The notes beneath the pieces were generated by a model that made no database searches, was not told where the DNA came from, and was given only the letters and a program-made list of their open reading frames with translations. Positions 1 to 64,000 of a stretch of DNA of 64,000 bases are shown here, piece after piece. The position numbers and the translations under genes are program-made. The DNA lies in NCBI RefSeq assembly GCF_002154605.1, contig NZ_MUNE01000127.1:1-64000 (forward strand). Direction: 5' to 3'. Source of the DNA: Streptomyces milbemycinicus (GTDB lineage Bacteria > Actinomycetota > Actinomycetes > Streptomycetales > Streptomycetaceae). Numbering within the stretch: the first letter of the stretch is position 1; every line of letters starts with the position of its first letter.

Positions 1-58
1 TGTAGTCCCCGCCGAAGGCGAGGCCGCCCAGGCGGTCGGTGATGCTGCGGGTGGTCAT
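1..58 (-). CDS. GH42 beta-galactosidase, N-terminal end only (partial)
   Basis: Only the first 19 codons are inside the window. They read MTTRSITDRLGGLAFGGDY; the GGDY stretch is where GH42 beta-galactosidases begin their catalytic barrel (usually followed by NPEQW). A GGAG ribosome site lies about 10 bases before the ATG, so this is a real start. The gene is divergent from the GH3 gene at 387 and shares with it a 328-bp regulatory gap. GH42 enzymes hydrolyse beta-galactosides, usually inside the cell after uptake. The family call rests on very few residues and on the CAZyme context. Confidence 0.6.
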   Translation of the reverse strand, partial: MTTRSITDRLGGLAFGGDY

Positions 59-239
59 GGCTCTGCTTCTCCGGTACGGGAGTCGGGTCGTGCTCCGGCG
101 GGTGGCCGGCACCGGCGCCGCCAGGAGGTGAAGGCCGACGGCCGACGCAGCCGTGGCGGGGGAGCGATTCCTATCACGCGGCGGGGAAGGGCGAGTGCGT
201 CGAAGCGCTTCACCTGGACAGTGGAAAAGTAACCGACAG

Positions 240-279
240 GTTTCGCGCGAAACAAGAGGCTTAGCTCGACGAAAGTTTC
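240..279. promoter_or_regulatory. Palindromic operators in the GH42/GH3 divergent gap
   Basis: Two palindromes lie in the gap between the divergent GH42 and GH3 genes. GTTTCGCGCGAAAC at 240-253 is a perfect 14-bp palindrome with the central CG typical of LacI-family operators. GAAAGTTTC at 271-279 is a 9-bp palindrome resembling the GAAA-N-TTTC motif found near Streptomyces xylanolytic genes. Neither matches the 16-bp palindromes at 3322 and 4586, so a different LacI-type regulator may act here. Binding is inferred. Confidence 0.5.
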
Positions 280-293
280 TCTCTGCAGGTCCA

Positions 294-322
294 TTGACAG
301 CCCGTCGCGCCGGTGGCAGCGT
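294..322 (+). promoter_or_regulatory. Putative sigma-70-type promoter of the GH3 gene
   Basis: TTGACA at 294-299 is followed after 17 bp by CAGCGT at 317-322. The -35 is consensus and the -10 is weak. It lies 64 bp before the GH3 start and just downstream of the palindromes at 240-279. Confidence 0.45.
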
Positions 323-386
323 CGATGCGCTTCGACATTCCGGCCTTCGGCCCGCCATCCACATCCGTCTGTGAGGGGTCTGACTC

Positions 387-3257
387 GTGGGATCTCCCTC
401 CCTTTCCGCCGCTGCCGTCCAGCTGCCGTTCCGTGATCCCGCGCTTCCGCTCGGGGAGCGCGTCGGCGACCTGCTGGACCGGCTCACACTGGACGAGCGG
501 GTCGCGATGCTGCATCAGTACGTCCCGGCCGTCCCACGCCTGGGCATCGCCTCGTTCCGCACCGGAACGGAAGCGCTGCACGGGGTGGCCTGGCTGGGGG
601 TGGCGACCGTCTTTCCGCAGGCGGTGGGGCTGGGGGCCGCATGGGACGAGGATCTGGTGCGTGCCGTCGCCGAGGCGGTGTCGGTCGAAGTGCGCGCCTT
701 CCACCGGCACCGGCCGACCTCGACCGGGTCCGGCACCAACGGCCTCCAGACCTGGGCGCCGGTGGTGAACCTGCTGCGCGATCCGAGGTGGGGCCGCAAC
801 GAAGAGGGTTACTCCGAGGACCCGCTGCACACCGCGCGCCTCGCCACCGCCTACTGCCAGGGCCTGGCCGGCGACCATCCCGACTTCCTGCGCGTCGCCC
901 CGGTGCTCAAGCACTTCCTCGCCTACAACAACGAGACGGATCGCTGCGTCACCTCCTCCGGCCTGCGCCCCCGTGTGCTGCACGAGTACGACCTGGCCGC
1001 CTTCCGCCCGGTCGTCGCCTCCGGTGCGGCCACCGGCGCGATGGCCGCCTACAACCTTGTCAACGGCCGCCCCTGCCACGTCAGTCCGCTCATCGAGACG
1101 GAGCTGCGGACCTGGGCCCGGACCACCGGCCACGAGCTGTTCGTGGTCAGCGACGAGCAAGCGCCCTCCAACCTGGTGGAAATGGAGCACTACTTCGAGG
1201 ACCACGCGGCATCCCATGCCGCCGCGCTGAAAGCCGGCATCGACAGTTTCACCGACCATCGCGAGGACAGTGCGACCGTGATCGGCCGACTGCGCGAGGC
1301 GATGGAGCGCGGGCTGATTGAAGAGGAGGACGTGAACCGGGCGGTGCGCCGCCAGCTTCAACTCCGCTTCCGCCTCGGCGAGTTCGACCCGGACCTGGAC
1401 CCGTACGCCGGAATCGGCCCGGAGGTGATCGACAGCCCCGAGCACCGCGCCCTCGCCCTGCGCGCCGCGACCGAGTCCGTGGTGCTGCTCAAGAACGATG
1501 GGCTGCTGCCCCTGAACGCGAACCGCGCACCGCGGATCGCCGTCATCGGGCCACACGCCGACACCTTGTACGAGGACTGGTACAGCGGCACCCTGCCGTA
1601 CCAGGTCGGCGTCGCGGCCGGCCTGCGCACCGCGCTCGGACAAGACAGCGGCGAGGTGGCCTGTGTGCCGGGCGCCGACCGGATCGCGCTGCGATCCCGC
1701 ACCACCGGCGAGCCTCTGGGCGGGACCGCCTTCGACGCCGAGGAGTGGGGCGACGGCGTCCTCACCCTGCGCGACGCCGACACCGGCCGCTGCCTCAGTC
1801 TCCAGGACGACGCCTCACTCGTCGCGGACCGGACGGTGCTCAAGACCTGGTTCATCAAGGAGACTTTTCGTCTGGAACCGGACCCGGGCGGCGACAACGA
1901 CACCTTCCTGCTGCGCAACGTCTTCACCGGCCGCTACGCCGCCCTCGATCCCACCGACGGCCGGGTGCGCGTCACCGCCGATACCCCCGAGATGGCCGAG
2001 CGGTGGCAGCGCGAGCTGCTGCGCGACGGCGCGGCCGAGGCACGGGCCGCCGCGAAGGAGGCCGACGTGGCGATCGTCGTTCTCGGCAACCACCCGATGA
2101 TCAACGGCCGCGAGACCGAGGACCGTACCGGAACCGGCCTGCCCCAGACACAGGAAACGCTGCTGCGCGCGGTCGCCGCCGTCCGCCCGGAGACCGCGCT
2201 GGTCGTCATGAGCAGTTACCCCTACGCCGTCGACTGGGCCGACACCCACCTGCCGGCCGTGCTGTGGACCTCCCACGGCGGACAGGAAACGGGCCGCGCC
2301 CTGGCCGACGTCCTGCTCGGCGAAGCCGAGCCCGCCGGCCGGCTGCCACAGACCTGGTACCAGGGCGGCGACGCACTGCCGCACCCGCTCGACTACGACA
2401 TCATCAAGGCGGGCTGGACATACCAGTACCACCGGACGGCACCCCTCTATCCCTTCGGACACGGCCTGTCGTACACCGACTTCACCTGCCGTGACCTGCG
2501 GCTTTCCACGCCCGCCATGGCCCAGGACGGCGCGGTGCACGTCTCGGTGACCCTGACCAACACGGGCACGCGCTCCGGGAGCGAGGTGGTCCAGCTCTAC
2601 GTCCGAGCGGTCGACGCCCGCTACGAAGCCCCCCGGCTCCGGCTCGCGGACTTCCGCAAGGTGCGGCTCCACTCGGGGGAGAGCCGGGAGGTGACCTTCG
2701 TCCTGTCTGCCGAACGACTGGCGCACTGGGATGTCGCCGCGGGCGCCTTCACCGTCGATCCCGGCCGTTACGAGGTGCTCATCGCCCGCTCGGCCGAGGA
2801 CATCGTCCTCAGCACGCCGCTCGTCGTCAGCGGTACCGCCCCCACGCCGCGCAAACTGGTGGGCCGACGTACTCTGGCCGTCGACTTCGACGACTACGCC
2901 GACATCACTCTTGTCGACGCCACCCGCGCCACGGGCGATGCCGTCACCCCAGCAGAACCCGCTCGCCCCGCGACCCTGCTGTTCCGCTCCGCGGACCTGA
3001 CCGGTGCTTCGCACTTCGAAGCCGAGGTCGCGCGCGAGGCCACCGGACCGGGTGAGGCACGACTGGAGGTGCGGGCGGGAGGCCAACTCCTTGCGGAGTT
3101 CGCCGTACCGGTCACCGGCGGCCGCCACACCTGGACGACCGTGACCACCGAGATGGCGGCGCGGGGCGACGGCCACCACGACCTGTGCCTCACCCTGCAG
3201 GGCGACTTCCGACTGGCTTTCTTCCGCTTCACCGCGCCCGACGGCCCTGCCACGTAA
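387..3257 (+). CDS. Glycoside hydrolase family 3 (beta-glucosidase/beta-xylosidase type) with extra domains
   Basis: Hydrolyses terminal beta-linked sugars; the exact sugar cannot be read from sequence. The GTG start has a GAGGGG ribosome site 6-7 bases upstream. The GH3 barrel covers about residues 15-330, with the nucleophile Asp at about 256 in VVSDEQAP. The alpha/beta sandwich follows, then a fibronectin-III-like domain near 690-810. Two additions stand out. A beta-trefoil/fascin-like stretch is inserted at about 450-545 inside the second domain, where other GH3 enzymes carry a PA14 domain. A CBM6-like beta-sandwich forms the last 90 residues. There is no signal peptide, so it is probably cytoplasmic and acts on imported oligosaccharides. 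At 956 aa it is long for the family because of these additions. Confidence 0.9.
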   Translation: MGSPSLSAAAVQLPFRDPALPLGERVGDLLDRLTLDERVAMLHQYVPAVPRLGIASFRTGTEALHGVAWLGVATVFPQAVGLGAAWDEDLVRAVAEAVSVEVRAFHRHRPTSTGSGTNGLQTWAPVVNLLRDPRWGRNEEGYSEDPLHTARLATAYCQGLAGDHPDFLRVAPVLKHFLAYNNETDRCVTSSGLRPRVLHEYDLAAFRPVVASGAATGAMAAYNLVNGRPCHVSPLIETELRTWARTTGHELFVVSDEQAPSNLVEMEHYFEDHAASHAAALKAGIDSFTDHREDSATVIGRLREAMERGLIEEEDVNRAVRRQLQLRFRLGEFDPDLDPYAGIGPEVIDSPEHRALALRAATESVVLLKNDGLLPLNANRAPRIAVIGPHADTLYEDWYSGTLPYQVGVAAGLRTALGQDSGEVACVPGADRIALRSRTTGEPLGGTAFDAEEWGDGVLTLRDADTGRCLSLQDDASLVADRTVLKTWFIKETFRLEPDPGGDNDTFLLRNVFTGRYAALDPTDGRVRVTADTPEMAERWQRELLRDGAAEARAAAKEADVAIVVLGNHPMINGRETEDRTGTGLPQTQETLLRAVAAVRPETALVVMSSYPYAVDWADTHLPAVLWTSHGGQETGRALADVLLGEAEPAGRLPQTWYQGGDALPHPLDYDIIKAGWTYQYHRTAPLYPFGHGLSYTDFTCRDLRLSTPAMAQDGAVHVSVTLTNTGTRSGSEVVQLYVRAVDARYEAPRLRLADFRKVRLHSGESREVTFVLSAERLAHWDVAAGAFTVDPGRYEVLIARSAEDIVLSTPLVVSGTAPTPRKLVGRRTLAVDFDDYADITLVDATRATGDAVTPAEPARPATLLFRSADLTGASHFEAEVAREATGPGEARLEVRAGGQLLAEFAVPVTGGRHTWTTVTTEMAARGDGHHDLCLTLQGDFRLAFFRFTAPDGPAT

Positions 3258-3275
3258 GGGCCTGGACCGCAGGTC

Positions 3276-3337
3276 TTGACAGGCCCCCACGCCGGGCCTA
3301 CGGTCGTCAACCGACAGCCTGCCGTGAACGTTCACGG
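3276..3337 (+). promoter_or_regulatory. Promoter and autoregulatory operator of the LacI gene
   Basis: TTGACA at 3276-3281, a 17-bp spacer and TACGGT at 3299-3304 form a good promoter. The perfect 16-bp palindrome CCGTGAACGTTCACGG follows at 3322-3337, over the expected transcript start. It matches the operator before the GH2-led operon (4586-4601) in 15 of 16 bases, so the product of the next gene probably represses itself here. Confidence 0.75.
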
Positions 3338-3355
3338 ACGAACCAGGAGGTGAAC

Positions 3356-4351
3356 ATGGCGAGGCGGGTCACGATCAACGATGTCGCCATGGCCGCGGGT
3401 GTGTCCCGGCAGACGGTCACACGCGCCCACAACGACCTGGGCGACATCAGCGAGGCCACCAAACGACGTGTTCTCGAGGTCAGTGCCCAGCTGGGTTACC
3501 GGCCCAACCGGTTCGCGCGCAACCTGGTCGGCCGACAGCGGCCCCGCGCTGCCGGCCTGCTGGTCGGTTCCTTCAGCAATCCGTACTACACGGAGATCGC
3601 GGGCGCCTTTCTCGCGGCCGCCGCCGAGCGCGGCTGGCAGGTGATGATGGCCTCGGGGGAGTCCGGGGACGAGACCGCCGCCGTCGAGATGCTGGCCGGA
3701 CACGTCGACCTGTTCGTCGGGCATTTCAGGCTGTCCGACGACGAACTGGCCGCGGCCGTGCAGGGTATTCCGGCGATCCTGCTCGATGACCGCTGTTCGC
3801 GTCCTGGTTTTCACTCTGTCGAGATCGACCTGCGTGCGGGCGTCCGTCAGGCGATGGCCGCGCTCGAAGCCAAGGGTGTTCGCCGAGTGGGAATGATCGA
3901 CTCGTCCTATTCCCTACGTGCGTCACCAACCTACTCGCCGACGCCGCGCCGGCGGTTCTTCGAGGAATTCGCCTTCGGCGCCCCGGAACCCGCGGTCGTC
4001 GCGGGGGAGGAGTCGATGGCCGGCGGCGGCCATGCCTTCCGCGCGCTCATGGCCCAGTATCCGGATGTCGACGGCGTCCTCGTCTTCAACGACATGATGG
4101 CCATCGGTGCCATCCAAGCCGCCCAGGCGCTGGGCATCGAGATCCCTGGCCGTATGAGGATCCTCGGTGTCGACGGCCTGACGCTCGGCGAGGCAGTGCA
4201 TCCGACGGTCAGCACCATCTCACTCGACCGCGAGGCACTTGTCACCAGTGCTCTCGATATCGCCGACACCCTTGCGGCGGGCAATTTCACCCACACCGAG
4301 TCGTTGCACCGCACCGTCATGCCGCGCCTGCTGTGGCGGGAATCGGCGTGA
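3356..4351 (+). CDS. LacI-family transcriptional repressor
   Basis: A 331-aa sugar-responsive repressor. The LacI helix-turn-helix is at residues 5-25 (TINDVAMAAGVSRQTVTRA), followed by the hinge (LGYRPNRFARNL) and a periplasmic-binding-protein-like effector domain. An AGGAGG site 5 bases upstream fixes the ATG at 3356; the longer open frame upstream overlaps the GH3 gene and the operator. It lies between the GH3 gene and the GH2-transport operon. Near-identical palindromes before itself and before that operon suggest it controls both. The effector is unknown, probably an oligosaccharide imported by the downstream ABC system. Confidence 0.93.
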   Translation: MARRVTINDVAMAAGVSRQTVTRAHNDLGDISEATKRRVLEVSAQLGYRPNRFARNLVGRQRPRAAGLLVGSFSNPYYTEIAGAFLAAAAERGWQVMMASGESGDETAAVEMLAGHVDLFVGHFRLSDDELAAAVQGIPAILLDDRCSRPGFHSVEIDLRAGVRQAMAALEAKGVRRVGMIDSSYSLRASPTYSPTPRRRFFEEFAFGAPEPAVVAGEESMAGGGHAFRALMAQYPDVDGVLVFNDMMAIGAIQAAQALGIEIPGRMRILGVDGLTLGEAVHPTVSTISLDREALVTSALDIADTLAAGNFTHTESLHRTVMPRLLWRESA

Positions 4352-4458
4352 CGCCACCCCGAATACATCGCTGAAACAAACAGTTGAGTGAATAGCCGCC
4401 GCAGGCAGGATACGCGAGCGGCGTTTAATGCTCTGCCGTTGCAAATTGATTCGGCAAA

Positions 4459-4488
4459 CCCCGTTCTACGGCCGTGAACGGGGCTTTT
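4459..4488 (+). terminator. Rho-independent terminator of the LacI gene
   Basis: CCCCGTTC (4459-4466) pairs with GAACGGGG (4476-4483) around a 9-base loop and is followed by CTTTT. It lies about 110 bp after the lacI stop and separates it from the next operon. Confidence 0.8.
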
Positions 4489-4540
4489 GGTATGTGATCT
4501 GGGTGGCGAAACGCTGTTGAATTTTAACGTGCGGGAAACC

Positions 4541-4601
4541 TTGACAGCCTGGGTCGGCCTCCTTAGCGTGTGCTGCACGCCGTGACCGTGAAGGTTCACG
4601 G
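4541..4601 (+). promoter_or_regulatory. Promoter and LacI operator of the GH2-ABC-GH95 operon
   Basis: TTGACA (4541-4546), a 17-bp spacer and TAGCGT (4564-4569) are followed at 4586-4601 by CCGTGAAGGTTCACGG. This palindrome is perfect except at one central pair and matches the lacI operator at 15 of 16 bases. About 180 nt of untranslated leader lie between it and the GH2 start. Confidence 0.75.
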
Positions 4602-4781
4602 CCCGGTTTGAGGTGCAGCACCGGAATCCGTGCGACTCGAATCGCTCGTCAATTCATCAATAAATTCCAAAGAACTCATGGACGTCGGCGAGGGGAATCT
4701 GGCGCGGCGTGCGAGCGGGTTGCGGGAGATAGGTAATCGCGGCGGCGTGGGCCGCGCCGCTGACGTGGGAGGGACCGCTGC

Positions 4782-7211
4782 GTGAACCGCAAGGAACTGA
4801 TCAACCGGAACTGGAAGTTCACCTACGGAGATCCCGAGGGTGCGACGCTGGAGGCCTTCGACGACAGCGACTGGTACGACGTGGGGCTGCCCCACTCGTT
4901 CGGGATCCCGTACTTCATGGAGACCGGCTTCTACGTCGGCCGCGGCGTGTACCGCCGCACCTTCGAACTCGCCGAAGAGGAGACCGGCAAGTACGTCGCG
5001 CTGGAGTTCCACGGTGTCTTCCAGGATGCCGAGATCACGGTGAACGGTGTGCCGGTGGACCGCCATCTGGGCGGTTACACGGCCTTCGTCGTGGATGTCT
5101 CCGAGGCCGTGCGCCCGGGGACGAACCAGCTCGCGGTCCGCGTGAGCAACGAGTGGAACCCACGGCTGGCGCCCAGGGCGGGGGAGCACGTCTTCAACGG
5201 CGGCATCTACCGCGACGTCTCCCTGATCATCGCCGAGCGGACGCGGATCGCCTGGTACGGCACGGGAGTGGTGACGCTCGGCGTCGGCACCGACGGCGCG
5301 GCCGTCGAGGTCACCACCGAGCTGGTGAACGAGACCGACGCGCCGTTCGTCGGACTGCTGGCCGCGGAGGTGACCGGTCCCGGTACACGCCCCGTCGAGG
5401 CGGTCGCATCGGTGAACCTCCCGCCCCGCTCGACCACGGTGCACCGGCAGCGTCTGGTCGTGGAAGACGTACGCCTGTGGCACCCGGACTCCCCACACCT
5501 CTACACACTCGAGCAGACGCTGCGGACGAGCGAGGGCGCCGAATGCCACCGCACGGGTACCGAGTTCGGCATCCGCACCTTCGAGTTCACCGCGACCGAC
5601 GGCTTTCACCTCAATGGGGAGCGGTTCGCGATCCACGGCGCCAACGTCCACCAGGACCACGCCGGATGGAGCGACGCCGTCACCCACTCCGGGATGCGCC
5701 GGGACGTCGCACTCATCAAGGAGGCCGGGATGAACTTCATCCGCGGCTCCCACTACCCCCACCACGACCAGTTCGCGACCGAGTGCGATCGACTCGGTGT
5801 CCTCTTCTGGTCCGAAGCGCCTTTCTGGGGCATCGGCGGAGCCAACACCGAGGGGTTCTGGAACGCCAGCGCGTATCCGCCGGACGAGGCGGACCAGGCC
5901 GAGTTCGAGGACAGCTGCCTGCGTGCCATGGCGGAGATGATCAGGGTGAACCGCAATCACCCGAGCATCGTGGCCTGGAGCACCGGCAACGAGGTCTTCT
6001 TCAGCGACGAGCATGTGATCCCGGCAGCGAAGAAACTGACCCGGCGTCTGGTGGACCTCGCCCACGAACTCGATCCGACACGTCCCGCCGCGGTCGGCGG
6101 CGCACAGCGCCGGGGCTTCGACGAGCTGGGTGACCTGGCGGGATACAACGGCGACGGCGGTGAGCTGTACCTCAACCCGCCCTGGCCGAACATCGTCTCC
6201 GAGTACGGCAGCGTCGTCGAGGACCGGCCCGGCAGCTACACCCACCGCTTCCGCCACGGCAGCGAGAACGCATATGCGTGGCGCTCCGGAGTCGTGCTGT
6301 GGTGCGGCTTCCACCACGGCAGCATCGTGCCCGACATGGGGCGGATGGGGTTCGTCGACTACTACCGCCTTCCCCTGCGGTCCTGGTACTGGTATCGCCA
6401 TCAGTTGAGAGGGATCGCGCCGCCTGCGTGGCCAGAGCTGGCCACGGCCACCGCGCTGAAGATGACCGCCGACCGCACCGTGGTGCTCACTGACGGCACC
6501 GACGACGTGCAGCTTGTCGTCGAGATCGTCGATGACACCGGCCGAGTGGTGGCGGACGAGCGCCCCGTGCGGCTCGAGGTCGTCCAAGGTGGCGGTATCT
6601 TCCCCACCGGCACGTCGATCGAGCTCAACCCGGACAACAAGGGGCTGCTCGACGGCCGGGGCGCCATCGAGTTCCGCTCGTACCACGCCGGCCCCAACCG
6701 GCTGCGGGCGACCGCGGAAGGGCTTGCCCCCAGCGAGATCACCGTCGAGGCGGTCGGCCCCGAGCCGTGGACGGGACAACACCGTAACTTCGCCCCCGGC
6801 CCACCGTCACGGGTCCACTTGCCCGACCCCCTCAGGCCCCCCCAGCTCTCCGAGATGCGACCCGTCTTCAGCAGCGGGGCCCGGCCGGACCGTCCCGCCC
6901 GTCTCGTCACCGACCACAGCGTCGACCACGGATGGATCAGCGCCACGGACGATCCGGGTGCCTGGCTGTCGGTCGAACTCGAAGGACTGTGGTCGATCAC
7001 CACGATCCACGTCGAGTTCGGTGTCGGGCCCCAGGTGCCGTACGTCATCGAACTCTCCGACGGCGGCCGGGACCTCGTGCCGCTGGCCGCCGGCACCACC
7101 GGGTCCACCACCGTGCGGCTGGACCTCGACAACACGCAGGCCCGCGCGGTCAGGGTGACCTTTCCGCAGGCGCCCACCGAAGTGATCAACATCCGGGTGC
7201 ACGGTCACTGA
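4782..7211 (+). CDS. Glycoside hydrolase family 2 with C-terminal discoidin-like domain
   Basis: A 809-aa GH2 enzyme of the beta-galactosidase/beta-glucuronidase/beta-mannosidase type. The N-terminal jelly-roll domain (about 1-170) begins with the usual family motifs (NRNWKF, SDWYDVGLPHSFG). An Ig-like domain and the TIM barrel (about 275-560) follow. The acid/base Glu is about residue 404 in STGNEVF and the nucleophile Glu about 474 in IVSEYGS. The last 130 residues form an F5/8-type (discoidin, CBM32-like) sandwich, likely a sugar-binding tail. There is no signal peptide, so it is probably intracellular. The GTG start follows GGGAGGG. It is first in an operon with the sugar importer and GH95. 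Substrate specificity cannot be settled here. Confidence 0.92.
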   Translation: MNRKELINRNWKFTYGDPEGATLEAFDDSDWYDVGLPHSFGIPYFMETGFYVGRGVYRRTFELAEEETGKYVALEFHGVFQDAEITVNGVPVDRHLGGYTAFVVDVSEAVRPGTNQLAVRVSNEWNPRLAPRAGEHVFNGGIYRDVSLIIAERTRIAWYGTGVVTLGVGTDGAAVEVTTELVNETDAPFVGLLAAEVTGPGTRPVEAVASVNLPPRSTTVHRQRLVVEDVRLWHPDSPHLYTLEQTLRTSEGAECHRTGTEFGIRTFEFTATDGFHLNGERFAIHGANVHQDHAGWSDAVTHSGMRRDVALIKEAGMNFIRGSHYPHHDQFATECDRLGVLFWSEAPFWGIGGANTEGFWNASAYPPDEADQAEFEDSCLRAMAEMIRVNRNHPSIVAWSTGNEVFFSDEHVIPAAKKLTRRLVDLAHELDPTRPAAVGGAQRRGFDELGDLAGYNGDGGELYLNPPWPNIVSEYGSVVEDRPGSYTHRFRHGSENAYAWRSGVVLWCGFHHGSIVPDMGRMGFVDYYRLPLRSWYWYRHQLRGIAPPAWPELATATALKMTADRTVVLTDGTDDVQLVVEIVDDTGRVVADERPVRLEVVQGGGIFPTGTSIELNPDNKGLLDGRGAIEFRSYHAGPNRLRATAEGLAPSEITVEAVGPEPWTGQHRNFAPGPPSRVHLPDPLRPPQLSEMRPVFSSGARPDRPARLVTDHSVDHGWISATDDPGAWLSVELEGLWSITTIHVEFGVGPQVPYVIELSDGGRDLVPLAAGTTGSTTVRLDLDNTQARAVRVTFPQAPTEVINIRVHGH

Positions 7212-7281
7212 GCGAGACCTGCCCTCAGAGCATCCGATCACGACCAGCACATGCGATACATGTTCAAGAAAGGCCAGTTCA

Positions 7282-8517
7282 ATGAAGAACGGAAGAGTCC
7301 TGCCGCGGGTCGCCGCCTCGGCCACTGTGATGGCCATGGCGCTGGCCCTGACCGCCTGCGGCAGTGGTTCCTCGGCGAGCGACGGTCTCACCGTCTGGTA
7401 CGCACCGGGCTCCGTGCCCAAGGCGTCCCTGGCGGTGCAGAAGAAGTTCCCCGGCCTGAAGATCAAGCTGATCCCGACGCCCAACCTGGAAACCAAGCTG
7501 AAGACCACCCTGCAGACCGGCTCCGGACTGCCGGACGTGGTGGTCATCGGCAACCACATCAGTTCCTACGCCGACATCTCGACCAAGTTCGTCGACCTGA
7601 AGACCATGGGCGCAGACCCGAAGAAGGACTACGTCACCTGGAAGTGGACCAACGGCACCCTCCCCGACGGACGGGTGATCGGGTACCCGATCGACACGGG
7701 GCCGCAGGGGCTGTTCTACCGCAGCGACCTGTTCCGCAAGGCCGGCCTGCCCACCGACCCGGCCGCGGTCTCCAAGATGGCCTCCACCTGGGACGGCTAC
7801 CGCACCATGGCCGAGAAGGCGAAGAAGGCCGGCTTCAAGGCGTGTGACGACGCCAACCAGGTCTACTACCTGCAACTCGAGCAGAAGGGGCAGGGCAGCT
7901 TCGACACCTCCGGCAAGTACCTGGGGGACAACGCCTCGACCCGCAAGGCGTTCGACTACTCCGCCAAGCTGCTCTCCGACGGCCTGTGCACCAAGGCGGA
8001 GCCATACAGCACAGACTGGAACAGCTCGGTCGCGCAGAACGCTCTCGGCGGCTTCGTCGCCCCGGTGTACGAGGGTCCGCTGCTGGAGACCGCGGGCAGC
8101 CCCAAGGGGGTATGGCGGGTGGCCTACCCGCCCGGCGGCCCCGGCAGCAAGGGGGGCTCGTACATGTCGATCCTCAGCTCCAGCAAGCACCGGAAAGACG
8201 CGTACAAGGTCATCAAGTGGATGATGTCCCCGGCCAACCAGGCGTCGGGCTTCAACGACGGCCTGTTCCCCTCGGCCCTCGCTGCTTACAAGAGCCCGGA
8301 GCTGAACGCACCGCAGCCGTTCTACGGCGGTCAGCCGACGGGTGTGGTGTTCGCGAAGGTCGCCCAGGAGTCGCCGACGGTCCCGGTCACACCGAAGGAC
8401 GGGGTCGTGGAAGGCGCCCTCACCGAGGCACTCAAGTCGGTGGCGCAGGGCAAGGCCTCCGCTGACGAAGCCTGGAAGTCCGCACAGGCCCAGATCGCCA
8501 AGGAACTGAAGCGGTGA
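7282..8517 (+). CDS. ABC sugar importer, solute-binding lipoprotein
   Basis: A 411-aa extracellular binding protein of the bacterial family-1 (MalE-like) type. The N terminus is a lipoprotein signal ending in the lipobox LTAC near residue 25, so the mature protein is tethered to the outer face of the membrane. It feeds the two permeases that follow. Its TGA overlaps the next start by 4 bases, indicating translational coupling. It sits 70 bp after the GH2 gene with no terminator between. The ligand is probably the oligosaccharide processed by the GH2, GH3, GH42 and GH95 enzymes of this locus. Confidence 0.93.
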   Translation: MKNGRVLPRVAASATVMAMALALTACGSGSSASDGLTVWYAPGSVPKASLAVQKKFPGLKIKLIPTPNLETKLKTTLQTGSGLPDVVVIGNHISSYADISTKFVDLKTMGADPKKDYVTWKWTNGTLPDGRVIGYPIDTGPQGLFYRSDLFRKAGLPTDPAAVSKMASTWDGYRTMAEKAKKAGFKACDDANQVYYLQLEQKGQGSFDTSGKYLGDNASTRKAFDYSAKLLSDGLCTKAEPYSTDWNSSVAQNALGGFVAPVYEGPLLETAGSPKGVWRVAYPPGGPGSKGGSYMSILSSSKHRKDAYKVIKWMMSPANQASGFNDGLFPSALAAYKSPELNAPQPFYGGQPTGVVFAKVAQESPTVPVTPKDGVVEGALTEALKSVAQGKASADEAWKSAQAQIAKELKR

Positions 8518-9518
8518 CGAAGGTGGTGGACACGAGCATGGGCGCGTCGATCCCGGCGCGACCGACTGCCCGTCGGCCGACGACGGACGGGCCCAGGCCC
8601 GCTCCCGGCCCGTCCCGGCCCCGGCGCTGGCGGTCCTATCTGGCCAGCTATCTCGCCATCTCCCCGTTCTTCGTGCTCTTCGCGGTGTTCGGAGTGTTTC
8701 CGCTCGGTATCGCGGCCTATCTCAGCTTGCACACGTGGGACGGCATCGGGACGATGCACTTCGTCGGATTCGAGCAGTTCCACCGGCTGCTCGAGGACTC
8801 CCAGTTCTGGCAGTCGCTGGTCACCACGATCGAAATCTTCGCCATGTCCCAGGCGCCGATGGTGGTGGCGGCACTGGTCGCGGCCTTCGTGCTGAGCAGC
8901 GACCGGCTGCGCTTCCGCGGTGTCTACCAGACGGTCTACTTCCTGCCCCAGGTCACGTCGATCGTCGTGATCGCGATCGTGTTCCAGTCCCTGTTCGGCG
9001 GCAACTTCGGGATGATCAACCGGCTGCTGGTCTCTGTCGGCCTGCCTTCGGTGGACTGGATGGCGAGCACCTGGGGTGCCAACACGATGATCGCTCTGAT
9101 GATCATCTGGCGTGGCTTCGGCTATCTCGTGATCTTCTTCATGGCGGGCATGGCCACGATTCCCCCGGAGCTCTACGAGGCGGCGGAGCTCGACGGGGCT
9201 GGGGGCCCGCGGAAGCTGTGGTCGATCACCCTGCCGATGATGCGCCCCACCATCGTGTTCGCGCTCCTGACCGGCATCGTCGGCGGCCTTCAGGTCTTCA
9301 CCGAACCCCAGATCCTGGGCGTCAGCGGCACGTCCGTACCCGGGATGACCATGATGCTGTTGCAGTACCAGTACCTCGGACAGTCCCAGAGCGCGAGCGT
9401 GGGCGCCGATCTGGGCTACGCCAGCGCGATCGGCTGGGCCGTGTTCGCCCTCGTCACTCTGGCCTCGCTGGGCACTCTGCTCATGCGGCGCGTCACCGGA
9501 CACAAGGAGGTGATCTGA
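8514..9518 (+). CDS. ABC sugar importer permease (MalF-like)
   Basis: A 334-aa inner-membrane permease. A Pro/Arg-rich cytoplasmic N terminus of about 40 residues precedes six predicted membrane spans (for example AISPFFVLFAVFGVFPLGI). The EAA loop that docks the ATPase is present: EAAELDGAGG, with LWSITLPMMRP after it. It overlaps the binding-protein gene by 4 bp and is 1 bp from the second permease. No ATP-binding gene is in the operon. In Streptomyces the shared ATPase MsiK usually serves such importers. Confidence 0.93.
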   Translation: MTKVVDTSMGASIPARPTARRPTTDGPRPAPGPSRPRRWRSYLASYLAISPFFVLFAVFGVFPLGIAAYLSLHTWDGIGTMHFVGFEQFHRLLEDSQFWQSLVTTIEIFAMSQAPMVVAALVAAFVLSSDRLRFRGVYQTVYFLPQVTSIVVIAIVFQSLFGGNFGMINRLLVSVGLPSVDWMASTWGANTMIALMIIWRGFGYLVIFFMAGMATIPPELYEAAELDGAGGPRKLWSITLPMMRPTIVFALLTGIVGGLQVFTEPQILGVSGTSVPGMTMMLLQYQYLGQSQSASVGADLGYASAIGWAVFALVTLASLGTLLMRRVTGHKEVI

Positions 9519-9519
9519 C

Positions 9520-10398
9520 ATGAGCGCCGATGTGCAGGAAACGGACCGTGGCACATACCCGGTGCGGAAACGCGGCGGCGGACGCCGACCACAGGTCGGC
9601 AAGCACCTCGTGCTGCTGTGCGCCGCCCTGGTCAGCCTGTTTCCCTTCTACTGGCTGCTCATCATGGCGACGAGCTCCAGTGGTGAGGTCTTCAAATTCC
9701 CGCCCCGGCTGATCCCGGGAACGAGGCTCTTCGAGAATCTGGGGAAGGTGTCCGACGCGGTCCCACTGGACGCCACGTTCGTCAACTCGCTGGTCGTCGC
9801 CGTGAGTGCGGTCCTCCTGACGGGCTTCCTGTGCTCGCTCGGCGGGTTCGTGTTCGCCAGAATGCGTTTCCCCGGCCGTGACAAGCTGTTCGGATGCGTG
9901 CTGGCGACACTCGTCTTCCCGACGGGCGTGAGTCTGGCGCCCTCCCTCCAGATCTACTCGCACCTCGGCTGGATCAACACCTTCCTGCCGTTGATCGTGC
10001 CGGGCGCCGCTTCGGCCTTCGGGCTTTTCTGGATGCGCCAGTATGCGGTCTCCGCGATCCCGTACGAGCTGATCGAGGCGGCGAGGCTGGACGGCTGTGG
10101 CCTGCTCCGCATGTACTGGCACGTCGCGCTGCCCGCCATGCGGCCCGCCATAGCCTCGTTCGGGATCTTCACCTTCATGTGGAGCTGGAACGACTATCTC
10201 TGGCCGTTGCTGGTTCTGAACGATCCGCAGAAGTACACCGTGCCCGTCGCTCTCGCGCAGCTGAAGGGGGCCTACGGCAACATCGACTACAGCGTCGTCA
10301 CGGCGGGGACGCTGGTCGGTGCCATTCCGCTCATCGTGCTGTTCCTGTTCGTCCGGAAGTGGATCTTCCGCAACATGGTCGCCGGCGCCGTCAAGTAG
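9520..10398 (+). CDS. ABC sugar importer permease (MalG-like)
   Basis: A 292-aa partner permease with six predicted membrane spans. The EAA loop reads EAARLDGCGL followed by MYWHVALPAMRP. It starts directly after the MalF-like gene behind an AGGAGG site. A MalF/MalG pair plus a lipoprotein defines a CUT1-type importer for oligosaccharides. Confidence 0.93.
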   Translation: MSADVQETDRGTYPVRKRGGGRRPQVGKHLVLLCAALVSLFPFYWLLIMATSSSGEVFKFPPRLIPGTRLFENLGKVSDAVPLDATFVNSLVVAVSAVLLTGFLCSLGGFVFARMRFPGRDKLFGCVLATLVFPTGVSLAPSLQIYSHLGWINTFLPLIVPGAASAFGLFWMRQYAVSAIPYELIEAARLDGCGLLRMYWHVALPAMRPAIASFGIFTFMWSWNDYLWPLLVLNDPQKYTVPVALAQLKGAYGNIDYSVVTAGTLVGAIPLIVLFLFVRKWIFRNMVAGAVK

Positions 10399-10498
10399 GC
10401 GTGACCTCCGATGCTCATGCACCCGCCGTACGTGGCAACTGGGCGGTCGCGTAACGGACAAGCAACTCCGGACGCCGTCACCGAGAAAGAACGACAAA

Positions 10499-12868
10499 TT
10501 GCGACGTCACACCATCCAACTGACCGAGCCGGCGACGGCGTTCCACGACAGTTTCCTGATCGGCAACGGATCGCTGGGCGGGACCTTGCGCGGAGCCGTG
10601 GGAACCGAGCGCATCGACCTGAACCTCGACAGCCTGTGGTCGGGCGGCCCGGTGACCGCTGAGGACACCGGGTCACCGGCCGGCCTGCTCCCGCAACTGC
10701 GCGCAGCCATCCGGGCCGAGGACAACGTCCGGGTCGAGAAGCTGGCACAGGCCATGATGGGACCTGGCTGGACCGAGTCCTACCAGCCCCTCGGATGGCT
10801 CGAATGGCACTACGCCGACACGTCGGACGCCACCGGATACCAACGCCGGCTGAACCTGGCCGACGCGGTGGCCACCACCGGCTACGGGCCCGCCGGCGCG
10901 GAGGTCGAGATGTCGAGCTTCGTCTCGGCCCCCGACAACGTGCTCGTGGTCACGGTGACCGGGCCCGGCGCCGCCTCGCACCCTGTCCTGCCCACCTTCG
11001 TCTCCCCCCACCCGGTCACCACCGCCGCCCCGCGACCGGGCCTGCTCGTGGCCACCGGCCGGGTGCCGGCCCGGGTGCTGCCCAACTACGTCGACGAGGA
11101 GCCCGCGGTCGTCTACGGCGAGGACGAGCCCGACGGTGCCGGCACCGTGGCCGCCGGCGCCGGGTTCGCGGTAGCGGTGGCGGTCGAGCGAACGGGACCG
11201 GAGGCACTACGCCTGATCGCCGCAGCCGCCAGCGGGTTCCGTGGCTACGACCGGCGGCCCAGCGCCGACCTCGCCGCCCTCGCACGCTCGGCGGAAGAGA
11301 CCGTGACCCGAGCCCTGACCCGCACTGCCGAACAGCTCGTCCAGCGCCATGTCCAGGACTACCGGAGCTACTTCGACCGCGTCGACCTCGACCTGTCGGC
11401 GTCACCCGCCGCGGACCACGGCGACCCGGCGCGGGCCGAACTCCTCTTCCACTTCGGCCGCTACCTGCTGATCTCCAGCTCCCGCCCGGGTACCGAGGCT
11501 GCCAACCTCCAGGGAATCTGGAACATCGACGTCCGTCCCGGCTGGAGCGCGAACTACACCACCAACATCAATGTCGAGATGAACTACTGGGCCGCTGAGA
11601 GCACGGCCCTGGAGGACGTGCACGGCCCGATGCTCACGCTCGCCGACGACCTCGCCGAGAGCGGCACGGCCACCGCCGCGCGGTACTACGGCGCCGCGGG
11701 CGCAGTGGTCCACCACAACACCGACATCTGGCGGTTCTCCACGCCCGTCAAGGGCGATACCCAGTGGGCCACCTGGCCGACGGGCCTGTACTGGCTGGCC
11801 GCGCACGTGTGGGACCACTACGAGTACGGCGGAAACGATGACTTCGGCGCGGGGCCCGCCCTGCGTGTGCACCGCTCGGCCGCCCTGTTCGCGCTCGACA
11901 TGCTCGTACCCGACGACGACGGCTTGCTCGTCACGAGCCCCTCCACGTCACCCGAGCACCGCTTCGTCCTCCCCCCGGCGCCGCGGGGGGCCGCGGTTTC
12001 CGAAGGAACGACGATGGATCAGGAACTGGTCCATGAGGTGCTCTCCCGGTACGTCACCTTGGCCGAACGCTTCGGACGTGGTGACGACGACGTGCTGCTT
12101 GCCCGCGCCCGACACGCGCTGGGTGCCCTGCGTCTGCCCGGCATCGGCGCGAGCGGTGAACTGCTCGAGTGGAAGGACGAGCGGCCTGGTTCGGAGCCCG
12201 GCCACCGCCACCTGTCCCACCTCTACGGCATCCACCCCGGGACGCGTATCACCGAGGGCGGCACTCCCGAGGTGTTCGCGGCAGCCAGGAAGGCTCTCGC
12301 GACCAGGCTCCAGCACGGCAGCGGATACACCGGCTGGAGCCAGGCGTGGATCCTGTGCCTTGCCGCGCGACTGCGGGACACCGGGCTGGCCGAGCGTTCG
12401 CTCGACGTCCTGCTGAACGACCTGACGTCGTGGTCCCTTCTGGACCTGCACCCGCACTCGGAGTGGCCGGGCGGCTACATCTTCCAGATTGACGGCAATC
12501 TCGGCGCCGTCGCGGGCATGGTGGAACTGCTGGTGCAGAGTCACGAGGGAGCCGTCAGCCTGCTGAAGACGCTCCCGCGTGGCTGGCGGAGCGGTCACGT
12601 GGCCGGTATCCGCTGTCGCGGCGGACTGACCGTCGATGTGGACTGGGACGCGGGAGAACTGACCACCGCCACGGTTCGCACGGGTTTCTCGGGGCCCGTC
12701 GTCGTGGAGATCCCGGCCACCGGGGGCGACCTCACCGTCACGGACGTGGCGGGTGATCCGGTCAATGCCTTCGACACACCATGTGCGGTGCCCGGACGCC
12801 GTCGCCTCACGTGGGACGGACGTGCCGCTTCGTACTACCGGCTCGTGAGCCAAGGGAGCCGGAGCTGA
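10499..12868 (+). CDS. Glycoside hydrolase family 95 (alpha-L-fucosidase/alpha-galactosidase type)
   Basis: Family signatures are clear: FLIGNGSLGG near the N terminus, NLDSLWSGGP, QGIWN and NINVEMNYW in the (alpha/alpha)6 barrel, and a beta-sandwich C-terminal domain. GH95 enzymes release alpha-1,2-linked L-fucose or, in some members, alpha-L-galactose, for example from xyloglucan side chains. I chose the TTG at 10499 because family homology begins a few codons later and GAGAAAGA lies 6-7 bases upstream. The only in-frame ATG upstream (10319) would overlap the permease by 80 bp. The product is about 789 aa and has no signal peptide. It is last in the GH2-transport operon. Confidence 0.88.
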   Translation: MRRHTIQLTEPATAFHDSFLIGNGSLGGTLRGAVGTERIDLNLDSLWSGGPVTAEDTGSPAGLLPQLRAAIRAEDNVRVEKLAQAMMGPGWTESYQPLGWLEWHYADTSDATGYQRRLNLADAVATTGYGPAGAEVEMSSFVSAPDNVLVVTVTGPGAASHPVLPTFVSPHPVTTAAPRPGLLVATGRVPARVLPNYVDEEPAVVYGEDEPDGAGTVAAGAGFAVAVAVERTGPEALRLIAAAASGFRGYDRRPSADLAALARSAEETVTRALTRTAEQLVQRHVQDYRSYFDRVDLDLSASPAADHGDPARAELLFHFGRYLLISSSRPGTEAANLQGIWNIDVRPGWSANYTTNINVEMNYWAAESTALEDVHGPMLTLADDLAESGTATAARYYGAAGAVVHHNTDIWRFSTPVKGDTQWATWPTGLYWLAAHVWDHYEYGGNDDFGAGPALRVHRSAALFALDMLVPDDDGLLVTSPSTSPEHRFVLPPAPRGAAVSEGTTMDQELVHEVLSRYVTLAERFGRGDDDVLLARARHALGALRLPGIGASGELLEWKDERPGSEPGHRHLSHLYGIHPGTRITEGGTPEVFAAARKALATRLQHGSGYTGWSQAWILCLAARLRDTGLAERSLDVLLNDLTSWSLLDLHPHSEWPGGYIFQIDGNLGAVAGMVELLVQSHEGAVSLLKTLPRGWRSGHVAGIRCRGGLTVDVDWDAGELTTATVRTGFSGPVVVEIPATGGDLTVTDVAGDPVNAFDTPCAVPGRRRLTWDGRAASYYRLVSQGSRS

Positions 12869-12924
12869 AGCTTCCCCTTGACCGTGGACACCCGGAGACT
12901 GGACGTGAGGTTCCAGAGGAAGCA

Positions 12925-13050
12925 GTGCCAGGTGGCAGTCAGTACTCGAAGCGGTATTCAGAGGAGCTCAAGTGGGACGCGATCGCGTTGGCCCGCTCCT
13001 CCAGCAAGACGATCACCGAGATCGTGTGGGACCTGGGGGTGAGCCGGCAG
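12925..13050 (+). pseudogene. IS3-family transposase OrfA, N-terminal remnant
   Basis: About 40 residues including KRYSEELKWDAIALARSS and TEIVWDLGVS match the helix-turn-helix of IS3-type OrfA proteins. The reading then becomes unrelated, so only the start of the gene survives. No OrfB follows. Confidence 0.7.
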
Positions 13051-13246
13051 GCCCGGCCAGCCCGGAGCACCGGCCGGACCGGTTCCTGCTTCTACTCAAG
13101 GAAGAGATCGGTACCCGGATCGTCACACCTCACGAGACCTCGTGTTTCGCGCTTTTGGGATCACCGGGTCGGTGAACGGGTGTGCGTTGATGCGCTCGAT
13201 CGGGTGACGCGAGACCGTACTGCTCAGGGAATATGACGGGAAGGCA

Positions 13247-13299
13247 GAAGCATCGGCGGTGTCTGTTTCACCCAGTTGAGAGTGATCCGCCGATGCTTC
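13247..13299. repeat. 13-bp inverted repeat before the IS701-like transposase
   Basis: GAAGCATCGGCGG (13247-13259) is repeated inverted at 13287-13299 across 27 bases. The second arm contains the presumed ATG. It may be the left end or a regulatory hairpin of the IS701-like element. Confidence 0.55.
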
Positions 13300-14120
13300 C
13301 AGTGGGCACGATACCGCCGTCCTTGTCCGCTTTGCCGGCTGTCTGCCGTTCCTGCTTCAGCGTTCCGACGTTCCGCACGTTCTGTGTTCTGCTGACCGGG
13401 CTGATCACGCAGACGCGCCGCCGCACGGTGTGCGGGATGCTGCTGGGCACAGGGCTGGAGCGGGTGTGGCACCACGCCCGGTGCCACCGCCTGTTCTCCA
13501 CCGCCCGCTGGCCGGCCGACCAGGTCGGCCCGGCCCTGGCAGGTCCGGTCGTGGCACGTCTTCTCCCGGACGGTGCACCACTGCAGGCCGCGGTCGATGA
13601 CACCCTGTTCACACGGTCGGGGAAGAAGGTGTCCGGCGCTGCCCGGCAGCACGACGGCGCCGCGAAAGGGCCGCGCCCGGCCGGCTTCGGGAACTGCTGG
13701 GTCATCGCCGGCACCGTGGTGACCGTGCCGTTCCTGACCAGGCCGGTGTGCCTGCCGGTCCTGGCCCGCCTATGGCGCCCCAGGCACACCGCAAAGATCG
13801 CCCTGGCCCGCGAGATGACCGAACTGCTCGCCGCCCACTTCCCCGACCGCACCCTGCACACAGTCGGGGTGCCTGGGGACACCCACCGACCTCTCCCAGC
13901 TGCTGGACTGGCACCGAACCAAGGTCCGCCGCTACGGACGTATCGACACCGTTTTCCCGGCCGAACGGACCTGCCTGTGGTACGGCTCCCTCCACACCCA
14001 GCCCGTCAGAGCTGTCCCGGCCTGGAACAGCAACCGCGGACCCGGCACGAACCGGGACCGCGGCTACGGCGCCGCCCTGGTCTCGATCGATGATGATGAA
14101 GGCCGGAGGTTGCTGCAAAG
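13293..14120 (+). pseudogene. IS701-family transposase, deleted and frameshifted
   Basis: The first 190 residues match IS701-type DDE transposases: TVCGMLLGTGL, HHARCHRLFSTARW, AVDDTLFTRSGKKV, GFGNCWVIAGTVV. Near 13880 the middle of the protein is missing and the frame changes. The later part reads on in another frame as TPTDLSQLLDWHRTKVRRYG then TCLWYGSLHTQPVRAV. It is cut off at about 14120. The element is dead. Confidence 0.85.
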
Positions 14121-14172
14121 CCCGACACCTGGAGCGGTGTTCCGGACTCCGCACTCTTGTCGATCTCGCGGG

Positions 14173-14610
14173 TCAGTCTTCGGAGGGACGCGGGGCGCGC
14201 AGTTGCGCCCGTTCCTTCAGCTCCTCCTCGTCGACCAGCGTGAGCATCGGCTGACCCGGCGCGCACAGCATGGTCACCACGAACTTGGTCGGTGCGTCCG
14301 ACAGGGCGTTGCCGTCCTGGTAGTGGATCACGTCACCGCCTGGCTCCCAGAACGTCCCACCGGCCTCGACCACACGCTCCGGCTCACCCTCGAGCTCGAA
14401 CCGGAGCGCGCCCTCCATCACGTAGCCGAACGACGGGCCCGAGTGGCGATGCGGAGGGAGCCCGGGGTGACCGGGAGGCCACTCGACGAGGATGGTCATT
14501 CCCGAACCACCTTCGGGAAAGAAGGGTGGAGTGACTTCCTGCAGCAACTTGACTTCGGGCGGCAAGGAGACTTCGTGGGCGCTCCCGTGCTCTGGGTTCT
14601 TCGAGGACAT
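14173..14610 (-). CDS. Cupin-domain protein
   Basis: A 145-aa single-domain cupin. The metal-binding motif 1 is visible as PPHRHSGPSFGYVMEG and motif 2 as PGGDVIHYQDG. Start at 14610 because GGAGGT lies 7 bases before this ATG; longer readings lack a ribosome site. Small cupins of this kind are dioxygenases, isomerases or sensors, and nothing nearby shows which. The DNA around it is IS debris on one side and a toxin-antitoxin set on the other. Confidence 0.82.
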   Translation of the reverse strand: MSSKNPEHGSAHEVSLPPEVKLLQEVTPPFFPEGGSGMTILVEWPPGHPGLPPHRHSGPSFGYVMEGALRFELEGEPERVVEAGGTFWEPGGDVIHYQDGNALSDAPTKFVVTMLCAPGQPMLTLVDEEELKERAQLRAPRPSED

Positions 14611-14995
14611 GTACCACACCTCCGTAAGCCTGCCCGGAATGAACGATCTTGCGTCGGCCACCGCATTCCGGACCGGTGTATCGACCCACTCGTTCGGCGG
14701 TGACCAAGTTCGCCGGCTCCCGGCTCACACTCGCTTCGCGATGAGGACAAGCAACAGCCCTCATCCGTGACACGCCGTGTGCCTTCTGCCTCGTCCAAAC
14801 GGTCTCGACACCACCGTGCCTCCCGTCGGCGGCCGCCGCAATCCGGGAGCCAGCGGCGTCGAGACCGCATCGCGCCATGTCATCGGCGGGCATCCAGTGC
14901 CGCATCAGGCAGCGTCTGCCCTGTTGTGGTGTGACGCGCCGCTCGGGTGCTGGCGCGGGCGGTGCGTCACCACGTGAAGTCGGCCTGTGTGGGTG
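14611..14995. other. Intergenic region, nothing recognised
   Basis: 385 bp between the cupin gene and the XRE gene. I see no credible gene, RNA or repeat. The two neighbouring genes are both on the minus strand, so it holds the cupin promoter and the 3' end of the toxin-antitoxin transcript. Confidence 0.4.
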
Positions 14996-15301
14996 TCAGC
15001 TTTCTGTGGTGTGTGGTTGGGGCCATGTGGTCTGGGTGACGTGGTCGTGGAAGTCGGCTCGCAGGGTCAGCTCGCCGCCGAGGGCGGTGATGTAGGCGGC
15101 CATGGTGTCGATCTGCGGGGTGCTGGCTCCGTTTTCGATCTGGGCGATCCGGGCCTGGCTGACTCCCAGTTCCCGGGCCAGTGCCCGCTGGCTCATTCCT
15201 CGGCTTCGCCGGGCCTTTTTCAGGAAGGCCCCCCAGTGGGTGGTGGTCTTGTCAGGCGGTGTCGTGTCCGTGTGTTTGGCCGGGTGTGTGGTGTGGTCCA
15301 T
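14996..15301 (-). CDS. XRE-family helix-turn-helix protein, third gene of the VapBC cassette
   Basis: A 101-aa protein with a classical XRE domain (MSQRALARELGVSQARIAQI at about residues 38-57) and a HigA-like C terminus (TMAAYITALGGELTLRADF). It starts 17 bp after the PIN toxin gene on the same strand. DNA-binding proteins of this form are usually antitoxins or autoregulators. Here it probably adds a second regulator to the VapBC pair, which is my inference. Longer readings upstream run through the toxin gene and are not credible. Confidence 0.8.
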   Translation of the reverse strand: MDHTTHPAKHTDTTPPDKTTTHWGAFLKKARRSRGMSQRALARELGVSQARIAQIENGASTPQIDTMAAYITALGGELTLRADFHDHVTQTTWPQPHTTES

Positions 15302-15318
15302 GGTGGCCGTTGTCCTTG

Positions 15319-15741
15319 TCAGTCGACGCTGCCGCGTGGGGCGATCCACTGGTGGGGTTGTCCGGTCACTTTGGCGATGGTTTCGAAATCCGCGTCGTAG
15401 TGCAGCAAGGTCAGTCCGCATAGTTCCGCGGTGGCGGCGGTCATCAGGTCGACCGCTCGGGGTCCCTGATGCCAGCTTGTGGCGACGAGGAGGTCCTGCA
15501 CGTGCCGGGCCCGGGTGAGCGCACGGTCGGGTACGGGGGGCCATCCGAAGGCATCGTGGAGGTAGCGCTCCAGTACGGCCCACTCGCCGCGGCCGCCAGT
15601 GGCGCGGACCAGTTCCAGCTCGGTGATCTCGCACACGGTCACGCGGCCCTCGTCCAGGACGGTGGCCCAGTGTCGTTCCACGGCGGGGGTGCGGAACAGG
15701 CGGTTGCAGGCGCTGGTGTCGATCAGAAAGGACTCGCTCAC
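15319..15741 (-). CDS. VapC-like PIN-domain toxin
   Basis: A 140-aa PIN-domain ribonuclease. The N-terminal acidic motif is in ESFLIDTSACNRLF, a middle acidic motif in VTVCEITELELVRA, and the C-terminal ones in AVDLMTAATAEL and LLHYDADFETIAKVTG. These Asp/Glu residues bind the catalytic magnesium. VapC toxins cut tRNA or rRNA and stop growth when the antitoxin is degraded. Its start overlaps the antitoxin stop by 4 bp. Confidence 0.9.
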   Translation of the reverse strand: MSESFLIDTSACNRLFRTPAVERHWATVLDEGRVTVCEITELELVRATGGRGEWAVLERYLHDAFGWPPVPDRALTRARHVQDLLVATSWHQGPRAVDLMTAATAELCGLTLLHYDADFETIAKVTGQPHQWIAPRGSVD

Positions 15742-15941
15742 GCCGGGCGGGCCTCGCCGAAGGCGCCGCCTTCACCCGCGAGCTCGCTCAGCCGCTGCCG
15801 GGCCGCGCGACGCTGGTAGATCGCACCGACCGCGATGTCCACCGCCTTGACCACGGTCTCGGCGTCATCCTCGGTGTGCAGGAGCTGCTTGGCCTCGGCG
15901 AGGCGCTCCTCGTTGATCTCAATGGTGATCTTGGCCGTCAT
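15738..15941 (-). CDS. VapB-like antitoxin
   Basis: A 67-aa ribbon-helix-helix-type antitoxin (TAKITIEINEERLAEAKQLL) with a C-terminal tail that would cover the PIN active site. An AGGGAGG ribosome site precedes the ATG. It is first in the cassette and overlaps vapC by 4 bp. A palindrome 30-50 bp upstream is the likely operator. Confidence 0.85.
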   Translation of the reverse strand: MTAKITIEINEERLAEAKQLLHTEDDAETVVKAVDIAVGAIYQRRAARQRLSELAGEGGAFGEARPA

Positions 15942-15972
15942 GTCCTCCCTGAATGCCTAGGCGCCCTCACAA

Positions 15973-15992
15973 CGATAATAAATCCCTTATCG
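15973..15992 (-). promoter_or_regulatory. Palindromic operator of the VapBC-XRE cassette
   Basis: CGATAA and TTATCG are separated by 8 bases, giving a 20-bp inverted repeat 31 bp before the vapB start. The position and symmetry suit autoregulation by VapB or the XRE protein. Confidence 0.6.
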
Positions 15993-16446
15993 CTGGTGTC
16001 GGCGCAGTTGTCGCGCGGTCGGTAGCGAGGCGCGGGAGAGAGAGGAGGAGGTGTCGGTGCGCTCGGCCCGCGCGGCCAAAGTCGCCGGACCGTGGTTCGC
16101 GTCACTCGAAGGAGGGGTGCGTCGCCCGACTGCGCCCGAGTGACGCCGACTGGCGCGTAGTGTGCGGGGTGCGTACTTCTTGGGCTTCATGTACTGCTGT
16201 AGGTCTCTGAACGGACCACTACAGAGTGGTGCGGATGGTTGCAAAGAGTGGTCACTGGGCTCCGGAGAACGGACCCTCACGCTCAGCAAGAGCAGGGACG
16301 AGAGCGCCACTCCCAAGAGAGAGTCCGGCGAGTGCTGGAAGTCGGCACGCAGCGAACTCAAGTTCAGCCTGACTTCGAACGACCGCCTCGCTGGAGTACC
16401 ACCAGACCTCCTATGACCTGCAGCGACGCATTTCTGAACGGTACAG
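15993..16446. other. Intergenic region ending in a degenerate IS end
   Basis: About 450 bp without a credible gene. Its last 35 bases (about 16413-16446) resemble the right end of the rve-type IS family A (bases like TGCAGCGA...TTTC.GAACGG.ACAG), so this is probably IS debris. The MITE-like element at 16447 inserted directly into that motif. Confidence 0.5.
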
Positions 16447-16556
16447 GACTCTGTCGTCCGATTCGTAGTGAGGCCCGATTCGATCAGCACCACCTGCGCG
16501 TTCCCTGCCAACGGTTCACCGGTCTCGCCAGGTCGACCGAATCGGGCGACAGAGTC
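16447..16556. mobile_element. 110-bp MITE-like element with 19-bp terminal inverted repeats
   Basis: The ends GACTCTGTCGTCCGATTCG (16447-16465) and its inverse (16538-16556) match at 18 of 19 bases. GTACAG stands immediately before (16441-16446) and immediately after (16557-16562), a clean 6-bp target-site duplication. The 72-bp interior has no gene and contains a further copy of the CGATTCG motif. This is the structure of a miniature inverted-repeat transposable element moved in trans by a transposase not present in this window. Confidence 0.8.
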
Positions 16557-16562
16557 GTACAG

Positions 16563-17041
16563 GATCGATTTGATACAGCCTGTCGGTGCGGTGACGGCGG
16601 GGTGACGGCGGGTGGTGATCCATCGGAGGTCGGCCTCGTGGTCCGGTCTTGACGATTTTCTGCCGACCGACGAGAGGTCCGCCGTTGGGTGCTCGGGTCC
16701 TCGCATGCCCGCGCGCCTGACCCTCCTCGCGCCCGGTGCCTCGGAATGCGCCGACGTTGTCTGCGCTTCACAGACAGCGCGGACGCCCAGGGAGGTCCGA
16801 AGACCCACGGGGAGGCCACCGGGAGGGCGGCAGCGCGAGGCAGGGCGGAGCCAGTGGGCACAGGTGCCGTTGACTGTTGGCGGAGGTGCACAAGCAGGTC
16901 GGCGTACTGGCCGGCGGGAGCCACTGAGCCGGCGGTTGTGGCGGATAGCCTGGACGGGCATTGGAATGGTGCGAACAGGCGGGCACCGGCCGGGATTTGC
17001 GGACGCGGCGGCCATGATCCTTGAGACGTGCGACCGAGGCC
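16563..17041. other. Intergenic region, nothing recognised
   Basis: About 480 bp with several long open frames on both strands but no family match, no ribosome sites at plausible starts and irregular codon composition. It may be decayed sequence upstream of the MFS remnant. Confidence 0.4.
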
Positions 17042-17215
17042 ATGGAGACCGCTGAGCGGACCGGCTCCGCCGGCCTCGCCGCCAGCGCCGGGGATGCCTT
17101 CGTCGACTCCCTGACGCTGACCGGTCGCGTCGGCTTCTTCGTCCTGCTCGGAGCCGCCGTCGTCGTCACGGTTCTCGTCCCTCGCAACCTCGACATCACC
17201 AAGCCGTCCCACTGA
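17042..17215 (+). pseudogene. MFS drug-exporter C-terminal remnant
   Basis: About 57 residues ending in AGDAFVDSLTLTGRVGFFVL followed by a hydrophobic span and LVP. This pattern (AFVD... span ...LP) is the last membrane segment of DHA2-type (EmrB/QacA) transporters. The rest of the roughly 480-aa protein is absent upstream. Confidence 0.55.
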
Positions 17216-17252
17216 ACCTGCGTGCGTCCCGTCGGTGTGGGGCGCAAGACAG

Positions 17253-17300
17253 AGGTCGGGGGCCGTTCCAGAGCAGATGGAACGGCCCCCGACCTGTTTC
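17253..17300. terminator. Strong terminator hairpin
   Basis: AGGTCGGGGGCCGTTCCA (17253-17270) pairs perfectly with 17278-17295 over 18 bp around a 7-base loop, with GTTTCCCTT after it. It lies 12 bp downstream of the esterase gene on the minus strand and may work in both directions. Confidence 0.85.
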
Positions 17301-17311
17301 CCTTACGACCG

Positions 17312-18388
17312 TCAGGAGGCAAAGGACCGCTCCAGCCGCGGAACCAGGTCCTGAAGATCCTGTTCCCAACAGCCCGCGGTGTGGCCGCCGTTGCACTGGG
17401 TGCCCCAGCTCGAACCGTCGCCGTAGTTGATGTAGTAGTAGGGCATGCCCAGAGCGTCCATGCGGGCCTTGACGTTTTTGGCCGCGCCCGCCACCCAGAA
17501 CTCCATGTCGACAGGTGAGCCCCCGCCGTCGCCCGTGTAGATGGAGACCCCTATGCCGGCGAGCCGGTCCATGTGCTGGGACGGGTCGACCTGGTTCCAC
17601 CGCCAGTCGACGTTGAGCACCGGGTAGGGCGAGCCGAACAGCGCATCACTGTCCACACCCGGCTTGAAGGCGGACTCGTTGGGGTCACAGTAGCCGGACG
17701 ACGAGGCGCACATCGCGCCCAGCGCGTCGGTGACGGAGGCCACGACGGCCATCCGCAGGTCCATGGAGTTGGCCGACAGGTCGATGTCTCCCGACAGGGA
17801 CGCGGTCTGGCTGAACAGGTCGGGGCGGACCTGGGCGTAGTGGAAGGCCCCGAACCCGCCCATGGAGACACCAGCGACGGCCCTGGCCTTCTTGGTGGCG
17901 ATGGTCCGCAGGTTCGCGTCCACGAACGGAATCACCTGCTTGAGGTGGAAGTTCTCCCAGTTCTGGGCGCCGAGCACGGTGTTCTGGTTGAGCCAGTTGG
18001 CGTACCAGCTCCGGGCGCCGCCGTCCGGGATGACGGTGATCATCTCGTCCGACATGGACAGCGCCGGATAGCTCTGCTGGATCGGGTCGTCGGGTGCGCC
18101 GTGCAGGAAGTAGAGCACCGGGTAGCGCCGGTTCGGGTCGTCGTAGTAGCCGCTTGGCAGGATGATCTTGATGTGCTGCTCACCCGTGACCTCGGGAGTG
18201 GTCACGGTGAGATAGAAGTTGGTGGCACTTCCTGTCGTGGTGCCGACCTGGGTCAGGCCGAAGCCGTTCGCCATCGTTGGCGGAGCGGTGCTGTCAGCGG
18301 CCTGTGCCGTGCCCGCCGGCGTGGCCATCGCCACCGTGGCGACCGCCCAGGCCACCAGGATGCGCCACCAGTTCGCTCTGACTGTCAC
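17312..18388 (-). CDS. Secreted esterase (alpha/beta hydrolase, esterase-D/antigen-85 type)
   Basis: A 358-aa exported esterase. A Sec signal peptide of about 30 residues (WRILVAWAVATVAMATPAGT then AQA) precedes the catalytic domain. The nucleophile is Ser at about 175 in GVSMGG, and the oxyanion region is YFLHGAPDD. Members cleave feruloyl or acetyl esters on plant wall polysaccharides or act as acyltransferases. GTG at 18388 has GAGGGGG upstream. It follows the penicillin-acylase-like gene by 53 bp in the same direction, and a strong terminator follows. A relative lies divergently at 19364. Confidence 0.88.
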   Translation of the reverse strand: MTVRANWWRILVAWAVATVAMATPAGTAQAADSTAPPTMANGFGLTQVGTTTGSATNFYLTVTTPEVTGEQHIKIILPSGYYDDPNRRYPVLYFLHGAPDDPIQQSYPALSMSDEMITVIPDGGARSWYANWLNQNTVLGAQNWENFHLKQVIPFVDANLRTIATKKARAVAGVSMGGFGAFHYAQVRPDLFSQTASLSGDIDLSANSMDLRMAVVASVTDALGAMCASSSGYCDPNESAFKPGVDSDALFGSPYPVLNVDWRWNQVDPSQHMDRLAGIGVSIYTGDGGGSPVDMEFWVAGAAKNVKARMDALGMPYYYINYGDGSSWGTQCNGGHTAGCWEQDLQDLVPRLERSFAS

Positions 18389-18441
18389 AGCGTTCCCCCT
18401 CGTGAGTCTCTTCTTGCCCGGCGCGAATACACATGCCGCTC

Positions 18442-19095
18442 TCAGTCCAGGACCTTGATCTCCAGTGCCGGTGAGGCCGCGATCTGTTCCTCGGTGAAGC
18501 GCTCGGTCACCCACTGGCCTGCCGAGAACACCTTGGTCTGATCGACGTAGTGCGGTGAGTTGGGGTTGGCCGATTGTGAGTAGGTCAGTACGGAGAGTGC
18601 CTGTGGCGGGCCGTCGGCGGTGAACCGCACCTGCTGGATGAAGCTGGAGCCGAAGACGATGTCGAGCTTGCCGTCGACCTGTCCCGGAGTGATCACGTTC
18701 AGCACGCCCAGTTCCCCTGGTGAGCCGTGGATCGGGATCTGCTCATCGTTGCGGGTGACCTTCTGGATGTCCGACAGCGGTGCGTTCAGCGGTATGCCTG
18801 TGTTGCGCAGGGCGAGAACCGCGCGGCCGAAGGCGTCGCGGACGGCGGAGCTGCCGGAGTCCAGCGAATTGGGCGTGTGGACCGGGTCGTTGGGGTCGAA
18901 GGGAACCCGCCACGGCAGTTTCTCGACGCCTTGTCCGCCGAGCGGGCGGGTCCAGTAGTTCGCGGACAGCCAGGAACCCCGGCTGTCCGGCCCTCCTTCG
19001 GCGGCCGGTGACCCGCTCGCCGCCGTCGTACCCATCACCGCCACCGCGGCGACGACCGCCATCGGCAGCCTCGCTCTGTGTCTCCTCCGCACCAT
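18442..19095 (-). CDS. Exported C-terminal piece of a penicillin-acylase-family protein
   Basis: A 217-aa protein with a signal peptide ([20 protein letters not shown] onward to about residue 33) followed directly by what in penicillin/AHL acylases is only the C-terminal region: [52 protein letters not shown]. The N-terminal catalytic Ser after the autoprocessing site and the first 500-600 residues are missing. The GGAAGG ribosome site, signal peptide and sustained frame suggest it is expressed, but it cannot be a normal acylase. It may be a deletion remnant that kept its own signal, or a repurposed domain. Confidence 0.72.
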
Positions 19096-19363
19096 CGAGC
19101 CATCCTTCCCTGCGGTACAGGTCTGCGTCCGAATGCGGCCACGCAAGACGACGGCCGACGACGTAGCGATACTGCTGCCGCCCCAGGCCCCTGGGCTCAG
19201 GGAAGTGCCGAGGTGTCCTGGGTGTCACTCCGGAGCGTTCCGGATGTCCTGCCCGCAGCTTTCGCCCCTAACGTGTCGACGGCGTCCGCCGGACCGGTCG
19301 GAAGCAGCACGCGGGTCTGTCCGCTGCGTTCGGACGCTTCGTCATGTTCTTGACCAGGAGGTC

Positions 19364-20356
19364 ATGTTGAGCGCACAGCACCCCACCCGCAGGAACATCC
19401 TCAAGGCTGCCGGCGGGCTCTCCGCCGCGATGGCCATGGGCGCCGGGTTCGTCCTGGCCGGCTCCACGCCCGCCGCCGCGGTCGGCGACGGGTTCGGCCT
19501 GCGGATCGTGGACCGCAACGAGAGCGACCCCCGGATGTGGTACTACCGGTTCCAGACCGATGAGATCGGCTGGAACCCCGGCGTCAACGTGCTCCTGCCG
19601 GACGACTATCACGGGAGCGGTCGCACCTACCCGGTCCTGTACCTTTTCCACGGCGGCGGCACGGACCAGGACTTCATCACCTTCGACCGCGAGGGCGTCC
19701 GCGACTGGACCGCCGGCAAGCCCATCATCGTGGTCATGCCCGACGGCGGCCACGCGGGCTGGTACTCCAACCCCGTCAGCTCGAACGTCGGCCCGCGCAA
19801 CTGGGAGACCTTCCACATCGCCCAGCTGCTGCCCTGGATCGAGGCCAACTTCCGTACCTACGCCGAGTACGACGGCCGGGCCGTGGCCGGGTTCTCGATG
19901 GGAGGCTTCGGCGCGCTGAAGTACGCCGCCAAGTACTACGGCCACTTCGCCTCGGTCAGCGCCCACTCGGGCCCCGCCAGCCTGCGCCGCGACAATGGCA
20001 TGGTCGTCCACTGGGCCAACGTCAGCTCCGGCGCGCTCGACCTGGGCGGCGGCACGGTCTATGGCGCGCCCCTCTGGGACGAGGCCCGGGTGAATGCCGA
20101 CAACCCGGTGCAGCGCATCGAGAGCTACCGCAACAAGCGGGTGTTCCTCGTCGCGGGCACCAGCCCCGACCCGGTCAACTGGTTCGACACGGCCAACGAG
20201 ACCCACGTGCTCGCCGGGCAGCGCGAGTTCCGCTCCCTTCTCGACAACGCGGACATCCCGCACGAGTGGTACGAGCTGCCCGGTGGCCACTTCATTCGCC
20301 ACGACATGATGCAGCGCGACATCGACGGCATCATCGACCGCCTCCGCAAGGCGTGA
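19364..20356 (+). CDS. Tat-exported esterase (alpha/beta hydrolase, esterase-D type)
   Basis: A 330-aa esterase. The Tat signal is visible as [20 protein letters not shown], ending at TPAAA. The catalytic Ser is about residue 178 in GFSMGG, with YLFHGGG before it and GGHF near the C terminus supplying the His. It is related to the esterase at 17312, with the shared patterns FGL...YPVLY.FHG and NWE.FH...W. The start is ATG 19364 or, with better spacing from AGGAGG, TTG 19367. It leads a plus-strand group with the three propeller-tailed enzymes. Likely substrates are acyl or feruloyl esters on polysaccharide. Confidence 0.87.
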
Positions 20357-20421
20357 CCGGCGCACCGAGCGCCGCGCACCTTTCCCAGCCACCCCGAGAC
20401 GACCAAGGGGAGGAGCGTCTC

Positions 20422-21933
20422 GTGCTGATCGGACTCTCCCGACGCGCGCTGACCTGTGTCCTCGCGGCGACAGCCGCCCTCCTGCTGGCGCTGGTGAGCA
20501 CGTCCCCGGCTGCCGCCCGCACCACCGACCTCCCGGCTGCCTGCCCGGCCGCCGGATTCGTGTCCCAGCACTTTCACAGCGGTCACAACGGCGTCGACAT
20601 CGCCAATGACTACGGAACCCCGATCTACGCCGTCGCCGACGGCGAGGTGACCATCTCCGGTTACGCCAGCGGCTACGGCCAGTGGATCCGCATCCAGCAC
20701 CCGGACGGGACGATCTCCGAGTACGGGCACATGTACCAGCGGGACGTCTTCGCCGGCGACCACGTGGTGGCCGGGCAGCAGATCGCCCTGATGGGATCCG
20801 AGGGCGAGTCGTCCGGCCCCCATCTCCACCTGCGGATCTGGGGCGACTCGTCCGCCACGTACGGCATCGACCCCGAGCCCTACCTCGCCGAGCGCGGCGT
20901 GGTACTGCCCTGCGTCCCGGGCAGTGGCCCGCGCCCCACTCCCTTGGTGTATCCGGCGGAGTCGGGGCGTGTGGTGTCGGCGCGGTCGGCGGACGGTCGG
21001 CTTGAGGTGTTCGCCGCCGGTGCCGACGGGGTGCATCACGCCTGGCAGGCCGAAGCGAACGGCTCCTGGTCGGCGTGGGAGGCACTCGGAGGCCCGGGCG
21101 GCGCGGAGTTGGCGATCGCGCCGAACGCGGACGGACGTCTGGAGCTGTTCGCGATCAACGGGAATGTCTTCCAGCACCGGTACCAGCTGTCTGCTTCGGG
21201 TGGCTGGTCGGGCTGGGAGGGCTTCGGCGGGGGCGGTCGTGATGTGACGGCCGGTGTGAATGCCGACGGCCGGATCGAGGTGTTCGCGTCAGGGCCGGTC
21301 GGGTTGTTTCACAAGTACCAGGCCGCTCCGAACAGTGGCTGGTCGGACTGGGAGCCCACAGGCGGTGGCCCGGCTGACAGCCGTGTGGAGATGGAGAAGT
21401 CTCCGGACGGTCGTCTGGAGGTGTTCGCCCTGAACGGGAACACCTTCCAGCACCAATACCAGACCTCGCCGAACGGCGGCTGGTCGGCGTGGGAGAACTT
21501 CGGCGGCGGGGGGCACGATCTGACCGTGGACCACAACCAGGACGGGCGTCTGGAGGTCTTCGCCTCCGGTCCTGTGGGAGTGTTTCACAAGTATCAGACC
21601 AGCCCGACGGGTTGGTCGGAATGGGAGCCCACGGGTGGCCCCGCCGACTCTCAGCTCAGCAGCGAGCGTTCGCCCGACGGCCGGGTCGAGGTGTTCGCCA
21701 TCAACGGCAGCGTGGCCCAGCATCTCTGGCAGACCGGGGTGAACGCCCCGTACGGACAGTGGGAGTCCTTCGGTACCGGCGGCACGGAGGTTGCCGCCAC
21801 GGCGAACGCCGACGGCCGCATCGAGGTCTTCGGCGCCAGCGGCGCCGGCGTCCACCACAAGTGGCAGACCGGCTTCTCGACCTGGTCGGACTGGACGTGG
21901 CTGAACAACACCGCGGGTCCTGCCGTCAACTGA
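20422..21933 (+). CDS. Secreted M23 peptidase with seven-bladed PLL-type lectin propeller
   Basis: A 503-aa exported protein. After a signal peptide of about 32 residues comes an M23 (LytM) zinc endopeptidase domain, about residues 40-165. The zinc/catalytic residues are His55 and Asp59 in HNGVD and His134/His136 in HLH. Such enzymes cut peptide bridges in peptidoglycan. Residues about 175-500 hold seven repeats of about 45 residues with the pattern DGRLEVFA...G..H.YQ....GWS.W, the signature of PLL-type seven-bladed propellers that bind fucose or methylated sugars. The GTG start follows GGGGAGGAG. It is 65 bp after the esterase and 11 bp before the lysozyme-like gene, so probably co-transcribed. 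Confidence 0.88.
21652..21791 (+). repeat. 140-bp direct repeat, copy 1 (propeller blade 6)
   Basis: This 140-bp stretch of the M23-propeller gene recurs at 23145-23284 in the lysozyme-propeller gene with a single silent difference (AAC/AAT). Other blades of the two genes differ freely, so the block points to recent gene conversion or duplication. Confidence 0.9.
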
Positions 21934-21944
21934 GGAGACATCAG

Positions 21945-23426
21945 GTGGAAAGACAACAGGTGCATACCGTGCGGCGGGCCCGAAGAGCGCCCCACCGCGT
22001 CATGCTGTCGACGCTGGTCTCGTTGCTGCTCGCGGCGGGGGTCGTCGTCGGCGCCTCGCCGGCCTACGCCGCTCCGAGCGACCTGTGCGCCGAGGTCGGC
22101 TACAACGCGGGCTTCCGCGGCGACGGCCTGGTGACCGCCGTCGCCGTTGCCCTCGCGGAGTCCAGCTGCGACCCTTCGGCGACCAACGTTCAGAACAACA
22201 CACCCCCGTCTCGGGACCGCGGCCTGTGGCAGATCAACGACTACTGGCACCCCGAGGTCGACGACGCCTGCGCCTACGACGCCCAGTGCAACGCCAACGC
22301 CGCCTTCGAAATCTCCTCCGGCGGTACGAACTGGCAGCCCTGGTCCACCTACAACGCGGGCGCGCATTGGCGGCACATGGATGAGGCGCAGGCCGCAGTG
22401 GACCGGCTCGGCCACCACGAGCCCGGCCCCGGACCGCTGGTGTATCCGGCGGAGTCGGGGCGTGTGGTGTCGGCGCGGTCGGCGGACGGCCGTCTCGAGG
22501 TCTTCGTGGCCGGGGCCGGTGGTGTCCACCACGCGTGGCAGACGAGTGTCAACGGTGGCTGGTCCGAGTGGGAGTCCCTGGGCGGTCCGGGCGGCGCGGA
22601 GCTGGCGATCGGTCCGAACGTGGACGGGCGCCTTGAGGTCTTCGCCATCAACGGTGACGTTTTCCAGCACCGCTATCAGCTCTCCTCCTCGGGTGGATGG
22701 TCGGGCTGGGAGAACTTCGGGGGAGGTGGCAAGGACATCGCTGTCGGGGCGAACGGCGACGGCCGTCTGGAAGTCTTTGCGTCCGGCCCGGTCGGGGTGT
22801 TCCACAAGTATCAGACGGCTGCCAACAGCGGTTGGTCGGACTGGGAGTCGGCGGGCGGTGGTCCGGTGAACAGCCGGCTTGAGATGGAGAAGTCTGCGGA
22901 CGGACGCCTTGAAGTGTTCGCGCTCAACGGTGATGTCTTCCAGCACCAGTACCAGACGGCGGTGAACGGCGGCTGGTCGGCGTGGGAGAACTTCGGTGGC
23001 GGGGGGCACGATCTGACCGTGGACCACAACCAGGATGGACGCTTGGAGGTCTTTGCTTCCGGTCCTGCGGGTGTGTTCCACAAGTACCAGAGTGATCCGG
23101 CGAGTTGGTCGGACTGGGAGTCCACGGGCGGTCCTGCCGAGTCCCAGCTCAGCAGCGAGCGTTCGCCCGACGGCCGGGTCGAGGTGTTCGCCATCAATGG
23201 CAGCGTGGCCCAGCATCTCTGGCAGACCGGGGTGAACGCCCCGTACGGACAGTGGGAGTCCTTCGGTACCGGCGGCACGGAGGTCACTGCCACGGCGAAC
23301 GCCGACGGCCGCATCGAGGTCTTCGGCGCCAGCGGTGCCGGCGTGTATCACAAGTGGCAGACGGGTTTCGCGTCCTGGTCCGACTGGATCTGGGTCAACA
23401 ACACCGCAGGCCCCGCAGTCAACTGA
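21945..23426 (+). CDS. Secreted lysozyme-like enzyme with seven-bladed PLL-type lectin propeller
   Basis: A 493-aa exported protein. The GTG start at 21945 lies 6 bases after GAGGAGA, giving an Arg-rich N terminus and a signal ending in ASPAYA. The catalytic domain (about 45-150) is a lysozyme/transglycosylase-like fold: the likely catalytic Glu is about residue 72 in ALAESSCDP, followed by [11 protein letters not shown] and a paired-Cys loop (CAYDAQC). Family members cut the glycan strand of peptidoglycan. From about residue 165 the same seven-blade propeller as the previous gene follows, nearly identical in its first and sixth blades. The pair would cut both peptide and glycan bonds of the same wall. 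Confidence 0.87.
23145..23284 (+). repeat. 140-bp direct repeat, copy 2 (propeller blade 6)
   Basis: The second copy of the block at 21652-21791, with one base different. It lies in the lysozyme-propeller gene, about 1.5 kb downstream. Confidence 0.9.
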
Positions 23427-23443
23427 TCCCTCGACCCGTGAAC

Positions 23444-23488
23444 GCCCCGCGGCCGGCGGAGCCCGTACGGTTCGGCCGGCCGCGGGGC
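23444..23488 (+). terminator. GC-rich hairpin between two propeller genes
   Basis: GCCCCGCGGCCGGC (23444-23457) pairs perfectly with 23475-23488 across a 17-base loop. There is no T-tract. It lies just before the GH43 ribosome site, so it could be a terminator, an attenuator or an mRNA stabiliser. Confidence 0.6.
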
Positions 23489-23504
23489 CCGGCTGGAGAG
23501 ACTC

Positions 23505-25523
23505 ATGCTCCCGATCAGCAGACGGAATCTGTTGCGCGCCGCCGCGGCGAGCGCGCTGCCACTGATGGGCGCCGGCCGCGCCGAGGCCTCGGACGTCCCG
23601 CCCCACCGGTGGATCGGCTCGGGCCCCTTCACCTACGTCCATGACCCGTCCACCCTCGCCGGGCCCCGCTACCTCAACGACCACACGCTCGTCCAAGTCC
23701 AGGACCGCTGGCACCTGTTCAGTATCGTCGGCGCGAGCGCGCCGCGCGGCGAGTCACCGGACAGCGCGGCGGAGATCGCCTTCACCCACGCCTCCGCCCC
23801 GACGCCGTACGGGCCGTGGACCGCGCACGTCGACGCCCTCACCGTCGACCTCTCCTATTTCGGTGAGGAACACCTATGGGCGCCGCACGTCGTCGAGGCG
23901 GGCGGCAGATACTGGATGTTCTACGCTGCCGGTGGCGAAGCCGGTGCCGCGATCAACCTCGCCACCTCCACCGACCTGTTCACCTGGACCCGGGAGCCGT
24001 CCGGCCCGCTGTTCCGAGGCCTCGCCGCACGCGACCCGATGGTGGTGCGGATCGGCGGCGAGTGGGTCATGTACTACACCGAACTCTCGAAACCGGGTGG
24101 CCGCCACGTCGTCGCCCACCGCCGCTCCGATGACCTGCTGCACTGGAGCGAGCCGGGGATCGTGTTCACCGACGCGAGCACCGACACGACGGTCTCCGTG
24201 ACCGAGTCGCCGTTCGTCGTCGAACGGGACGACTGGTATTACCTGTTCATCGGTCCGCGGGGCGGCTACGAGGGCACGGATGTGCTGGCGTCCCGGGACC
24301 CGTTCCACTTCGACCTCGACGGGTACGCGGGACACGTACCCGGTCACGCTGTCGAGGTGGTCGCCGACGGTGGGAACTGGTACGTGAGCGCCGCGGGCTG
24401 GTTCCGGCAAGGGCTGTACATGGCGCCCCTGCACTGGCGTGACACACCGGTGCCGTGGCAGAGCCCCGACAACCCGGTGGCCGGCCTCGACGCCGACGGC
24501 CGGCTCACGGTGTTCGCGCTCGACGCCGGGGACCGGTCGATGCTGCGCCGCGTCCAGCTCGACCCGAACACCGACACCTGGTCGGCGTGGGAGGTCTTCG
24601 GCGGCCCGGCCGGGGCAGTCCCCACGCTCGGCCGCAACACGAACGGCGGGCTGGAGGTGTTCTCGCTCGCCCCGGGCGGCGCCAACCTGCACCACCGGGT
24701 GCAGCGGCCGGACGGAGGCTGGCACGACTGGGAGGAGTTCGGCGGCCCGGCTGGTGCCGCCCCCGCCGTCGCCCGTGACGCGAGTGGCCGGCTGGAGGTC
24801 CTCGCGCTGAGCCCCGGTGGTGCCTCCGTCGCCCGCCGACGCCAGGGGGCGCCGGGATCGCTCGCCTGGGAACCCTGGGAACCGGGATTCGGCGGAGCCG
24901 CGGGTGCGCCCCCCGTCGTCGCGGCCAACGCCGACGGCCGGTTGGAGGCGTTCGCCCTCTCGCCCGGCGGTTCCGGGATCTACCACCGCTGGCAGGAGGC
25001 GCCGGGCGGCCCCTGGACCGCCGCGTGGCACCCGTTCGGGACCGCGGCGGGCGCCGCGCCAAGGGTGGCGCGGGACGGCAGCGGCCGGCTCACTGTCACC
25101 GCGATCGGGCCGTCCGGTGTGGGGACGTTCCACCGTCGGCAGTCCGTGCCCAGCGGCGGCTGGGATGACTGGCTGCCGCTGTTCGGCTGGAGCGCCGCCG
25201 CGCCGACTCTCGCCGTCAACGCCGACGGCCGCCTGGAGGCCTTCTCCCTGACGCCCGGCGGGGCACGGCTCAGTCACCGCCGGCAGGTCGCCCCGGGCGG
25301 CGGCTGGGACTCCGGCGCGGAGTTCGGGGAACCCGGCATCCGTCTCGCCGCCACGCCCGCGGCCGCGATCGACCCCGCCGGGCGGACCCATGTCTTCGCC
25401 GTCACCACCGAGGGCCGGATACGCCGGCGGGTCCAGGTCAGGCCGAGCGGCGGGTGGGGACCGTGGGCGACATTCGGCGATCGCCCGGTCGCACCGGTCG
25501 TGTCGGGCAGTCCCGCCCCCTGA
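23505..25523 (+). CDS. Tat-exported GH43/GH32-superfamily enzyme with PLL-like propeller
   Basis: A 672-aa protein with a Tat signal (SRRNLLRAAAASALP). Residues about 45-315 form a five-bladed furanosidase propeller. An acidic residue sits early in LNDHTLVQ, a middle Asp in ARDPMVVR and a Glu in VTESPFVV, matching the general base, pKa modulator and acid of GH43/GH32-type enzymes. The likely activity is arabinofuranosidase, xylosidase or fructosidase; I cannot choose. Residues about 325-665 carry seven more diverged lectin-like blades (NADGRLEAFALSPGG...H.RQ). An ATG with GGAG upstream starts it, 78 bp after the lysozyme-like gene. It is the third propeller-tailed enzyme in a row. Confidence 0.83.
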   Translation: MLPISRRNLLRAAAASALPLMGAGRAEASDVPPHRWIGSGPFTYVHDPSTLAGPRYLNDHTLVQVQDRWHLFSIVGASAPRGESPDSAAEIAFTHASAPTPYGPWTAHVDALTVDLSYFGEEHLWAPHVVEAGGRYWMFYAAGGEAGAAINLATSTDLFTWTREPSGPLFRGLAARDPMVVRIGGEWVMYYTELSKPGGRHVVAHRRSDDLLHWSEPGIVFTDASTDTTVSVTESPFVVERDDWYYLFIGPRGGYEGTDVLASRDPFHFDLDGYAGHVPGHAVEVVADGGNWYVSAAGWFRQGLYMAPLHWRDTPVPWQSPDNPVAGLDADGRLTVFALDAGDRSMLRRVQLDPNTDTWSAWEVFGGPAGAVPTLGRNTNGGLEVFSLAPGGANLHHRVQRPDGGWHDWEEFGGPAGAAPAVARDASGRLEVLALSPGGASVARRRQGAPGSLAWEPWEPGFGGAAGAPPVVAANADGRLEAFALSPGGSGIYHRWQEAPGGPWTAAWHPFGTAAGAAPRVARDGSGRLTVTAIGPSGVGTFHRRQSVPSGGWDDWLPLFGWSAAAPTLAVNADGRLEAFSLTPGGARLSHRRQVAPGGGWDSGAEFGEPGIRLAATPAAAIDPAGRTHVFAVTTEGRIRRRVQVRPSGGWGPWATFGDRPVAPVVSGSPAP

Positions 25524-25955
25524 GCAGGGGCCGGATCTCGCCACCCGGTGAGGGCGAATACGGGCTGCGAACCCACCGGAAGGCATGCCTCCCCGGCCGT
25601 GTGCGGTGCCCTTCCCCACACTGCGGCGAGTAGTGGAGACGTCCGCGGCCGACAGGTCGACGTGTGCACGCCCGGTCTCGGGGAGGCCGTTCACCGAAGG
25701 GGCTGGTTCGACAGAGGCTGGAAAACCGTTTTAAAACATAGCTCTTGACGTGAAATTCGAGTGCATTGGGTCACAGGAGGAACGCCTGGCCCGCCCCACG
25801 GGCAACCGGTCCCGGGGCCACGGGATTCGGGAGCCTCCGCCCGCCTGCGGCGGCCCCGGCCGAAGTGGCCGAAGCCCGCCGGTTCACCCCCCTGACGGCT
25901 GGGTATCGTTGCGCCCGTCCGACATTCCAGGACACGCGGAACCGGGGGGTGAGCG
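25524..25955. other. Intergenic region with a palindrome
   Basis: 432 bp between the GH43-like gene and the FHA gene. GTTTTAAAAC (25728-25737) is a perfect palindrome in an AT-rich island, and TTGACG at 25744 may be a -35 box. No gene is seen. Confidence 0.45.
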
Positions 25956-26750
25956 GTGAGCGGCGTAGTCGTCCATCTGCCGCAGGGGAGCGGCGCCGAC
26001 GGCGGTGAACCGGTGACGTTGCGGCTGGGCCCCGGCGAGGTCGCGCGGTTCGGGCGCGGTTCTCCCACGACCCCGGTCGAACTCCGCCTGGACGACGACG
26101 CGGTGTCCCGGCTGGCGGGCGAGATCCGTGTGACCGACGATCACTGGCAACTGACGAACCACAGCACCAGCCACAGCTATCTGGTGGAGAACCCGGAGGG
26201 AGCGGGCGAGTACCTGAGGGTTCAGCCGCGCAGGGTCGGCGCCCCCATTCCCTTCGAGTTCTCGCGCGTAGTGCTGCCCACCCGCAGTCAGGTGCCGGTC
26301 GTCTTCCAGGTGTTCGCGCCCGACCATGTCTATCTGGACCCGGACGCCACGGGCGTGCTGTGGGGGAGCCGCACCGTCATGGCGTACTCCCTCGACGAGA
26401 CGGCCACGTACTTCCTCGTCCTGGTCGCCCTGTGCGAGCCGCGCCTGCGCGACCAGTCACGGGTCGCGGTTCCCACCACGCCCCAGATCGTGGAACGTCT
26501 CAACGGACACACCACCTCAGGTGCCCTGACAGCGCGGGCGATCAGCTCCCACATCGACTACCTCGCCGAGCAGAAGCTGCGCATCGGCCCACCGGACGTG
26601 CACGACCCCGGCAAGGGCGACCGCCGCAACGGCAAGCGGGAGGAGATCGTCGGGCTCGCGCTCCGCTTCGGGCTCGTACGGGAGGAGCACCTCGCGTTGC
26701 TGCCACCGCCGACGGGCGCGGCCGGGCGGGAGCGGCAGCCGGCGCGATGA
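25956..26750 (+). CDS. FHA-domain protein with C-terminal helical domain
   Basis: A 264-aa cytoplasmic protein. The N-terminal 100 residues read as an FHA fold (LGPGEVARFGRG, DDDAVSRLAGEIRV, WQLTNHSTS), which binds phosphothreonine. Residues about 135-240 look like a winged helix (LNGHTTSGALTARAISSHID). The stop overlaps the next gene's start as ATGA, so it is translationally coupled to the kinase. The FHA protein is probably a substrate or docking partner of that kinase. Confidence 0.82.
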   Translation: MSGVVVHLPQGSGADGGEPVTLRLGPGEVARFGRGSPTTPVELRLDDDAVSRLAGEIRVTDDHWQLTNHSTSHSYLVENPEGAGEYLRVQPRRVGAPIPFEFSRVVLPTRSQVPVVFQVFAPDHVYLDPDATGVLWGSRTVMAYSLDETATYFLVLVALCEPRLRDQSRVAVPTTPQIVERLNGHTTSGALTARAISSHIDYLAEQKLRIGPPDVHDPGKGDRRNGKREEIVGLALRFGLVREEHLALLPPPTGAAGRERQPAR

Positions 26751-28129
26751 CACCACTGCACGGCCCAGGCGGCACCACGGGAGAGCCCGCGGACCTCCTG
26801 CCGAGCGGCTACCGCGCGGGGGAGTGGGCGGTCAGCGAACTGATCGGCGTCGGCGGCTGGTCCACGGTCTACGCCGCCCGGCCATCCGGTCGCACCGGGG
26901 GACCGGCCCGGCCCGCCGAGGTCGCGCTCAAGGTCATGCCGACCGCCGGACTCGCGCCCCGCCAGGCACGCCGGATCGTGGAGTCCGCACACCGTGAGGT
27001 CGAGCTCGGCCGCAGGACGGGGCACCCGCGCCTGATCGGTCTCATCGAGTCGTTCGTCCTCAGAGCGCCGGACCGGCCGTCGCTGGACGGCGCGATCGTC
27101 CTCGTGATGGAACGGGCCGCGCGCAGCCTGCGCGAACTCCTCGACGCCGGGGTGCCCGAGGCGGATCGCGGTCGGCTGATCGAGGGCATCTGCGAGGGAC
27201 TCGCCCATCTCCACCGCTCGGGCTGGGTGCACGCCGACCTCAAACCCGAGAACGTACTGCTCGGCCGGGACGGCTCGGTGAAACTCTCGGACTTCGGTCT
27301 CGCCACCGAACTGACCGGCACGCACGGCTACGCGCCGCCCCTGGGCACCCTCGACTATCTGCCGCCCGAGCGCTGGAAGGCCCCTCTCGGCGCACTGGGT
27401 GTGCAGGTCCGGCCGAGCGCCGACATCTGGGCCCTGGGCATCGTCATCCACGAGGTGTTCGCCTCCGGCACCTCACCCTTCGCCGGTGCCACGCCCGTAG
27501 CGCGCGGCGCCGCCGTCCAGGAGTACGGCGAGGGCCGTGCCCCGCTGCGCATGGACCATGCCGTCCCGCCGTTCTGGCGCGACCTGGCCGCGGACTGTCT
27601 GGCCCCGACGCACGAGGCACGCGCCGAGCACACAGCCGACAGCCTGCTCGGCCGCATCGCCGCCGGGCAGCCGACGCGGCGCTCCAGGGGCGCACGGCCG
27701 CACGGCCGGGCCCGCACGGCCCTGCTCGCCGTCGCCCTGTGCGCCACCGCGGGCGCGACGCTCTCGGGCGAAGCCCCTCGGAAGGAAGCCTTCCGGCCCA
27801 CCGGCGAACTCACCGTGTTCAACGCCGAACGACGCTGTCAGGACCGGACCGACCGAGACCTGCATTGCAGTCTGGGGTTGGCGATCGACCCGACGCGCCC
27901 GTACACCCCCGGCAACGTCGTCCCGACCCGGGTGTGGCACGGCGACGTCCTCACCGCCGAATGCCAACTGCCGCACGGCCTGCCCATCGTCGACGAGGAC
28001 GACCTGCGGTCCACCCGATGGTTCCGGGTGCGGCTCCCGAGCGGCTCGGCACCCGCCGGCTGGCTCCCCGCCGTACGCACCAAGGACCGGCCGCCGCTTC
28101 CGAATTGCCCGTACCCCACGGCCCCCTGA
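26747..28129 (+). CDS. Membrane Ser/Thr protein kinase coupled to the FHA gene
   Basis: A 460-aa kinase. Residues 20-300 contain a glycine loop ([10 protein letters not shown]), the ATP-binding Lys in VALKVM, the catalytic loop [13 protein letters not shown] and an APE-like PPER. One transmembrane helix lies at about 322-342 ([15 protein letters not shown]). The last 110 residues, with two Cys about 10 residues apart (RRCQDR...LHC), are outside the cell and resemble no PASTA or WD40 sensor I know. I place the start at the ATG inside the ATGA overlap. Frames running further upstream overlap the FHA gene. Confidence 0.87.
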
Positions 28130-28218
28130 CACCTGGCTCATGGCATCGAGCGCGCCCGTGTGTCAGAACCTGAACCCCGGCCGGCAGGGCGCCGGACTGC
28201 TTGTCGCGTACCCTGCAC

Positions 28219-28900
28219 CTCCTTGTATTTGATGCGCCCGTCTGCTTCATGGTCTTGATGGCCTTGTCGAGGGAGACGTGGTGTCGGCCGTCGCCGCGCA
28301 GGGCCATGCGGGCGGCGGTGACGGCTTTGACGGCGGCCATGCCGTTGCGTTCGATGCAGGGGATCTGGACGAGGCCGCCAACGGGGTCGCAGGTGAGGCC
28401 GAGGTTGTGTTCGATGCCGATCTCTGCGGCGTTCTCCACTTTCTCGGGTGTGCCGCGGAGGACTTCGGCCAGACCGGTGGCGGCCATGGAGCAGGCGGAG
28501 CCGACTTCGCCCTGGCAGCCGACGTCGGCGCCGGAGATGGAGGCGTTCTCCTTGAACAGGATGCCGATGGCGCCGGCGGTGAGCAGGAAGCGGATGATGC
28601 CGTCGTCGTCCGCGCCGGGGATGAAGTCGCGGTAGTAGTGCAGGACGGCCGGGATGATGCCGGCGGCGCCGTTGGTCGGCGCGGTCACCACGCGGCGGCC
28701 GGAGGCGTTCTCCTCGTTGACCGCCATCGCGTACAACGTCACCCATTCCATGGCGTGCCACCGCGGATCGCCCTGGGCGCGCAGGAGCCGGGCGGAGGAC
28801 GCGGCGCGGCGGCGGACCTTGAGCCCGTCACGCAGGATGCCCTCTCGCCCCAGGCCGGCCTCGACGCACTCCCGCATCACGGCCCAGATCCCCAGACCGG
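28219..28900 (-). pseudogene. sdaA: L-serine dehydratase, central and C-terminal remnant
   Basis: About 220 residues match the iron-sulfur L-serine dehydratase that turns serine into pyruvate. Visible motifs are [33 protein letters not shown] and [20 protein letters not shown], which include the cluster cysteines. The first 200-odd residues are missing. The C terminus breaks after KTMKQTGA, where a frameshift leaves KYKE in another frame. The family is about 455 aa long. Confidence 0.88.
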
Positions 28901-29246
28901 CTCCTACGACCGGCCGCGCCGTGCGGGATGGCCCTCGTGACCAGCGACGGCCCGGCCGCCGAGTCCGAGGCGGTGCGCATGGTCCGCGAGGCCGAGGCCC
29001 GCCGCAGTCGGTGGGCCTCGGAGATCGGTTCCCGCGGCGAGCAGGAGAAGTCCGGCGCGGTCGGCTGACGGGGGACCGACGACGGACGAGGCACCGACCA
29101 TCTGCTTGACACAGGACGCCTTACGCTGATGAGCGGACGTGTGGCGTTTCGTTGATCATGTGTCGGATGTGGCGCTGTCGCTGTCTCCGGGTGGGTCGGT
29201 AGCCACAGCGCCGATACCGGCCGCTGTTTTGATGAATTGTCCAGTG
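28901..29246. other. Gap between the sdaA remnant and the SDR gene, with a weak small ORF
   Basis: About 345 bp. A 46-codon plus-strand frame (28928-29068), Glu/Arg-rich, starts [16 protein letters not shown] and has no ribosome site. It may be the tail of a lost gene. Nothing else is seen. Confidence 0.3.
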
Positions 29247-30098
29247 TCAGGCGACTGTTACTCCACCTTCGGTGGAGTCGGTGGAGCGGCTGAGTTTCCT
29301 CCAGGCGTCGAAGTCGTCCTGGACGCGTTGGCGCCCGGCGGTGACCAGGCGTAGCGCGTCCGAGCCGAGCAGGATATGCACGGGAGGCTTCTCCGCGTCC
29401 AGGAGGGTGAGGATGGCGTCGCCCGCGCGATCGGGGTCACCGATGCCCTGACCCGCGAGGGCCTGGCGGCGGGTCCGGATCGGGTCGAACAGTGCGTCGT
29501 AGTCGGCGATGCTGCGTGGTGCGCGGACCAGTGACCTACCTGCCCAGTCGGTTTTGAACGCGCCGGGAGCTACGGCGGTGACCCGCACGCCGAACTGGGT
29601 GACCTCTTGGGCGAGGGTGTCGGTGATGCCTTCCAGGGCGTGTTTGCTGCCTTCGTAGAACGCCAGTCCGGGGAAGGTGGTGTGCCCGCCCATCGAGGTG
29701 ATGACGAAGATGTGGCCGTCGCGCCGTTCCCGCATGCCGGGTAGGACCGCTTTCACGGTCGCTACCGTGCCGAATACGTTGACCTCGAACTGGCGGCGCA
29801 GATCGGCCATCGACGACTCTTCGAAGGTGCCTTCGAGCCCGTAGCCGGCGTTGGCCACGAGCACTTCGATCGGGCCCAGTTCCGCTTCGGCGGCCCGCAC
29901 CGTGGGGTCGATCCGGTCCGCGTCGGACAGGTCGAGGATGAAGGCCCGGGCGCGGTCGGGGTCCAGTGCCTGGAAGGCGGCCGCGTGCTGCTCGGTGCGC
30001 ACGGTGCCCGCGACCCGGTGCCCGGCCGCCAGGGCTCGTCGGGCGATGGCCAGTCCGAGGCCGGTGCTGACGCCGGTGATCAGGAATGTCTTGCTCAC
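29247..30098 (-). CDS. Short-chain dehydrogenase/reductase
   Basis: A 283-aa classical SDR. The cofactor motif is TGVSTGLG near residue 10, the structural motif NAGYG near 87, and the active site has Ser in ITSMGG and Tyr-x-x-x-Lys in YEGSK. GTG at 30098 with AAGGAC upstream gives MSKTFLITG; longer readings add an unrelated N terminus. The XRE/MmyB regulator immediately upstream on the same strand probably controls it, a frequent arrangement. The substrate is unknown. Confidence 0.9.
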   Translation of the reverse strand: MSKTFLITGVSTGLGLAIARRALAAGHRVAGTVRTEQHAAAFQALDPDRARAFILDLSDADRIDPTVRAAEAELGPIEVLVANAGYGLEGTFEESSMADLRRQFEVNVFGTVATVKAVLPGMRERRDGHIFVITSMGGHTTFPGLAFYEGSKHALEGITDTLAQEVTQFGVRVTAVAPGAFKTDWAGRSLVRAPRSIADYDALFDPIRTRRQALAGQGIGDPDRAGDAILTLLDAEKPPVHILLGSDALRLVTAGRQRVQDDFDAWRKLSRSTDSTEGGVTVA

Positions 30099-30227
30099 TA
30101 CAGGTGTCCTTTCGTGGATGAGTGTCAGGCCGCGGGGCGTGCGTGGGCACGGCGGCATCGACCCCGCGGGTATGGCGGGGTCGTGTCTGGGTGGTGTTGG
30201 CGCTGGATCGCCCGGTTCGGGCGGTGG

Positions 30228-31103
30228 TCAGGACTCGGCGGCGGTGTCCCGGGTAGTCGCGGTGGCGGGTTCGCTGCCCCAGCTGGCCAGCAGTCGCAGG
30301 CGCTCCTGAGATGGCGAGCCGGACGGCGCGCAGTAGACGACGAGCGATTGGCCCGGGTCGGCGGCCGAGGTGAAGATCTCGTACTGCAGTTCCAGGTCAC
30401 CGGTGACAGGGTGGTGGAGGCGTTTGAGGCCGGTGCTGCGTTCCTGGACGCGGTGTTCTGACCACCACGCCGGGAACTCGGGTGAGCGCATCATCAGCTC
30501 ACCGATCAGGTTGGCGATGCGCTGGTTTCGCGGCTGGGCGGCGGCGGCCAGCCGCAACCCATGCACGTAGTCTCGGGCGACGCGTTCCCAGTCGCACCAC
30601 ACCAGGCGAGCACGCGGATCCAGCAGAGTCCAGCGCGCCATGCTGCGTTCCCGGCGCGGCAGCTCGGCCACATCGGGAAACAGCAACGCCCACAACGTGT
30701 TCCCGCCGACGACAGTGAGGTTCCGGTCGCTGACAAAAGCAGAAGCCAGATCCATCGACTCCAGCACCTGTCGCAGCGCCGGCCGTAGCCGTGACGAGTG
30801 CTCGGCCCGGTCCTTGTGCCCGGCTGTGGTGCCCGCGAGGGCGAACAGATGCCGCCGCTCGATGTCATCGAACCGCAGCGCGTCGCAGAGGGCATGCAGT
30901 ACCTGTTCGGACGGCTGCCGGGCGCGGCCTTGTTCCAGACGGGTGTAGTACTCGGTACTCACCCCGGCCAGCTGCGCGACCTCACCGCGCCGCAGACCGG
31001 CGACCCGGCGACCGGCGCCGAACTCGACCGGCAGACCGATCTCATCCGGCGTGAGTCCAGCACGGCGGGCCCGCAGGAAGTCGCCCAAGTCGTTATTGCC
31101 CAT
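30228..31103 (-). CDS. XRE-family regulator with MmyB-type ligand domain
   Basis: A 291-aa regulator. The N-terminal helix-turn-helix reads RRGEVAQLAGVSTEYYTRLE (about residues 38-57). The C-terminal two thirds is the MmyB-like PAS domain with WALLFPD, HHPVTGDLELQYE and LVVYCAPSGSPS. In Streptomyces these genes almost always stand beside an oxidoreductase and regulate it, binding a small hydrophobic ligand. The SDR gene starts 129 bp downstream on the same strand. Confidence 0.92.
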   Translation of the reverse strand: MGNNDLGDFLRARRAGLTPDEIGLPVEFGAGRRVAGLRRGEVAQLAGVSTEYYTRLEQGRARQPSEQVLHALCDALRFDDIERRHLFALAGTTAGHKDRAEHSSRLRPALRQVLESMDLASAFVSDRNLTVVGGNTLWALLFPDVAELPRRERSMARWTLLDPRARLVWCDWERVARDYVHGLRLAAAAQPRNQRIANLIGELMMRSPEFPAWWSEHRVQERSTGLKRLHHPVTGDLELQYEIFTSAADPGQSLVVYCAPSGSPSQERLRLLASWGSEPATATTRDTAAES

Positions 31104-31269
31104 GCCCTAAGTCTGCTGTTCACCCAGCCGATCACCAAGGGCATAGCTGGCCCTGCCAGTACTACACACCAGGTCGTGCGAGGCCGCGAGACTCGGCAAG
31201 GTCCGCTGAGAGCGGGCATAGGTTAGCCAAGCCTATTGCGTCCTCACCGGGGGCGCCGAGACTGCCGCT

Positions 31270-32292
<1,023 letters not shown>

Positions 32293-32506
32293 TCACGCCT
32301 ATATTCGGGCCATCACAAAGCCCCTGGTCAGCCGTCATACGGCAGTAATGACACCCTTCACGGGTGCCCGGCCCGGAGGGGGTCCGTTCGTCGGTGTGTC
32401 GGTCCAGGCAGTGGTGTCGATCGTGATCTTGCTGGTGGTGCCTGTGACTGTGGGGCTGATCGATATCGGATCGCATGAGACGGATGCGAGCTGGCACGCT
32501 GCCCCC

Positions 32507-33061
32507 ATGGATCATGCGGAAGTGCTACTCATCGGCGGACGAGCTGGAGTCGGCAAGACGACGGTGGGATGGGAGGTTTCGGCGTTGCTGCGGGCTGCGG
32601 CGGTTTCTCACGCCGTCATCGATGGCGACTTCATGGGACAGGTGCATCCGGCCCCGGAGGGGGACCCTCACCGTTCGGAGATCACCGAGAACAATCTGAC
32701 CGCCGTGTGGGCCAACTTCGCCCGGCGCGGCTACCACCGACTGATCTACACGAACACTCTCAGCGTGCTGCCCGAGACGACCGGCATGTTCCAGCGGGCC
32801 ATGGGGACGGGGGTGCGGATCGTGCGGGTCCTTCTCACCGCCTCCGATGCCACCGCCCTCGAGCGGCTGGTGCGCCGGGAACTCGGCTCGGAGCTGGAGC
32901 AGGAGCTGGAAGGCAGTGCCCGCAAGGCGCGGTTGTTGGACCAGCGCCTCCCCGCGGATGCGGTGCGGGTGGAGACGGACGGGAGAGCTGTCATGGACAT
33001 TGCGCGCGAGGTGGTGGCCGCCACCGGCTGGTCTGGACAGCACTCCGCGACCAGGCCGTGA
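32507..33061 (+). CDS. P-loop ATPase/kinase-like protein
   Basis: A 184-aa nucleotide-binding protein. The Walker A motif GGRAGVGKTT is at residues 8-17, an Asp in AVIDGDFMGQ follows, and an Arg-rich lid (ALERLVRRELGSELEQEL) is typical of small-molecule kinases of the AAA_18/shikimate-kinase kind. ATG 32507 puts the P-loop at the usual place; the open frame upstream has a hydrophobic stretch not expected in this family. The ribosome site is weak. Substrate unknown. Confidence 0.72.
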   Translation: MDHAEVLLIGGRAGVGKTTVGWEVSALLRAAAVSHAVIDGDFMGQVHPAPEGDPHRSEITENNLTAVWANFARRGYHRLIYTNTLSVLPETTGMFQRAMGTGVRIVRVLLTASDATALERLVRRELGSELEQELEGSARKARLLDQRLPADAVRVETDGRAVMDIAREVVAATGWSGQHSATRP

Positions 33062-33129
33062 TCGAGGTCCAGCAGAGCATGCACGATCTCCGCCTCGCCG
33101 TCGGCGACGCGGAGGAAGAGTAAGAGGAG

Positions 33130-33280
33130 GTCAGCCGTCGGCCAGCGCCGGTTTCCTTGGCCAGCTGGGGGTGGCGCCTTTCTGGGGCGGCTGACCGGCT
33201 TGATGGTGAGGTTGAGGTGCTGTTTCGCCCAGTCGACCAGCTTGCCGGCGTAGGCGGAACAGGACTTCCTTCGCTGCGGC
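33130..33280 (-). pseudogene. IS5-type transposase fragment
   Basis: About 40 residues such as SCSAYAGKLVDWAKQHLNLT then IKPVSRP match the stretch just before the WVVER region of IS5-type transposases. Both ends are missing. Confidence 0.55.
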
Positions 33281-33296
33281 AGAGTCGTGCAGGTCG

Positions 33297-34129
<833 letters not shown>

Positions 34130-34162
34130 CCCCGGGCGGACGGCTCAGATGCTCCTCCGGCG

Positions 34163-34399
34163 TCACCGGCTCCCCTCCCGCTGATCCAGCGCCACACAAC
34201 GTGCGGCAGTCGGCGCGGGCCCATCTCTGCCGCCCGGGTGTCGGTCCTCCGCCACGTATGAGGGCGGCCAGGTGCTTGGCCTCCAGGTGCCGGATACATG
34301 GCTCGCATGCGTGCAGGGGGTGTCGATGCCCTGCTCGTCGGCGAAGGCGGCCATTTCGACGGCCGCCCGGTAACGGCTGCATCCCACCGTCCAGGTCAT
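34163..34399 (-). CDS. Small hypothetical protein before the sigma gene
   Basis: A 78-aa frame (MTWTVGCSRYRAAVEMAAFA...) in the gap between the FHA kinase and the sigma gene, with spacing of 70 bp and 33 bp that suits an operon. Two Cys and a His may bind metal. Another frame over the same DNA reads HACEPCIRHLEAKHLAALI, so a frameshift may have joined two pieces. I do not recognise the family. Confidence 0.4.
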   Translation of the reverse strand: MTWTVGCSRYRAAVEMAAFADEQGIDTPCTHASHVSGTWRPSTWPPSYVAEDRHPGGRDGPAPTAARCVALDQREGSR

Positions 34400-34469
34400 C
34401 CTGGCCGTCGTGTTGACCTTTCTCCAAGCTCACCGAGTGCGTGACCTGCACGGACGTAATATCCGGCAC

Positions 34470-35834
34470 CTACACCGCCCGCTCCAGCGCCCCGCGCAGC
34501 TCCGCCGCGCTCGCACAGCCGATCTCGGGGTGCTCCCGCAGCGCCGTGTCGATGACCTCCGCGAGGCGTCGTGGGATGGCAGGGTCGCGGCGGCGGATCG
34601 GGATCGCCGGCTCCTGCAGGACGACCTGCCAGGGGTCCTTGGCGCGCGGGAACTCGCGCGGGGTCCTTCCGGTCAGCGTGTGGTAGAGGCAGGCGGCAAA
34701 TGCCCAGACGTCCACGGCGGGGGTGGCCTTGCGGAAGTTGATGACCTGTTGGCGCGGCATGAACATCGGTTTGCCCGCTGTGGTGCCGGTGCGTGTCAGC
34801 CCGCTCAGGCCCGCCTGGTCAAAGGCCTTTCCGATGCCGAAGTCCGCGATCTTCGCCGTCGTCGAGCCGTCGGTTTCCCGGTGCAGCAGGATGTTGGAGG
34901 GGCTCAGGTCGCGGTGGACGACGCCCTGCCCGTGCGCGTGTTCCAGGCCCTTGAGCGCCTGCACCGCGATGGGCACCGCTTCCTCGACCGGGAGTCGCCC
35001 GCCGCGTTCGGCGACCAGCCGGTCCAGGCTGCCGCCGGTGCAGAACTCGGTTGTCAGATAGAACGTTCCGTTCGCGAAGCCCGCGTCGTGCAGCGCGACG
35101 ACGTGCGGATGCTTCATTGCCCGGGTGAGCGCCACCTCGCGCAGGAACCGGGCGCGCGCCGTCTCGCTCGCCGCCACCTTCGGCAGCATCACCTTCAGCG
35201 CCACCTCGACGCCGGTGGCCTCGTGCCGGGCCAGGTACACCGCGCCCATGCCGCCACGGCCGAGCTCCCGGATCACCGAGTAGCCGCGGATGGCCATGAG
35301 GTCGGCGCGGCCGCCGTGCGCCAGCTCGAGCAGCAGCTTGAGCACGGCGTCGGGCCGGGCCTGACAGGCGGCGCACAACAACTCGCCGGGGCGGCCGCCC
35401 GCCTCGTCGCCCAGCTCGCGCTCGCACTTGGCGCAGCGCGCGAGCCTCAGCGTGGCGACCTGCGGCCGCGTGATGTCGACGCGGAACACAGTGTCACCGA
35501 GGCGGATCCGGTCGCCGTCCTTGAGGTCGTGCTCGGGGTAGGAATCCGCGACGGCCTCCTCGGGGGTGAGGCCGCGGCGCCGCTGGCCGATCTTCTCGCC
35601 GTTGACGTATGTGCCGTTGAGGCTGCCGAAGTCGCGGATGCGGATGTCCGGCGGGTTGATGTCGAGCAGGCAGTGGTGGCGGGAGACGGTCTTGTGGTCG
35701 GAGTCGTCGGGTAGTTGAGGCGAACAGTCGGTGGAGCGGCCGAGGACGCAGGTGGTGCGCTCCTCGAAGACGTACGCGCCGGGCTTGACCCGGCCCTCGA
35801 CGAGGGTGAGCGTGATGGTGGCCGAGGGCGTCAC
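34470..35834 (-). CDS. Ser/Thr protein kinase with N-terminal FHA and zinc-ribbon domains
   Basis: A 454-aa cytoplasmic kinase. The FHA domain is residues about 10-115 (CVLGRS, KTVSRHHCLLDI, LNGTYVNGEKIGQR). A four-Cys zinc ribbon follows at about 131-155 (CAKCERE...LLCAAC). The kinase domain is about 182-450, with GRGGMGAVYLARH, VALKVM, HRDLSPSNI, DFG and a final RRLAEVIDTAL. GTG 35834 follows GGAG. It is 101 bp downstream of the kinase-WD40 gene and probably shares its transcript. An FHA domain on the kinase itself suggests autophosphorylation-dependent assembly. Confidence 0.92.
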   Translation of the reverse strand: MTPSATITLTLVEGRVKPGAYVFEERTTCVLGRSTDCSPQLPDDSDHKTVSRHHCLLDINPPDIRIRDFGSLNGTYVNGEKIGQRRRGLTPEEAVADSYPEHDLKDGDRIRLGDTVFRVDITRPQVATLRLARCAKCERELGDEAGGRPGELLCAACQARPDAVLKLLLELAHGGRADLMAIRGYSVIRELGRGGMGAVYLARHEATGVEVALKVMLPKVAASETARARFLREVALTRAMKHPHVVALHDAGFANGTFYLTTEFCTGGSLDRLVAERGGRLPVEEAVPIAVQALKGLEHAHGQGVVHRDLSPSNILLHRETDGSTTAKIADFGIGKAFDQAGLSGLTRTGTTAGKPMFMPRQQVINFRKATPAVDVWAFAACLYHTLTGRTPREFPRAKDPWQVVLQEPAIPIRRRDPAIPRRLAEVIDTALREHPEIGCASAAELRGALERAV

Positions 35835-35935
35835 AGAGGATCGTCTCCTTGTGTGTGAGGGGAGGGCTTCGGGGGACGAGACGGTGAACGTGAGCGTGCC
35901 GTCCGCGGCGTCGGACCGTACGCATCCCGTTCCGC

Positions 35936-38900
35936 TCAGTCGGCCGCCAGCTCCCAGTCGAGGTCCCAGAGCCGGATGCCGTCGTCTCCTGCCGAGACCA
36001 GATTGCGCAGGTCGGGGGTGAGTTCGAGGTGCCGGATGCGTTGTTGGTGCCCTTCGAGCACGTGCAGGCATCGGCCGGTGGCGACCTCCCACATCCGTAC
36101 GGATCTGTCGTGGCCGGCCGAGAAGGCGAACCGGGCGTCGGGTGTGAACCGCACGGCGGAGACCCAGCCCTCGTGTCCCGCGAACTCGCGTACGGACTGC
36201 CCGGCTCCGGCATCCCACAGCCGGATCGGTTCGTCCTTGGCGCCCGAAGACATGACCTGGTGTGTGGACATGGCCAGGCGGCCGTCGGCGCTCAGACACG
36301 CCGACAGGATCGGTTCCCGGGGGCCGGTCCAGGTCCGCAGGCAGGCTCCGGTGTCGAGATCCCGTAGCCGGACAACGCCGTTGGAGTCGCCGACCGCCGC
36401 GAGCCGCCCGTCCGCGGACGTGGAGATCACGTTGACCGGGCCGTTCCGGGGGATCGTCGCGACGCAGCGGTCGTCGTCCAGGTCCCATCGGCGCAGGACA
36501 CCGTCGCCGCTGCCGAACCAGGCGTACCTTCCGTCGCCGGTGAACCTGATGGTCCTCCTCATGTCCCAGTCCGGAGTCAGCCGACGGCACTCGCCGTCTG
36601 CCAGTCGCCGCCGAATGATCGCGAGTGGCTTGGTGCCCTCGCACAGGACGTACCGGCCGTCGTCGCTCAACGCCACGCCACCCACCCTGCCCTGGTGATC
36701 GTCGAGGACGCGCGTGCACGCGCCGCTGTCCAGATCCCAGATCCGTACGGTGCCGTCGCTCTGCCCGCTGACGGCGAGCCGGACATCCGCGGCGACACCG
36801 ATCGCCGTGATGGCGCCGAAGGAGAGGTGGCCGGCGTCCAGTGGCCGCGACCAGGCGGAGCGCAGCCGTACGTGGCGCGCCGAGCGGCCCAGTTCGTGCC
36901 AGGCGGCCAGGACCTGGGGCGCGCGCTCGTATCCCGGTATCTCCCGTGCACGGGTCAACAGGCCGAAGGCTGACCGGTGTCGGCCGTTCGACATCGCCTG
37001 GCGTGCTTCGGCGAGCAGTTCCTCGGCCAGTCCGCCGAGCCGGCTGACCTCCGCGTACTCGCGTGGCTTGATCAGGTGCGGCTCGGCGGCGTATTCGGGA
37101 TCGGGCAACCGCCAGCGATGCATGGGCAGTTCGGGATGCCCGCCGACGGAGCAGCCGAACCGGTCGTCGCTGTCGGGGAATCCGACGTGGTGCATCCCGT
37201 ACGCGTGGGCGGTGAAGGTCCGCAGACACCGGCCGCTGCTCAGCTCCCAGATCTGAACGGTGTGGTCACCGGTCGTTCCGGACAGCAGCAGCCGCCCACT
37301 GTCGGCGAAGGCCAGGTGACCGGCCGCGGCGGTCAGCCCCGTCAACGTACGCAAGGTACGGACCTGCTGGTCGTCCCCCACAGCCCACAACCGGATCACC
37401 CGGTCCTCGCCGGCCACCGCGACCATCCGCCCATCGGGACTGAAGCACAGCGCATGCGTCGCCGAGCCGGCGGCCAGCACCCGGCACCGGCCATCGGCCA
37501 CGCTCCACAGCCGCGCCCCGTCCTCCTCGGCGGTGAGCACATGGCGCCCGTCGGCGCTCACCTCGTACTGCGATCCGTCCAGGTAGTTGCCCTTGAATGC
37601 TTCCCCGAGCAACCATTGGCAGGTCCCGGTCCGCGGCTCCCAGACCTGGACGCGCCCGTCCACGCCCTGCCACACACCGATGCGCCCGTCGGCACTCAAC
37701 CTGACCGGGCACCCCGTGGCGCGTGCGGCGGAGCGGATGACGCGGGTACACCTGCCCGCCCTGAGATCCCAGAACTGCACCGTGCCATCGCGGCTCGTGG
37801 ACAGTGCGTACGAGCCGTCAGGGGTGAGGTCGACGCCGAGCACCTGCGTGCGGTGGCCCCTGACTGACAACCGCTGTGCGCGGGTCGCCGTGTCCCACAG
37901 CCGGAGCACGCCATCCCAGTGGCCGCTCAGCGCGAGGCGTCCGTCGGGAGAGAACCGGATCGGCAGGTAGCCCATCACCTCGTGCCGGGCGAGCAGTTTC
38001 ACCGGCGCGAACGGCAGCGCGAACGGCTCGCGAAACACGCGGGTGCTGGTGCGACGGGCATCGGCCACGGTTCCGGAGGCCGCCACCCGCAGCGCCGCCC
38101 GTACGTCGGTGTCGTCGGGCCGTTCGCGCGCGAGGGCGTCGAGCAGGTCGTGTGCCGCCGCGAGGTCGCCGCGTTCGAGATGGACCCGGGCCAGAAACAG
38201 CTGCACCTGCCAGGAGGACGCGCCGGACCCACGCGGGATCGCCTCCAACCGGGCGACGAGTTCCCCATCGGTGATCGCCCCCGTACGCCACCGGAACAGG
38301 CCACCGTTGTACACGGCCCCGACGTGGTGCGGGTCGACCGCGAGCGCCTGGCCGAAGGCCTGCTCGGCGTCGGCGGCCCGGTCCAGGTCGAGGAGCGACA
38401 GGCCACGGTTGTTGAGCTCGTCGGCGCGCAGATCGGCGGCCTGCGACGTGGGACGCGGATACGCCGAGCCGGTCGCCTGCTCGTAGACCCCGGTCAGCAC
38501 ATCCGCGATGTCCGCCATCGAGGCCGGCCGGTGGGCCGGGTGCTGCCGCAGGCAGCGCCGGAGCAGGTGGGCGACTTCCGGCGGCGCCGCGACCGGATTC
38601 GAGGGGTCGGCCAGGTATTCCTCCAGCGCGAGACCCGCGACCGAACCAGCCGCCCAATGCACACCGCCGGTGAACATCTCCAGGACCGAGACCGCGAAAC
38701 TGTAGACATCGCTGCGCCGCCCGACGGGCTCGCCCGCGAGCTGCTCCGGGGACGCGTAGCCGACCGTCATGCCGCCGGACGGCACCAACACGCTTACATC
38801 CGGCGCCATTTGGAGGTCAGCCGGGGCCGTGACGGCCTTGGACCGGGCGAGACCGAAGTCGGTGATCTTCGCGGCGCCCGTGCCGTCGAGCAGAATGTTG

Positions 38901-39361
38901 GCCGGCTTCACGTCCTGGTGCACCAGGTCTCTGCGATGGGCGTGCTCGAGCCCACGGGCCGCTTGGACTGCCGTGTCGAGAACACGGGCGAGGGCCTGCC
39001 GCGCATCCCCGGCGTAGAGGCGCCCGTCGCCGATCCACTCGGCCAGGCTGCCGCCGTCGACGTACTCGGCGAACACGCGGGGGACACCGTCGATCACCCG
39101 CACGTAATGGCAGGCGCAGACGTTCGGATGGAGCCCGAGGGACACCCACGCCTCGGCCTCCCTGACGAACAGCTCCTGATCGCCGGGGCTCCGGAACAGC
39201 TCGGGCCGCGAACTCTTCACCGCCATGTCGATGCCCCAGGCGAGATGCCGTACCCGGTGCACGACGCCCATCCCACCCCGGCCAAGCTCGCCCATCACCC
39301 GGTACCGGCCGTCGACGGTCTCGCCGGTCACCCAAACGGTCGGCGACGTAGGTGCGTTCAC
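35936..39361 (-). CDS. Giant Ser/Thr kinase with TPR and WD40 repeats
   Basis: A 1,141-aa cytoplasmic protein. The kinase domain covers about 15-280 (GELGRGGMGVVHRVRH, MAVKSSRPELF, HQDVKPANILL, DFGLAR). Note HQD rather than HRD in the catalytic loop, a variant seen in STAND-type prokaryotic kinases. TPR-like helices lie at about 310-420 (NNRGLSLLDLDRAADAEQAF). From about 455 to the end there are about 13-14 WD40 repeats (RLWDTATR, VRIWDLDSGAC, VRMWEVATGRC), enough for two seven-bladed propellers. Such proteins act as large signalling scaffolds; the partner is unknown. It probably heads an operon with the FHA kinase and the broken sigma gene. Confidence 0.93.
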   Translation of the reverse strand: MNAPTSPTVWVTGETVDGRYRVMGELGRGGMGVVHRVRHLAWGIDMAVKSSRPELFRSPGDQELFVREAEAWVSLGLHPNVCACHYVRVIDGVPRVFAEYVDGGSLAEWIGDGRLYAGDARQALARVLDTAVQAARGLEHAHRRDLVHQDVKPANILLDGTGAAKITDFGLARSKAVTAPADLQMAPDVSVLVPSGGMTVGYASPEQLAGEPVGRRSDVYSFAVSVLEMFTGGVHWAAGSVAGLALEEYLADPSNPVAAPPEVAHLLRRCLRQHPAHRPASMADIADVLTGVYEQATGSAYPRPTSQAADLRADELNNRGLSLLDLDRAADAEQAFGQALAVDPHHVGAVYNGGLFRWRTGAITDGELVARLEAIPRGSGASSWQVQLFLARVHLERGDLAAAHDLLDALARERPDDTDVRAALRVAASGTVADARRTSTRVFREPFALPFAPVKLLARHEVMGYLPIRFSPDGRLALSGHWDGVLRLWDTATRAQRLSVRGHRTQVLGVDLTPDGSYALSTSRDGTVQFWDLRAGRCTRVIRSAARATGCPVRLSADGRIGVWQGVDGRVQVWEPRTGTCQWLLGEAFKGNYLDGSQYEVSADGRHVLTAEEDGARLWSVADGRCRVLAAGSATHALCFSPDGRMVAVAGEDRVIRLWAVGDDQQVRTLRTLTGLTAAAGHLAFADSGRLLLSGTTGDHTVQIWELSSGRCLRTFTAHAYGMHHVGFPDSDDRFGCSVGGHPELPMHRWRLPDPEYAAEPHLIKPREYAEVSRLGGLAEELLAEARQAMSNGRHRSAFGLLTRAREIPGYERAPQVLAAWHELGRSARHVRLRSAWSRPLDAGHLSFGAITAIGVAADVRLAVSGQSDGTVRIWDLDSGACTRVLDDHQGRVGGVALSDDGRYVLCEGTKPLAIIRRRLADGECRRLTPDWDMRRTIRFTGDGRYAWFGSGDGVLRRWDLDDDRCVATIPRNGPVNVISTSADGRLAAVGDSNGVVRLRDLDTGACLRTWTGPREPILSACLSADGRLAMSTHQVMSSGAKDEPIRLWDAGAGQSVREFAGHEGWVSAVRFTPDARFAFSAGHDRSVRMWEVATGRCLHVLEGHQQRIRHLELTPDLRNLVSAGDDGIRLWDLDWELAAD

Positions 39362-39689
39362 TGCGATTCCTCATCGTGATTACGGCAGAAGTCGCCGTCC
39401 TGGAAGGCCCGGACGCAGAAGGCCCCGCTGTCAGATTTCGACGAGGGTCAGTATGTGACGTCGTCGATCCCGGTGTCGATGTTTCAGGCTCACCGCGGGG
39501 GTGCGGGAGCGCGCCGTTCAGTCCTTCGCCGACATGCCCACCTGCGGGAAGGCCTGAAGGGCGTCATTATTCCGATCAGGTTGCTGAGCTGGGCGTTCTC
39601 TGTCGTTGGTGAGGCAATCGGAGAGGCGTGGTGTGGTACTCGTTGAGCAGCCCACCGAGCTGTGCCGTTCGGAAACTCGTCGCCCCTGG
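39362..39689. other. Intergenic region with IS C-terminal scraps
   Basis: About 330 bp upstream of the giant kinase. At 39601-39660 the minus strand reads LGGLLNEYHTTP, the tail of an rve-type transposase. At 39661-39684 TGTGCCGTTCGGAAACTCGT resembles a family A terminal repeat. The rest probably holds the kinase promoter. Confidence 0.5.
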
Positions 39690-39950
39690 TCAGCCTGCGT
39701 GGCCGATGGTGATGTGGAGGGGCTGGCCCAGGGCGGTCGCGACGCGCAGAAGGGTGCGGGTGGAGGGGAGGGTGAGGCTGGTTTCCAGGCGGGCGATGGC
39801 GGGCTGGCTGGGTCATTCCGGCGCGGCGGGCGAGTTCGGTCTGGGACCAGCCCAGTTCGGTGCGGCGCTGGTAGACGGTGCGGCCGATTTCGATGGCCAG
39901 CCCGGTTTCGTCGTAGATCTGCTGAACCCGGGGGGCGAGACCCCCCCAGT
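39690..39950 (-). pseudogene. XRE-family regulator, frameshifted
   Basis: One frame gives IYDETGLAIEIGRTVYQRRT then ELGWSQTELARRAGMTQPA, a helix-turn-helix. The continuation IARLETSLTLPSTRTLLRVA then TALGQPLHI is in another frame, with the change at the run CAGCCAGCCCGCC. A second shift seems to lie in the C/G run near 39930-39946. The gene is broken at least once. Confidence 0.72.
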
Positions 39951-39963
39951 CGGTCGCGGGTGT

Positions 39964-40158
39964 TCAGGCGTCTCGGGCGCAGCGGAATGCAGTGTGGCCG
40001 CTGGCGCCGTCGGGTGTGTTGGCGGTACGGGCGGCGACGCGGTACCGGTTGCAGTGGGACTTGTGGCACAGGTGCGATCCACCGCGGATGACCTTCTCCT
40101 GCCCGGTGGCGGGGCCCTGCGGGTCGATCGCCTTCCCGGCCGGGTGGTGCGTGCTCAG
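39964..40158 (-). pseudogene. Formylglycine-generating-enzyme (SUMF1-like) C-terminal remnant
   Basis: About 60 residues including EKVIRGGSHLCHKSHCNRYR and VAARTANTPDGASGHTAFRC. This is the closing part of sulfatase-modifying enzymes, with the two active-site cysteines of the CH.SHCNRYR motif. The preceding 250 residues and any sulfatase partner are missing. Confidence 0.78.
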
Positions 40159-40283
40159 CGTGATGAGGGGCCCAGGCGGGTCAACCGACTGCGTCGTGAG
40201 GAGTTCGAGGCACGTTTCCCCGGGCTGCTCGACCTGATCCTCCGCGCCGACGGGGCTGGTTGAGGCGTCCAGGCCGGTCGGAC

Positions 40284-41387
40284 TCACCCGACCCGATCGG
40301 CCGCAGCGGCTGCCGCTGAGCGGCCGGCCCTGCGGCCGAACACCGACCCGGCGGTCAGCCCGGAGCCGCCCGGATAGTTGAAGTAGAAGAGCCCGCCGAC
40401 GAGTTCACCTGCCGCGTGCAGTCCCGGTACGGGCAGTCCGCGGGTGTTGAGGACGCGTGCGTCGGGGTCGATGCGCAGGCCGCCGAAGGTGAAGGTGATG
40501 CCGCAGGTGACCGGATAGGCGGTGTAGGGAGGCGTGTCGAGGGGCTGGGCCCAGTTGGACTTGGGTGGGGTGACGCCTTCGGTGCGGCTGCCGTCCCTGA
40601 CCGTCGGGTTGAAGGGGCCGCCCGTGATCGCGGCGTTGAACTCCTCTACCGTAGAGGCGAGGCGGTCCTCTTCGATGCCGAGTTCCCGGGCCAGTCCCCG
40701 CACGCTGCCGGACGTTACGCTGGTGACGTCCCCCGAGGCGTACTCCTCCGGGCGCAGCAGTCCCGCGGCCTTGGCGTCAAAGATCTGGACAGCGGTGGAT
40801 CCGGACTGCCGCAGGATCTCGGCGCCGTACTTGGCGTAGGTGTAGTTGCGGAAGTCCGCGCCCTCGTCGACGAAGCGGCGTCCGTCGGTGTTGACCACGA
40901 TGCCGAACGGGTAGCCGCCACGGGTGAGTTGATTGGTCAGCTCGCGGTCGCCGGTGGGCCGTGCCCCCGCGTCCCAGGCGACGGCGTGGGAGCCGCTCCA
41001 GTGGCCGTACGCCTGGGCGCCGGCGTCGAGGGCCATGCGGATGCCGTCCCCCGTGTTGTACGGGGTGCCGCGGACCAGGGCCAGGTCCCAGCCGGGGCCG
41101 AGGTGGGCGGCGCGCATCTGCGGGTCGGCCTCGAATCCGCCGGCGGCGAGGACCACGGCCCGGGACTCCAGTACCTCTCCGTCGGCGAGCACCACGCCGA
41201 TCACGGTGCCGTCGGACGCGGTGGCCTCGGTGTCGGTGCGCCCGCGCGTCACCCGGACCATGTCGTCGAGGAAGTCGGCGTCGGTGTAGGGGGCGAGGTC
41301 GGTGAGGGACAAACGGTCCTGAGCGTGCGCGGCGCAGAGTCCGGCGTTTCCGCCACCGACGACGATGACGTTCCAGGGTGCTGACAT
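40284..41387 (-). CDS. TcuA-like FAD dehydrogenase (tricarballylate/fumarate-reductase type), internally shortened
   Basis: A 367-aa flavoprotein. The dinucleotide fold VIVVGGGNAGLCAA is at the start. VVLAAGGFEADPQMR, GDGIRMALDAGAQAYGHWSG and GLHAAGELVGGLFYFNYPGG are typical of tricarballylate dehydrogenase TcuA. After GLCAA the text jumps to TDLAPYTDADFLDDMV, and soon after RGRTDTE to ASDGTV. From family knowledge about 40 and about 75 residues are missing there, including part of the FAD-binding and substrate-loop regions. The frame stays open, so it may be translated, but function is doubtful. It is last in the prpF-dctA-tcuA operon. Confidence 0.75.
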   Translation of the reverse strand: MSAPWNVIVVGGGNAGLCAAHAQDRLSLTDLAPYTDADFLDDMVRVTRGRTDTEATASDGTVIGVVLADGEVLESRAVVLAAGGFEADPQMRAAHLGPGWDLALVRGTPYNTGDGIRMALDAGAQAYGHWSGSHAVAWDAGARPTGDRELTNQLTRGGYPFGIVVNTDGRRFVDEGADFRNYTYAKYGAEILRQSGSTAVQIFDAKAAGLLRPEEYASGDVTSVTSGSVRGLARELGIEEDRLASTVEEFNAAITGGPFNPTVRDGSRTEGVTPPKSNWAQPLDTPPYTAYPVTCGITFTFGGLRIDPDARVLNTRGLPVPGLHAAGELVGGLFYFNYPGGSGLTAGSVFGRRAGRSAAAAAADRVG

Positions 41388-41451
41388 GAGTGCGGGTGCT
41401 CCTGATCGCGAGAAGGGGCCGGTCCGGAGCGGAGGCTCCGGACGGGGGGCG

Positions 41452-42948
41452 TCAGCCGGCGGTGGGCACAGGGTCACGGTCCGATCCGGCCGCCGCCTTC
41501 GGGCCGGCCTCCTCCGCGTCCTCTGGCTCCGCACCGGATGCGGGTTCGGCCCGCGGCTGTGGATGCGTCTGAGGCTGGAGATCGGTCCGCGGCCGCAGAT
41601 CGGTCCGCGGCTCAGGAGCGTGGCCGGCTTCGGGGGCGGAGGTGTACGGGATCTCGCCCTTCAGGACGGCCCTGGCGCGCTCCTCGTCGAGTTGCCCCTC
41701 CCATTTGGCCACCGCCAGGGTGGCGACGCCGTTGCCGACCACGCTGGTCAGGGCGCGGGCCTCGGACATGAAGCGGTCGATGCCGAAGATGAGCGCCAGG
41801 GCGGTGACGGGGACGTGCGGAACGGCGCTGAGCGTGGCGGCCAGGGCGACGAAGCCGGAGCCGGTGACGCCGGCGGCGCCCTTGGAGGTGAGCAGCATGA
41901 CGGCGAGCATGGACAGCTGCTGGGTGAGGCTGAGGTCGATGCCGAGGGCTTGGGCGAGGAAGACCGAGCCCATGGTCAGGTAGATGGCGGTGCCGTCGAG
42001 GTTGAAGGAGTACCCGGCGGGCAGCGTGATGCCGACGACGGGCTTGGAGGCGCCCGCGTGCTCCAGCTTGGCCATCATGCGCGGCAGCACCGGCTCGCTC
42101 GAGGAGGTACCCAGGACGATCAGCAACTCCTCCTTGATGTAGCGGAGGAAGGGCAACAGGCGCAGGCCGTTGATGCGCATGACCGTACCCAGGACGACCA
42201 GGACGAAGAAGAGGGCGGTGAGCCAGAAGGAGCCGACCAGCAGGAAGAGGTGGCGCAGGGTGTCCAGGCCGTAGTTGCCGATGGTGAAGGCCATGGAGCC
42301 GAAGGCGCCGATCGGGGCCAGTCGCATGATCCAGCGGATGAGCGTGAACAGGACCTTGGACAGCTTCTCGATGCCCTGGATGATCCCTTGCCCCGACTGG
42401 CCGGCGGCGTTCAGGCCGAAGCCGAACAGCACCGAGACCACCAGCACCGGCAGGATCTCGTGGCCGGTCAGCGCGCTGATCAGGGTGTCCGGGATCATGG
42501 CGAGGACGAACGCGGCGAAGCTCTCGTGGCTCTCGGTCGCCTCGGGCGGCAGGCCCTTGGCGGAGAGAGTGGAGGGGTCGACGTGCAGTCCGCTGCCGGG
42601 CTGGACGACGTTGACGACGACCAGGCCGATGACCATGGCGACGGTGGTCAGCACCTCGAAGTAGATCAGTGCCTTGAGGCTGACCCGGCCGACGGCGCGC
42701 GCGTTGCCCATGGAGGCGATGCCGTGGACGACGGTGCAGAAGATGACCGGCGCGATCATCATGCGGACCAGGGCGATGAAGCCGTCGCCCAGGGGTTTGA
42801 GCTCGGCTCCGAAGGACGGCCACAGCCAGCCGGCGGCGGCCCCGGCGAGGACACCGATCAGGCACTGGACGTAGAGCAGGGACAGCAGTCGGCGGATGCG
42901 GCCGGGTGGAGCGGTGACGGTACCCGGGGCGGCGTCGTTGCGGCTCAT
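41452..42948 (-). CDS. DctA-type dicarboxylate:cation symporter
   Basis: A 498-aa membrane transporter of the DAACS/SDF family. It has eight to nine hydrophobic spans and the re-entrant loop motif GTSSSEPVLPRMM; the second signature GYSFNLDGTAIYLTMGSVFL is complete. It imports C4-dicarboxylates or related di/tricarboxylates with sodium or protons. The C terminus carries a low-complexity Pro/Arg/Glu-rich tail of about 50 residues. Its start overlaps the prpF-like stop by 4 bp. Confidence 0.93.
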   Translation of the reverse strand: MSRNDAAPGTVTAPPGRIRRLLSLLYVQCLIGVLAGAAAGWLWPSFGAELKPLGDGFIALVRMMIAPVIFCTVVHGIASMGNARAVGRVSLKALIYFEVLTTVAMVIGLVVVNVVQPGSGLHVDPSTLSAKGLPPEATESHESFAAFVLAMIPDTLISALTGHEILPVLVVSVLFGFGLNAAGQSGQGIIQGIEKLSKVLFTLIRWIMRLAPIGAFGSMAFTIGNYGLDTLRHLFLLVGSFWLTALFFVLVVLGTVMRINGLRLLPFLRYIKEELLIVLGTSSSEPVLPRMMAKLEHAGASKPVVGITLPAGYSFNLDGTAIYLTMGSVFLAQALGIDLSLTQQLSMLAVMLLTSKGAAGVTGSGFVALAATLSAVPHVPVTALALIFGIDRFMSEARALTSVVGNGVATLAVAKWEGQLDEERARAVLKGEIPYTSAPEAGHAPEPRTDLRPRTDLQPQTHPQPRAEPASGAEPEDAEEAGPKAAAGSDRDPVPTAG

Positions 42949-44063
42949 GCGGGGCGTCCTTCCAGGACGGGAACGAGAAGTTCGGCTCGGGCGATGCGGC
43001 GGGCGGCGCGGTGCAGCAGCACCGTGGGCGACGCGCCGTCAGCCGCGGGGACGGCTTGGGCGGCGATGACGCCGGCGGGGGTGCCCAGGCGCAGCGTGCC
43101 GTCGGCGGTCTGCCGGGCGACGCGGTGGGCGAGGGTGCCGGGGGTGGCGGCCGCGGTGGCCAGCGCGACGGCGGAGGTGAGGCCGATGGCCGGGTGCGGA
43201 GCGTGCATCGACACCATGCGGACGGCGAGGTCGTACTCGTCCTGCCCGACCGGGGTGCCGTCGGTGGTCCGGTAGGCGGCGGGTCGGGCGACGACGCCGA
43301 CCTTCGGCACGGCGTGGCTGACGGGATCGCTCTCCTTGGCCAGTCCCATGGTCAGGGCGGCCTCACGCCGCAGTACGGTGAGCGTGGGTACCGCCGCGGC
43401 GAACTCCGCCAGGGATTCGGTGCCCTGGAGACCGAATGCCTTGGCCTCGAAGAGCGCGGCCGGGGCGCCCGCGTCGACCAGGGACGCCTCGACCGGACCG
43501 GCGGGTCCCTTCAGGGTGTCCAGGGCGCGACCGGTCGGCAGGGCGCGTCCGGTGGTGGAGCCCGCCGGGTCCTCGAAGCCGAGCAGGACCGGCACACCGA
43601 GCGCGGCGGTGCCCGGCACGGCGGCCGTTCCCTCGTCGGGGGCCGCACCCCCCGGGGTCGGGATGGTGCCGGTGAGGCGGGCCCCTGTGTTGACGTTGAG
43701 CATGTGCACCGTGGTGGAGTCCGACGCGATCGGCACCAGGCCGTGGTGGACGGCGTACAGGGCGACGGCGGTGGCGCAGTTGCCGCAGTTGCTGGTCCAC
43801 TCCACGCGCTCGTCACCGATGCCGACCTGAGCGAAGGCGTACTCGACGTCGATGCCCGGTTCGGCCGACGTCCGGACGATCGCGGCCTTGGAGGTGGTGG
43901 AAGACGCGCCGCCGACGCCGTCGATCTGGCGGGGGTCGGCGGCGTTGTAGGCGGCGAGCAGCAGGGTGTCGGCGTCCACGCCGGTCGCCACCACATCGTG
44001 GTGGTCGAAGATCCAGCACTTGCTGGTTCCTCCGCGGATCATCTCGCCCTGCAGACGCAACAC
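42945..44063 (-). CDS. PrpF-family isomerase
   Basis: A 372-aa enzyme of the PrpF/AcnD-accessory family (diaminopimelate-epimerase fold). It starts with the family mark MIRGGTSK and has CGNCATAV containing the active-site Cys. Relatives isomerise aconitate, methylaconitate or 4-oxalomesaconate. With a DctA transporter and a TcuA-like dehydrogenase it fits tricarballylate/aconitate use: import, oxidation to cis-aconitate, double-bond isomerisation. The substrate is inferred. It is first in the operon, divergent from the LysR gene. Confidence 0.9.
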   Translation of the reverse strand: MLRLQGEMIRGGTSKCWIFDHHDVVATGVDADTLLLAAYNAADPRQIDGVGGASSTTSKAAIVRTSAEPGIDVEYAFAQVGIGDERVEWTSNCGNCATAVALYAVHHGLVPIASDSTTVHMLNVNTGARLTGTIPTPGGAAPDEGTAAVPGTAALGVPVLLGFEDPAGSTTGRALPTGRALDTLKGPAGPVEASLVDAGAPAALFEAKAFGLQGTESLAEFAAAVPTLTVLRREAALTMGLAKESDPVSHAVPKVGVVARPAAYRTTDGTPVGQDEYDLAVRMVSMHAPHPAIGLTSAVALATAAATPGTLAHRVARQTADGTLRLGTPAGVIAAQAVPAADGASPTVLLHRAARRIARAELLVPVLEGRPA

Positions 44064-44195
44064 AACAGACTCCTCGTGGAAACCCCGACGGCACGTCCGT
44101 GCGGGCCGCGATCCACAGTGGGCGCCAGGAGTGTGAAGTACAATCTCGGAAATCTGCAGGGCTATTAAGCTGAAGTTAACGCTGGAGGTGGTGCG

Positions 44196-45095
44196 GTGCT
44201 CGACGTCCGGCGCATCCTGCTCTTCACCCAGGTCGCCCGCCGCGGCTCGGTCACCGCGACCGCACGGGCCCTCAACTACACAACGTCAGCGGTGTCCCAG
44301 CAGGTCAGCCGCCTGGAGGCAGAGGCCGGACAGCCCCTGCTGGAACGCCATGCGCGCGGCGTCACACTCACCGACGCGGGACGCGCCCTCGCCGAGCGCG
44401 GGGAGCGGATCGAGCGCGAACTGAAGGCCGTGGAGAACGAGCTCGCCGACTTCGCGGGACTCCGCGCGGGCACGCTTCGCGTCGGCACCTTCCCCACTGT
44501 CGGCGCCTCCCTCCTCCCCCGGGCTGTGATCGCCTTCCGGGAAGCGCATCCCGGCGTACGGCTGACGGTGCGCAGTTCCCGTATCGCGGGCCTGTGGGCG
44601 ATGCTGGAGAACCGGGAAATCGAAATGTCCCTGATGTGGGACTACGACTGGAACCGTATCGACCGCGAGGACATCGTCGTCACCTCACTCGTCGACGATC
44701 CTCCGGCCCTCCTCGTCAGCGAGACACACCCGCTCGCCGGCCGCGACTCGGCCGCCCTCGCCGACTTCGCCGACGACCCTTGGATCACCCGCGCCGAGAA
44801 CCACCCCGTGGCCGAGGCTCTCGCTCGCAGCTGTCACGCCGCCGGCTTCGAGCCGCAGATCGCCTACGAGGCCCACGACTACCAGGAGGCCCAGGCCATG
44901 GTCGCCGCCGGCATCGGCATCGCCCTCGCCCCCACCCTGGCCCTGGAGGGCATCCGAGCCGGCGTCAGCGTCCTGCCGCTTCAACCCCCTGCTCCGGTGC
45001 GTCGCATCCTCCTGGTCCGCATGAGTGACCACGTCCTCACCCCTGCCGCCGAGGCGTTCGCGGGCTTCCTGCGCGACAGTTCTGCGGCTGCCTGA
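44196..45095 (+). CDS. LysR-family transcriptional regulator
   Basis: A 299-aa regulator. The helix-turn-helix is at the N terminus (GSVTATARALNYTTSAVSQQ) with the linker helix after it, then a substrate-binding domain. The GTG start has GGAGGT upstream. It is divergent from the prpF-dctA-tcuA operon across 132 bp, where a short TAA-N7-TTA dyad (about 44165-44178) could be its site. It probably activates that operon on sensing a carboxylate. Confidence 0.93.
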   Translation: MLDVRRILLFTQVARRGSVTATARALNYTTSAVSQQVSRLEAEAGQPLLERHARGVTLTDAGRALAERGERIERELKAVENELADFAGLRAGTLRVGTFPTVGASLLPRAVIAFREAHPGVRLTVRSSRIAGLWAMLENREIEMSLMWDYDWNRIDREDIVVTSLVDDPPALLVSETHPLAGRDSAALADFADDPWITRAENHPVAEALARSCHAAGFEPQIAYEAHDYQEAQAMVAAGIGIALAPTLALEGIRAGVSVLPLQPPAPVRRILLVRMSDHVLTPAAEAFAGFLRDSSAAA

Positions 45096-45107
45096 CGCGT
45101 ATCACCC

Positions 45108-46240
45108 TGTGCCGCTCGAACATACGATTCGATGCTGTGTACTGCGGCGATGCCGTTCAGGCAACCTGGCGGTACTCGTTGATCAGGCCACCGAGAACGG
45201 GCCGTCGTTCGATTCGATGGGCCTTGAGGTCGGTGACGTGGGCCAGGGCGGGTAGTTCGGTACTGTCCGGAGGGAGTTGCTGCCGGGACTGGTGGGGGCG
45301 GTGCCGGTTGTAGTGCCGGATGTACTCGGTCAGCACCTTCACGGCATGCGCCTCGTCGTAGATCAGGATCCGGTCGAGGACTTCGCGGCGTAGGGTACCC
45401 ACGGCTCGCTCGCAGACGGCGTTCGCCTTCGGTGCCCGGGGTGGGCTGAGCAGGATCTCCATGTCGTCGGCCTGGAAGACGGCGTCGAAGGTGTTGGTGT
45501 ACTTGCTGTCCCGGTCCCGGAGAAGGAAGCGCAGGGAGCCCATCCGGCACCCCAGCGTCATGGTGAGGTTCCTGGCCTGTTGGACGGTCCATGGGACGGT
45601 GGGGTGCGCGGTGACGCCGGCGAGGATGCCATGGTGCGGGGCGGTGAGGAATTCACGCCAGGTCCGGCCGGAGCGCTGCGGAGCGGGATCGATGCGGGCC
45701 GCGTGCAGGATCTCCCAGACTGTGGACGGGGCGATCTGGTAGCCGAGGCGTGCGAGTTCGCCCTGTATACGGCGATGGCCCGATGCGCTGTTCTCTTTGA
45801 CCAGGCGCAGGATGAGCTGTTTGACGGTGGGTGCGGTGGACGGCCTGCCGGGGCGGCGGTGCTGGGAGAACGTCCACTTCGGCGCCAGGTGTTGCCGGTG
45901 CCAGGCCAGCAGCGTGGTGGGGGTGACAGAGAATACGTGACGCCAGTGTTCCCGCGGGACCGGCCGGGAAAGGATGGCGAGCCGGATTCGGTCGGCAGGC
46001 TCGTAGCGGACTCGGGCGATCTGGCGGCGTAACACCGTGTTCTCGTGCCGCAACGCCAAGACCTCCGCATCCTTGGCCACGCGGCAGCGCAGCACGGCAG
46101 CGGGCACCTTGATCAGGTTCCGGACCAGCGCGGTGACGATCGAAAGCGGCATCGGCAGCTCATCCCAGGCGCCGCGCAGGCCGCCACCCTGCGCGGAGAA
46201 GCTGCAGGCCAGACCCAGAATTGTATTTCCGAGCGGGACA
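45108..46240. mobile_element. IS family A copy with degenerate terminal repeats (1,133 bp)
   Basis: The left end TGTGCCGCTCGAACATACGA (45108 onward) and the inverted right end TGTCCCGCTCGGAAATACAA (ending at 46240) agree at 19 of 23 bases. The element holds one transposase gene, itself deleted. No clear target duplication is visible. Confidence 0.78.
45157..46152 (-). pseudogene. IS family A transposase with in-frame loss of the first catalytic Asp region
   Basis: 331 residues in one open frame: N-terminal helices (DAEVLALRHENTVLRRQIAR), helix-turn-helix (LVKENSASGHRRIQGEL, STVWEILHAARIDPAP) and the integrase core. After EFLTAPHHGILA the text jumps to GVTAHPTVPWTVQQARNL, so about 30 residues that in the sister copy at 59741 read DFFHIDT... 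are missing. Asp and Glu of the rest (LLRDRDSKYTNTFDAVF, CERAVGTLRREVLD) remain. The tail is LGGLINEYRQVA. It cannot catalyse transposition. Confidence 0.85.
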
Positions 46241-46809
46241 GGCCGGTCCTTCTCGTTCCCGGTCACGGAGCGGGAGGGGCCCGGTGTCGATGGAGCCGCG
46301 GTCGTGGCCGGAGCCGGCGCCGGAGGTGGCGCGGGCGGTGGCGCGGGCGGTGCGGCCGAAGTACTCCGGCCGTCAGGTGCCGCTACCGGTCGCGGTACGT
46401 GATCGGCTCGGTGAGTTGTGCGCGGATGCCGAGTTCGCGGAAGCGGATTCGAGCCACCGCGGCCGTCAAACGCCGAACCCCATGCGCTGGCTCCCACCAG
46501 GGCGGATGACAATCTCGGCAAGCGCAGTGTCATGGACGCCGCTTGACAATGACATGGGGAAGCTCGTCTTCAACGTCGTGCCGTGCCACGTAGCCGATCC
46601 TCCGCAAATGCACCTGCTGGCAGGCTTCTGCCCCGGCCTGTGGCAGTCACTCAGTGTGCCTGTGGAAGTGCCCCAGATGGACTGGTGTCACGCGTCACCC
46701 TGCCCCCCGACGTGGGCCATCCCCGGGGGAATGTGAACGGTGCTGGTGAGGGCATCGCGTGTGCGTCGGATGCAACTCGTCGGTTGGTGATGGACAAGCG
46801 GGCTTGACC
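46241..46809. other. Intergenic region holding two IS-linked repeats
   Basis: About 570 bp without a gene. 46247-46299 is a 53-bp exact copy of 57758-57810. 46497-46526 (CCAGGGCGGATGACAATCTC...) is one end of IS family B, alike at 28 of 30 bases to 50888-50917. Both mark old insertion boundaries. Confidence 0.7.
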
Positions 46810-46867
46810 TGTCACAGTCTCTTTCCGTACAGATGGCCTGAGGGCAGTGCGGGAAGAGACTGTGGCA
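46810..46867 (-). terminator. Terminator-like hairpin after the MMPL gene
   Basis: Bases 46810-46830 pair with 46847-46867, 18 of 21 positions, around a 16-base loop. It lies 4 bp past the MMPL stop on the minus strand. No clear T-tract follows. Confidence 0.65.
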
Positions 46868-46871
46868 GCGG

Positions 46872-49226
46872 TCAGTTGGCAGGTTCGGTGTTCTGCGCTG
46901 TGGCGTGCGGCTGGGGGGTCGCGGGGCGAGGCAGCGGGATCTTCTGCGCGAGTTTGTCGCCCTCGACGTCGAGGTCGGGCAGCAGGCGGTCCAGCCAGGC
47001 GGGGATCCACCAGGCTTTCTCCTGTGCGAGTGCCATGGCGGCCGGGATGAGTGTCATGCGGATGACGAAGGCGTCGATGAGGATGCCTGTGGCCAGCGCG
47101 AAGCCAGCTTGTTTGATCATGGGCTGGGCGTTGAAGATGAACCCGGCGAAGACGGAGACCATGATGGTGGCCGCGGCTACGACGACGGAGCTGGCACGGG
47201 CGAAGCCGGCGATGGTGGCGCCCTGCGCGGTGGCGCCGTGGATGTGTGCTTCGCGCATGGAGGTCCCCAGGAACATCTGGTAGTCCATGGCGAGCCCGTA
47301 GAGGACACCGGTGATGATGATGGGCAGCAGGCTTACGACCGGTGCGGTGGCGTCGAGTCCGATCAGGTTCTGCAGCCAGCCCCATTGGAACACGGCCGTG
47401 GTGAGGCCGAAGGTGGCGGCGATGCTCAGCAGGAAGCCGAGGGTGGCCATCACGGGGACCATGAGGGAGCGGAAGACCAGGAGCAGGACGATCAGGGAGA
47501 GTCCGAGCACGGTTGCCACATAGACGGGCAGGACGTCGGAGAGCCGGTCGGATACGTCGATCGCGAGGGCGGTGAAGCCGGTGATGCCGATGGTGGCTTG
47601 GTGTTCATTGCTGGTCTGTGTGCTCTTGTCCCGTACTGCGGTGACGAGGTCTTTGGTTGCGTCGTCGTTCGGTCCGGTGCCGGGAATGAGGCTGAGGATG
47701 GCTGTGGTGCCGGTGCTGTTCATCCCGGCCAGGGAGACCGAGGTGGTGTCCTTGGTGTGCCGCAAGTCGGAGGTGACCGCGGCGAGGGTGGCGGGGGTGA
47801 GGGGCTGTCCGTTGGTGCTGGAGCTGACGGTGACCATGAGCGGGCCGTTGTAGCCGGGCCCGTAGGCGTCGCTGACCAGCTCGTAGCTCTGGCGCTGTGG
47901 GGTGTTGGTGTTGAAGCTGGCGCCAGAGGGCAGGCCCATCTTCATGCCGGCAGCGGGCACCGCCAGGATCACGGGAACCAGGACCGCGGCTGCGAGAGCG
48001 GCGTACTTGTGGCGGACGAGGCGCGTTCCCCAACGGAATGCCCGTGCGTGCCCGGCGGCAGCATTCTGCTGCCGTGCCCTGTGCCAGGTTCGGGTGGGGC
48101 AGATGCGTTCCTTGACCAGGCCCAATAGCGCCGGCAACAGGGTCAGTGCGAGCAGTACGGCAATCGCGATCGTGACAGCCGCGACGATGGCCATGGTGGT
48201 GAGCAGAGTGATCCCGATGACCAGGAGCCCCGCCAAGGCGATGATGACGGTGCTGCCGGCGAAGAAGACCGCGCTCCCGGCGGTGCCGATGGCGCGGCTG
48301 GTCGCTTCGTGCGCGTCCAGGCCGTCGTCCAGGATCAGCTGGCGTTCGCGGTTGACGATGAACAGGGCGTAGTCGATGCCGACGGCCAGCCCCAGCATCA
48401 GTGCCAGCACCGCGGTGAGCGAGTGGATCTCGAAGACGGTGGAGAGAGTGAAGGCGCCGCCCACTCCGATCGTGACGCCGACCAGGGCGATGACCAGGGG
48501 CAGGCCCGCTGCCACGACCGACCCCAAAGTGACGAGCAGGACAACGGCTGCGACGAGAATACCGACGATCTCTCCGACGCCGATGATCTCAGGGATCGCC
48601 ATCATCGTTGCCGACGGCAGGACCTCAAGGCCGCCGCGTGCGGCCCGTTGCTCGGCGACCTTGATGGTGCTGTCGATCGTCCCGGACGGGAGTTCATAGG
48701 TCTGCTCGTCGAACTGGAACTGCATCAACGCTGTTGAGCCATTGGCGGAGACGGTGACTCCCGGCACCGGCTGACCGCCGGCCTGCAACGGTACAGGCGT
48801 CTTTCCGGAGGACGGCCGGCCGGCGGCCCGAGCCACCGCTGCCTGGGCCCGCATCAGCGGACTGCTCTCACCCTTGGCGGCTTCCTGGGCCAGGGCCTTC
48901 CTGGCGTCGATGACATGGTCGTGGCGATAGACGGCGTCCACTGCCGCCAGTAGGGCGGGACGGACGCTCGCGTCGTCTATCCGGGCCCCCTCCGGGGCCT
49001 TGAAGACCAGCATGCCCTGGCCCCCGGACGCCTCCGGCAAGGCCACGGAAAGGTTGTCGATGACCTCCTGGGCCGGGGTGCCGTCGATGCGCACCTCGTT
49101 GCTGAGCTTGACGGGGTTGGCCACGAGCAGCGCCACGACCGCCGCCAGCACAGCCAGCCAGCCTCCGATGACGTACCAGGGTTTGCCGTAGGCGAACCTT
49201 CCCAGCCGGTACAGCAGAACGGACAC
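46872..49226 (-). CDS. MMPL-family membrane exporter
   Basis: A 784-aa transporter of the RND superfamily. Two halves each have one span, a large extracytoplasmic loop and five to six spans. The proton-relay motif in span 4 of the first half reads LGLAVGIDYALFIVNRERQ, and in the second half GVLYGLAMDYQMFLGTSM. Actinobacterial MMPL proteins export lipids, siderophores or drugs. GTG 49226 follows GGGGAGA. It is divergent from the TetR gene, whose twin operators lie 60-95 bp upstream of this start, so it is the probable target of that repressor. Confidence 0.94.
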   Translation of the reverse strand: MSVLLYRLGRFAYGKPWYVIGGWLAVLAAVVALLVANPVKLSNEVRIDGTPAQEVIDNLSVALPEASGGQGMLVFKAPEGARIDDASVRPALLAAVDAVYRHDHVIDARKALAQEAAKGESSPLMRAQAAVARAAGRPSSGKTPVPLQAGGQPVPGVTVSANGSTALMQFQFDEQTYELPSGTIDSTIKVAEQRAARGGLEVLPSATMMAIPEIIGVGEIVGILVAAVVLLVTLGSVVAAGLPLVIALVGVTIGVGGAFTLSTVFEIHSLTAVLALMLGLAVGIDYALFIVNRERQLILDDGLDAHEATSRAIGTAGSAVFFAGSTVIIALAGLLVIGITLLTTMAIVAAVTIAIAVLLALTLLPALLGLVKERICPTRTWHRARQQNAAAGHARAFRWGTRLVRHKYAALAAAVLVPVILAVPAAGMKMGLPSGASFNTNTPQRQSYELVSDAYGPGYNGPLMVTVSSSTNGQPLTPATLAAVTSDLRHTKDTTSVSLAGMNSTGTTAILSLIPGTGPNDDATKDLVTAVRDKSTQTSNEHQATIGITGFTALAIDVSDRLSDVLPVYVATVLGLSLIVLLLVFRSLMVPVMATLGFLLSIAATFGLTTAVFQWGWLQNLIGLDATAPVVSLLPIIITGVLYGLAMDYQMFLGTSMREAHIHGATAQGATIAGFARASSVVVAAATIMVSVFAGFIFNAQPMIKQAGFALATGILIDAFVIRMTLIPAAMALAQEKAWWIPAWLDRLLPDLDVEGDKLAQKIPLPRPATPQPHATAQNTEPAN

Positions 49227-49286
49227 AGATCTCTCCCCATCTCCCACGGCCTCACAGGCCCGACCTCGCAGTGAAGTGAGAGAGTA

Positions 49287-49320
49287 CTATCAAACCGATA
49301 GGAGGCTATCAATGCGATAG
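49287..49320. promoter_or_regulatory. Twin TetR operators between MMPL and TetR genes
   Basis: CTATCAAACCGATAG (49287-49301) and CTATCAATGCGATAG (49306-49320) share the arms CTATC-N5-GATAG and lie 4 bp apart. Tandem dyads in a divergent gap are typical sites for a TetR dimer pair. Confidence 0.82.
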
Positions 49321-49372
49321 AATGCTACCGACTGAGGGGATGGGCCTCATCGCAGAGCAGGAAGAGTTACGG

Positions 49373-50011
49373 ATGGCCACCACGAAAAACCGCGCCCCCC
49401 GGCGCAGAGTTGATGCTCGCTCCAGCGTGGAGCGCATCACCGCCGCGGGACGAACCGTGCTCGGTAAGGGCGAAGCCTCCCTGGAACAGATCGCAGCAGA
49501 GGCCGGCGTGGGCATCGCCACCCTCTATCGCCACTTCCCCAACCGGGAAGCCATCGTCCGGGCCGTCCTCGACGACATCCTGGAAACCGACCTGCTGCCC
49601 CTCATCGAGCGCGCCGCCGACGCCCCCCATACGCGCCAGGCTCTTCAGGACATCGCCACACATCTGCTCGACCTGATCACTCAGGAACGGGGGCTGGTCA
49701 CCTTCGCCAGCAACTTCGCCGACGTCGCCGTGGACGTCCTCCAGCGCTTCAGTGACTCACTCCATCCCCTATTGGTTCGCGCGCAGCAGGCGGGTGAGAT
49801 CCGCCCCGACCTCACCGCTGAGGACATCCCGCACTTCCTCGTCATGGCCGTAGCCGGCCTCGCACTCCCTGGCACCGCGGCCTCCATGCGCGCCCGCTTC
49901 GTCGTCCTCCTTTTCGACTCTCTCAACCCCGCCAACGCAACTCCCCTGCCCCCGCTGCTCGCAGAAGAGGACGACCTGCGCATCGCGGTCGGCAACGTCT
50001 CACGCACCTGA
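49373..50011 (+). CDS. TetR-family repressor
   Basis: A 212-aa repressor. The helix-turn-helix reads ASLEQIAAEAGVGIATLYRH followed by FPNREAIVRAVL. The ligand domain is all-helical. I prefer ATG 49373, with GGAAGAG 6 bases upstream; ATG 49322 would abut the operator and lacks a ribosome site. It is divergent from the MMPL exporter. Its stop codon is followed at once by a tRNA remnant, so an integrative element once ended here. Confidence 0.92.
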   Translation: MATTKNRAPRRRVDARSSVERITAAGRTVLGKGEASLEQIAAEAGVGIATLYRHFPNREAIVRAVLDDILETDLLPLIERAADAPHTRQALQDIATHLLDLITQERGLVTFASNFADVAVDVLQRFSDSLHPLLVRAQQAGEIRPDLTAEDIPHFLVMAVAGLALPGTAASMRARFVVLLFDSLNPANATPLPPLLAEEDDLRIAVGNVSRT

Positions 50012-50051
50012 TGGGGGCAAGGGGTCGCAGGTTCAAATCCTGTCGTCCCGA
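50012..50051 (+). other. 3' remnant of tRNA-Pro (attachment-site scar)
   Basis: TGGGGGCAAGGGGTCGCAGG followed by TTCAAATCCTGTCGTCCCGA matches a tRNA from the anticodon (GGG) through the T arm to the 3' acceptor strand. T-stem and loop are perfect; the 5' half is absent. This is the att duplicate left when an element integrates into a tRNA-Pro(GGG) gene. Confidence 0.8.
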
Positions 50052-50670
50052 CCGGCGTTTTCACAGGTCGGAGGCTGTTTCCGCAGAGATGCGGGGGCGG
50101 CCTTTTTCCGTGTGTTTCGGTGTGGTGGTCGCGTGGTGGTCGCATGCGTTCCTTGGGGCTGGGATGCGGTGGGTGAAGTGAGGGCCAGGGCGGGGGAGTA
50201 GAGCGCTCTGAGTGGGTTGTGGTGGTTGGTGTGGTCGCGGTGTGGTCGCAGCCAGGTGGGCCGGTGCCAGCGGTTGTTGGTGGGGTCGGTTTGGGTGAGG
50301 GTGGCGGCGAGGTGGCGTAGATCGTGCAGGGTGATGCGGGACACGCCGGCTTCTTTGGCGCGTTTGCGGAATCGGTCCAGGACGGTCTGGGGCCGTAGCG
50401 GTTGTCCGTCGGGTCGGCAGAAGACCAGGCCGGTGAACAGATCTGATGGGTCGTTGATGTGTGTGCGGGTTTCTGTGGCGCGCTGTTCAAGGACCCTGAT
50501 GACGCGGGGCGAGAGGGCGGCCCAGTTCTTGCTGGCGCGGGTCTTGGGTGTGGTGATGACCAGGCGGGAGTTGTTGATGGCGGAGAGGGCGTAGAGCACC
50601 TGTTCGTCGGTGTGGACGTCGGCCCAATGCAGGCCGAGGGCTTCTCCCTTGCGCATGCCCGTGCCGATGA
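50052..50670 (-). pseudogene. Tyrosine-integrase remnant
   Basis: About 135 residues match the catalytic domain of phage-type integrases: box I with Arg (IGTGMRKGEALGLHW) and box II HxxR (ITLHDLRHLAATLTQ). After that the reading degenerates, and the region with the nucleophile Tyr is deleted. A fragment like LRPHRDHT is what remains of the tail. The N terminus is replaced by IS family B. It abuts the tRNA-Pro remnant, where an element's integrase gene normally lies. Confidence 0.82.
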
Positions 50671-50917
50671 GAGCACCGTGATCTGATGACGGAGAGCCAG
50701 GATCTCCGCATCCTTGTCCCGGTCGCTCATCGGCAGCAGACGCAGCAGCGCGAACGCGTTGGTCACGCCCAGGTAGGCCAGTCGCAGCAGCACGGTCGAT
50801 CATCATGACGTGTGAACCACCGACTACGCGAGAGCGCCTACCCGAGCAGTGAGGCCGACGACCGCCGGTCCCGATACAGGCCTCCGACCAGGGCGGATGA
50901 CATTCTCGGCAAGCACA
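50671..50917 (-). mobile_element. IS family B left-end fragment
   Basis: The end repeat lies at 50888-50917 (inverse TTGCCGAGAATGTCATCCGC). The transposase start at 50793 reads LLRLAYLGVTNAFALLRLLP and DRDKDAEILALRHQITVL, then stops against the integrase remnant. Only the first 40 residues remain. Confidence 0.72.
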
Positions 50918-51022
50918 GGGCTGGCGGCGGGGCGGCCGGCGGAGGCGTTCAAGGGTCCGGCGCTGAGTGGGCGTGAGTCGGGGCAGGGCCGCGGCGGCCC
51001 TGCCCCGACTCACGTGGCCCGC

Positions 51023-52231
51023 CTACCTCTGCCAGACGCGCACGTAGTCGACCGACTTCTGCGCCGAGACCGTCGCCGGGTTCGGTTCAGAGCCGGGGCG
51101 GGAGTACACGTACAGGTCCTCGATGATGTTCGTGTTCTCCGAGGGGGTACCCGCCACGGTGCACACCAGCTGGCCGTCGATATAGAACCTCGTGCCGGTG
51201 GGCGAGATGTCCGCACCGTAGGTGTGGAAGCCGTCGCCCGGGTCGAAGTCCAGAGTCGGCTGGCAGCCGCCGCCGGAGCCCGCGTGCGAGGTCAGGTGGA
51301 GCTTGCGCGGGTTGTCGCTGTACTGCTCGTAGGCATCGGTCTCCTGCCAGGAGTTGACGCCGTCCGCCTGCCAGGTCCAAAAGGCGGGCCAGAAGCCACG
51401 CTTGTCGGAGACGGGCTTGCCGTTCGCGTCCTTGACGTTGTACGTCAGCTTGGCGCGCGACTCGATGAAGGCGTGCTTGAAGGTGTAGCCGCTGGAGCCG
51501 GTCGAGGTGAGCAGGCAGGAAGTCCAGCCGTAGACCGCGCCCGACGGAGAGGTGTGGTTCTCCCGCTTCGCGGTGATGGTGACGGCGCCGTCCCTCTCCT
51601 GGCAGTTGCGATCGAGGTTGTACTCCAGCTGCTGGTTGCCCTTGTTGCCGCGGCCGTGGTCGGCGAGGGAGCTGGAGTTGCCGCGCCACTTGGTGCCCCA
51701 GTCGACCGAGGTGCCGTTGAACTCGTCCCACCACTTGACGTTCCAGCCGGTGCCGCCGCCCTGCGGTTGCACCCCGGTCGGCGGGTTCTCACCACCGGAC
51801 GAGGACTTGGTGGCAGTGAACGTCTGCGCCGGATTCGGCGCCAGGTTCGTCCAGGTGGTGCCCTGGCGGTAGGCCATCCAGATCTTGAATGTGCCCGCAG
51901 GGAACGACCGCGAGGCCGTGAACGTCTGCGCCGTCGTACCAAGCTGGACGTTCGTACGGTGCCCGAAGTCGAGGCGCGCGTCCGAGCTGTCCCGTACCGC
52001 GAAGACGAGCTCGTCGACCATGATGGCCCTGTCTGCGGCCAGCTTCGCGGTGAAGGTGCCGGTCTGGCCGGCGGTCGGGTAGTCGACGTCGCGCTTGAAC
52101 TCCTGTACCGCCACGGTCGCGGCGGCCCGCTGGCTGCCGCCTCCCAGCGGATTGGCGAGGGCAGATCCCTGGGTGCTGAGGAGTGTTCCGAATGCAACGG
52201 GGATGAGTACTCCCCGCCAGCGTCGACGCAT
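51023..52231 (-). CDS. Secreted glycoside hydrolase family 16 (beta-glucanase type)
   Basis: A 402-aa secreted enzyme. After a signal peptide (about 1-30) comes an Ig/stalk-like domain (about 40-165), then the GH16 jelly roll. The catalytic triad is Glu297, Asp299 and Glu302 in ETDAYEQY; the common form is EIDxxE, so Thr replaces Ile. WWDEFNGTSVDWGTKW and YGADISPTGTRFYIDGQLV are further GH16 landmarks. It probably cleaves beta-1,3- or mixed-link glucans or a galactan. The ATG follows GGAGGT. It stands alone between IS remnants. Confidence 0.9.
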   Translation of the reverse strand: MRRRWRGVLIPVAFGTLLSTQGSALANPLGGGSQRAAATVAVQEFKRDVDYPTAGQTGTFTAKLAADRAIMVDELVFAVRDSSDARLDFGHRTNVQLGTTAQTFTASRSFPAGTFKIWMAYRQGTTWTNLAPNPAQTFTATKSSSGGENPPTGVQPQGGGTGWNVKWWDEFNGTSVDWGTKWRGNSSSLADHGRGNKGNQQLEYNLDRNCQERDGAVTITAKRENHTSPSGAVYGWTSCLLTSTGSSGYTFKHAFIESRAKLTYNVKDANGKPVSDKRGFWPAFWTWQADGVNSWQETDAYEQYSDNPRKLHLTSHAGSGGGCQPTLDFDPGDGFHTYGADISPTGTRFYIDGQLVCTVAGTPSENTNIIEDLYVYSRPGSEPNPATVSAQKSVDYVRVWQR

Positions 52232-52396
52232 GTCCAACCTCCGTGTGGCTGCCGAATGATGCAACACAATGGAGCCGGTCTCAGCACGCGTCAAATTGTG
52301 TGCAGAAGCTCATGGAAACACAGCCGCAACAATTGCCGCCGAGGAGTGGCCGTACCAACATCGCGAGCGCAGGTCGCGAGTCAGAAAGGGTGCCAC

Positions 52397-52489
52397 ATGC
52401 GCCTTCTTGTCACCGGAGCGGCCGGAAAAGTTGCCATGCAGCTTCTCCCCGGACTCGAGGGCCGGTACGGGCTCAGGCCGACCGATCCC
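52397..52489 (+). pseudogene. NAD-dependent epimerase/dehydratase, cut by an IS
   Basis: The first 31 residues (MRLLVTGAAGKVAMQLLPGL...) form the Rossmann start with TGAAGKVA, preceded by AAAGGG as ribosome site. At 52490 the family A terminal repeat begins, and the rest of the gene is not found in this window. Confidence 0.75.
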
Positions 52490-53063
52490 GTGCCGCTCGA
52501 AAAGTCGTCGCTGCACGTCACGCAGGGTATCGGTACTCGCTGATGAGGCCGCCGAGGATGCGGGTTCGCAGCAGTCGGTGGGCGCCGGTGTCCGTTGCGG
52601 CAGGCTGATTCTGGGCATCGGGTGGTAGTTGGGTGCGGGCTTGGTGGGGCCGGTGCTCGTTGTGGTGACTCTGGTAGACAGCAAGGGCCTGTTGGGCATG
52701 GTCTTCGCCCAGAATGAGGACGTGGTCGAGGACCTCGCGGCGGATGCTGCCGATGACGCGTTCGCAGGGGGTGTTCATCCGGGGTGCTCGTGGCGCGCAG
52801 TACTGCGAGTTCGCCGTGGATCCGTCGATATCCCCACGAGGCATTTTCCCTGGCCAGACGCAGGACCAGGGCACGGATCGAGCGGATGGTGCGGGGGCGT
52901 CCACGCCGCTTGGGCACGCAGGTTGCGGCATGGCGCCGCCTGAGCAGCTCACGATGCCAGCGTATGACCGTCTCGGGGCGGACCAGCAGTAGAAGGTGCC
53001 GCAGTCTGTCTTTGGGCAGGTGGTGGAGCAGTCCGGCGAGGACAGCGCGATCGCTGTCGGTGA
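52490..53063 (-). pseudogene. IS family A relic, transposase internally deleted
   Basis: Starts at its right end (TGCCGCTCGAAAAGTCGTCG) and carries the transposase on the minus strand. The C-terminal part reads PRMNTPCERVIGSIRREVLD and LGGLISEYRYPA. The N-terminal part is in another frame (PKRRGRPRTIRSIRALVLRL, SWGYRRIHGELAVL). The catalytic middle is deleted. Its left side is cut by the ISL3-type element. Confidence 0.8.
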
Positions 53064-54378
53064 AGGGAGACGTTCGCTGAGCAGGTCGAGCACCTCGCCT
53101 TCCGCTACGGCCGACGGACCGTCACGCTCCAACGCCTGCTGCAGCAGGCTGCCTTGGCGCTCGGCGGACAGGCCGGTGAACGCCTCGCCGAGCGGCTGGC
53201 CGCCCCGGTGAGCGGTCCTACCCTGCTCCGGCTGATCCGTTCCATGGAACTGCCGGAGGTGCCCGAGCTGAGTGTGCTCGGTGTCGATGAGTTCGCCTTC
53301 CGCCGAGGCCGACGCTTCGGCGCCATCCTCATCGACATGGACAGTCGGCGTCCTGTCGATGTCCTGCCCGATCACACGGCCGACACCTTCGCCGACTGGC
53401 TCCGCCAACACCCGCACATCGGCACGGTCTGCCGGGACCGCGGCGGCGCCTTCGCCGAGGGCGCTGAACGGGGCCAGCCCGGAATCTCGCAGGTCGCAGA
53501 CCGGTGGCATCTCCTCCACAACCTCGCCACGGGGTTGGAGAAGACCGTCACCCGGCATCGCTCCTGCCTGAAGGTCTCCCAGCCCGATTCCGAGCAGTCT
53601 ACCGCCCCGGCCAGGACTTCAGGTGAGGAAACCCCCTACGAGCGCAAGATCCGCGAACGACACCGCGACGTCCATGAATTGTTCCAGCGCGGTCTGACCA
53701 TCGACGCGATCAGCGCACGGCTCGGGCTCGACCGCAAGACCGTACGCCGCTATGCCCGCGCCGCCACCGCCGAGTCACTGATGCGTGAGCGGCCCAGCCG
53801 CTCCAGTGCGCTCACACCGCACAAGCCGTATCTCGCGCGTCGGTGGGCCGAAGGGTGCGACAACGCGCAGACCCTGCGCGACGAGATCGCCGCCCGCGGC
53901 TACCAAGGCTGCCGCAAGAGCGGTCCGCCGCTTCCTCAACACCCTGGCCCGGCACAACGGCCCTCAAGCGGTTCCTCCCCCACCGCCCGCGGTCGCCGAT
54001 GTCGTGCGATGGATCATCGGCCGCCCGGAGAACCAGAGCGACCAGGCCCGCCAGGACCTCAAGGACGTCTGCGGACGCTGCCAGGAGATCGCCGAAGCCT
54101 GCCGCCTGGCCCGGGGCTTCGCCACCATCCTCCGCCGTCGCGACGGGCACCGCCTTGGCGACTGGCTCACCCAGGCCGATGCGTCCCAGGTCAAGGAGAT
54201 TCGCACCTTCGCCAACGGGCTACGCAAGGACCTCGACGCCGTCACCGCGGGCCTCACCCTGCCCCTGAACTCAGGTGCCGTGGAGGGCAACGTCACGGGA
54301 ATCAAGTTCCTCAAACGCCAGCACTACGGCCGGGCCGGCTTCGACCTACTCCGCAGACGCATCCTCCTCGCCCACTGA
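53064..54378 (+). pseudogene. ISL3-family transposase, 5' truncated and frameshifted
   Basis: Reads from EHLAFRYGRRTVTLQRLLQQ without a start through the catalytic core (LGVDEFAFRRGRRFGAILID, TVCRDRGGAFAEGAERG, VADRWHLLHNLATGLE). At about 53915 the frame changes: YQGCRK should continue as VRRFLNTLARHN. The rest runs to the C terminus in that frame (RTFANGLRKDLDAVTAGLTL, SGAVEGNVTGIKFLKRQHYG). The N-terminal zinc-finger part is missing. Confidence 0.88.
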
Positions 54379-54408
54379 GCGCACCCCACCACTGCCTCCC
54401 GTCGCCAC

Positions 54409-54990
54409 TCAGCACGGCGCCTCGGGCAGCAGCTTGACGACACCGACCCAGGGGAATTCGCCCGTCGTGTGAACCGCACGGACTCGCCACCGGCCAGCCG
54501 GCAGAGCAACCGGAGCCTGCTCAGGCAGGCCACCGTCCGGGTACTCCTTGTTGAGTTCGGCTCCCGGCGTGGTGGAATCCATGAGCACGGCCGGCCCGTC
54601 CGTCTCCCAGACACCGACGTCTTCCCACTCGATGCCGGGATCGGCCAGGACGGCCTGCGCTGCGGCAACCAGCTCGCCTTCCGAGTCGGCGGCCAGCCAG
54701 CGCACAAACACCTGCTGCTCGGGCAAGTAGCGGCTGGTGGCGGGCTCGTCCGCGAGGACCAGGGCCCGGACATCACTCGAGCCGACATCAAGCAGTCCGG
54801 CCCAGCCCCCGACAGCGCAAGCCCGGTCGTAATCCTCCACGGCTCCCGATTCCTCGCCCCAGTTCTCCGAACAGCCACCCCATTCCGCAAGAACGGACAC
54901 CGGCACGGCGATCAACGGGCCACCCAGAGACTCCACCCAGCCCGCAGACCTCCGGCTTGAACGAGACGCAGCGCGCGAAGAGTGATCCAT
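54409..54990 (-). CDS. Imm21-type immunity protein (orphan)
   Basis: A 193-aa protein resembling the Imm21 family of polymorphic-toxin immunity proteins: WVESLGGPLIAVPVSVLAEW, DYDRACAVGGW, ALVLADEPATSRYLPEQ, FVRWLAADSEGELVAAAQAV and a late VLMDSTTPGAELN. Such proteins neutralise a cognate toxin domain delivered between cells. No toxin gene is next to it in the window, which is typical of orphan immunity genes that protect against neighbours. No strong ribosome site is visible; ATG 54990 is the outermost plausible start. Confidence 0.75.
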   Translation of the reverse strand: MDHSSRAASRSSRRSAGWVESLGGPLIAVPVSVLAEWGGCSENWGEESGAVEDYDRACAVGGWAGLLDVGSSDVRALVLADEPATSRYLPEQQVFVRWLAADSEGELVAAAQAVLADPGIEWEDVGVWETDGPAVLMDSTTPGAELNKEYPDGGLPEQAPVALPAGRWRVRAVHTTGEFPWVGVVKLLPEAPC

Positions 54991-55193
54991 GCGAGCAGTG
55001 TGCCTTCAACCGCTGACAACGCGCTGCCAGGAACCCAAGATCGTCCGCTTCACGGAAAGTGCCGAAGAGCCAGAACGAACTGGCCTTTGACAGTAGGCCA
55101 GGCGGGTCACGTCACGGGCCAGCAGCTCCTGGCTGATCGGGCGGTTCAGAACCTCGATGATCTCGTTCGGTTGTATGGTTCGGTTTCTCCTTC

Positions 55194-55634
55194 TCAGCGC
55201 AGTTGCTCGGCCAGTCCGACGATGATGCCCTCCGGGCCGCGGATGTAGCAGAGCAGATAGCTGTCCTCGAACCGGGCGATCTCGCCGACGAGTTCGGCGC
55301 CGTGAGGGCGCAGGCGGGCAACGGTGTCCTCGATGTCGTCGACGGCGAACATGATGCGGTGCGTGCCCAGAATGTTGTGCGGCCGGTTGCGCGGCCCGGC
55401 GCTGATCACCGCGGGGCTGTGGTACTTCGCCAGCTCGAGCCGGCTGTGACCGTCCGGGGTCCGGACCATCGCGATGTCACAGCGGACGCCGTCGAGTCCG
55501 GTGCACTGGTCGGCGAAGAGGCCCTCGACCTCCGCCCGGCCCTCCAGCTCCATACCGAGTTCCACGAAGAACGCGATGGCGGCATCCATGTCCTCGACGA
55601 CGATGCCGACGTTGTCCATCCGCTGAATCGCCAT
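55194..55634 (-). CDS. VOC-family (glyoxalase-like) protein
   Basis: A 146-aa protein with two beta-alpha-beta-beta-beta modules (MDNVGIVVEDMDAAIAFFVE ... HRIMFAVDDIEDTVARLRPH ... YIRGPEGIIVGLAEQL). The final Glu in GPEGI is a usual metal ligand. VOC proteins include lyases, dioxygenases and drug-binding resistance proteins. ATG 55634 follows GGAG; an upstream start adds unrelated residues. Confidence 0.88.
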   Translation of the reverse strand: MAIQRMDNVGIVVEDMDAAIAFFVELGMELEGRAEVEGLFADQCTGLDGVRCDIAMVRTPDGHSRLELAKYHSPAVISAGPRNRPHNILGTHRIMFAVDDIEDTVARLRPHGAELVGEIARFEDSYLLCYIRGPEGIIVGLAEQLR

Positions 55635-55762
55635 GCTGGTTTCTCCTTCTTCCTCGTGCGGCCGGTGGTGGACGCTGATGTCCCCGGGACGGAGCCGGTG
55701 GCACGTTCTCGACATCCTCAGACCGCCGAACTCCGAAAAATCTGGATCGCGCCTCAGCACCG

Positions 55763-56270
55763 CTACAGCAGTACGTGGATGGTGCCGATTGCGCGTTCGG
55801 GGCGGCCCGAGCGGTACCAGTTCAGTGCTGCGGTGAGTGCGCCTGGCTGGGACAGGTGCCGGACGTAGGCGTTGGCGCTGCTGGCCTGCGGGACCTTGTC
55901 GGCGTAAAGGGTCCGTAGCTTGTCGGCGTCATGGGCGAGCATGTCGTCCTCGGTCGTGGGCGTCTCACGCCAGTCGCGCATGTAGTGCGACCGTGCCCGC
56001 TGGTCCTCGTCCGTGCGCAGGGCGCCGGCCAGTGCGCCGGGGTGCGGGGTCGAGACGACGGTCAGGTGCGTATGCGGCCGGGATGGGCATCGGCGGTCCA
56101 TCATGCCACCGCGCCGCCCCAGTCGTGGCCGACCAGATCGAATGTCGTCCAGCCGAGTTCCTCCGCGATCGCGACGACGTCGTCGACGAGGATGCTGATG
56201 CGGTAGTCCTCGGCCTCTCGGGCCGTGCTCCGGGTCGCTACCGGGGCGGGTGGCCGTCCCGCGCTGTCCT
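55763..56270 (-). pseudogene. Alpha/beta hydrolase (epoxide-hydrolase type), broken
   Basis: The text EDYRISILVDDVVAIAEELG then WTTFDLVGHDWGGAVA carries the nucleophile Asp in GHDWGG. Directly after, TGA stands where Trp is expected. A frameshift follows before LTVVSTPHPGALAGAL. The later part ends at 55763 after about 90 residues, without the catalytic His. The 5' end is IS family B sequence. Confidence 0.82.
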
Positions 56271-56504
56271 TGCCGAGAACTTCATCCATGTAGGTCAGGC
56301 AGCATGGTGATATTCGTGGAGGAGGCTGCCGAGGCGGTCGCGTCGTCGTATGTCGGAGTGGGTTAACTTGTCCGGATCGGTGATTGGTGCGGGCAGCGGG
56401 TGCAGTGGCCGGGCGTTCGCGATGCCCTGGTGGGGCCGATGAGTGTTGTAGACCTGCTCAAACTCCCGGAGTGCGTGGAGGAGGTGGCGCTGGTTCCAGA
56501 TCAA
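56271..56504 (-). pseudogene. IS family B transposase C-terminal fragment and end
   Basis: About 70 residues (LLHALREFEQVYNTHRPHQG, RRRDRLGSLLHEYHHAA) are the tail of the family B transposase. Just outside, GCCGAGAACTTCATCCATGT is its terminal repeat. Confidence 0.8.
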
Positions 56505-56509
56505 GGTCC

Positions 56510-56885
56510 GGTCCCGGCGGTACGGTCACCGGCTCCGGGACGTTGTCGGGCGGAGTGGCGACCTTCACCACCAGCGCCCAAACGCCAACGCCACCGCGTA
56601 CACCGTGACCGCCGTCTACAACCCCGACACCGCCACCTTCCTCACCTCGACGGAGCCGTGCCCCCCCCCGGAACGGGCGTCCCCACCGGCAACGTCGTCA
56701 CCGCCATCGACAACGTGGACAACACCGTCTTCTTCACAATCCTGACCCTGGACAGCAACGGCTTCACCCTCTTCACCGACAACACCCTTCCGGCCGATGC
56801 CTACACCGTCTCCAGCCAGTACGGAGGAGATACCAACTTCAACCAGTCGCCGATCGACACCGACCCCCACATCATCAATCCGTGA
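56510..56885 (+). pseudogene. Ig-like-repeat surface protein, C-terminal fragment
   Basis: The end reads TAIDNVDNTVFFTILTLDSN and LPADAYTVSSQYGGDTNFNQ then IDTDPHIINP. An earlier frame reads LSGGVATFTTSA and AYTVTAVYNPDTATF. These are Ig-like domain strands of a large secreted or wall protein. Frameshifts and truncation at the IS boundary leave only the end. Confidence 0.65.
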
Positions 56886-56960
56886 CCCACAGACCCTGCT
56901 CCGCTCGGAGCCGACGCTACGGCCGGGCCACCACCATGCCCACGACCAGCTCGCCACAGC

Positions 56961-56992
56961 AAAAACGGCCCGCCGAAAACCGACGGACCGTC
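56961..56992 (-). terminator. Terminator of the AT-hook gene
   Basis: On the minus strand CGGTCCGTCGG, a TTTT loop and CGGCGGGCCG form a hairpin with two G-T pairs, followed by TTTTTGC. It lies 15-46 bp past the stop. Confidence 0.8.
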
Positions 56993-57006
56993 ATGCAAGA
57001 TCGAGG

Positions 57007-57435
57007 CTAGCTCGCGCTCGGAGGGGTCTGAGCCGCCTTCTTGGCGGGGCGGCCACGCTTCTTGGCGGGGGGCTCCTCCGCGGGCCGGGACGCCGCGGCG
57101 AAGGGCTTCAGCGCCTTTTGCAGGGCCTTCAGCCCGTCTGGGCCCAGGTCCACAGTCCGGCGCTCATTCCTCAGGGCCTGCCGCACGGCAATGGTGTTGC
57201 TGCCGTCCTCGTTCTGCTCCCCGGTTTCGTATTCCTCTTCGATCCAGGTGGGCACGGATATATCCACCGAATGCACGTCCGCGGTGATATCGGGTTCGAG
57301 ATCGCAGTGAATAACCGTACGTCCGTAGATTCGCGTTTCCACCGTCTGTCCGTTGACGACGACGAGCGTGACGGTTTCCTGAACCCCTTCCTCGTCCTTC
57401 TCGGTTTCCGCAACCTGCACAAAGCGAACTGCCAC
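57007..57435 (-). CDS. AT-hook-tailed small protein
   Basis: A 142-aa protein. Residues 1-90 are acidic and beta-rich (TVTLVVVNGQTVETRIYGRT, TWIEEEYETGEQNEDGSN). The C terminus is basic with an AT-hook core, AKKRGRPAKKAAQ, which binds the minor groove of AT-rich DNA. GTG 57435 has GGGGA upstream. It has its own terminators on both sides, so it is an independent transcript. I know no named family; phage or element origin is possible. Confidence 0.7.
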   Translation of the reverse strand: MAVRFVQVAETEKDEEGVQETVTLVVVNGQTVETRIYGRTVIHCDLEPDITADVHSVDISVPTWIEEEYETGEQNEDGSNTIAVRQALRNERRTVDLGPDGLKALQKALKPFAAASRPAEEPPAKKRGRPAKKAAQTPPSAS

Positions 57436-57507
57436 TGCTTCCCCTTTTCTTGGAACCGCCCAAATTCTAGCGGGACAGCGGCCGTTGGCGCCAATCCAGA
57501 AATACCG

Positions 57508-57536
57508 AAAGCCCCTTCTGGCCGGAAGGGGCTTTT
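57508..57536. terminator. Bidirectional terminator
   Basis: AAAGCCCCTTC, loop TGGCC, GGAAGGGGCTTTT: a strong hairpin with A/T tracts on both sides. It lies between the truncated secreted-protein tail (57572) and the AT-hook gene. Confidence 0.85.
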
Positions 57537-57571
57537 CCGGGGCGCACGCCGGGAAATGCGTGCGCGGGGCC

Positions 57572-57667
57572 TCAGGTGCAGCCGTTGCGGGCGGTGCCCA
57601 CTGCCACGTCGTCGTACCAGAGGGTGTCGTCGCCCTCGTCGCGGCTCTCCCAGCCCAGCCGCAGATC
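57572..57667 (-). pseudogene. C-terminal tail of a secreted carbohydrate-binding protein
   Basis: Thirty-one residues ending LWYDDVAVGTARNGCT, preceded by LRLGWESRDEGDDT. The WYDDV...G.....C pattern is common at the end of secreted actinobacterial laminin-G/CBM-type domains. A terminator follows directly, so this was a genuine gene end. Everything upstream is replaced by other DNA. Confidence 0.6.
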
Positions 57668-57757
57668 GGTCGGGGCGGGCCTGCCCGATCCTGTTGCCTA
57701 TTTACTTTTGGGCTGGTCGGGGTGTTGATCGTTGCGGCAGGCTGGTCTGGTGGCCGC

Positions 57758-57810
57758 TCCTTCTCGTTCCCGGTCACGGAGCGGGAGGGGCCCGGTGTCG
57801 ATGGAGCCGC
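57758..57810. repeat. 53-bp direct repeat shared with 46247-46299
   Basis: TCCTTCTCGTTCCCGGTCAC... is identical over 53 bases to 46247-46299. Both copies lie 6-12 bp from an IS terminal repeat (family A at 46240, family B at 57822). Confidence 0.85.
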
Positions 57811-57821
57811 AGTCGTTGTAG

Positions 57822-59065
57822 GTGCCAAGAACCTCGTCCGTGCTGGTCACGCGACATGTTGGTACTCGTGCAGGATGCCGCTGAGGCGGTCGCGTCGATG
57901 GATGTGGAGATGGGCGAGCTGGTCGGGGTCGGTAATCGGTTCGGGTAGTGGGTGGAGCGGTGCGGCGCTTGCGAAAGTGCGGTGAGGCCTGTGCTCGTTG
58001 TAGAACGCCTCGTACTCGCGTGGCGCGTGGTGGAGATGGGTCTGGTTCCAGATGAGGGTGCGGCCTGGGAGTTCGGTTCGGCATGATCGCACCCAGCGTT
58101 TCGTGGTCGTGTTCATGCGCGGTATCTGGACGCCGGTCTGGATGACCTTGATGCCCTCGGCTTGCGGGACGGTGTCGAAGGATGCCGGGTAGCGAACGTC
58201 ACGGTCCCGGATCAAGAACTTCGTTTTGATGCCTGCGGCTTGGAGGTCCATGGCCATATTGCGGGCAGCCTGGGTGACGCAGGCCGCGGTGGGGTGTGCG
58301 GTTGGGCCGAGAATTCGCACGCGGCGGGTGGCGTGCTCGATCACCGCGAGGACGTACGGTGTCGCTCCGGTCAGGGTTTTGGTCTCGAAGAAGTCGGCGG
58401 CGAGGATGGCCTGGGCCTGGGAGTGCAGGAAGGTTGCCCAGGTGGTGTGTTGGCGTTCGGGTGCGGGGTCGATGCCGTGGTCCTTGAGGATGTTCCACAC
58501 GGTGCCGGCGGCGACCTTGATACCGAGGACGGTGAGTTCGCCGTGGATGCGCCGGTACCCTCAGCTGGAATTCTCTCGTGCCAGCCGTAACACCAGGGCG
58601 CGCACGGATCGTACAGTGCGGGGTCGTCCCGGCCGTTTGGGGCGGGAGGCCTTCGCGTGGCGGCGGCGCTGCAGCTCACGGTGGAGGCGCAGCACGGGGT
58701 CGGGCGGGACCATCAGTGGTGGTTGACGAAGATGGACCTGGGGGAGGCGGTGCAGGAGGGCGGCGAGCAGCGCATGGTCTGGCCAGGTGAGTTTTGGTTT
58801 GTCGGTCTGTCGCTGCAGCACGGCCAGTTGATGGCGTAGCGCCAGGATCTCGGCGTCTTTGTCACGATCACGCATAGGCCGAAGCCGTGGCGGCGTGAAC
58901 ACGTTCGTCAAGGCCAGGTAGGACAGTCGCAGCAGCACCGGACCATGCTGGTATCGGGGAGGTCGCGTCGGCAACGGGGGATGGATCCTCTACCGTCACG
59001 GTTGACCGGCGGGCCCCGCTGCAGCGCTCAGGCTCCCTGACCAGCACGGACGAGGTTTCTGGCAC
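57822..59065. mobile_element. Near-complete IS family B copy (1,244 bp)
   Basis: The ends GTGCCAAGAACCTCGTCCGT (57822) and, inverted, GTGCCAGAAACCTCGTCCGT (ending at 59065) agree at 26 of 28 bases. One transposase gene fills the element. No clear target duplication was found. Confidence 0.85.
57847..58974 (-). pseudogene. IS family B transposase with one premature stop
   Basis: Full-length rve-type transposase of about 375 codons. The first part (LLRLSYLALTNVFTPPRLRP, DAEILALRHQLAVLQRQTDK, RTVRSVRALVLRLARENSS) ends at TGA near 58561 where relatives have Trp in SWGYRRIHGEL. The second part is open to the end: DFFETKTLTGATPYVLAVIE, FLIRDRDVRYPASFDTV, HEYQHVA. A single G-to-A change therefore inactivated an otherwise intact gene. 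Confidence 0.85.
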
Positions 59066-59192
59066 GTGCAACGCCCCCGGCGCGCACCGAGGGTGTGTGA
59101 CCTGCGGATTCGTTAGGTCTCATGACGGTTTGACTTTACTTTCTCTTTGCGATTGGCTGCGGATCCAACCTTCACGATCCGGGGGGATCCCT

Positions 59193-59609
59193 TTGAACCG
59201 CACTATCCGCACCGCCGTCTGCGCCGTCGCCGTCGCCGTCGCCGGCCTCGCGCTCGGCCTCATCTCCTGTTCCGAGGCGGTTGACCAGGTCGACAAGGCA
59301 GTGGACGAGACGTACGAAGTCACCTACGAGGTCACGGGGAAGAACGTCGACTCGATCGACTTCCACGGCGGCGGTGGCAAGGCCATGGAGCCGAAGATAG
59401 AGTCGGTGTCGAAGCCCAAGCTGCCCTGGACGAAGACGGTCACGCTGCGCGGCATCATGCCCGCGGCGGTCATGCCGGTCGCCGCAGACCCCGAAGGCGC
59501 CCAGGTCGCGTGCAAGATCACCTACAAGGGCAAGGTGCTCGAGGAACAGAGTGCCGATGGCCTGGCGGCCGCTGGCGGCTGCATCGCGGAGTCCCCGATC
59601 ACGGGATAA
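59193..59609 (+). CDS. MmpS-like small lipoprotein
   Basis: A 138-aa exported protein. The N terminus has a hydrophobic signal and the lipobox LISC near residue 25. The rest resembles MmpS/transport-accessory domains: TYEVTYEVTGKNVDSIDF, KPKLPWTKTVTLRGIMP and a paired Cys (VACKITYKG...GGC). MmpS proteins assist MMPL exporters. An MMPL gene lies 10 kb away at 46872, but a link is only a guess. The TTG start follows GGGGGGA. Confidence 0.75.
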   Translation: MNRTIRTAVCAVAVAVAGLALGLISCSEAVDQVDKAVDETYEVTYEVTGKNVDSIDFHGGGGKAMEPKIESVSKPKLPWTKTVTLRGIMPAAVMPVAADPEGAQVACKITYKGKVLEEQSADGLAAAGGCIAESPITG

Positions 59610-59682
59610 CCCTGAGGCCGGCACAGCGCTTGTGCAGGAGGTCCACTGCCTTGCTCCCTCCCGGCGTACGGCCCAGCGGTCT

Positions 59683-60862
59683 TGTGCGCTCGAAAAGTCA
59701 TCGTCGCAGGTGAGCGGGGTGCGGTCAGTCCGCTGGGATCATGTCCTCCGTGATCGTGTCCTTGTTGTACAAGGTGATCCGGAAGCTGCTGACTGTTCCA
59801 GCGGTGCTCCTGCGTCGTGGGACGGTGAAGGACGCGGAACTGCTGGTGTTGCGGCAGGAGAACGCGGTCCTGCGCCGCCAGTTGACCGTACCGGTCCGCT
59901 ATGGGCCCGCCGACCGGTTCTGGTTCGCCGCCCTGTCCGGGCTGATACCCCGGCGCCACTGGTTCAGGGTCTTCCCTGTCGCCCCCGGCACCCTGCTGGC
60001 CTGGCATCGCAGGTTCATCGCCGCGCAGTGGGACTACACCGCGCGCAGGCGCACCGGACGCCCACCCACCACGGCAGCGATCAAGAAGCTCGTCCTGCGG
60101 TTGGCCCGGGAGAATCCGCGGTGGGGGCACAGGCGGATCCAGGGGGAGCTGACCCGACTCGGGCATCGGATCGCCGCCTCGACGGTCTGGGAGATCCTTC
60201 AGGCAGCCGGCGTCGACCCCGCTCCACGTCGCTCAGGCCGCACCTGGCGCGAGTTCCTGACCGCGCAAGCCGAGGGCATCATCGCGGCAGACTTCTTCCA
60301 TATCGACACAGCCCTCGGCGGGCGGTTGTACGCGCCGGTTCTTTCTCGAGCACGGCACACGGCGGCTGCACATCACCGGGGTCACCGCCCGCCCGACACA
60401 CGACCGGGCGGTGCAGCAGGCGCGGAATCTCACCGCCGCCCTGGGCATACGCATCGAGTCTCTGCGCTTCTTGCTGCGTGACCGCGATGGCAAGTACGGC
60501 GAGGCATTCGATGCCGTCTTTGAGGCCGAGGAGATGGAGATCGTCAAAAGTGCGCCGCAGGCTCCTCGTATGAACGCGCACTGCGAACGCATCATCGGCA
60601 GCATCCGACGCGAAGGCCTCGACCACGTCTTGATCATGAACGAGGCCCACGCCTGCCATGTCCTCGCGGCCTACGAGCAGCCCTACAACGAGCACCGACG
60701 CCACCAGGCGCGCAATCAGCTACCACCCGGCGCTCATAAAGAACCCGCCGCGGCGTATGCCCTCAGCACCAGCAAAGTCCTGCGCACCCGGATCCTCGGC
60801 GGCCTCATCAACGAGTACAGATGTGCGGCATGACATGCAGCGCTGACTTTTCGAGCGGCACA
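59683..60862. mobile_element. Best-preserved IS family A copy (1,180 bp)
   Basis: The left end TGTGCGCTCGAAAAGTCATC (59683 onward) and the inverted right end TGTGCCGCTCGAAAAGTCAG (60862) match apart from one missing base and one change. The same end recurs at 33297, 45108 and 52490. Confidence 0.87.
59741..60833 (+). pseudogene. IS family A transposase with one frameshift
   Basis: About 363 codons. N-terminal helices (DAELLVLRQENAVLRRQLTV), helix-turn-helix and the first catalytic Asp (GIIAADFFHIDTALGG) are intact up to RLYAPV at about 60340. The frame then changes by one base, since FLEHGTRRLHITGVTARPTH follows in the next frame. The remaining core (LRFLLRDRDGKYGEAFDAVF, PRMNAHCERIIGSIRREGLD) and tail LGGLINEYRCAA are complete. 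Restoring one base would give a whole transposase. Confidence 0.88.
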
Positions 60863-61206
60863 GGTTCACCGAACTGGGGATCTTCACTGAGTCTTCGCCA
60901 TCTTCGAACATGCAGGTCGGAGGCTCTGGCGTGGCGCTCGCTCGGGATACTCATGCTGATCTCGGGCGGGAGTCTGCGGTCTTGATCATCCGTCATGTCA
61001 TCGGTCGAGGCTGTCACATTTGGGTCATTGAACCCAACCCAGCCAGCCGGGTTGTTAATGTCAAACAGCCGCTCGCGGCGGCGCGGCCCGAAGGGCACAT
61101 CAGCCCCCAGCGTCATCTCCCGGTGCGGTATGCTCTCGCGGCCCACGGCCGGCGACGGCGTCCGCGAGGGGCGCAGCCAGGTCTCCGTTGTATGTAGTGT
61201 GCGGAA
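60863..61206. other. Intergenic region, nothing recognised
   Basis: About 345 bp between IS family A and the DinB gene. Open frames are present on both strands but none has a family match or ribosome site. It should contain the DinB promoter. Confidence 0.4.
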
Positions 61207-61770
61207 ATGACAAGAAGCGAGCGACTCGCGGACCAGCTGGACCGGCACTGGCACAAGAACCTGCGGCCGCGGCTGCACGGTCTTGCCGATGAGGAGTACT
61301 TCTGGGAGCCGGTGCGCGGCTGCTGGAGCATCCGCCCACGTGGCACGTCGGCCGCACCGATGTCGGCAGGTTCGGGGGAATGGACGATGGATTCCGCGTC
61401 CCCTGACCCGGTGCCGGCGCCGGTGACCACGATTGCCTGGCGGCTGGCGCACATCATCGTCTCCTGCCTGGGCTATCGGGTCGGATGGCACTTCGGCGGC
61501 CAGGACGTCGACTCCCAGACATTCGCCTACGCGGGGACCGCTGACGAGGCGCTAAAACAGCTCGATGAGATGTATGGGAGATGGAACGCGGGGGTCCGCG
61601 AGCTCTCGGACGCTGACCTGGAGAATCCGCCCACGGTGGGTCCCGAGCGGTTTCCCATGGAGGGCATCGTCCTGCACGTCAACAGGGAGCTGATCCATCA
61701 TGGCGCCGAGATTTCCCTGCTGCGCGACCTCTACCGCTGGCAGGACGGAGCCGTACCGCGCCGAATATGA
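61207..61770 (+). CDS. DinB-superfamily protein
   Basis: A 187-aa four-helix protein of the DinB/mycothiol-maleylpyruvate-isomerase fold. RLADQLDRHWHKNLRPRLHG, RLAHIIVSCLGYRVGWHFGG and LHVNRELIHHGAEISLLRDL carry the His residues expected to bind a metal (H in RLAHI and the HH pair). Functions range from thiol transfer to stress proteins. No partner is adjacent. It ends 75 bp before the IS5-type element. Confidence 0.88.
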   Translation: MTRSERLADQLDRHWHKNLRPRLHGLADEEYFWEPVRGCWSIRPRGTSAAPMSAGSGEWTMDSASPDPVPAPVTTIAWRLAHIIVSCLGYRVGWHFGGQDVDSQTFAYAGTADEALKQLDEMYGRWNAGVRELSDADLENPPTVGPERFPMEGIVLHVNRELIHHGAEISLLRDLYRWQDGAVPRRI

Positions 61771-61946
61771 CTTTCCGGTAACCGGCGAACGAGCTTCGGA
61801 AACCTACGTGGACTCCGTGACGCTCCGTGGCTGCGAGCTTCAGTGAAGCTGCGCCCTCTTGAAGTAGCTGGTCAGGGTGGTGGCGTGAGGGTCGTTCGGG
61901 GTGGTCATGCTGGTGTTGGGCGGATGTCTCGGGTGTAGATCATCTG

Positions 61947-62747
61947 TCAGCGGGCTCCTTCGAGGTTCGTCAGGACGAACAGGGCGCGCAGCAGGCCGGT
62001 CGCGCGGGCGGGATCGGTGCGGAGCTTGGTGAGGATCCGCCAGTTCTTGAGATGGGCGAAGCCGTGCTCGACCGGGGCGCGTGCGGCGGCGAGCGCCCGG
62101 TTCGCTTCCTTTTCGCTGGTGGTGAGCTTGCGGGCGCGGGTGGCCTTGAGGCCGGTGACGACTACGGGGTCATCCGGGTCGTCGTCCAGGCCGAGGAAGC
62201 CGAGATCGACCAGGGCGCCGAGGCCGGCGGCGCGTAGGTGGGACAGGATGCGGTCACGGCGGGCGGCGGTGATGTCGTGAGTGCGGCCGGGCCGAGCCGC
62301 GGAGATCCAGATCATCCGGCCCCGTTCGTCGGTCAGGCGAGGATGTGCAGGCCGTGGCGGTGGTGTTTGCCGGAGTAGTTCGGCCGGTTCGCCGTCCCGG
62401 TGCGGCGGCTGGGTGGGGATCAGGGTGCCGTCGATCAGGACGACCTCGCCGCCCCGCCGGGCGATCTTCTTCAGGGCGCGGTCCAGCCGTGGGGCCTTGG
62501 CGGCCAGCAAGGTGATCAGCTCGTCGCGCCAGCGCCGGATGGTGGTGGCGGAGACGTCGTTGCCGCCGGCCATGTCGGCCAGGCGCTGATCGTGCCGCAG
62601 CACGGCCAGCACGATGGTCGCGATCCTCCCGGCCGGCAGTGCCCGCCACCTGGACCGTATCGACTTCAGGTGGCCGCGCAGCAGATCGGCGAGGTAGTTC
62701 ACGGTGCGCGTGGACAGCGGCAGGCGGCACTGGTAGACCAGGGACAC
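61947..62747 (-). CDS. IS5-type (DDE_Tnp_4) transposase with a compensated double frameshift
   Basis: 266 residues. The N-terminal helical part (GGNDVSATTIRRWRDELITL) and the catalytic Asp in VLIDGTLIPTQ, second Asp in LVDLGFLG and Glu in VEHGFAHLKNW are all present. Between about residues 117 and 137 the translation reads EPAELLRQTPPPRPAHP, whereas the next frame over the same DNA gives the expected NRPNYSGKHHRHGLHILA. Two opposite single-base changes therefore scramble about 20 residues in the core while keeping the gene open. Activity is doubtful. Confidence 0.82.
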   Translation of the reverse strand: MSLVYQCRLPLSTRTVNYLADLLRGHLKSIRSRWRALPAGRIATIVLAVLRHDQRLADMAGGNDVSATTIRRWRDELITLLAAKAPRLDRALKKIARRGGEVVLIDGTLIPTQPPHRDGEPAELLRQTPPPRPAHPRLTDERGRMIWISAARPGRTHDITAARRDRILSHLRAAGLGALVDLGFLGLDDDPDDPVVVTGLKATRARKLTTSEKEANRALAAARAPVEHGFAHLKNWRILTKLRTDPARATGLLRALFVLTNLEGAR

Positions 62748-62838
62748 GGTGTCCCCGGCATGTTTATTGGTTTTCGTCGCACAATTCCAACAGCCGCCGG
62801 GGGCACCTTGGTTACGCCCTGCCGTCCGTGCGGGCCGG

Positions 62839-63293
62839 TCACGGGCGGACGGTGAACTTCCCGTCGGGCCGTTTGTGCAGCCAGCCGCGGTCGGCCAGCT
62901 TCGTCAGCTTCCCGCGCAGCGGCTCCAGCTTGCCCCGCACCCCGGTGTCCACGCCCAGCGCCTCGCCGATCTGCCGGGTAGCGACCGGACTGCCGGCCGC
63001 CCGCACGGCAGCCAGGATGCGCTGATACTCCGCCGGCAACGCGGACTCCAAAACTCCCGGCCCACGCCCGGGACCACCCTCACTGCCCGACCCGCCACCT
63101 GAACCACCGGCGATCCGGCCTGGGCCCGCTCGTCGGCGAGCTGCTCACTCATCCGCTGCCACACCCGCTCGGCCACGGCAAGCTCATCCCGCTCGGCCCG
63201 CACCGCCGCCAGCTGCTTGACCAGCTGTTCTTCGAGTCCGTCCAGCTCCGCACGACGCGCGGCGATCCGTTCCTGTATCTCGGGGTCCATCAT
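62839..63293 (-). pseudogene. IS passenger: coiled-coil plus winged-helix protein, frameshifted
   Basis: The first part (DPEIQERIAARRAELDGLEE, QLAAVRAERDELAVAERVWQ) is a coiled coil. The second, in the next frame, is ALPAEYQRILAAVRAAGSPV then TRQIGEALGVDTGVRGKLEP and DRGWLHKRPDGKFTV, a winged helix. A Gly/Ser linker (AGGSGGGSGSEGGPG) joins them if one base is shifted near 63115. Together they would make about 150 aa. It lies inside the IS ends, so it is element cargo and may help regulation or target choice. Confidence 0.65.
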
Positions 63294-63456
63294 GCGCCGG
63301 AGCGTACGAGCGGCGCCGATCCCGACGGACGAGAACCCGCAAAACCAACCCTGCCAGACGATCTACACCTCGACTGCCGCCCACCACCAGCACGAGCACC
63401 CCGAACGACCCTCACGCCACCACCCTGATCAGCTACTTCAAGATGGCGCAGCTTCT

Positions 63457-63780
63457 ATGATGTTCAGCGAGGACCGTACGCCGCCCGGTCCGCTCCCGTC
63501 GTTCAGTGACCGGTCCATCGACTTCGTGGTGGAGCACGGCCGAGCCGTGGATCTGGCGAGGACAAAGCCTCTCGCCAGCCGGGTGGTCCGGCCGATCCTG
63601 GAGATTGATCTCCCCTTCATCAACGGGCTCAGCCTCAGCGACTTCGTACAAGTCACCAGCGAGGAGTTCGACTCCTACAGGCAGTACCGCGACTTCATGC
63701 GCTCCCGGCTCCTCGAACTCGACGACGCACTCGAAGCGGTCGACTCCCAAGTAGCTCTGGTCCAGTGGGGCAGCCGTTAA
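63457..63780 (+). CDS. Hypothetical protein beginning at the IS edge (probably 5' truncated)
   Basis: 107 residues (SFSDRSIDFVVEHGRAVDLA, LEIDLPFINGLSLSDFVQVT, SYRQYRDFMRSRLLELDDAL). Its first ATG is 2 bp outside the IS5-type element and has no ribosome site, so the real start was probably removed by the insertion. The amphipathic helical C terminus suggests a structural or coiled-coil part. Family unknown. Confidence 0.55.
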   Translation: MMFSEDRTPPGPLPSFSDRSIDFVVEHGRAVDLARTKPLASRVVRPILEIDLPFINGLSLSDFVQVTSEEFDSYRQYRDFMRSRLLELDDALEAVDSQVALVQWGSR

Positions 63781-64000
63781 CGGCTGGACCCCACGGCCGG
63801 TAAGCACGGACTGGGCGATCAATGCGGCGGAAACCAAGGCACAACCGCCCCGCGAAGTCCATGTCAACCTGTTGCAAGAGTCGGCCACAGCCCGATACGG
63901 CATGACCAGCAGAACTGCGCTCCCACCGAGAAGCACAAACAACAGGTAAAACATGCGCGAGAACCTTGGGCACCGGTCCTCGTCTCGGTGAGCCGGAGTC
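63781..64000 (-). other. Window end; possible start of a small membrane protein
   Basis: On the minus strand a frame starting at 63954 reads FYLLFVLLGGSAVLLVM and later CALVSAALIAQSVL, two hydrophobic stretches. It then runs antisense into the previous gene. A short membrane protein is possible but unsupported by a ribosome site. Confidence 0.25.

Follow-up and report, generated by a model that had tools for sequence, protein, structure and literature searches.

A Streptomyces milbemycinicus gene island encoding predicted exported wall hydrolases with PLL-type propeller lectins

Described lectins and lysins related to the locus

Lysostaphin and zoocin A join a peptidoglycan hydrolase to a wall-targeting module. 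The locus described here was analysed within a window of 64,000 nucleotides from Streptomyces milbemycinicus (contig NZ_MUNE01000127.1, positions 1 to 64,000), and PDB matches relate it to these lysins through the M23 peptidase family. It differs in using for targeting a multivalent propeller lectin, common to two unrelated hydrolases encoded in tandem. With the PLL family of lectins (Photorhabdus PLL, PLL2-PLL5 and PHL; UniLectin PropLec7A) the locus shares the seven-bladed fold, the blade motif and polar, galactose-type pockets between the blades. Solved members of this family are separate lectins with fucose-type sites, whereas here the propeller forms a C-terminal module on wall hydrolases and the fucose-site Trp is absent. 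DUF346 is already named as a PLL-like lectin in the available part of PMC7778903. No description of a PLL fused to M23, SLT_3 or GH43 was found in the literature searched, the scope of which did not extend to most subscription journals or to preprints.

Excerpts of PMC11062931 and PMC13274773 describe umbrella toxins, in which the UmbA beta-propeller lectins of Streptomyces direct harmful activity to the wall glycopolymers of competitors. Both systems are of streptomycete origin and use a beta-propeller lectin as an address to wall glycopolymers (predicted in the present case), but the UmbA lectin is found on a trypsin-like domain, in contrast to the M23, SLT_3 and GH43 domains of this locus. 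A sequence link between the PLL and UmbA propellers was considered and appears doubtful: the propeller profile had 12 PDB matches at E 10 or better, none of them an Umb chain, from a PDB copy that may lack Umb chains.

Gene cluster and neighbouring genes

Four co-directional forward-strand genes occupy positions 19364-25523, encoding a CE1-like esterase (EST1) followed by M23, SLT_3 and GH43 enzymes that each end in a PLL propeller, with intergenic gaps of 65, 11 and 78 bp. The coordinates and Pfam assignments thus bear out the tandem of exported enzymes, esterase first, that an earlier note had read from the sequence, with export itself a prediction. All four Pfam matches pass their cut-offs (Esterase 2.7e-50, Peptidase_M23 1.9e-28, SLT_3 3.4e-39, Glyco_hydro_43 4.5e-13). 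EST1 (19364..20356, +) is a PF00756 (CE1/Ag85-type) esterase with a Tat-like signal and no lectin domain; it matches the family profile, and its nucleophile motif SMGG is invariant in 25 aligned sequences. Its best solved matches are feruloyl esterases (E 8e-16), with Ag85B farther away (2.6e-8). M23-PLL (20422..21933, +; propeller about 20947-21930) scores 98.9 bits against a cut-off of 28.7 and contains HNGVD and HLH, which we take to correspond to the M23 zinc-ligand motifs HxxxD and HxH. SLT_3-PLL (21945..23426, +; propeller 22440-23423) carries a lysozyme-like domain scoring 133.6 bits against a cut-off of 27. An AES motif is invariant across 34 aligned sequences, and its Glu is the putative catalytic residue. 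The SLT_3 catalytic part was poorly modelled by AlphaFold, with 10-residue blocks ranging in pLDDT from 34 to 81.

GH43-PLL (23505..25523, +) has a Tat-like signal at its N-terminus (by eye), a GH43-like glycosidase domain (about 23592-24458) and a diverged PLL propeller (24477-25490). The AlphaFold model of the catalytic domain has a GH43/GH32-type fold of the five-bladed type, with Z up to 26.8. Levanases, arabinofuranosidases and xylosidases (Z 24.6-26.8) are among its solved-structure matches, as are arabinanases; a furanosidase, as the earlier note read it, would be one candidate. D30, D148 and E205 (numbering of alignment A7), presumably the three GH43 catalytic carboxylates, are invariant in 13 of 13 sequences. 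Alignments A3, A4 and A7 draw on a subset of the orthologues at hand (24, 23 and 12 beside the window sequence).

Phage relatives of the M23 and SLT_3 catalytic domains come mainly from Rhodococcus, Streptomyces, Gordonia and Mycobacterium phages. The idea of a mycolata-type wall as target, with EST1 as a mycolyl esterase and the lectin reading O-methyl sugars, is weakened by the closer match of EST1 to feruloyl esterases and by the absence of the fucose/O-methyl-type Trp; the mycolata phages among the phage relatives keep it alive.

The 78-bp gap ahead of the GH43 gene (23427..23504, +) holds a hairpin of very high stability that lacks a T-run (-55 kcal/mol, z -4.1, equalled by 0 of 200 shuffles), a possible terminator or attenuator. 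A scan for T-run terminators gave three sites, none being this hairpin, and Tandem Repeats Finder reported no array. Upstream and divergent lie EST2 (17312..18391, -), a second PF00756 esterase with a putative start codon that recurs as an island neighbour, and an acylase remnant of PvdQ/penicillin-amidase type (18442..19092, -), in which a signal-like N-terminus is fused in frame to the C-terminal part and the core is missing. A full-length relative of 850 aa was found at another locus (L074). Downstream, an FHA-like gene (25956..26750, +; assigned by eye, with Yop-YscD_cpl at E 0.011 the only Pfam match) precedes a Ser/Thr kinase gene (26774..28129, +; Pkinase 1.6e-34) whose product has a single membrane span and an outer domain containing Cys, both assigned by eye. 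Neither EST2, the FHA-like gene nor any of the four genes of the cluster had a PADLOC match. The kinase matched 33 PADLOC models (best mad6, 2.6e-43), which we took as generic kinase similarity. A search for plasmid carriage returned four distant matches, none with 80% coverage.

Propeller fold, sugar pockets and concerted evolution

The C-terminal halves of the three enzymes match solved Photorhabdus PLL lectins, with best E values of 1.3e-47, 1.7e-58 and 9.8e-46. Seven DGR-type blades were counted by eye in each propeller, several of them degenerate in GH43-PLL. AlphaFold prediction gave a PLL propeller for both proteins modelled: that of GH43-PLL (pLDDT 86) superposes on PLL4 (8q82) with Z 42.9 over 330 residues at 1.9 Å, and that of SLT_3-PLL (pLDDT about 90) matches PLL lectins in Foldseek with E 1e-22. 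The M23-PLL propeller is assigned to the same fold through its 85% identity to the SLT_3-PLL propeller. The seven-bladed PLL-type module proposed for each enzyme therefore holds, on sequence matches down to E 1e-58 for all three and on models for two. Pfam recognised no PLL family on these propellers, only FG-GAP_3 stretches. DUF346 (PF03984) was tried as a propeller marker and gave zero matches in this genome and in 14 controls, so that this test is void. A whole-genome search returned three PLL matches, every one inside the cluster.

The available part of PMC5584973 describes the D-Gal sites of PHL as formed by R, E, aromatic, Q and aromatic positions. We compared these positions in propeller stretches no shorter than 300 residues (between 300 and 420 in the shared alignment), as also used for the identity, silent-site and tree analyses. 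Including the window, there were 32 M23, 25 SLT_3, 33 GH43, 13 GH184-like and 6 + 4 NlpC-like rows, of which 30, 24, 32, 11 and 6 + 4, respectively, were used; eight rows without a recognised catalytic domain, that of locus L053 among them, were left out. All five D-Gal positions are present in seven blades in 68 of 75 propellers borne by M23, SLT_3, GH184-like and NlpC-like enzymes. The remaining seven have six complete sites; four of these (NlpC_B) miss first-blade letters through trimming, and the other three, all GH184-like, carry Asn in the stacking position. Window M23-PLL and SLT_3-PLL each have seven complete galactose-type pockets, and window GH43-PLL has one. Among the 32 GH43 propellers, 26 keep two complete pockets, four keep one and two keep four. 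The M23 and SLT_3 lectins thus appear to be of galactose-binding type, galactose being the putative ligand, and the conservation of the pockets suggests selection on binding.

These pockets bear on the proposal made for Photorhabdus PLLs, that such modules are aimed at fucosylated or O-methylated glycans of animals or fungi. The nearest solved relatives are indeed lectins of Photorhabdus, whose ligands are fucose and O-methyl sugars according to the available parts of PMC6943638 and PMC5584973. However, none of the 525 corresponding places in the 75 hydrolase propellers has the Trp of the hydrophobic fucose/O-methyl site (the 32 GH43 propellers have it at 2 of their 224), and the fused enzymes resemble peptidoglycan hydrolases. 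An animal or fungal target is, in our judgement, highly improbable.

Concerted evolution links the M23 and SLT_3 propellers. Across the 18 genomes with both genes, the median identity of the two is 91.8% within a genome versus 77.2% to the same gene elsewhere, and at fourfold sites it is 81.2% versus 47.8%. In 13 of these genomes each propeller resembles its partner more than it resembles any copy of its own gene from another genome, and the propeller tree needs 15 label changes for the 18 pairs. The window pair, at 85.3%, belongs to the less homogenised ones and does not form a sister pair in the tree. Lectins matched within a strain and different between strains are the pattern to expect if the two cuts have to hit the same target. 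Between genomes, the propellers combine conserved pockets with near-saturated silent sites and no clear arms-race signature.

The matching could instead lack functional meaning and stem from neutral gene conversion acting on neighbouring repeats of 1 kb. Silent sites are homogenised as well, the identity runs in tracts, and the effect is seen in adjacent pairs only: non-adjacent GH184-like/M23 pairs are 63.3% identical within and 63.6% across genomes (8 loci). Adjacency has not, however, had this effect in a Lentzea-type tandem (four loci, L044-L047), which resembles the present one in its enzyme pair, their order and a single shared C-terminal propeller type. There the propeller is FG-GAP-like (by eye), and the M23 and SLT_3 copies show no concerted evolution (68.7-72.4% within, 66.7-71.6% across). 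The pocket conservation likewise speaks for selection. Neutral conversion seems to us a rather doubtful account of the matching, and as it is compatible with the other readings its odds are not to be summed with theirs. The lower DNA identity of the Lentzea-type propellers may itself hinder conversion.

The GH43 propeller does not take part in this process. It is 41% identical to the M23 propeller in the window, and such pairs are no closer within genomes (37.0%) than across them (37.3%). With this divergence and its one complete pocket against seven, the idea of one lectin module serving all three enzymes finds no support in that form. The wider proposal in the earlier note, of shared-lectin targeting, survives for M23 and SLT_3, with one lectin type in concerted evolution, and gains no support for the diverged GH43 propeller or for the esterase, which has no lectin; a common wall address is supported only for M23-PLL and SLT_3-PLL, on the evidence of the propeller sequences.

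Distribution and probable role

Among the 295 genomes of the genus, 24 (the present one included) carry the island, a carrier being defined by at least one PLL match of 360 bits or more; the next genome reaches 269 bits. At E 1e-8, with seven candidates scored per genome, PLL matches were tallied in 96 of the 295. Carrier loci were mapped as 20-kb stretches, shorter at contig ends, so that a missing EST1, EST2 or acylase means missing from the stretch. Loci L001-L053 were chosen with the P0003 query and are biased, and frequencies are therefore given from the 295-genome sample only; the two sets may overlap and their counts were kept separate. M23-PLL is present in 24/24 carriers and intact GH43-PLL in 20/24, the two occurring at a single locus in 19; one genome (G060) has them at separate loci, and another (G185) has M23-PLL and EST1 only. 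EST1 lies upstream of M23-PLL in 13 carrier loci and EST2 is present in 14. A glycan cutter fused to PLL is found in 19 carriers and missing from five; it is SLT_3 in eight and an unrelated GH184-like enzyme in 11, never both together. The genes thus do travel together, and this co-occurrence indicates a set in which the peptidoglycan cutters are exchangeable. The GH184-like enzyme matches 8b2h and 8b2e (E 7e-10 and 2e-4). Bacterial GH184 muramidases are said in the accessible text of PMC10394673 to be without a wall-binding domain, whereas the related domain is here fused to PLL.

The set is wider in relatives, extending to an NlpC-like-PLL (weak match), the GH184-like-PLL, the second esterase, a full-length acylase and the kinase/FHA-like pair. 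One genome (G093) has a tandem of an M15-like-PLL (by eye) and a muramidase-like-PLL. Island and kinase/FHA-like pair are linked: a close FHA-like homologue lies in the island stretch of 22/24 carriers and anywhere in 13 of 271 non-carriers, and in relatives too the kinase follows the FHA-like gene.

We propose, with a probability of roughly 0.55, that the cluster is an accessory island encoding an exported, lectin-guided wall-lytic set aimed at galactose-bearing actinobacterial walls, with a competitive or predatory role. The M23 enzyme would cut peptidoglycan peptides and the SLT_3 enzyme the glycan strand, both held on one wall by matched seven-pocket galactose-type lectins. The GH43 enzyme, with its own diverged lectin, would strip sugars from the wall glycopolymer, and the CE1-like esterase would remove its acyl groups. 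The walls of other actinobacteria would be the likeliest target, a choice favoured by the predominance of actinobacterial phages among the phage relatives of the catalytic domains. Galactose can occur in the glycopolymers of such walls; a Gal-Kdn teichulosonic acid and a Gal-GlcNAc-phosphate polymer are reported from streptomycete walls in the available part of PMC11481543. Counting against this reading, five carriers are without a glycan-cutter-PLL, G185 and G060 depart from the usual set, the window pair is among the weakly matched, the GH43 lectin is unlike the M23/SLT_3 pair, the concerted evolution is obtainable by neutral conversion, and the producers are themselves actinobacteria, so that action on their own wall is conceivable.

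If the enzymes remodelled the hyphal or spore wall of the producer, docking through its galactose-bearing glycopolymer, the same streptomycete polymers would provide the ligand, the kinase/FHA-like pair could connect the set to development, and a self target would likewise need matched lectins. Carriage by just 24 of 295 genomes, with exchangeable catalytic types, losses and remnants, is unlike housekeeping hydrolases and makes a self-wall role unlikely. Digestion of dead wall or of plant or fungal polysaccharide, the lectin being a general substrate anchor, would fit GH43 and CE1-like enzymes, which are typical for polysaccharide digestion, and their matches to arabinanases, xylosidases, levanases and feruloyl esterases. 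It is quite unlikely given that the constant partner is an M23 peptidase and that the exchangeable SLT_3, GH184-like, NlpC-like (weak) and M15-like (by eye) domains point to peptidoglycan.

Returning to the competitive or predatory role, a bolder form, less likely than not, is that of an unrecognised actinobacterial antibacterial system, in which unrelated, exchangeable peptide and glycan cutters address one prey glycopolymer through conversion-matched lectins that change as a unit, and the kinase/FHA-like pair may cue the attack. Were this true, the same paired-cutter, shared-lectin design would recur in the G093 pair and, with another propeller, in the Lentzea pairs.

The combination of a peptide cutter, a glycan cutter and one shared lectin provides a modular rule that can be searched for and tested, and the seven-pocket galactose-type lectins open the target of such an actinobacterial set to direct testing. 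The locus is also an example of two unrelated enzymes whose common targeting domain undergoes concerted evolution. If strain-specific, the enzymes would be natural selective lysins against actinobacterial walls.

The lectin-fused cluster and its catalytic domains

The cluster comprises four co-directional genes on the forward strand, encoding an esterase (19364-20356), M23-PLL (20422-21933), SLT_3-PLL (21945-23426) and GH43-PLL (23505-25523), where PLL denotes a C-terminal seven-bladed propeller lectin of the Photorhabdus type fused to the named enzyme domain. All four gave Pfam matches above cut-off, and the intergenic gaps are 65, 11 and 78 bp. Export signals were recognised by eye at the start of each protein, with the Pfam TAT_signal score of the esterase slightly below threshold (20.4 versus 22.7 bits). 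Solved Photorhabdus lectins were matched by the three C-terminal halves (best E 1.3e-47, 1.7e-58 and 9.8e-46). Pfam domains and lectin matches thus confirm an earlier note, which had described three lectin-fused enzymes plus an esterase on one strand. The propeller fold it proposed was recovered in the AlphaFold models of GH43-PLL (Z 42.9 to 8q82) and SLT_3-PLL (Foldseek E 1e-22), the SLT_3 catalytic domain being a low-quality part of the latter model.

In the GH43 domain, three presumed catalytic carboxylates are kept in 13 of 13 aligned sequences, and the solved neighbours form a mixed group in which 5mt2, a BT_0996 entry, stands beside arabinanases, levanases and xylosidases. Furanosidase activity is a plausible candidate. 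The 78-bp gap preceding GH43-PLL (23427-23504) is predicted to form a hairpin of very high stability (-55 kcal/mol, z -4.1), and GH43-PLL may therefore be expressed separately.

Both predicted peptidoglycan hydrolases have phage relatives, which offer clues to a possible target. At E 1e-5 the SLT_3-PLL protein matched 10 phage records, five each from Rhodococcus and Streptomyces phages; three are annotated as 'putative entry lysozyme', two as baseplate or structural protein, and the Streptomyces ones as 'glycosyltransferase'. The M23 domain matched 1142 phage records, the commonest names being Mycobacterium (410) and Streptomyces (130), with Bacillus, Lactococcus and Staphylococcus phages also included. 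The best among those listed belong to Rhodococcus and Gordonia phages; two of them are minor tail proteins, and lysins make up most of the others.

Distribution, fusion partners and surroundings

The SLT_3-PLL protein, whose closest named relatives are from Streptomyces (~85% identity) and so point to that genus for the window, was scanned against named genomes, yielding 53 loci mainly from Streptomyces but including Kitasatospora, Actinokineospora, Actinosynnema, Lentzea and Kutzneria. In this set, the cassette esterase - M23-PLL - SLT_3-PLL - GH43-PLL was found repeatedly. PLL fusion partners at these loci are M23, GH43, SLT_3, a muramidase domain of GH184-like type (its profile matched 8b2h at 7e-10 and 8b2e at 2e-4) and two forms resembling NlpC/P60, with weak similarity to Spr and MepS (E 0.02-0.03). 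With the exception of GH43, the partners recognised at the island loci are thus putative cutters of peptidoglycan peptide or glycan. Another genome, G093 of the genus sample described below, has a tandem of an M15/VanY-type-peptidase-like-PLL and a muramidase-like-PLL, both classified by eye (locus L093, 8605-11615, reverse strand). More distant PLL-like propellers occur on S8-like or matrixin-like proteases, or alone; those at L061, L062 and L095, from other actinobacteria, are on S8-like and matrixin-like proteases (all by eye).

Frequencies were taken from a sample of 295 genomes of the genus using a propeller-profile search. Matches at E 1e-8 were found in 96 genomes and matches of at least 360 bits in 24, including that of the window, in which all three PLL matches found lie inside the cluster. 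A class-level scan found matches with E of 1e-30 or lower in 8 of 394 genomes, of which 5 belong to this genus. Loci of the 24 strong-match carriers were mapped with domain profiles. M23-PLL is present in 24/24, and GH43-PLL is intact in 20, sharing a locus with M23-PLL in 19; in the remaining one (G060) the two lie on different contigs (L080, L081), both distant from contig ends. GH43-PLL persists as remnants in two carriers (G071, G072) and is absent from two (G185, G133). On these counts the genes travel together and the co-inheritance of the set is real; the opposite outcome was one that the earlier note had named as refuting its reading.

The exact M23/SLT_3/GH43 trio is one among several versions. 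SLT_3-PLL occurs in 8 carriers, with a frame-broken propeller in G134, and GH184-like-PLL in 11; the two are never found in the same carrier (0/24; P 0.0017 under independence, uncorrected for kinship). Five carriers have neither, one of which (G074) has an NlpC-like-PLL. The esterase lies upstream of M23-PLL in 13 of the 24.

Downstream of the cluster, an FHA-like gene (by eye, weak Pfam) is followed by a Ser/Thr kinase gene (25956-28129, forward strand). An FHA-like homologue of at least 360 bits lies in the island stretch of 22/24 carriers versus anywhere in 13/271 other genomes (Fisher P 4e-22, uncorrected for kinship), on the opposite side of the island in G035. Weaker paralogues are common (136/295 genomes at E 1e-40). 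It is speculative that the FHA-like/kinase pair cues the lytic set. Recurrent upstream genes are a second esterase (14/24 carriers) and an acylase (10/24). In the window, the PvdQ/penicillin-amidase-type acylase is a remnant (18442-19092, reverse strand) consisting of an in-frame signal-like start and the C-terminal part only, as compared with 850 aa for the full-length acylase of an island relative (L074).

Sugar pockets and a candidate target

The D-galactose site described for the lectin PHL consists of Arg, Glu and a stacking Trp, plus Gln and Trp from the next blade, with a different Trp used in its fucose site (PMC5584973). By numbering, the galactose-site Arg and Glu are those of the DGRLE motif; by alignment, the fucose-site Trp immediately precedes the His of the following strand. 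Among 75 peptidoglycan-hydrolase-fused propellers, 68 have seven complete galactose-type sites and 7 have six, while the fucose-site Trp was found at 0 of 525 places. The 32 GH43 propellers have two complete sites in 26 cases (mainly blades 4 and 6), one in 4 and four in 2; that of the window has a single one, in blade 4. These pocket counts suggest that the M23 and SLT_3 propellers are galactose-type lectins with seven pockets, and that the propeller of GH43 is a different or weaker binder. Sequence and fold place the window propellers in the PLL family, but one of the two kinds of pocket known in that family is missing from them. Streptomycete walls are reported to carry two galactose polymers, one with Kdn and one with GlcNAc phosphate (PMC11481543), which is compatible with such polymers as the target of the lectins without proving it.

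By analogy, the cluster would work like modular bacteriolysins, which combine M23 with a wall-binding module. Umbrella toxins follow a similar logic, with a propeller lectin as the address for the target; their lectins are described as binding a polymer that resembles teichuronic acid and is carried by the streptomycetes under attack (PMC13274773, PMC11062931). However, the cluster does not fit the umbrella type, as its lectins are carried by M23, SLT_3 and GH43 rather than a trypsin-like domain. A literature search found no published description of an esterase/M23-PLL/SLT_3-PLL/GH43-PLL cluster.

Concerted evolution of the M23 and SLT_3 propellers

M23-PLL and SLT_3-PLL propellers were compared in 18 genomes encoding both (17 named loci plus the window). 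Within a genome, the median identity is 91.8%, as opposed to 77.2% for the same gene and 76.6% for different genes across genomes. In 18/18 cases the two propellers of a genome are more alike than the median found for the same gene elsewhere, and in 13/18 each of them is closer to its partner than to any copy of its own gene from another genome. Agreement at fourfold sites is 81.2% within genomes, compared with 47.8% (same gene) and 48.4% (different genes) across them, and the identity is arranged in tracts. On a tree with many weak forks, the M23/SLT_3 label changes 15 times for 18 pairs, more than in shuffles (12.4). The pair in the window is among the less homogenised (85.3% identity, fourfold 60.4%), and its copies are not sisters on the tree. 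The G093 tandem follows the same pattern, with 95.9% identity within the pair versus 85.9% to the M15-like-PLL of another genome (G163).

No homogenisation was seen between GH43-PLL and M23-PLL (37.0% within genomes, 37.3% across), nor between GH184-like and M23 propellers (63.3% within, 63.6% across; 8 loci). At L044-L047 (about 6600-9200, forward strand), Lentzea-type tandems of M23 and SLT_3 share an FG-GAP-like propeller in place of PLL; these four pairs are not homogenised either.

Gene conversion between neighbours explains the matching of the M23 and SLT_3 propellers. The single lectin address suggested by the earlier note for all three enzymes is supported for M23 and SLT_3, but not for GH43. 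Neutral conversion, which alone would keep the two propellers alike, remains a rival explanation for their persistent identity; we infer instead that the matching is kept since both enzymes need one target. The concerted evolution of the M23 and SLT_3 lectins is, in our view, the most interesting result.
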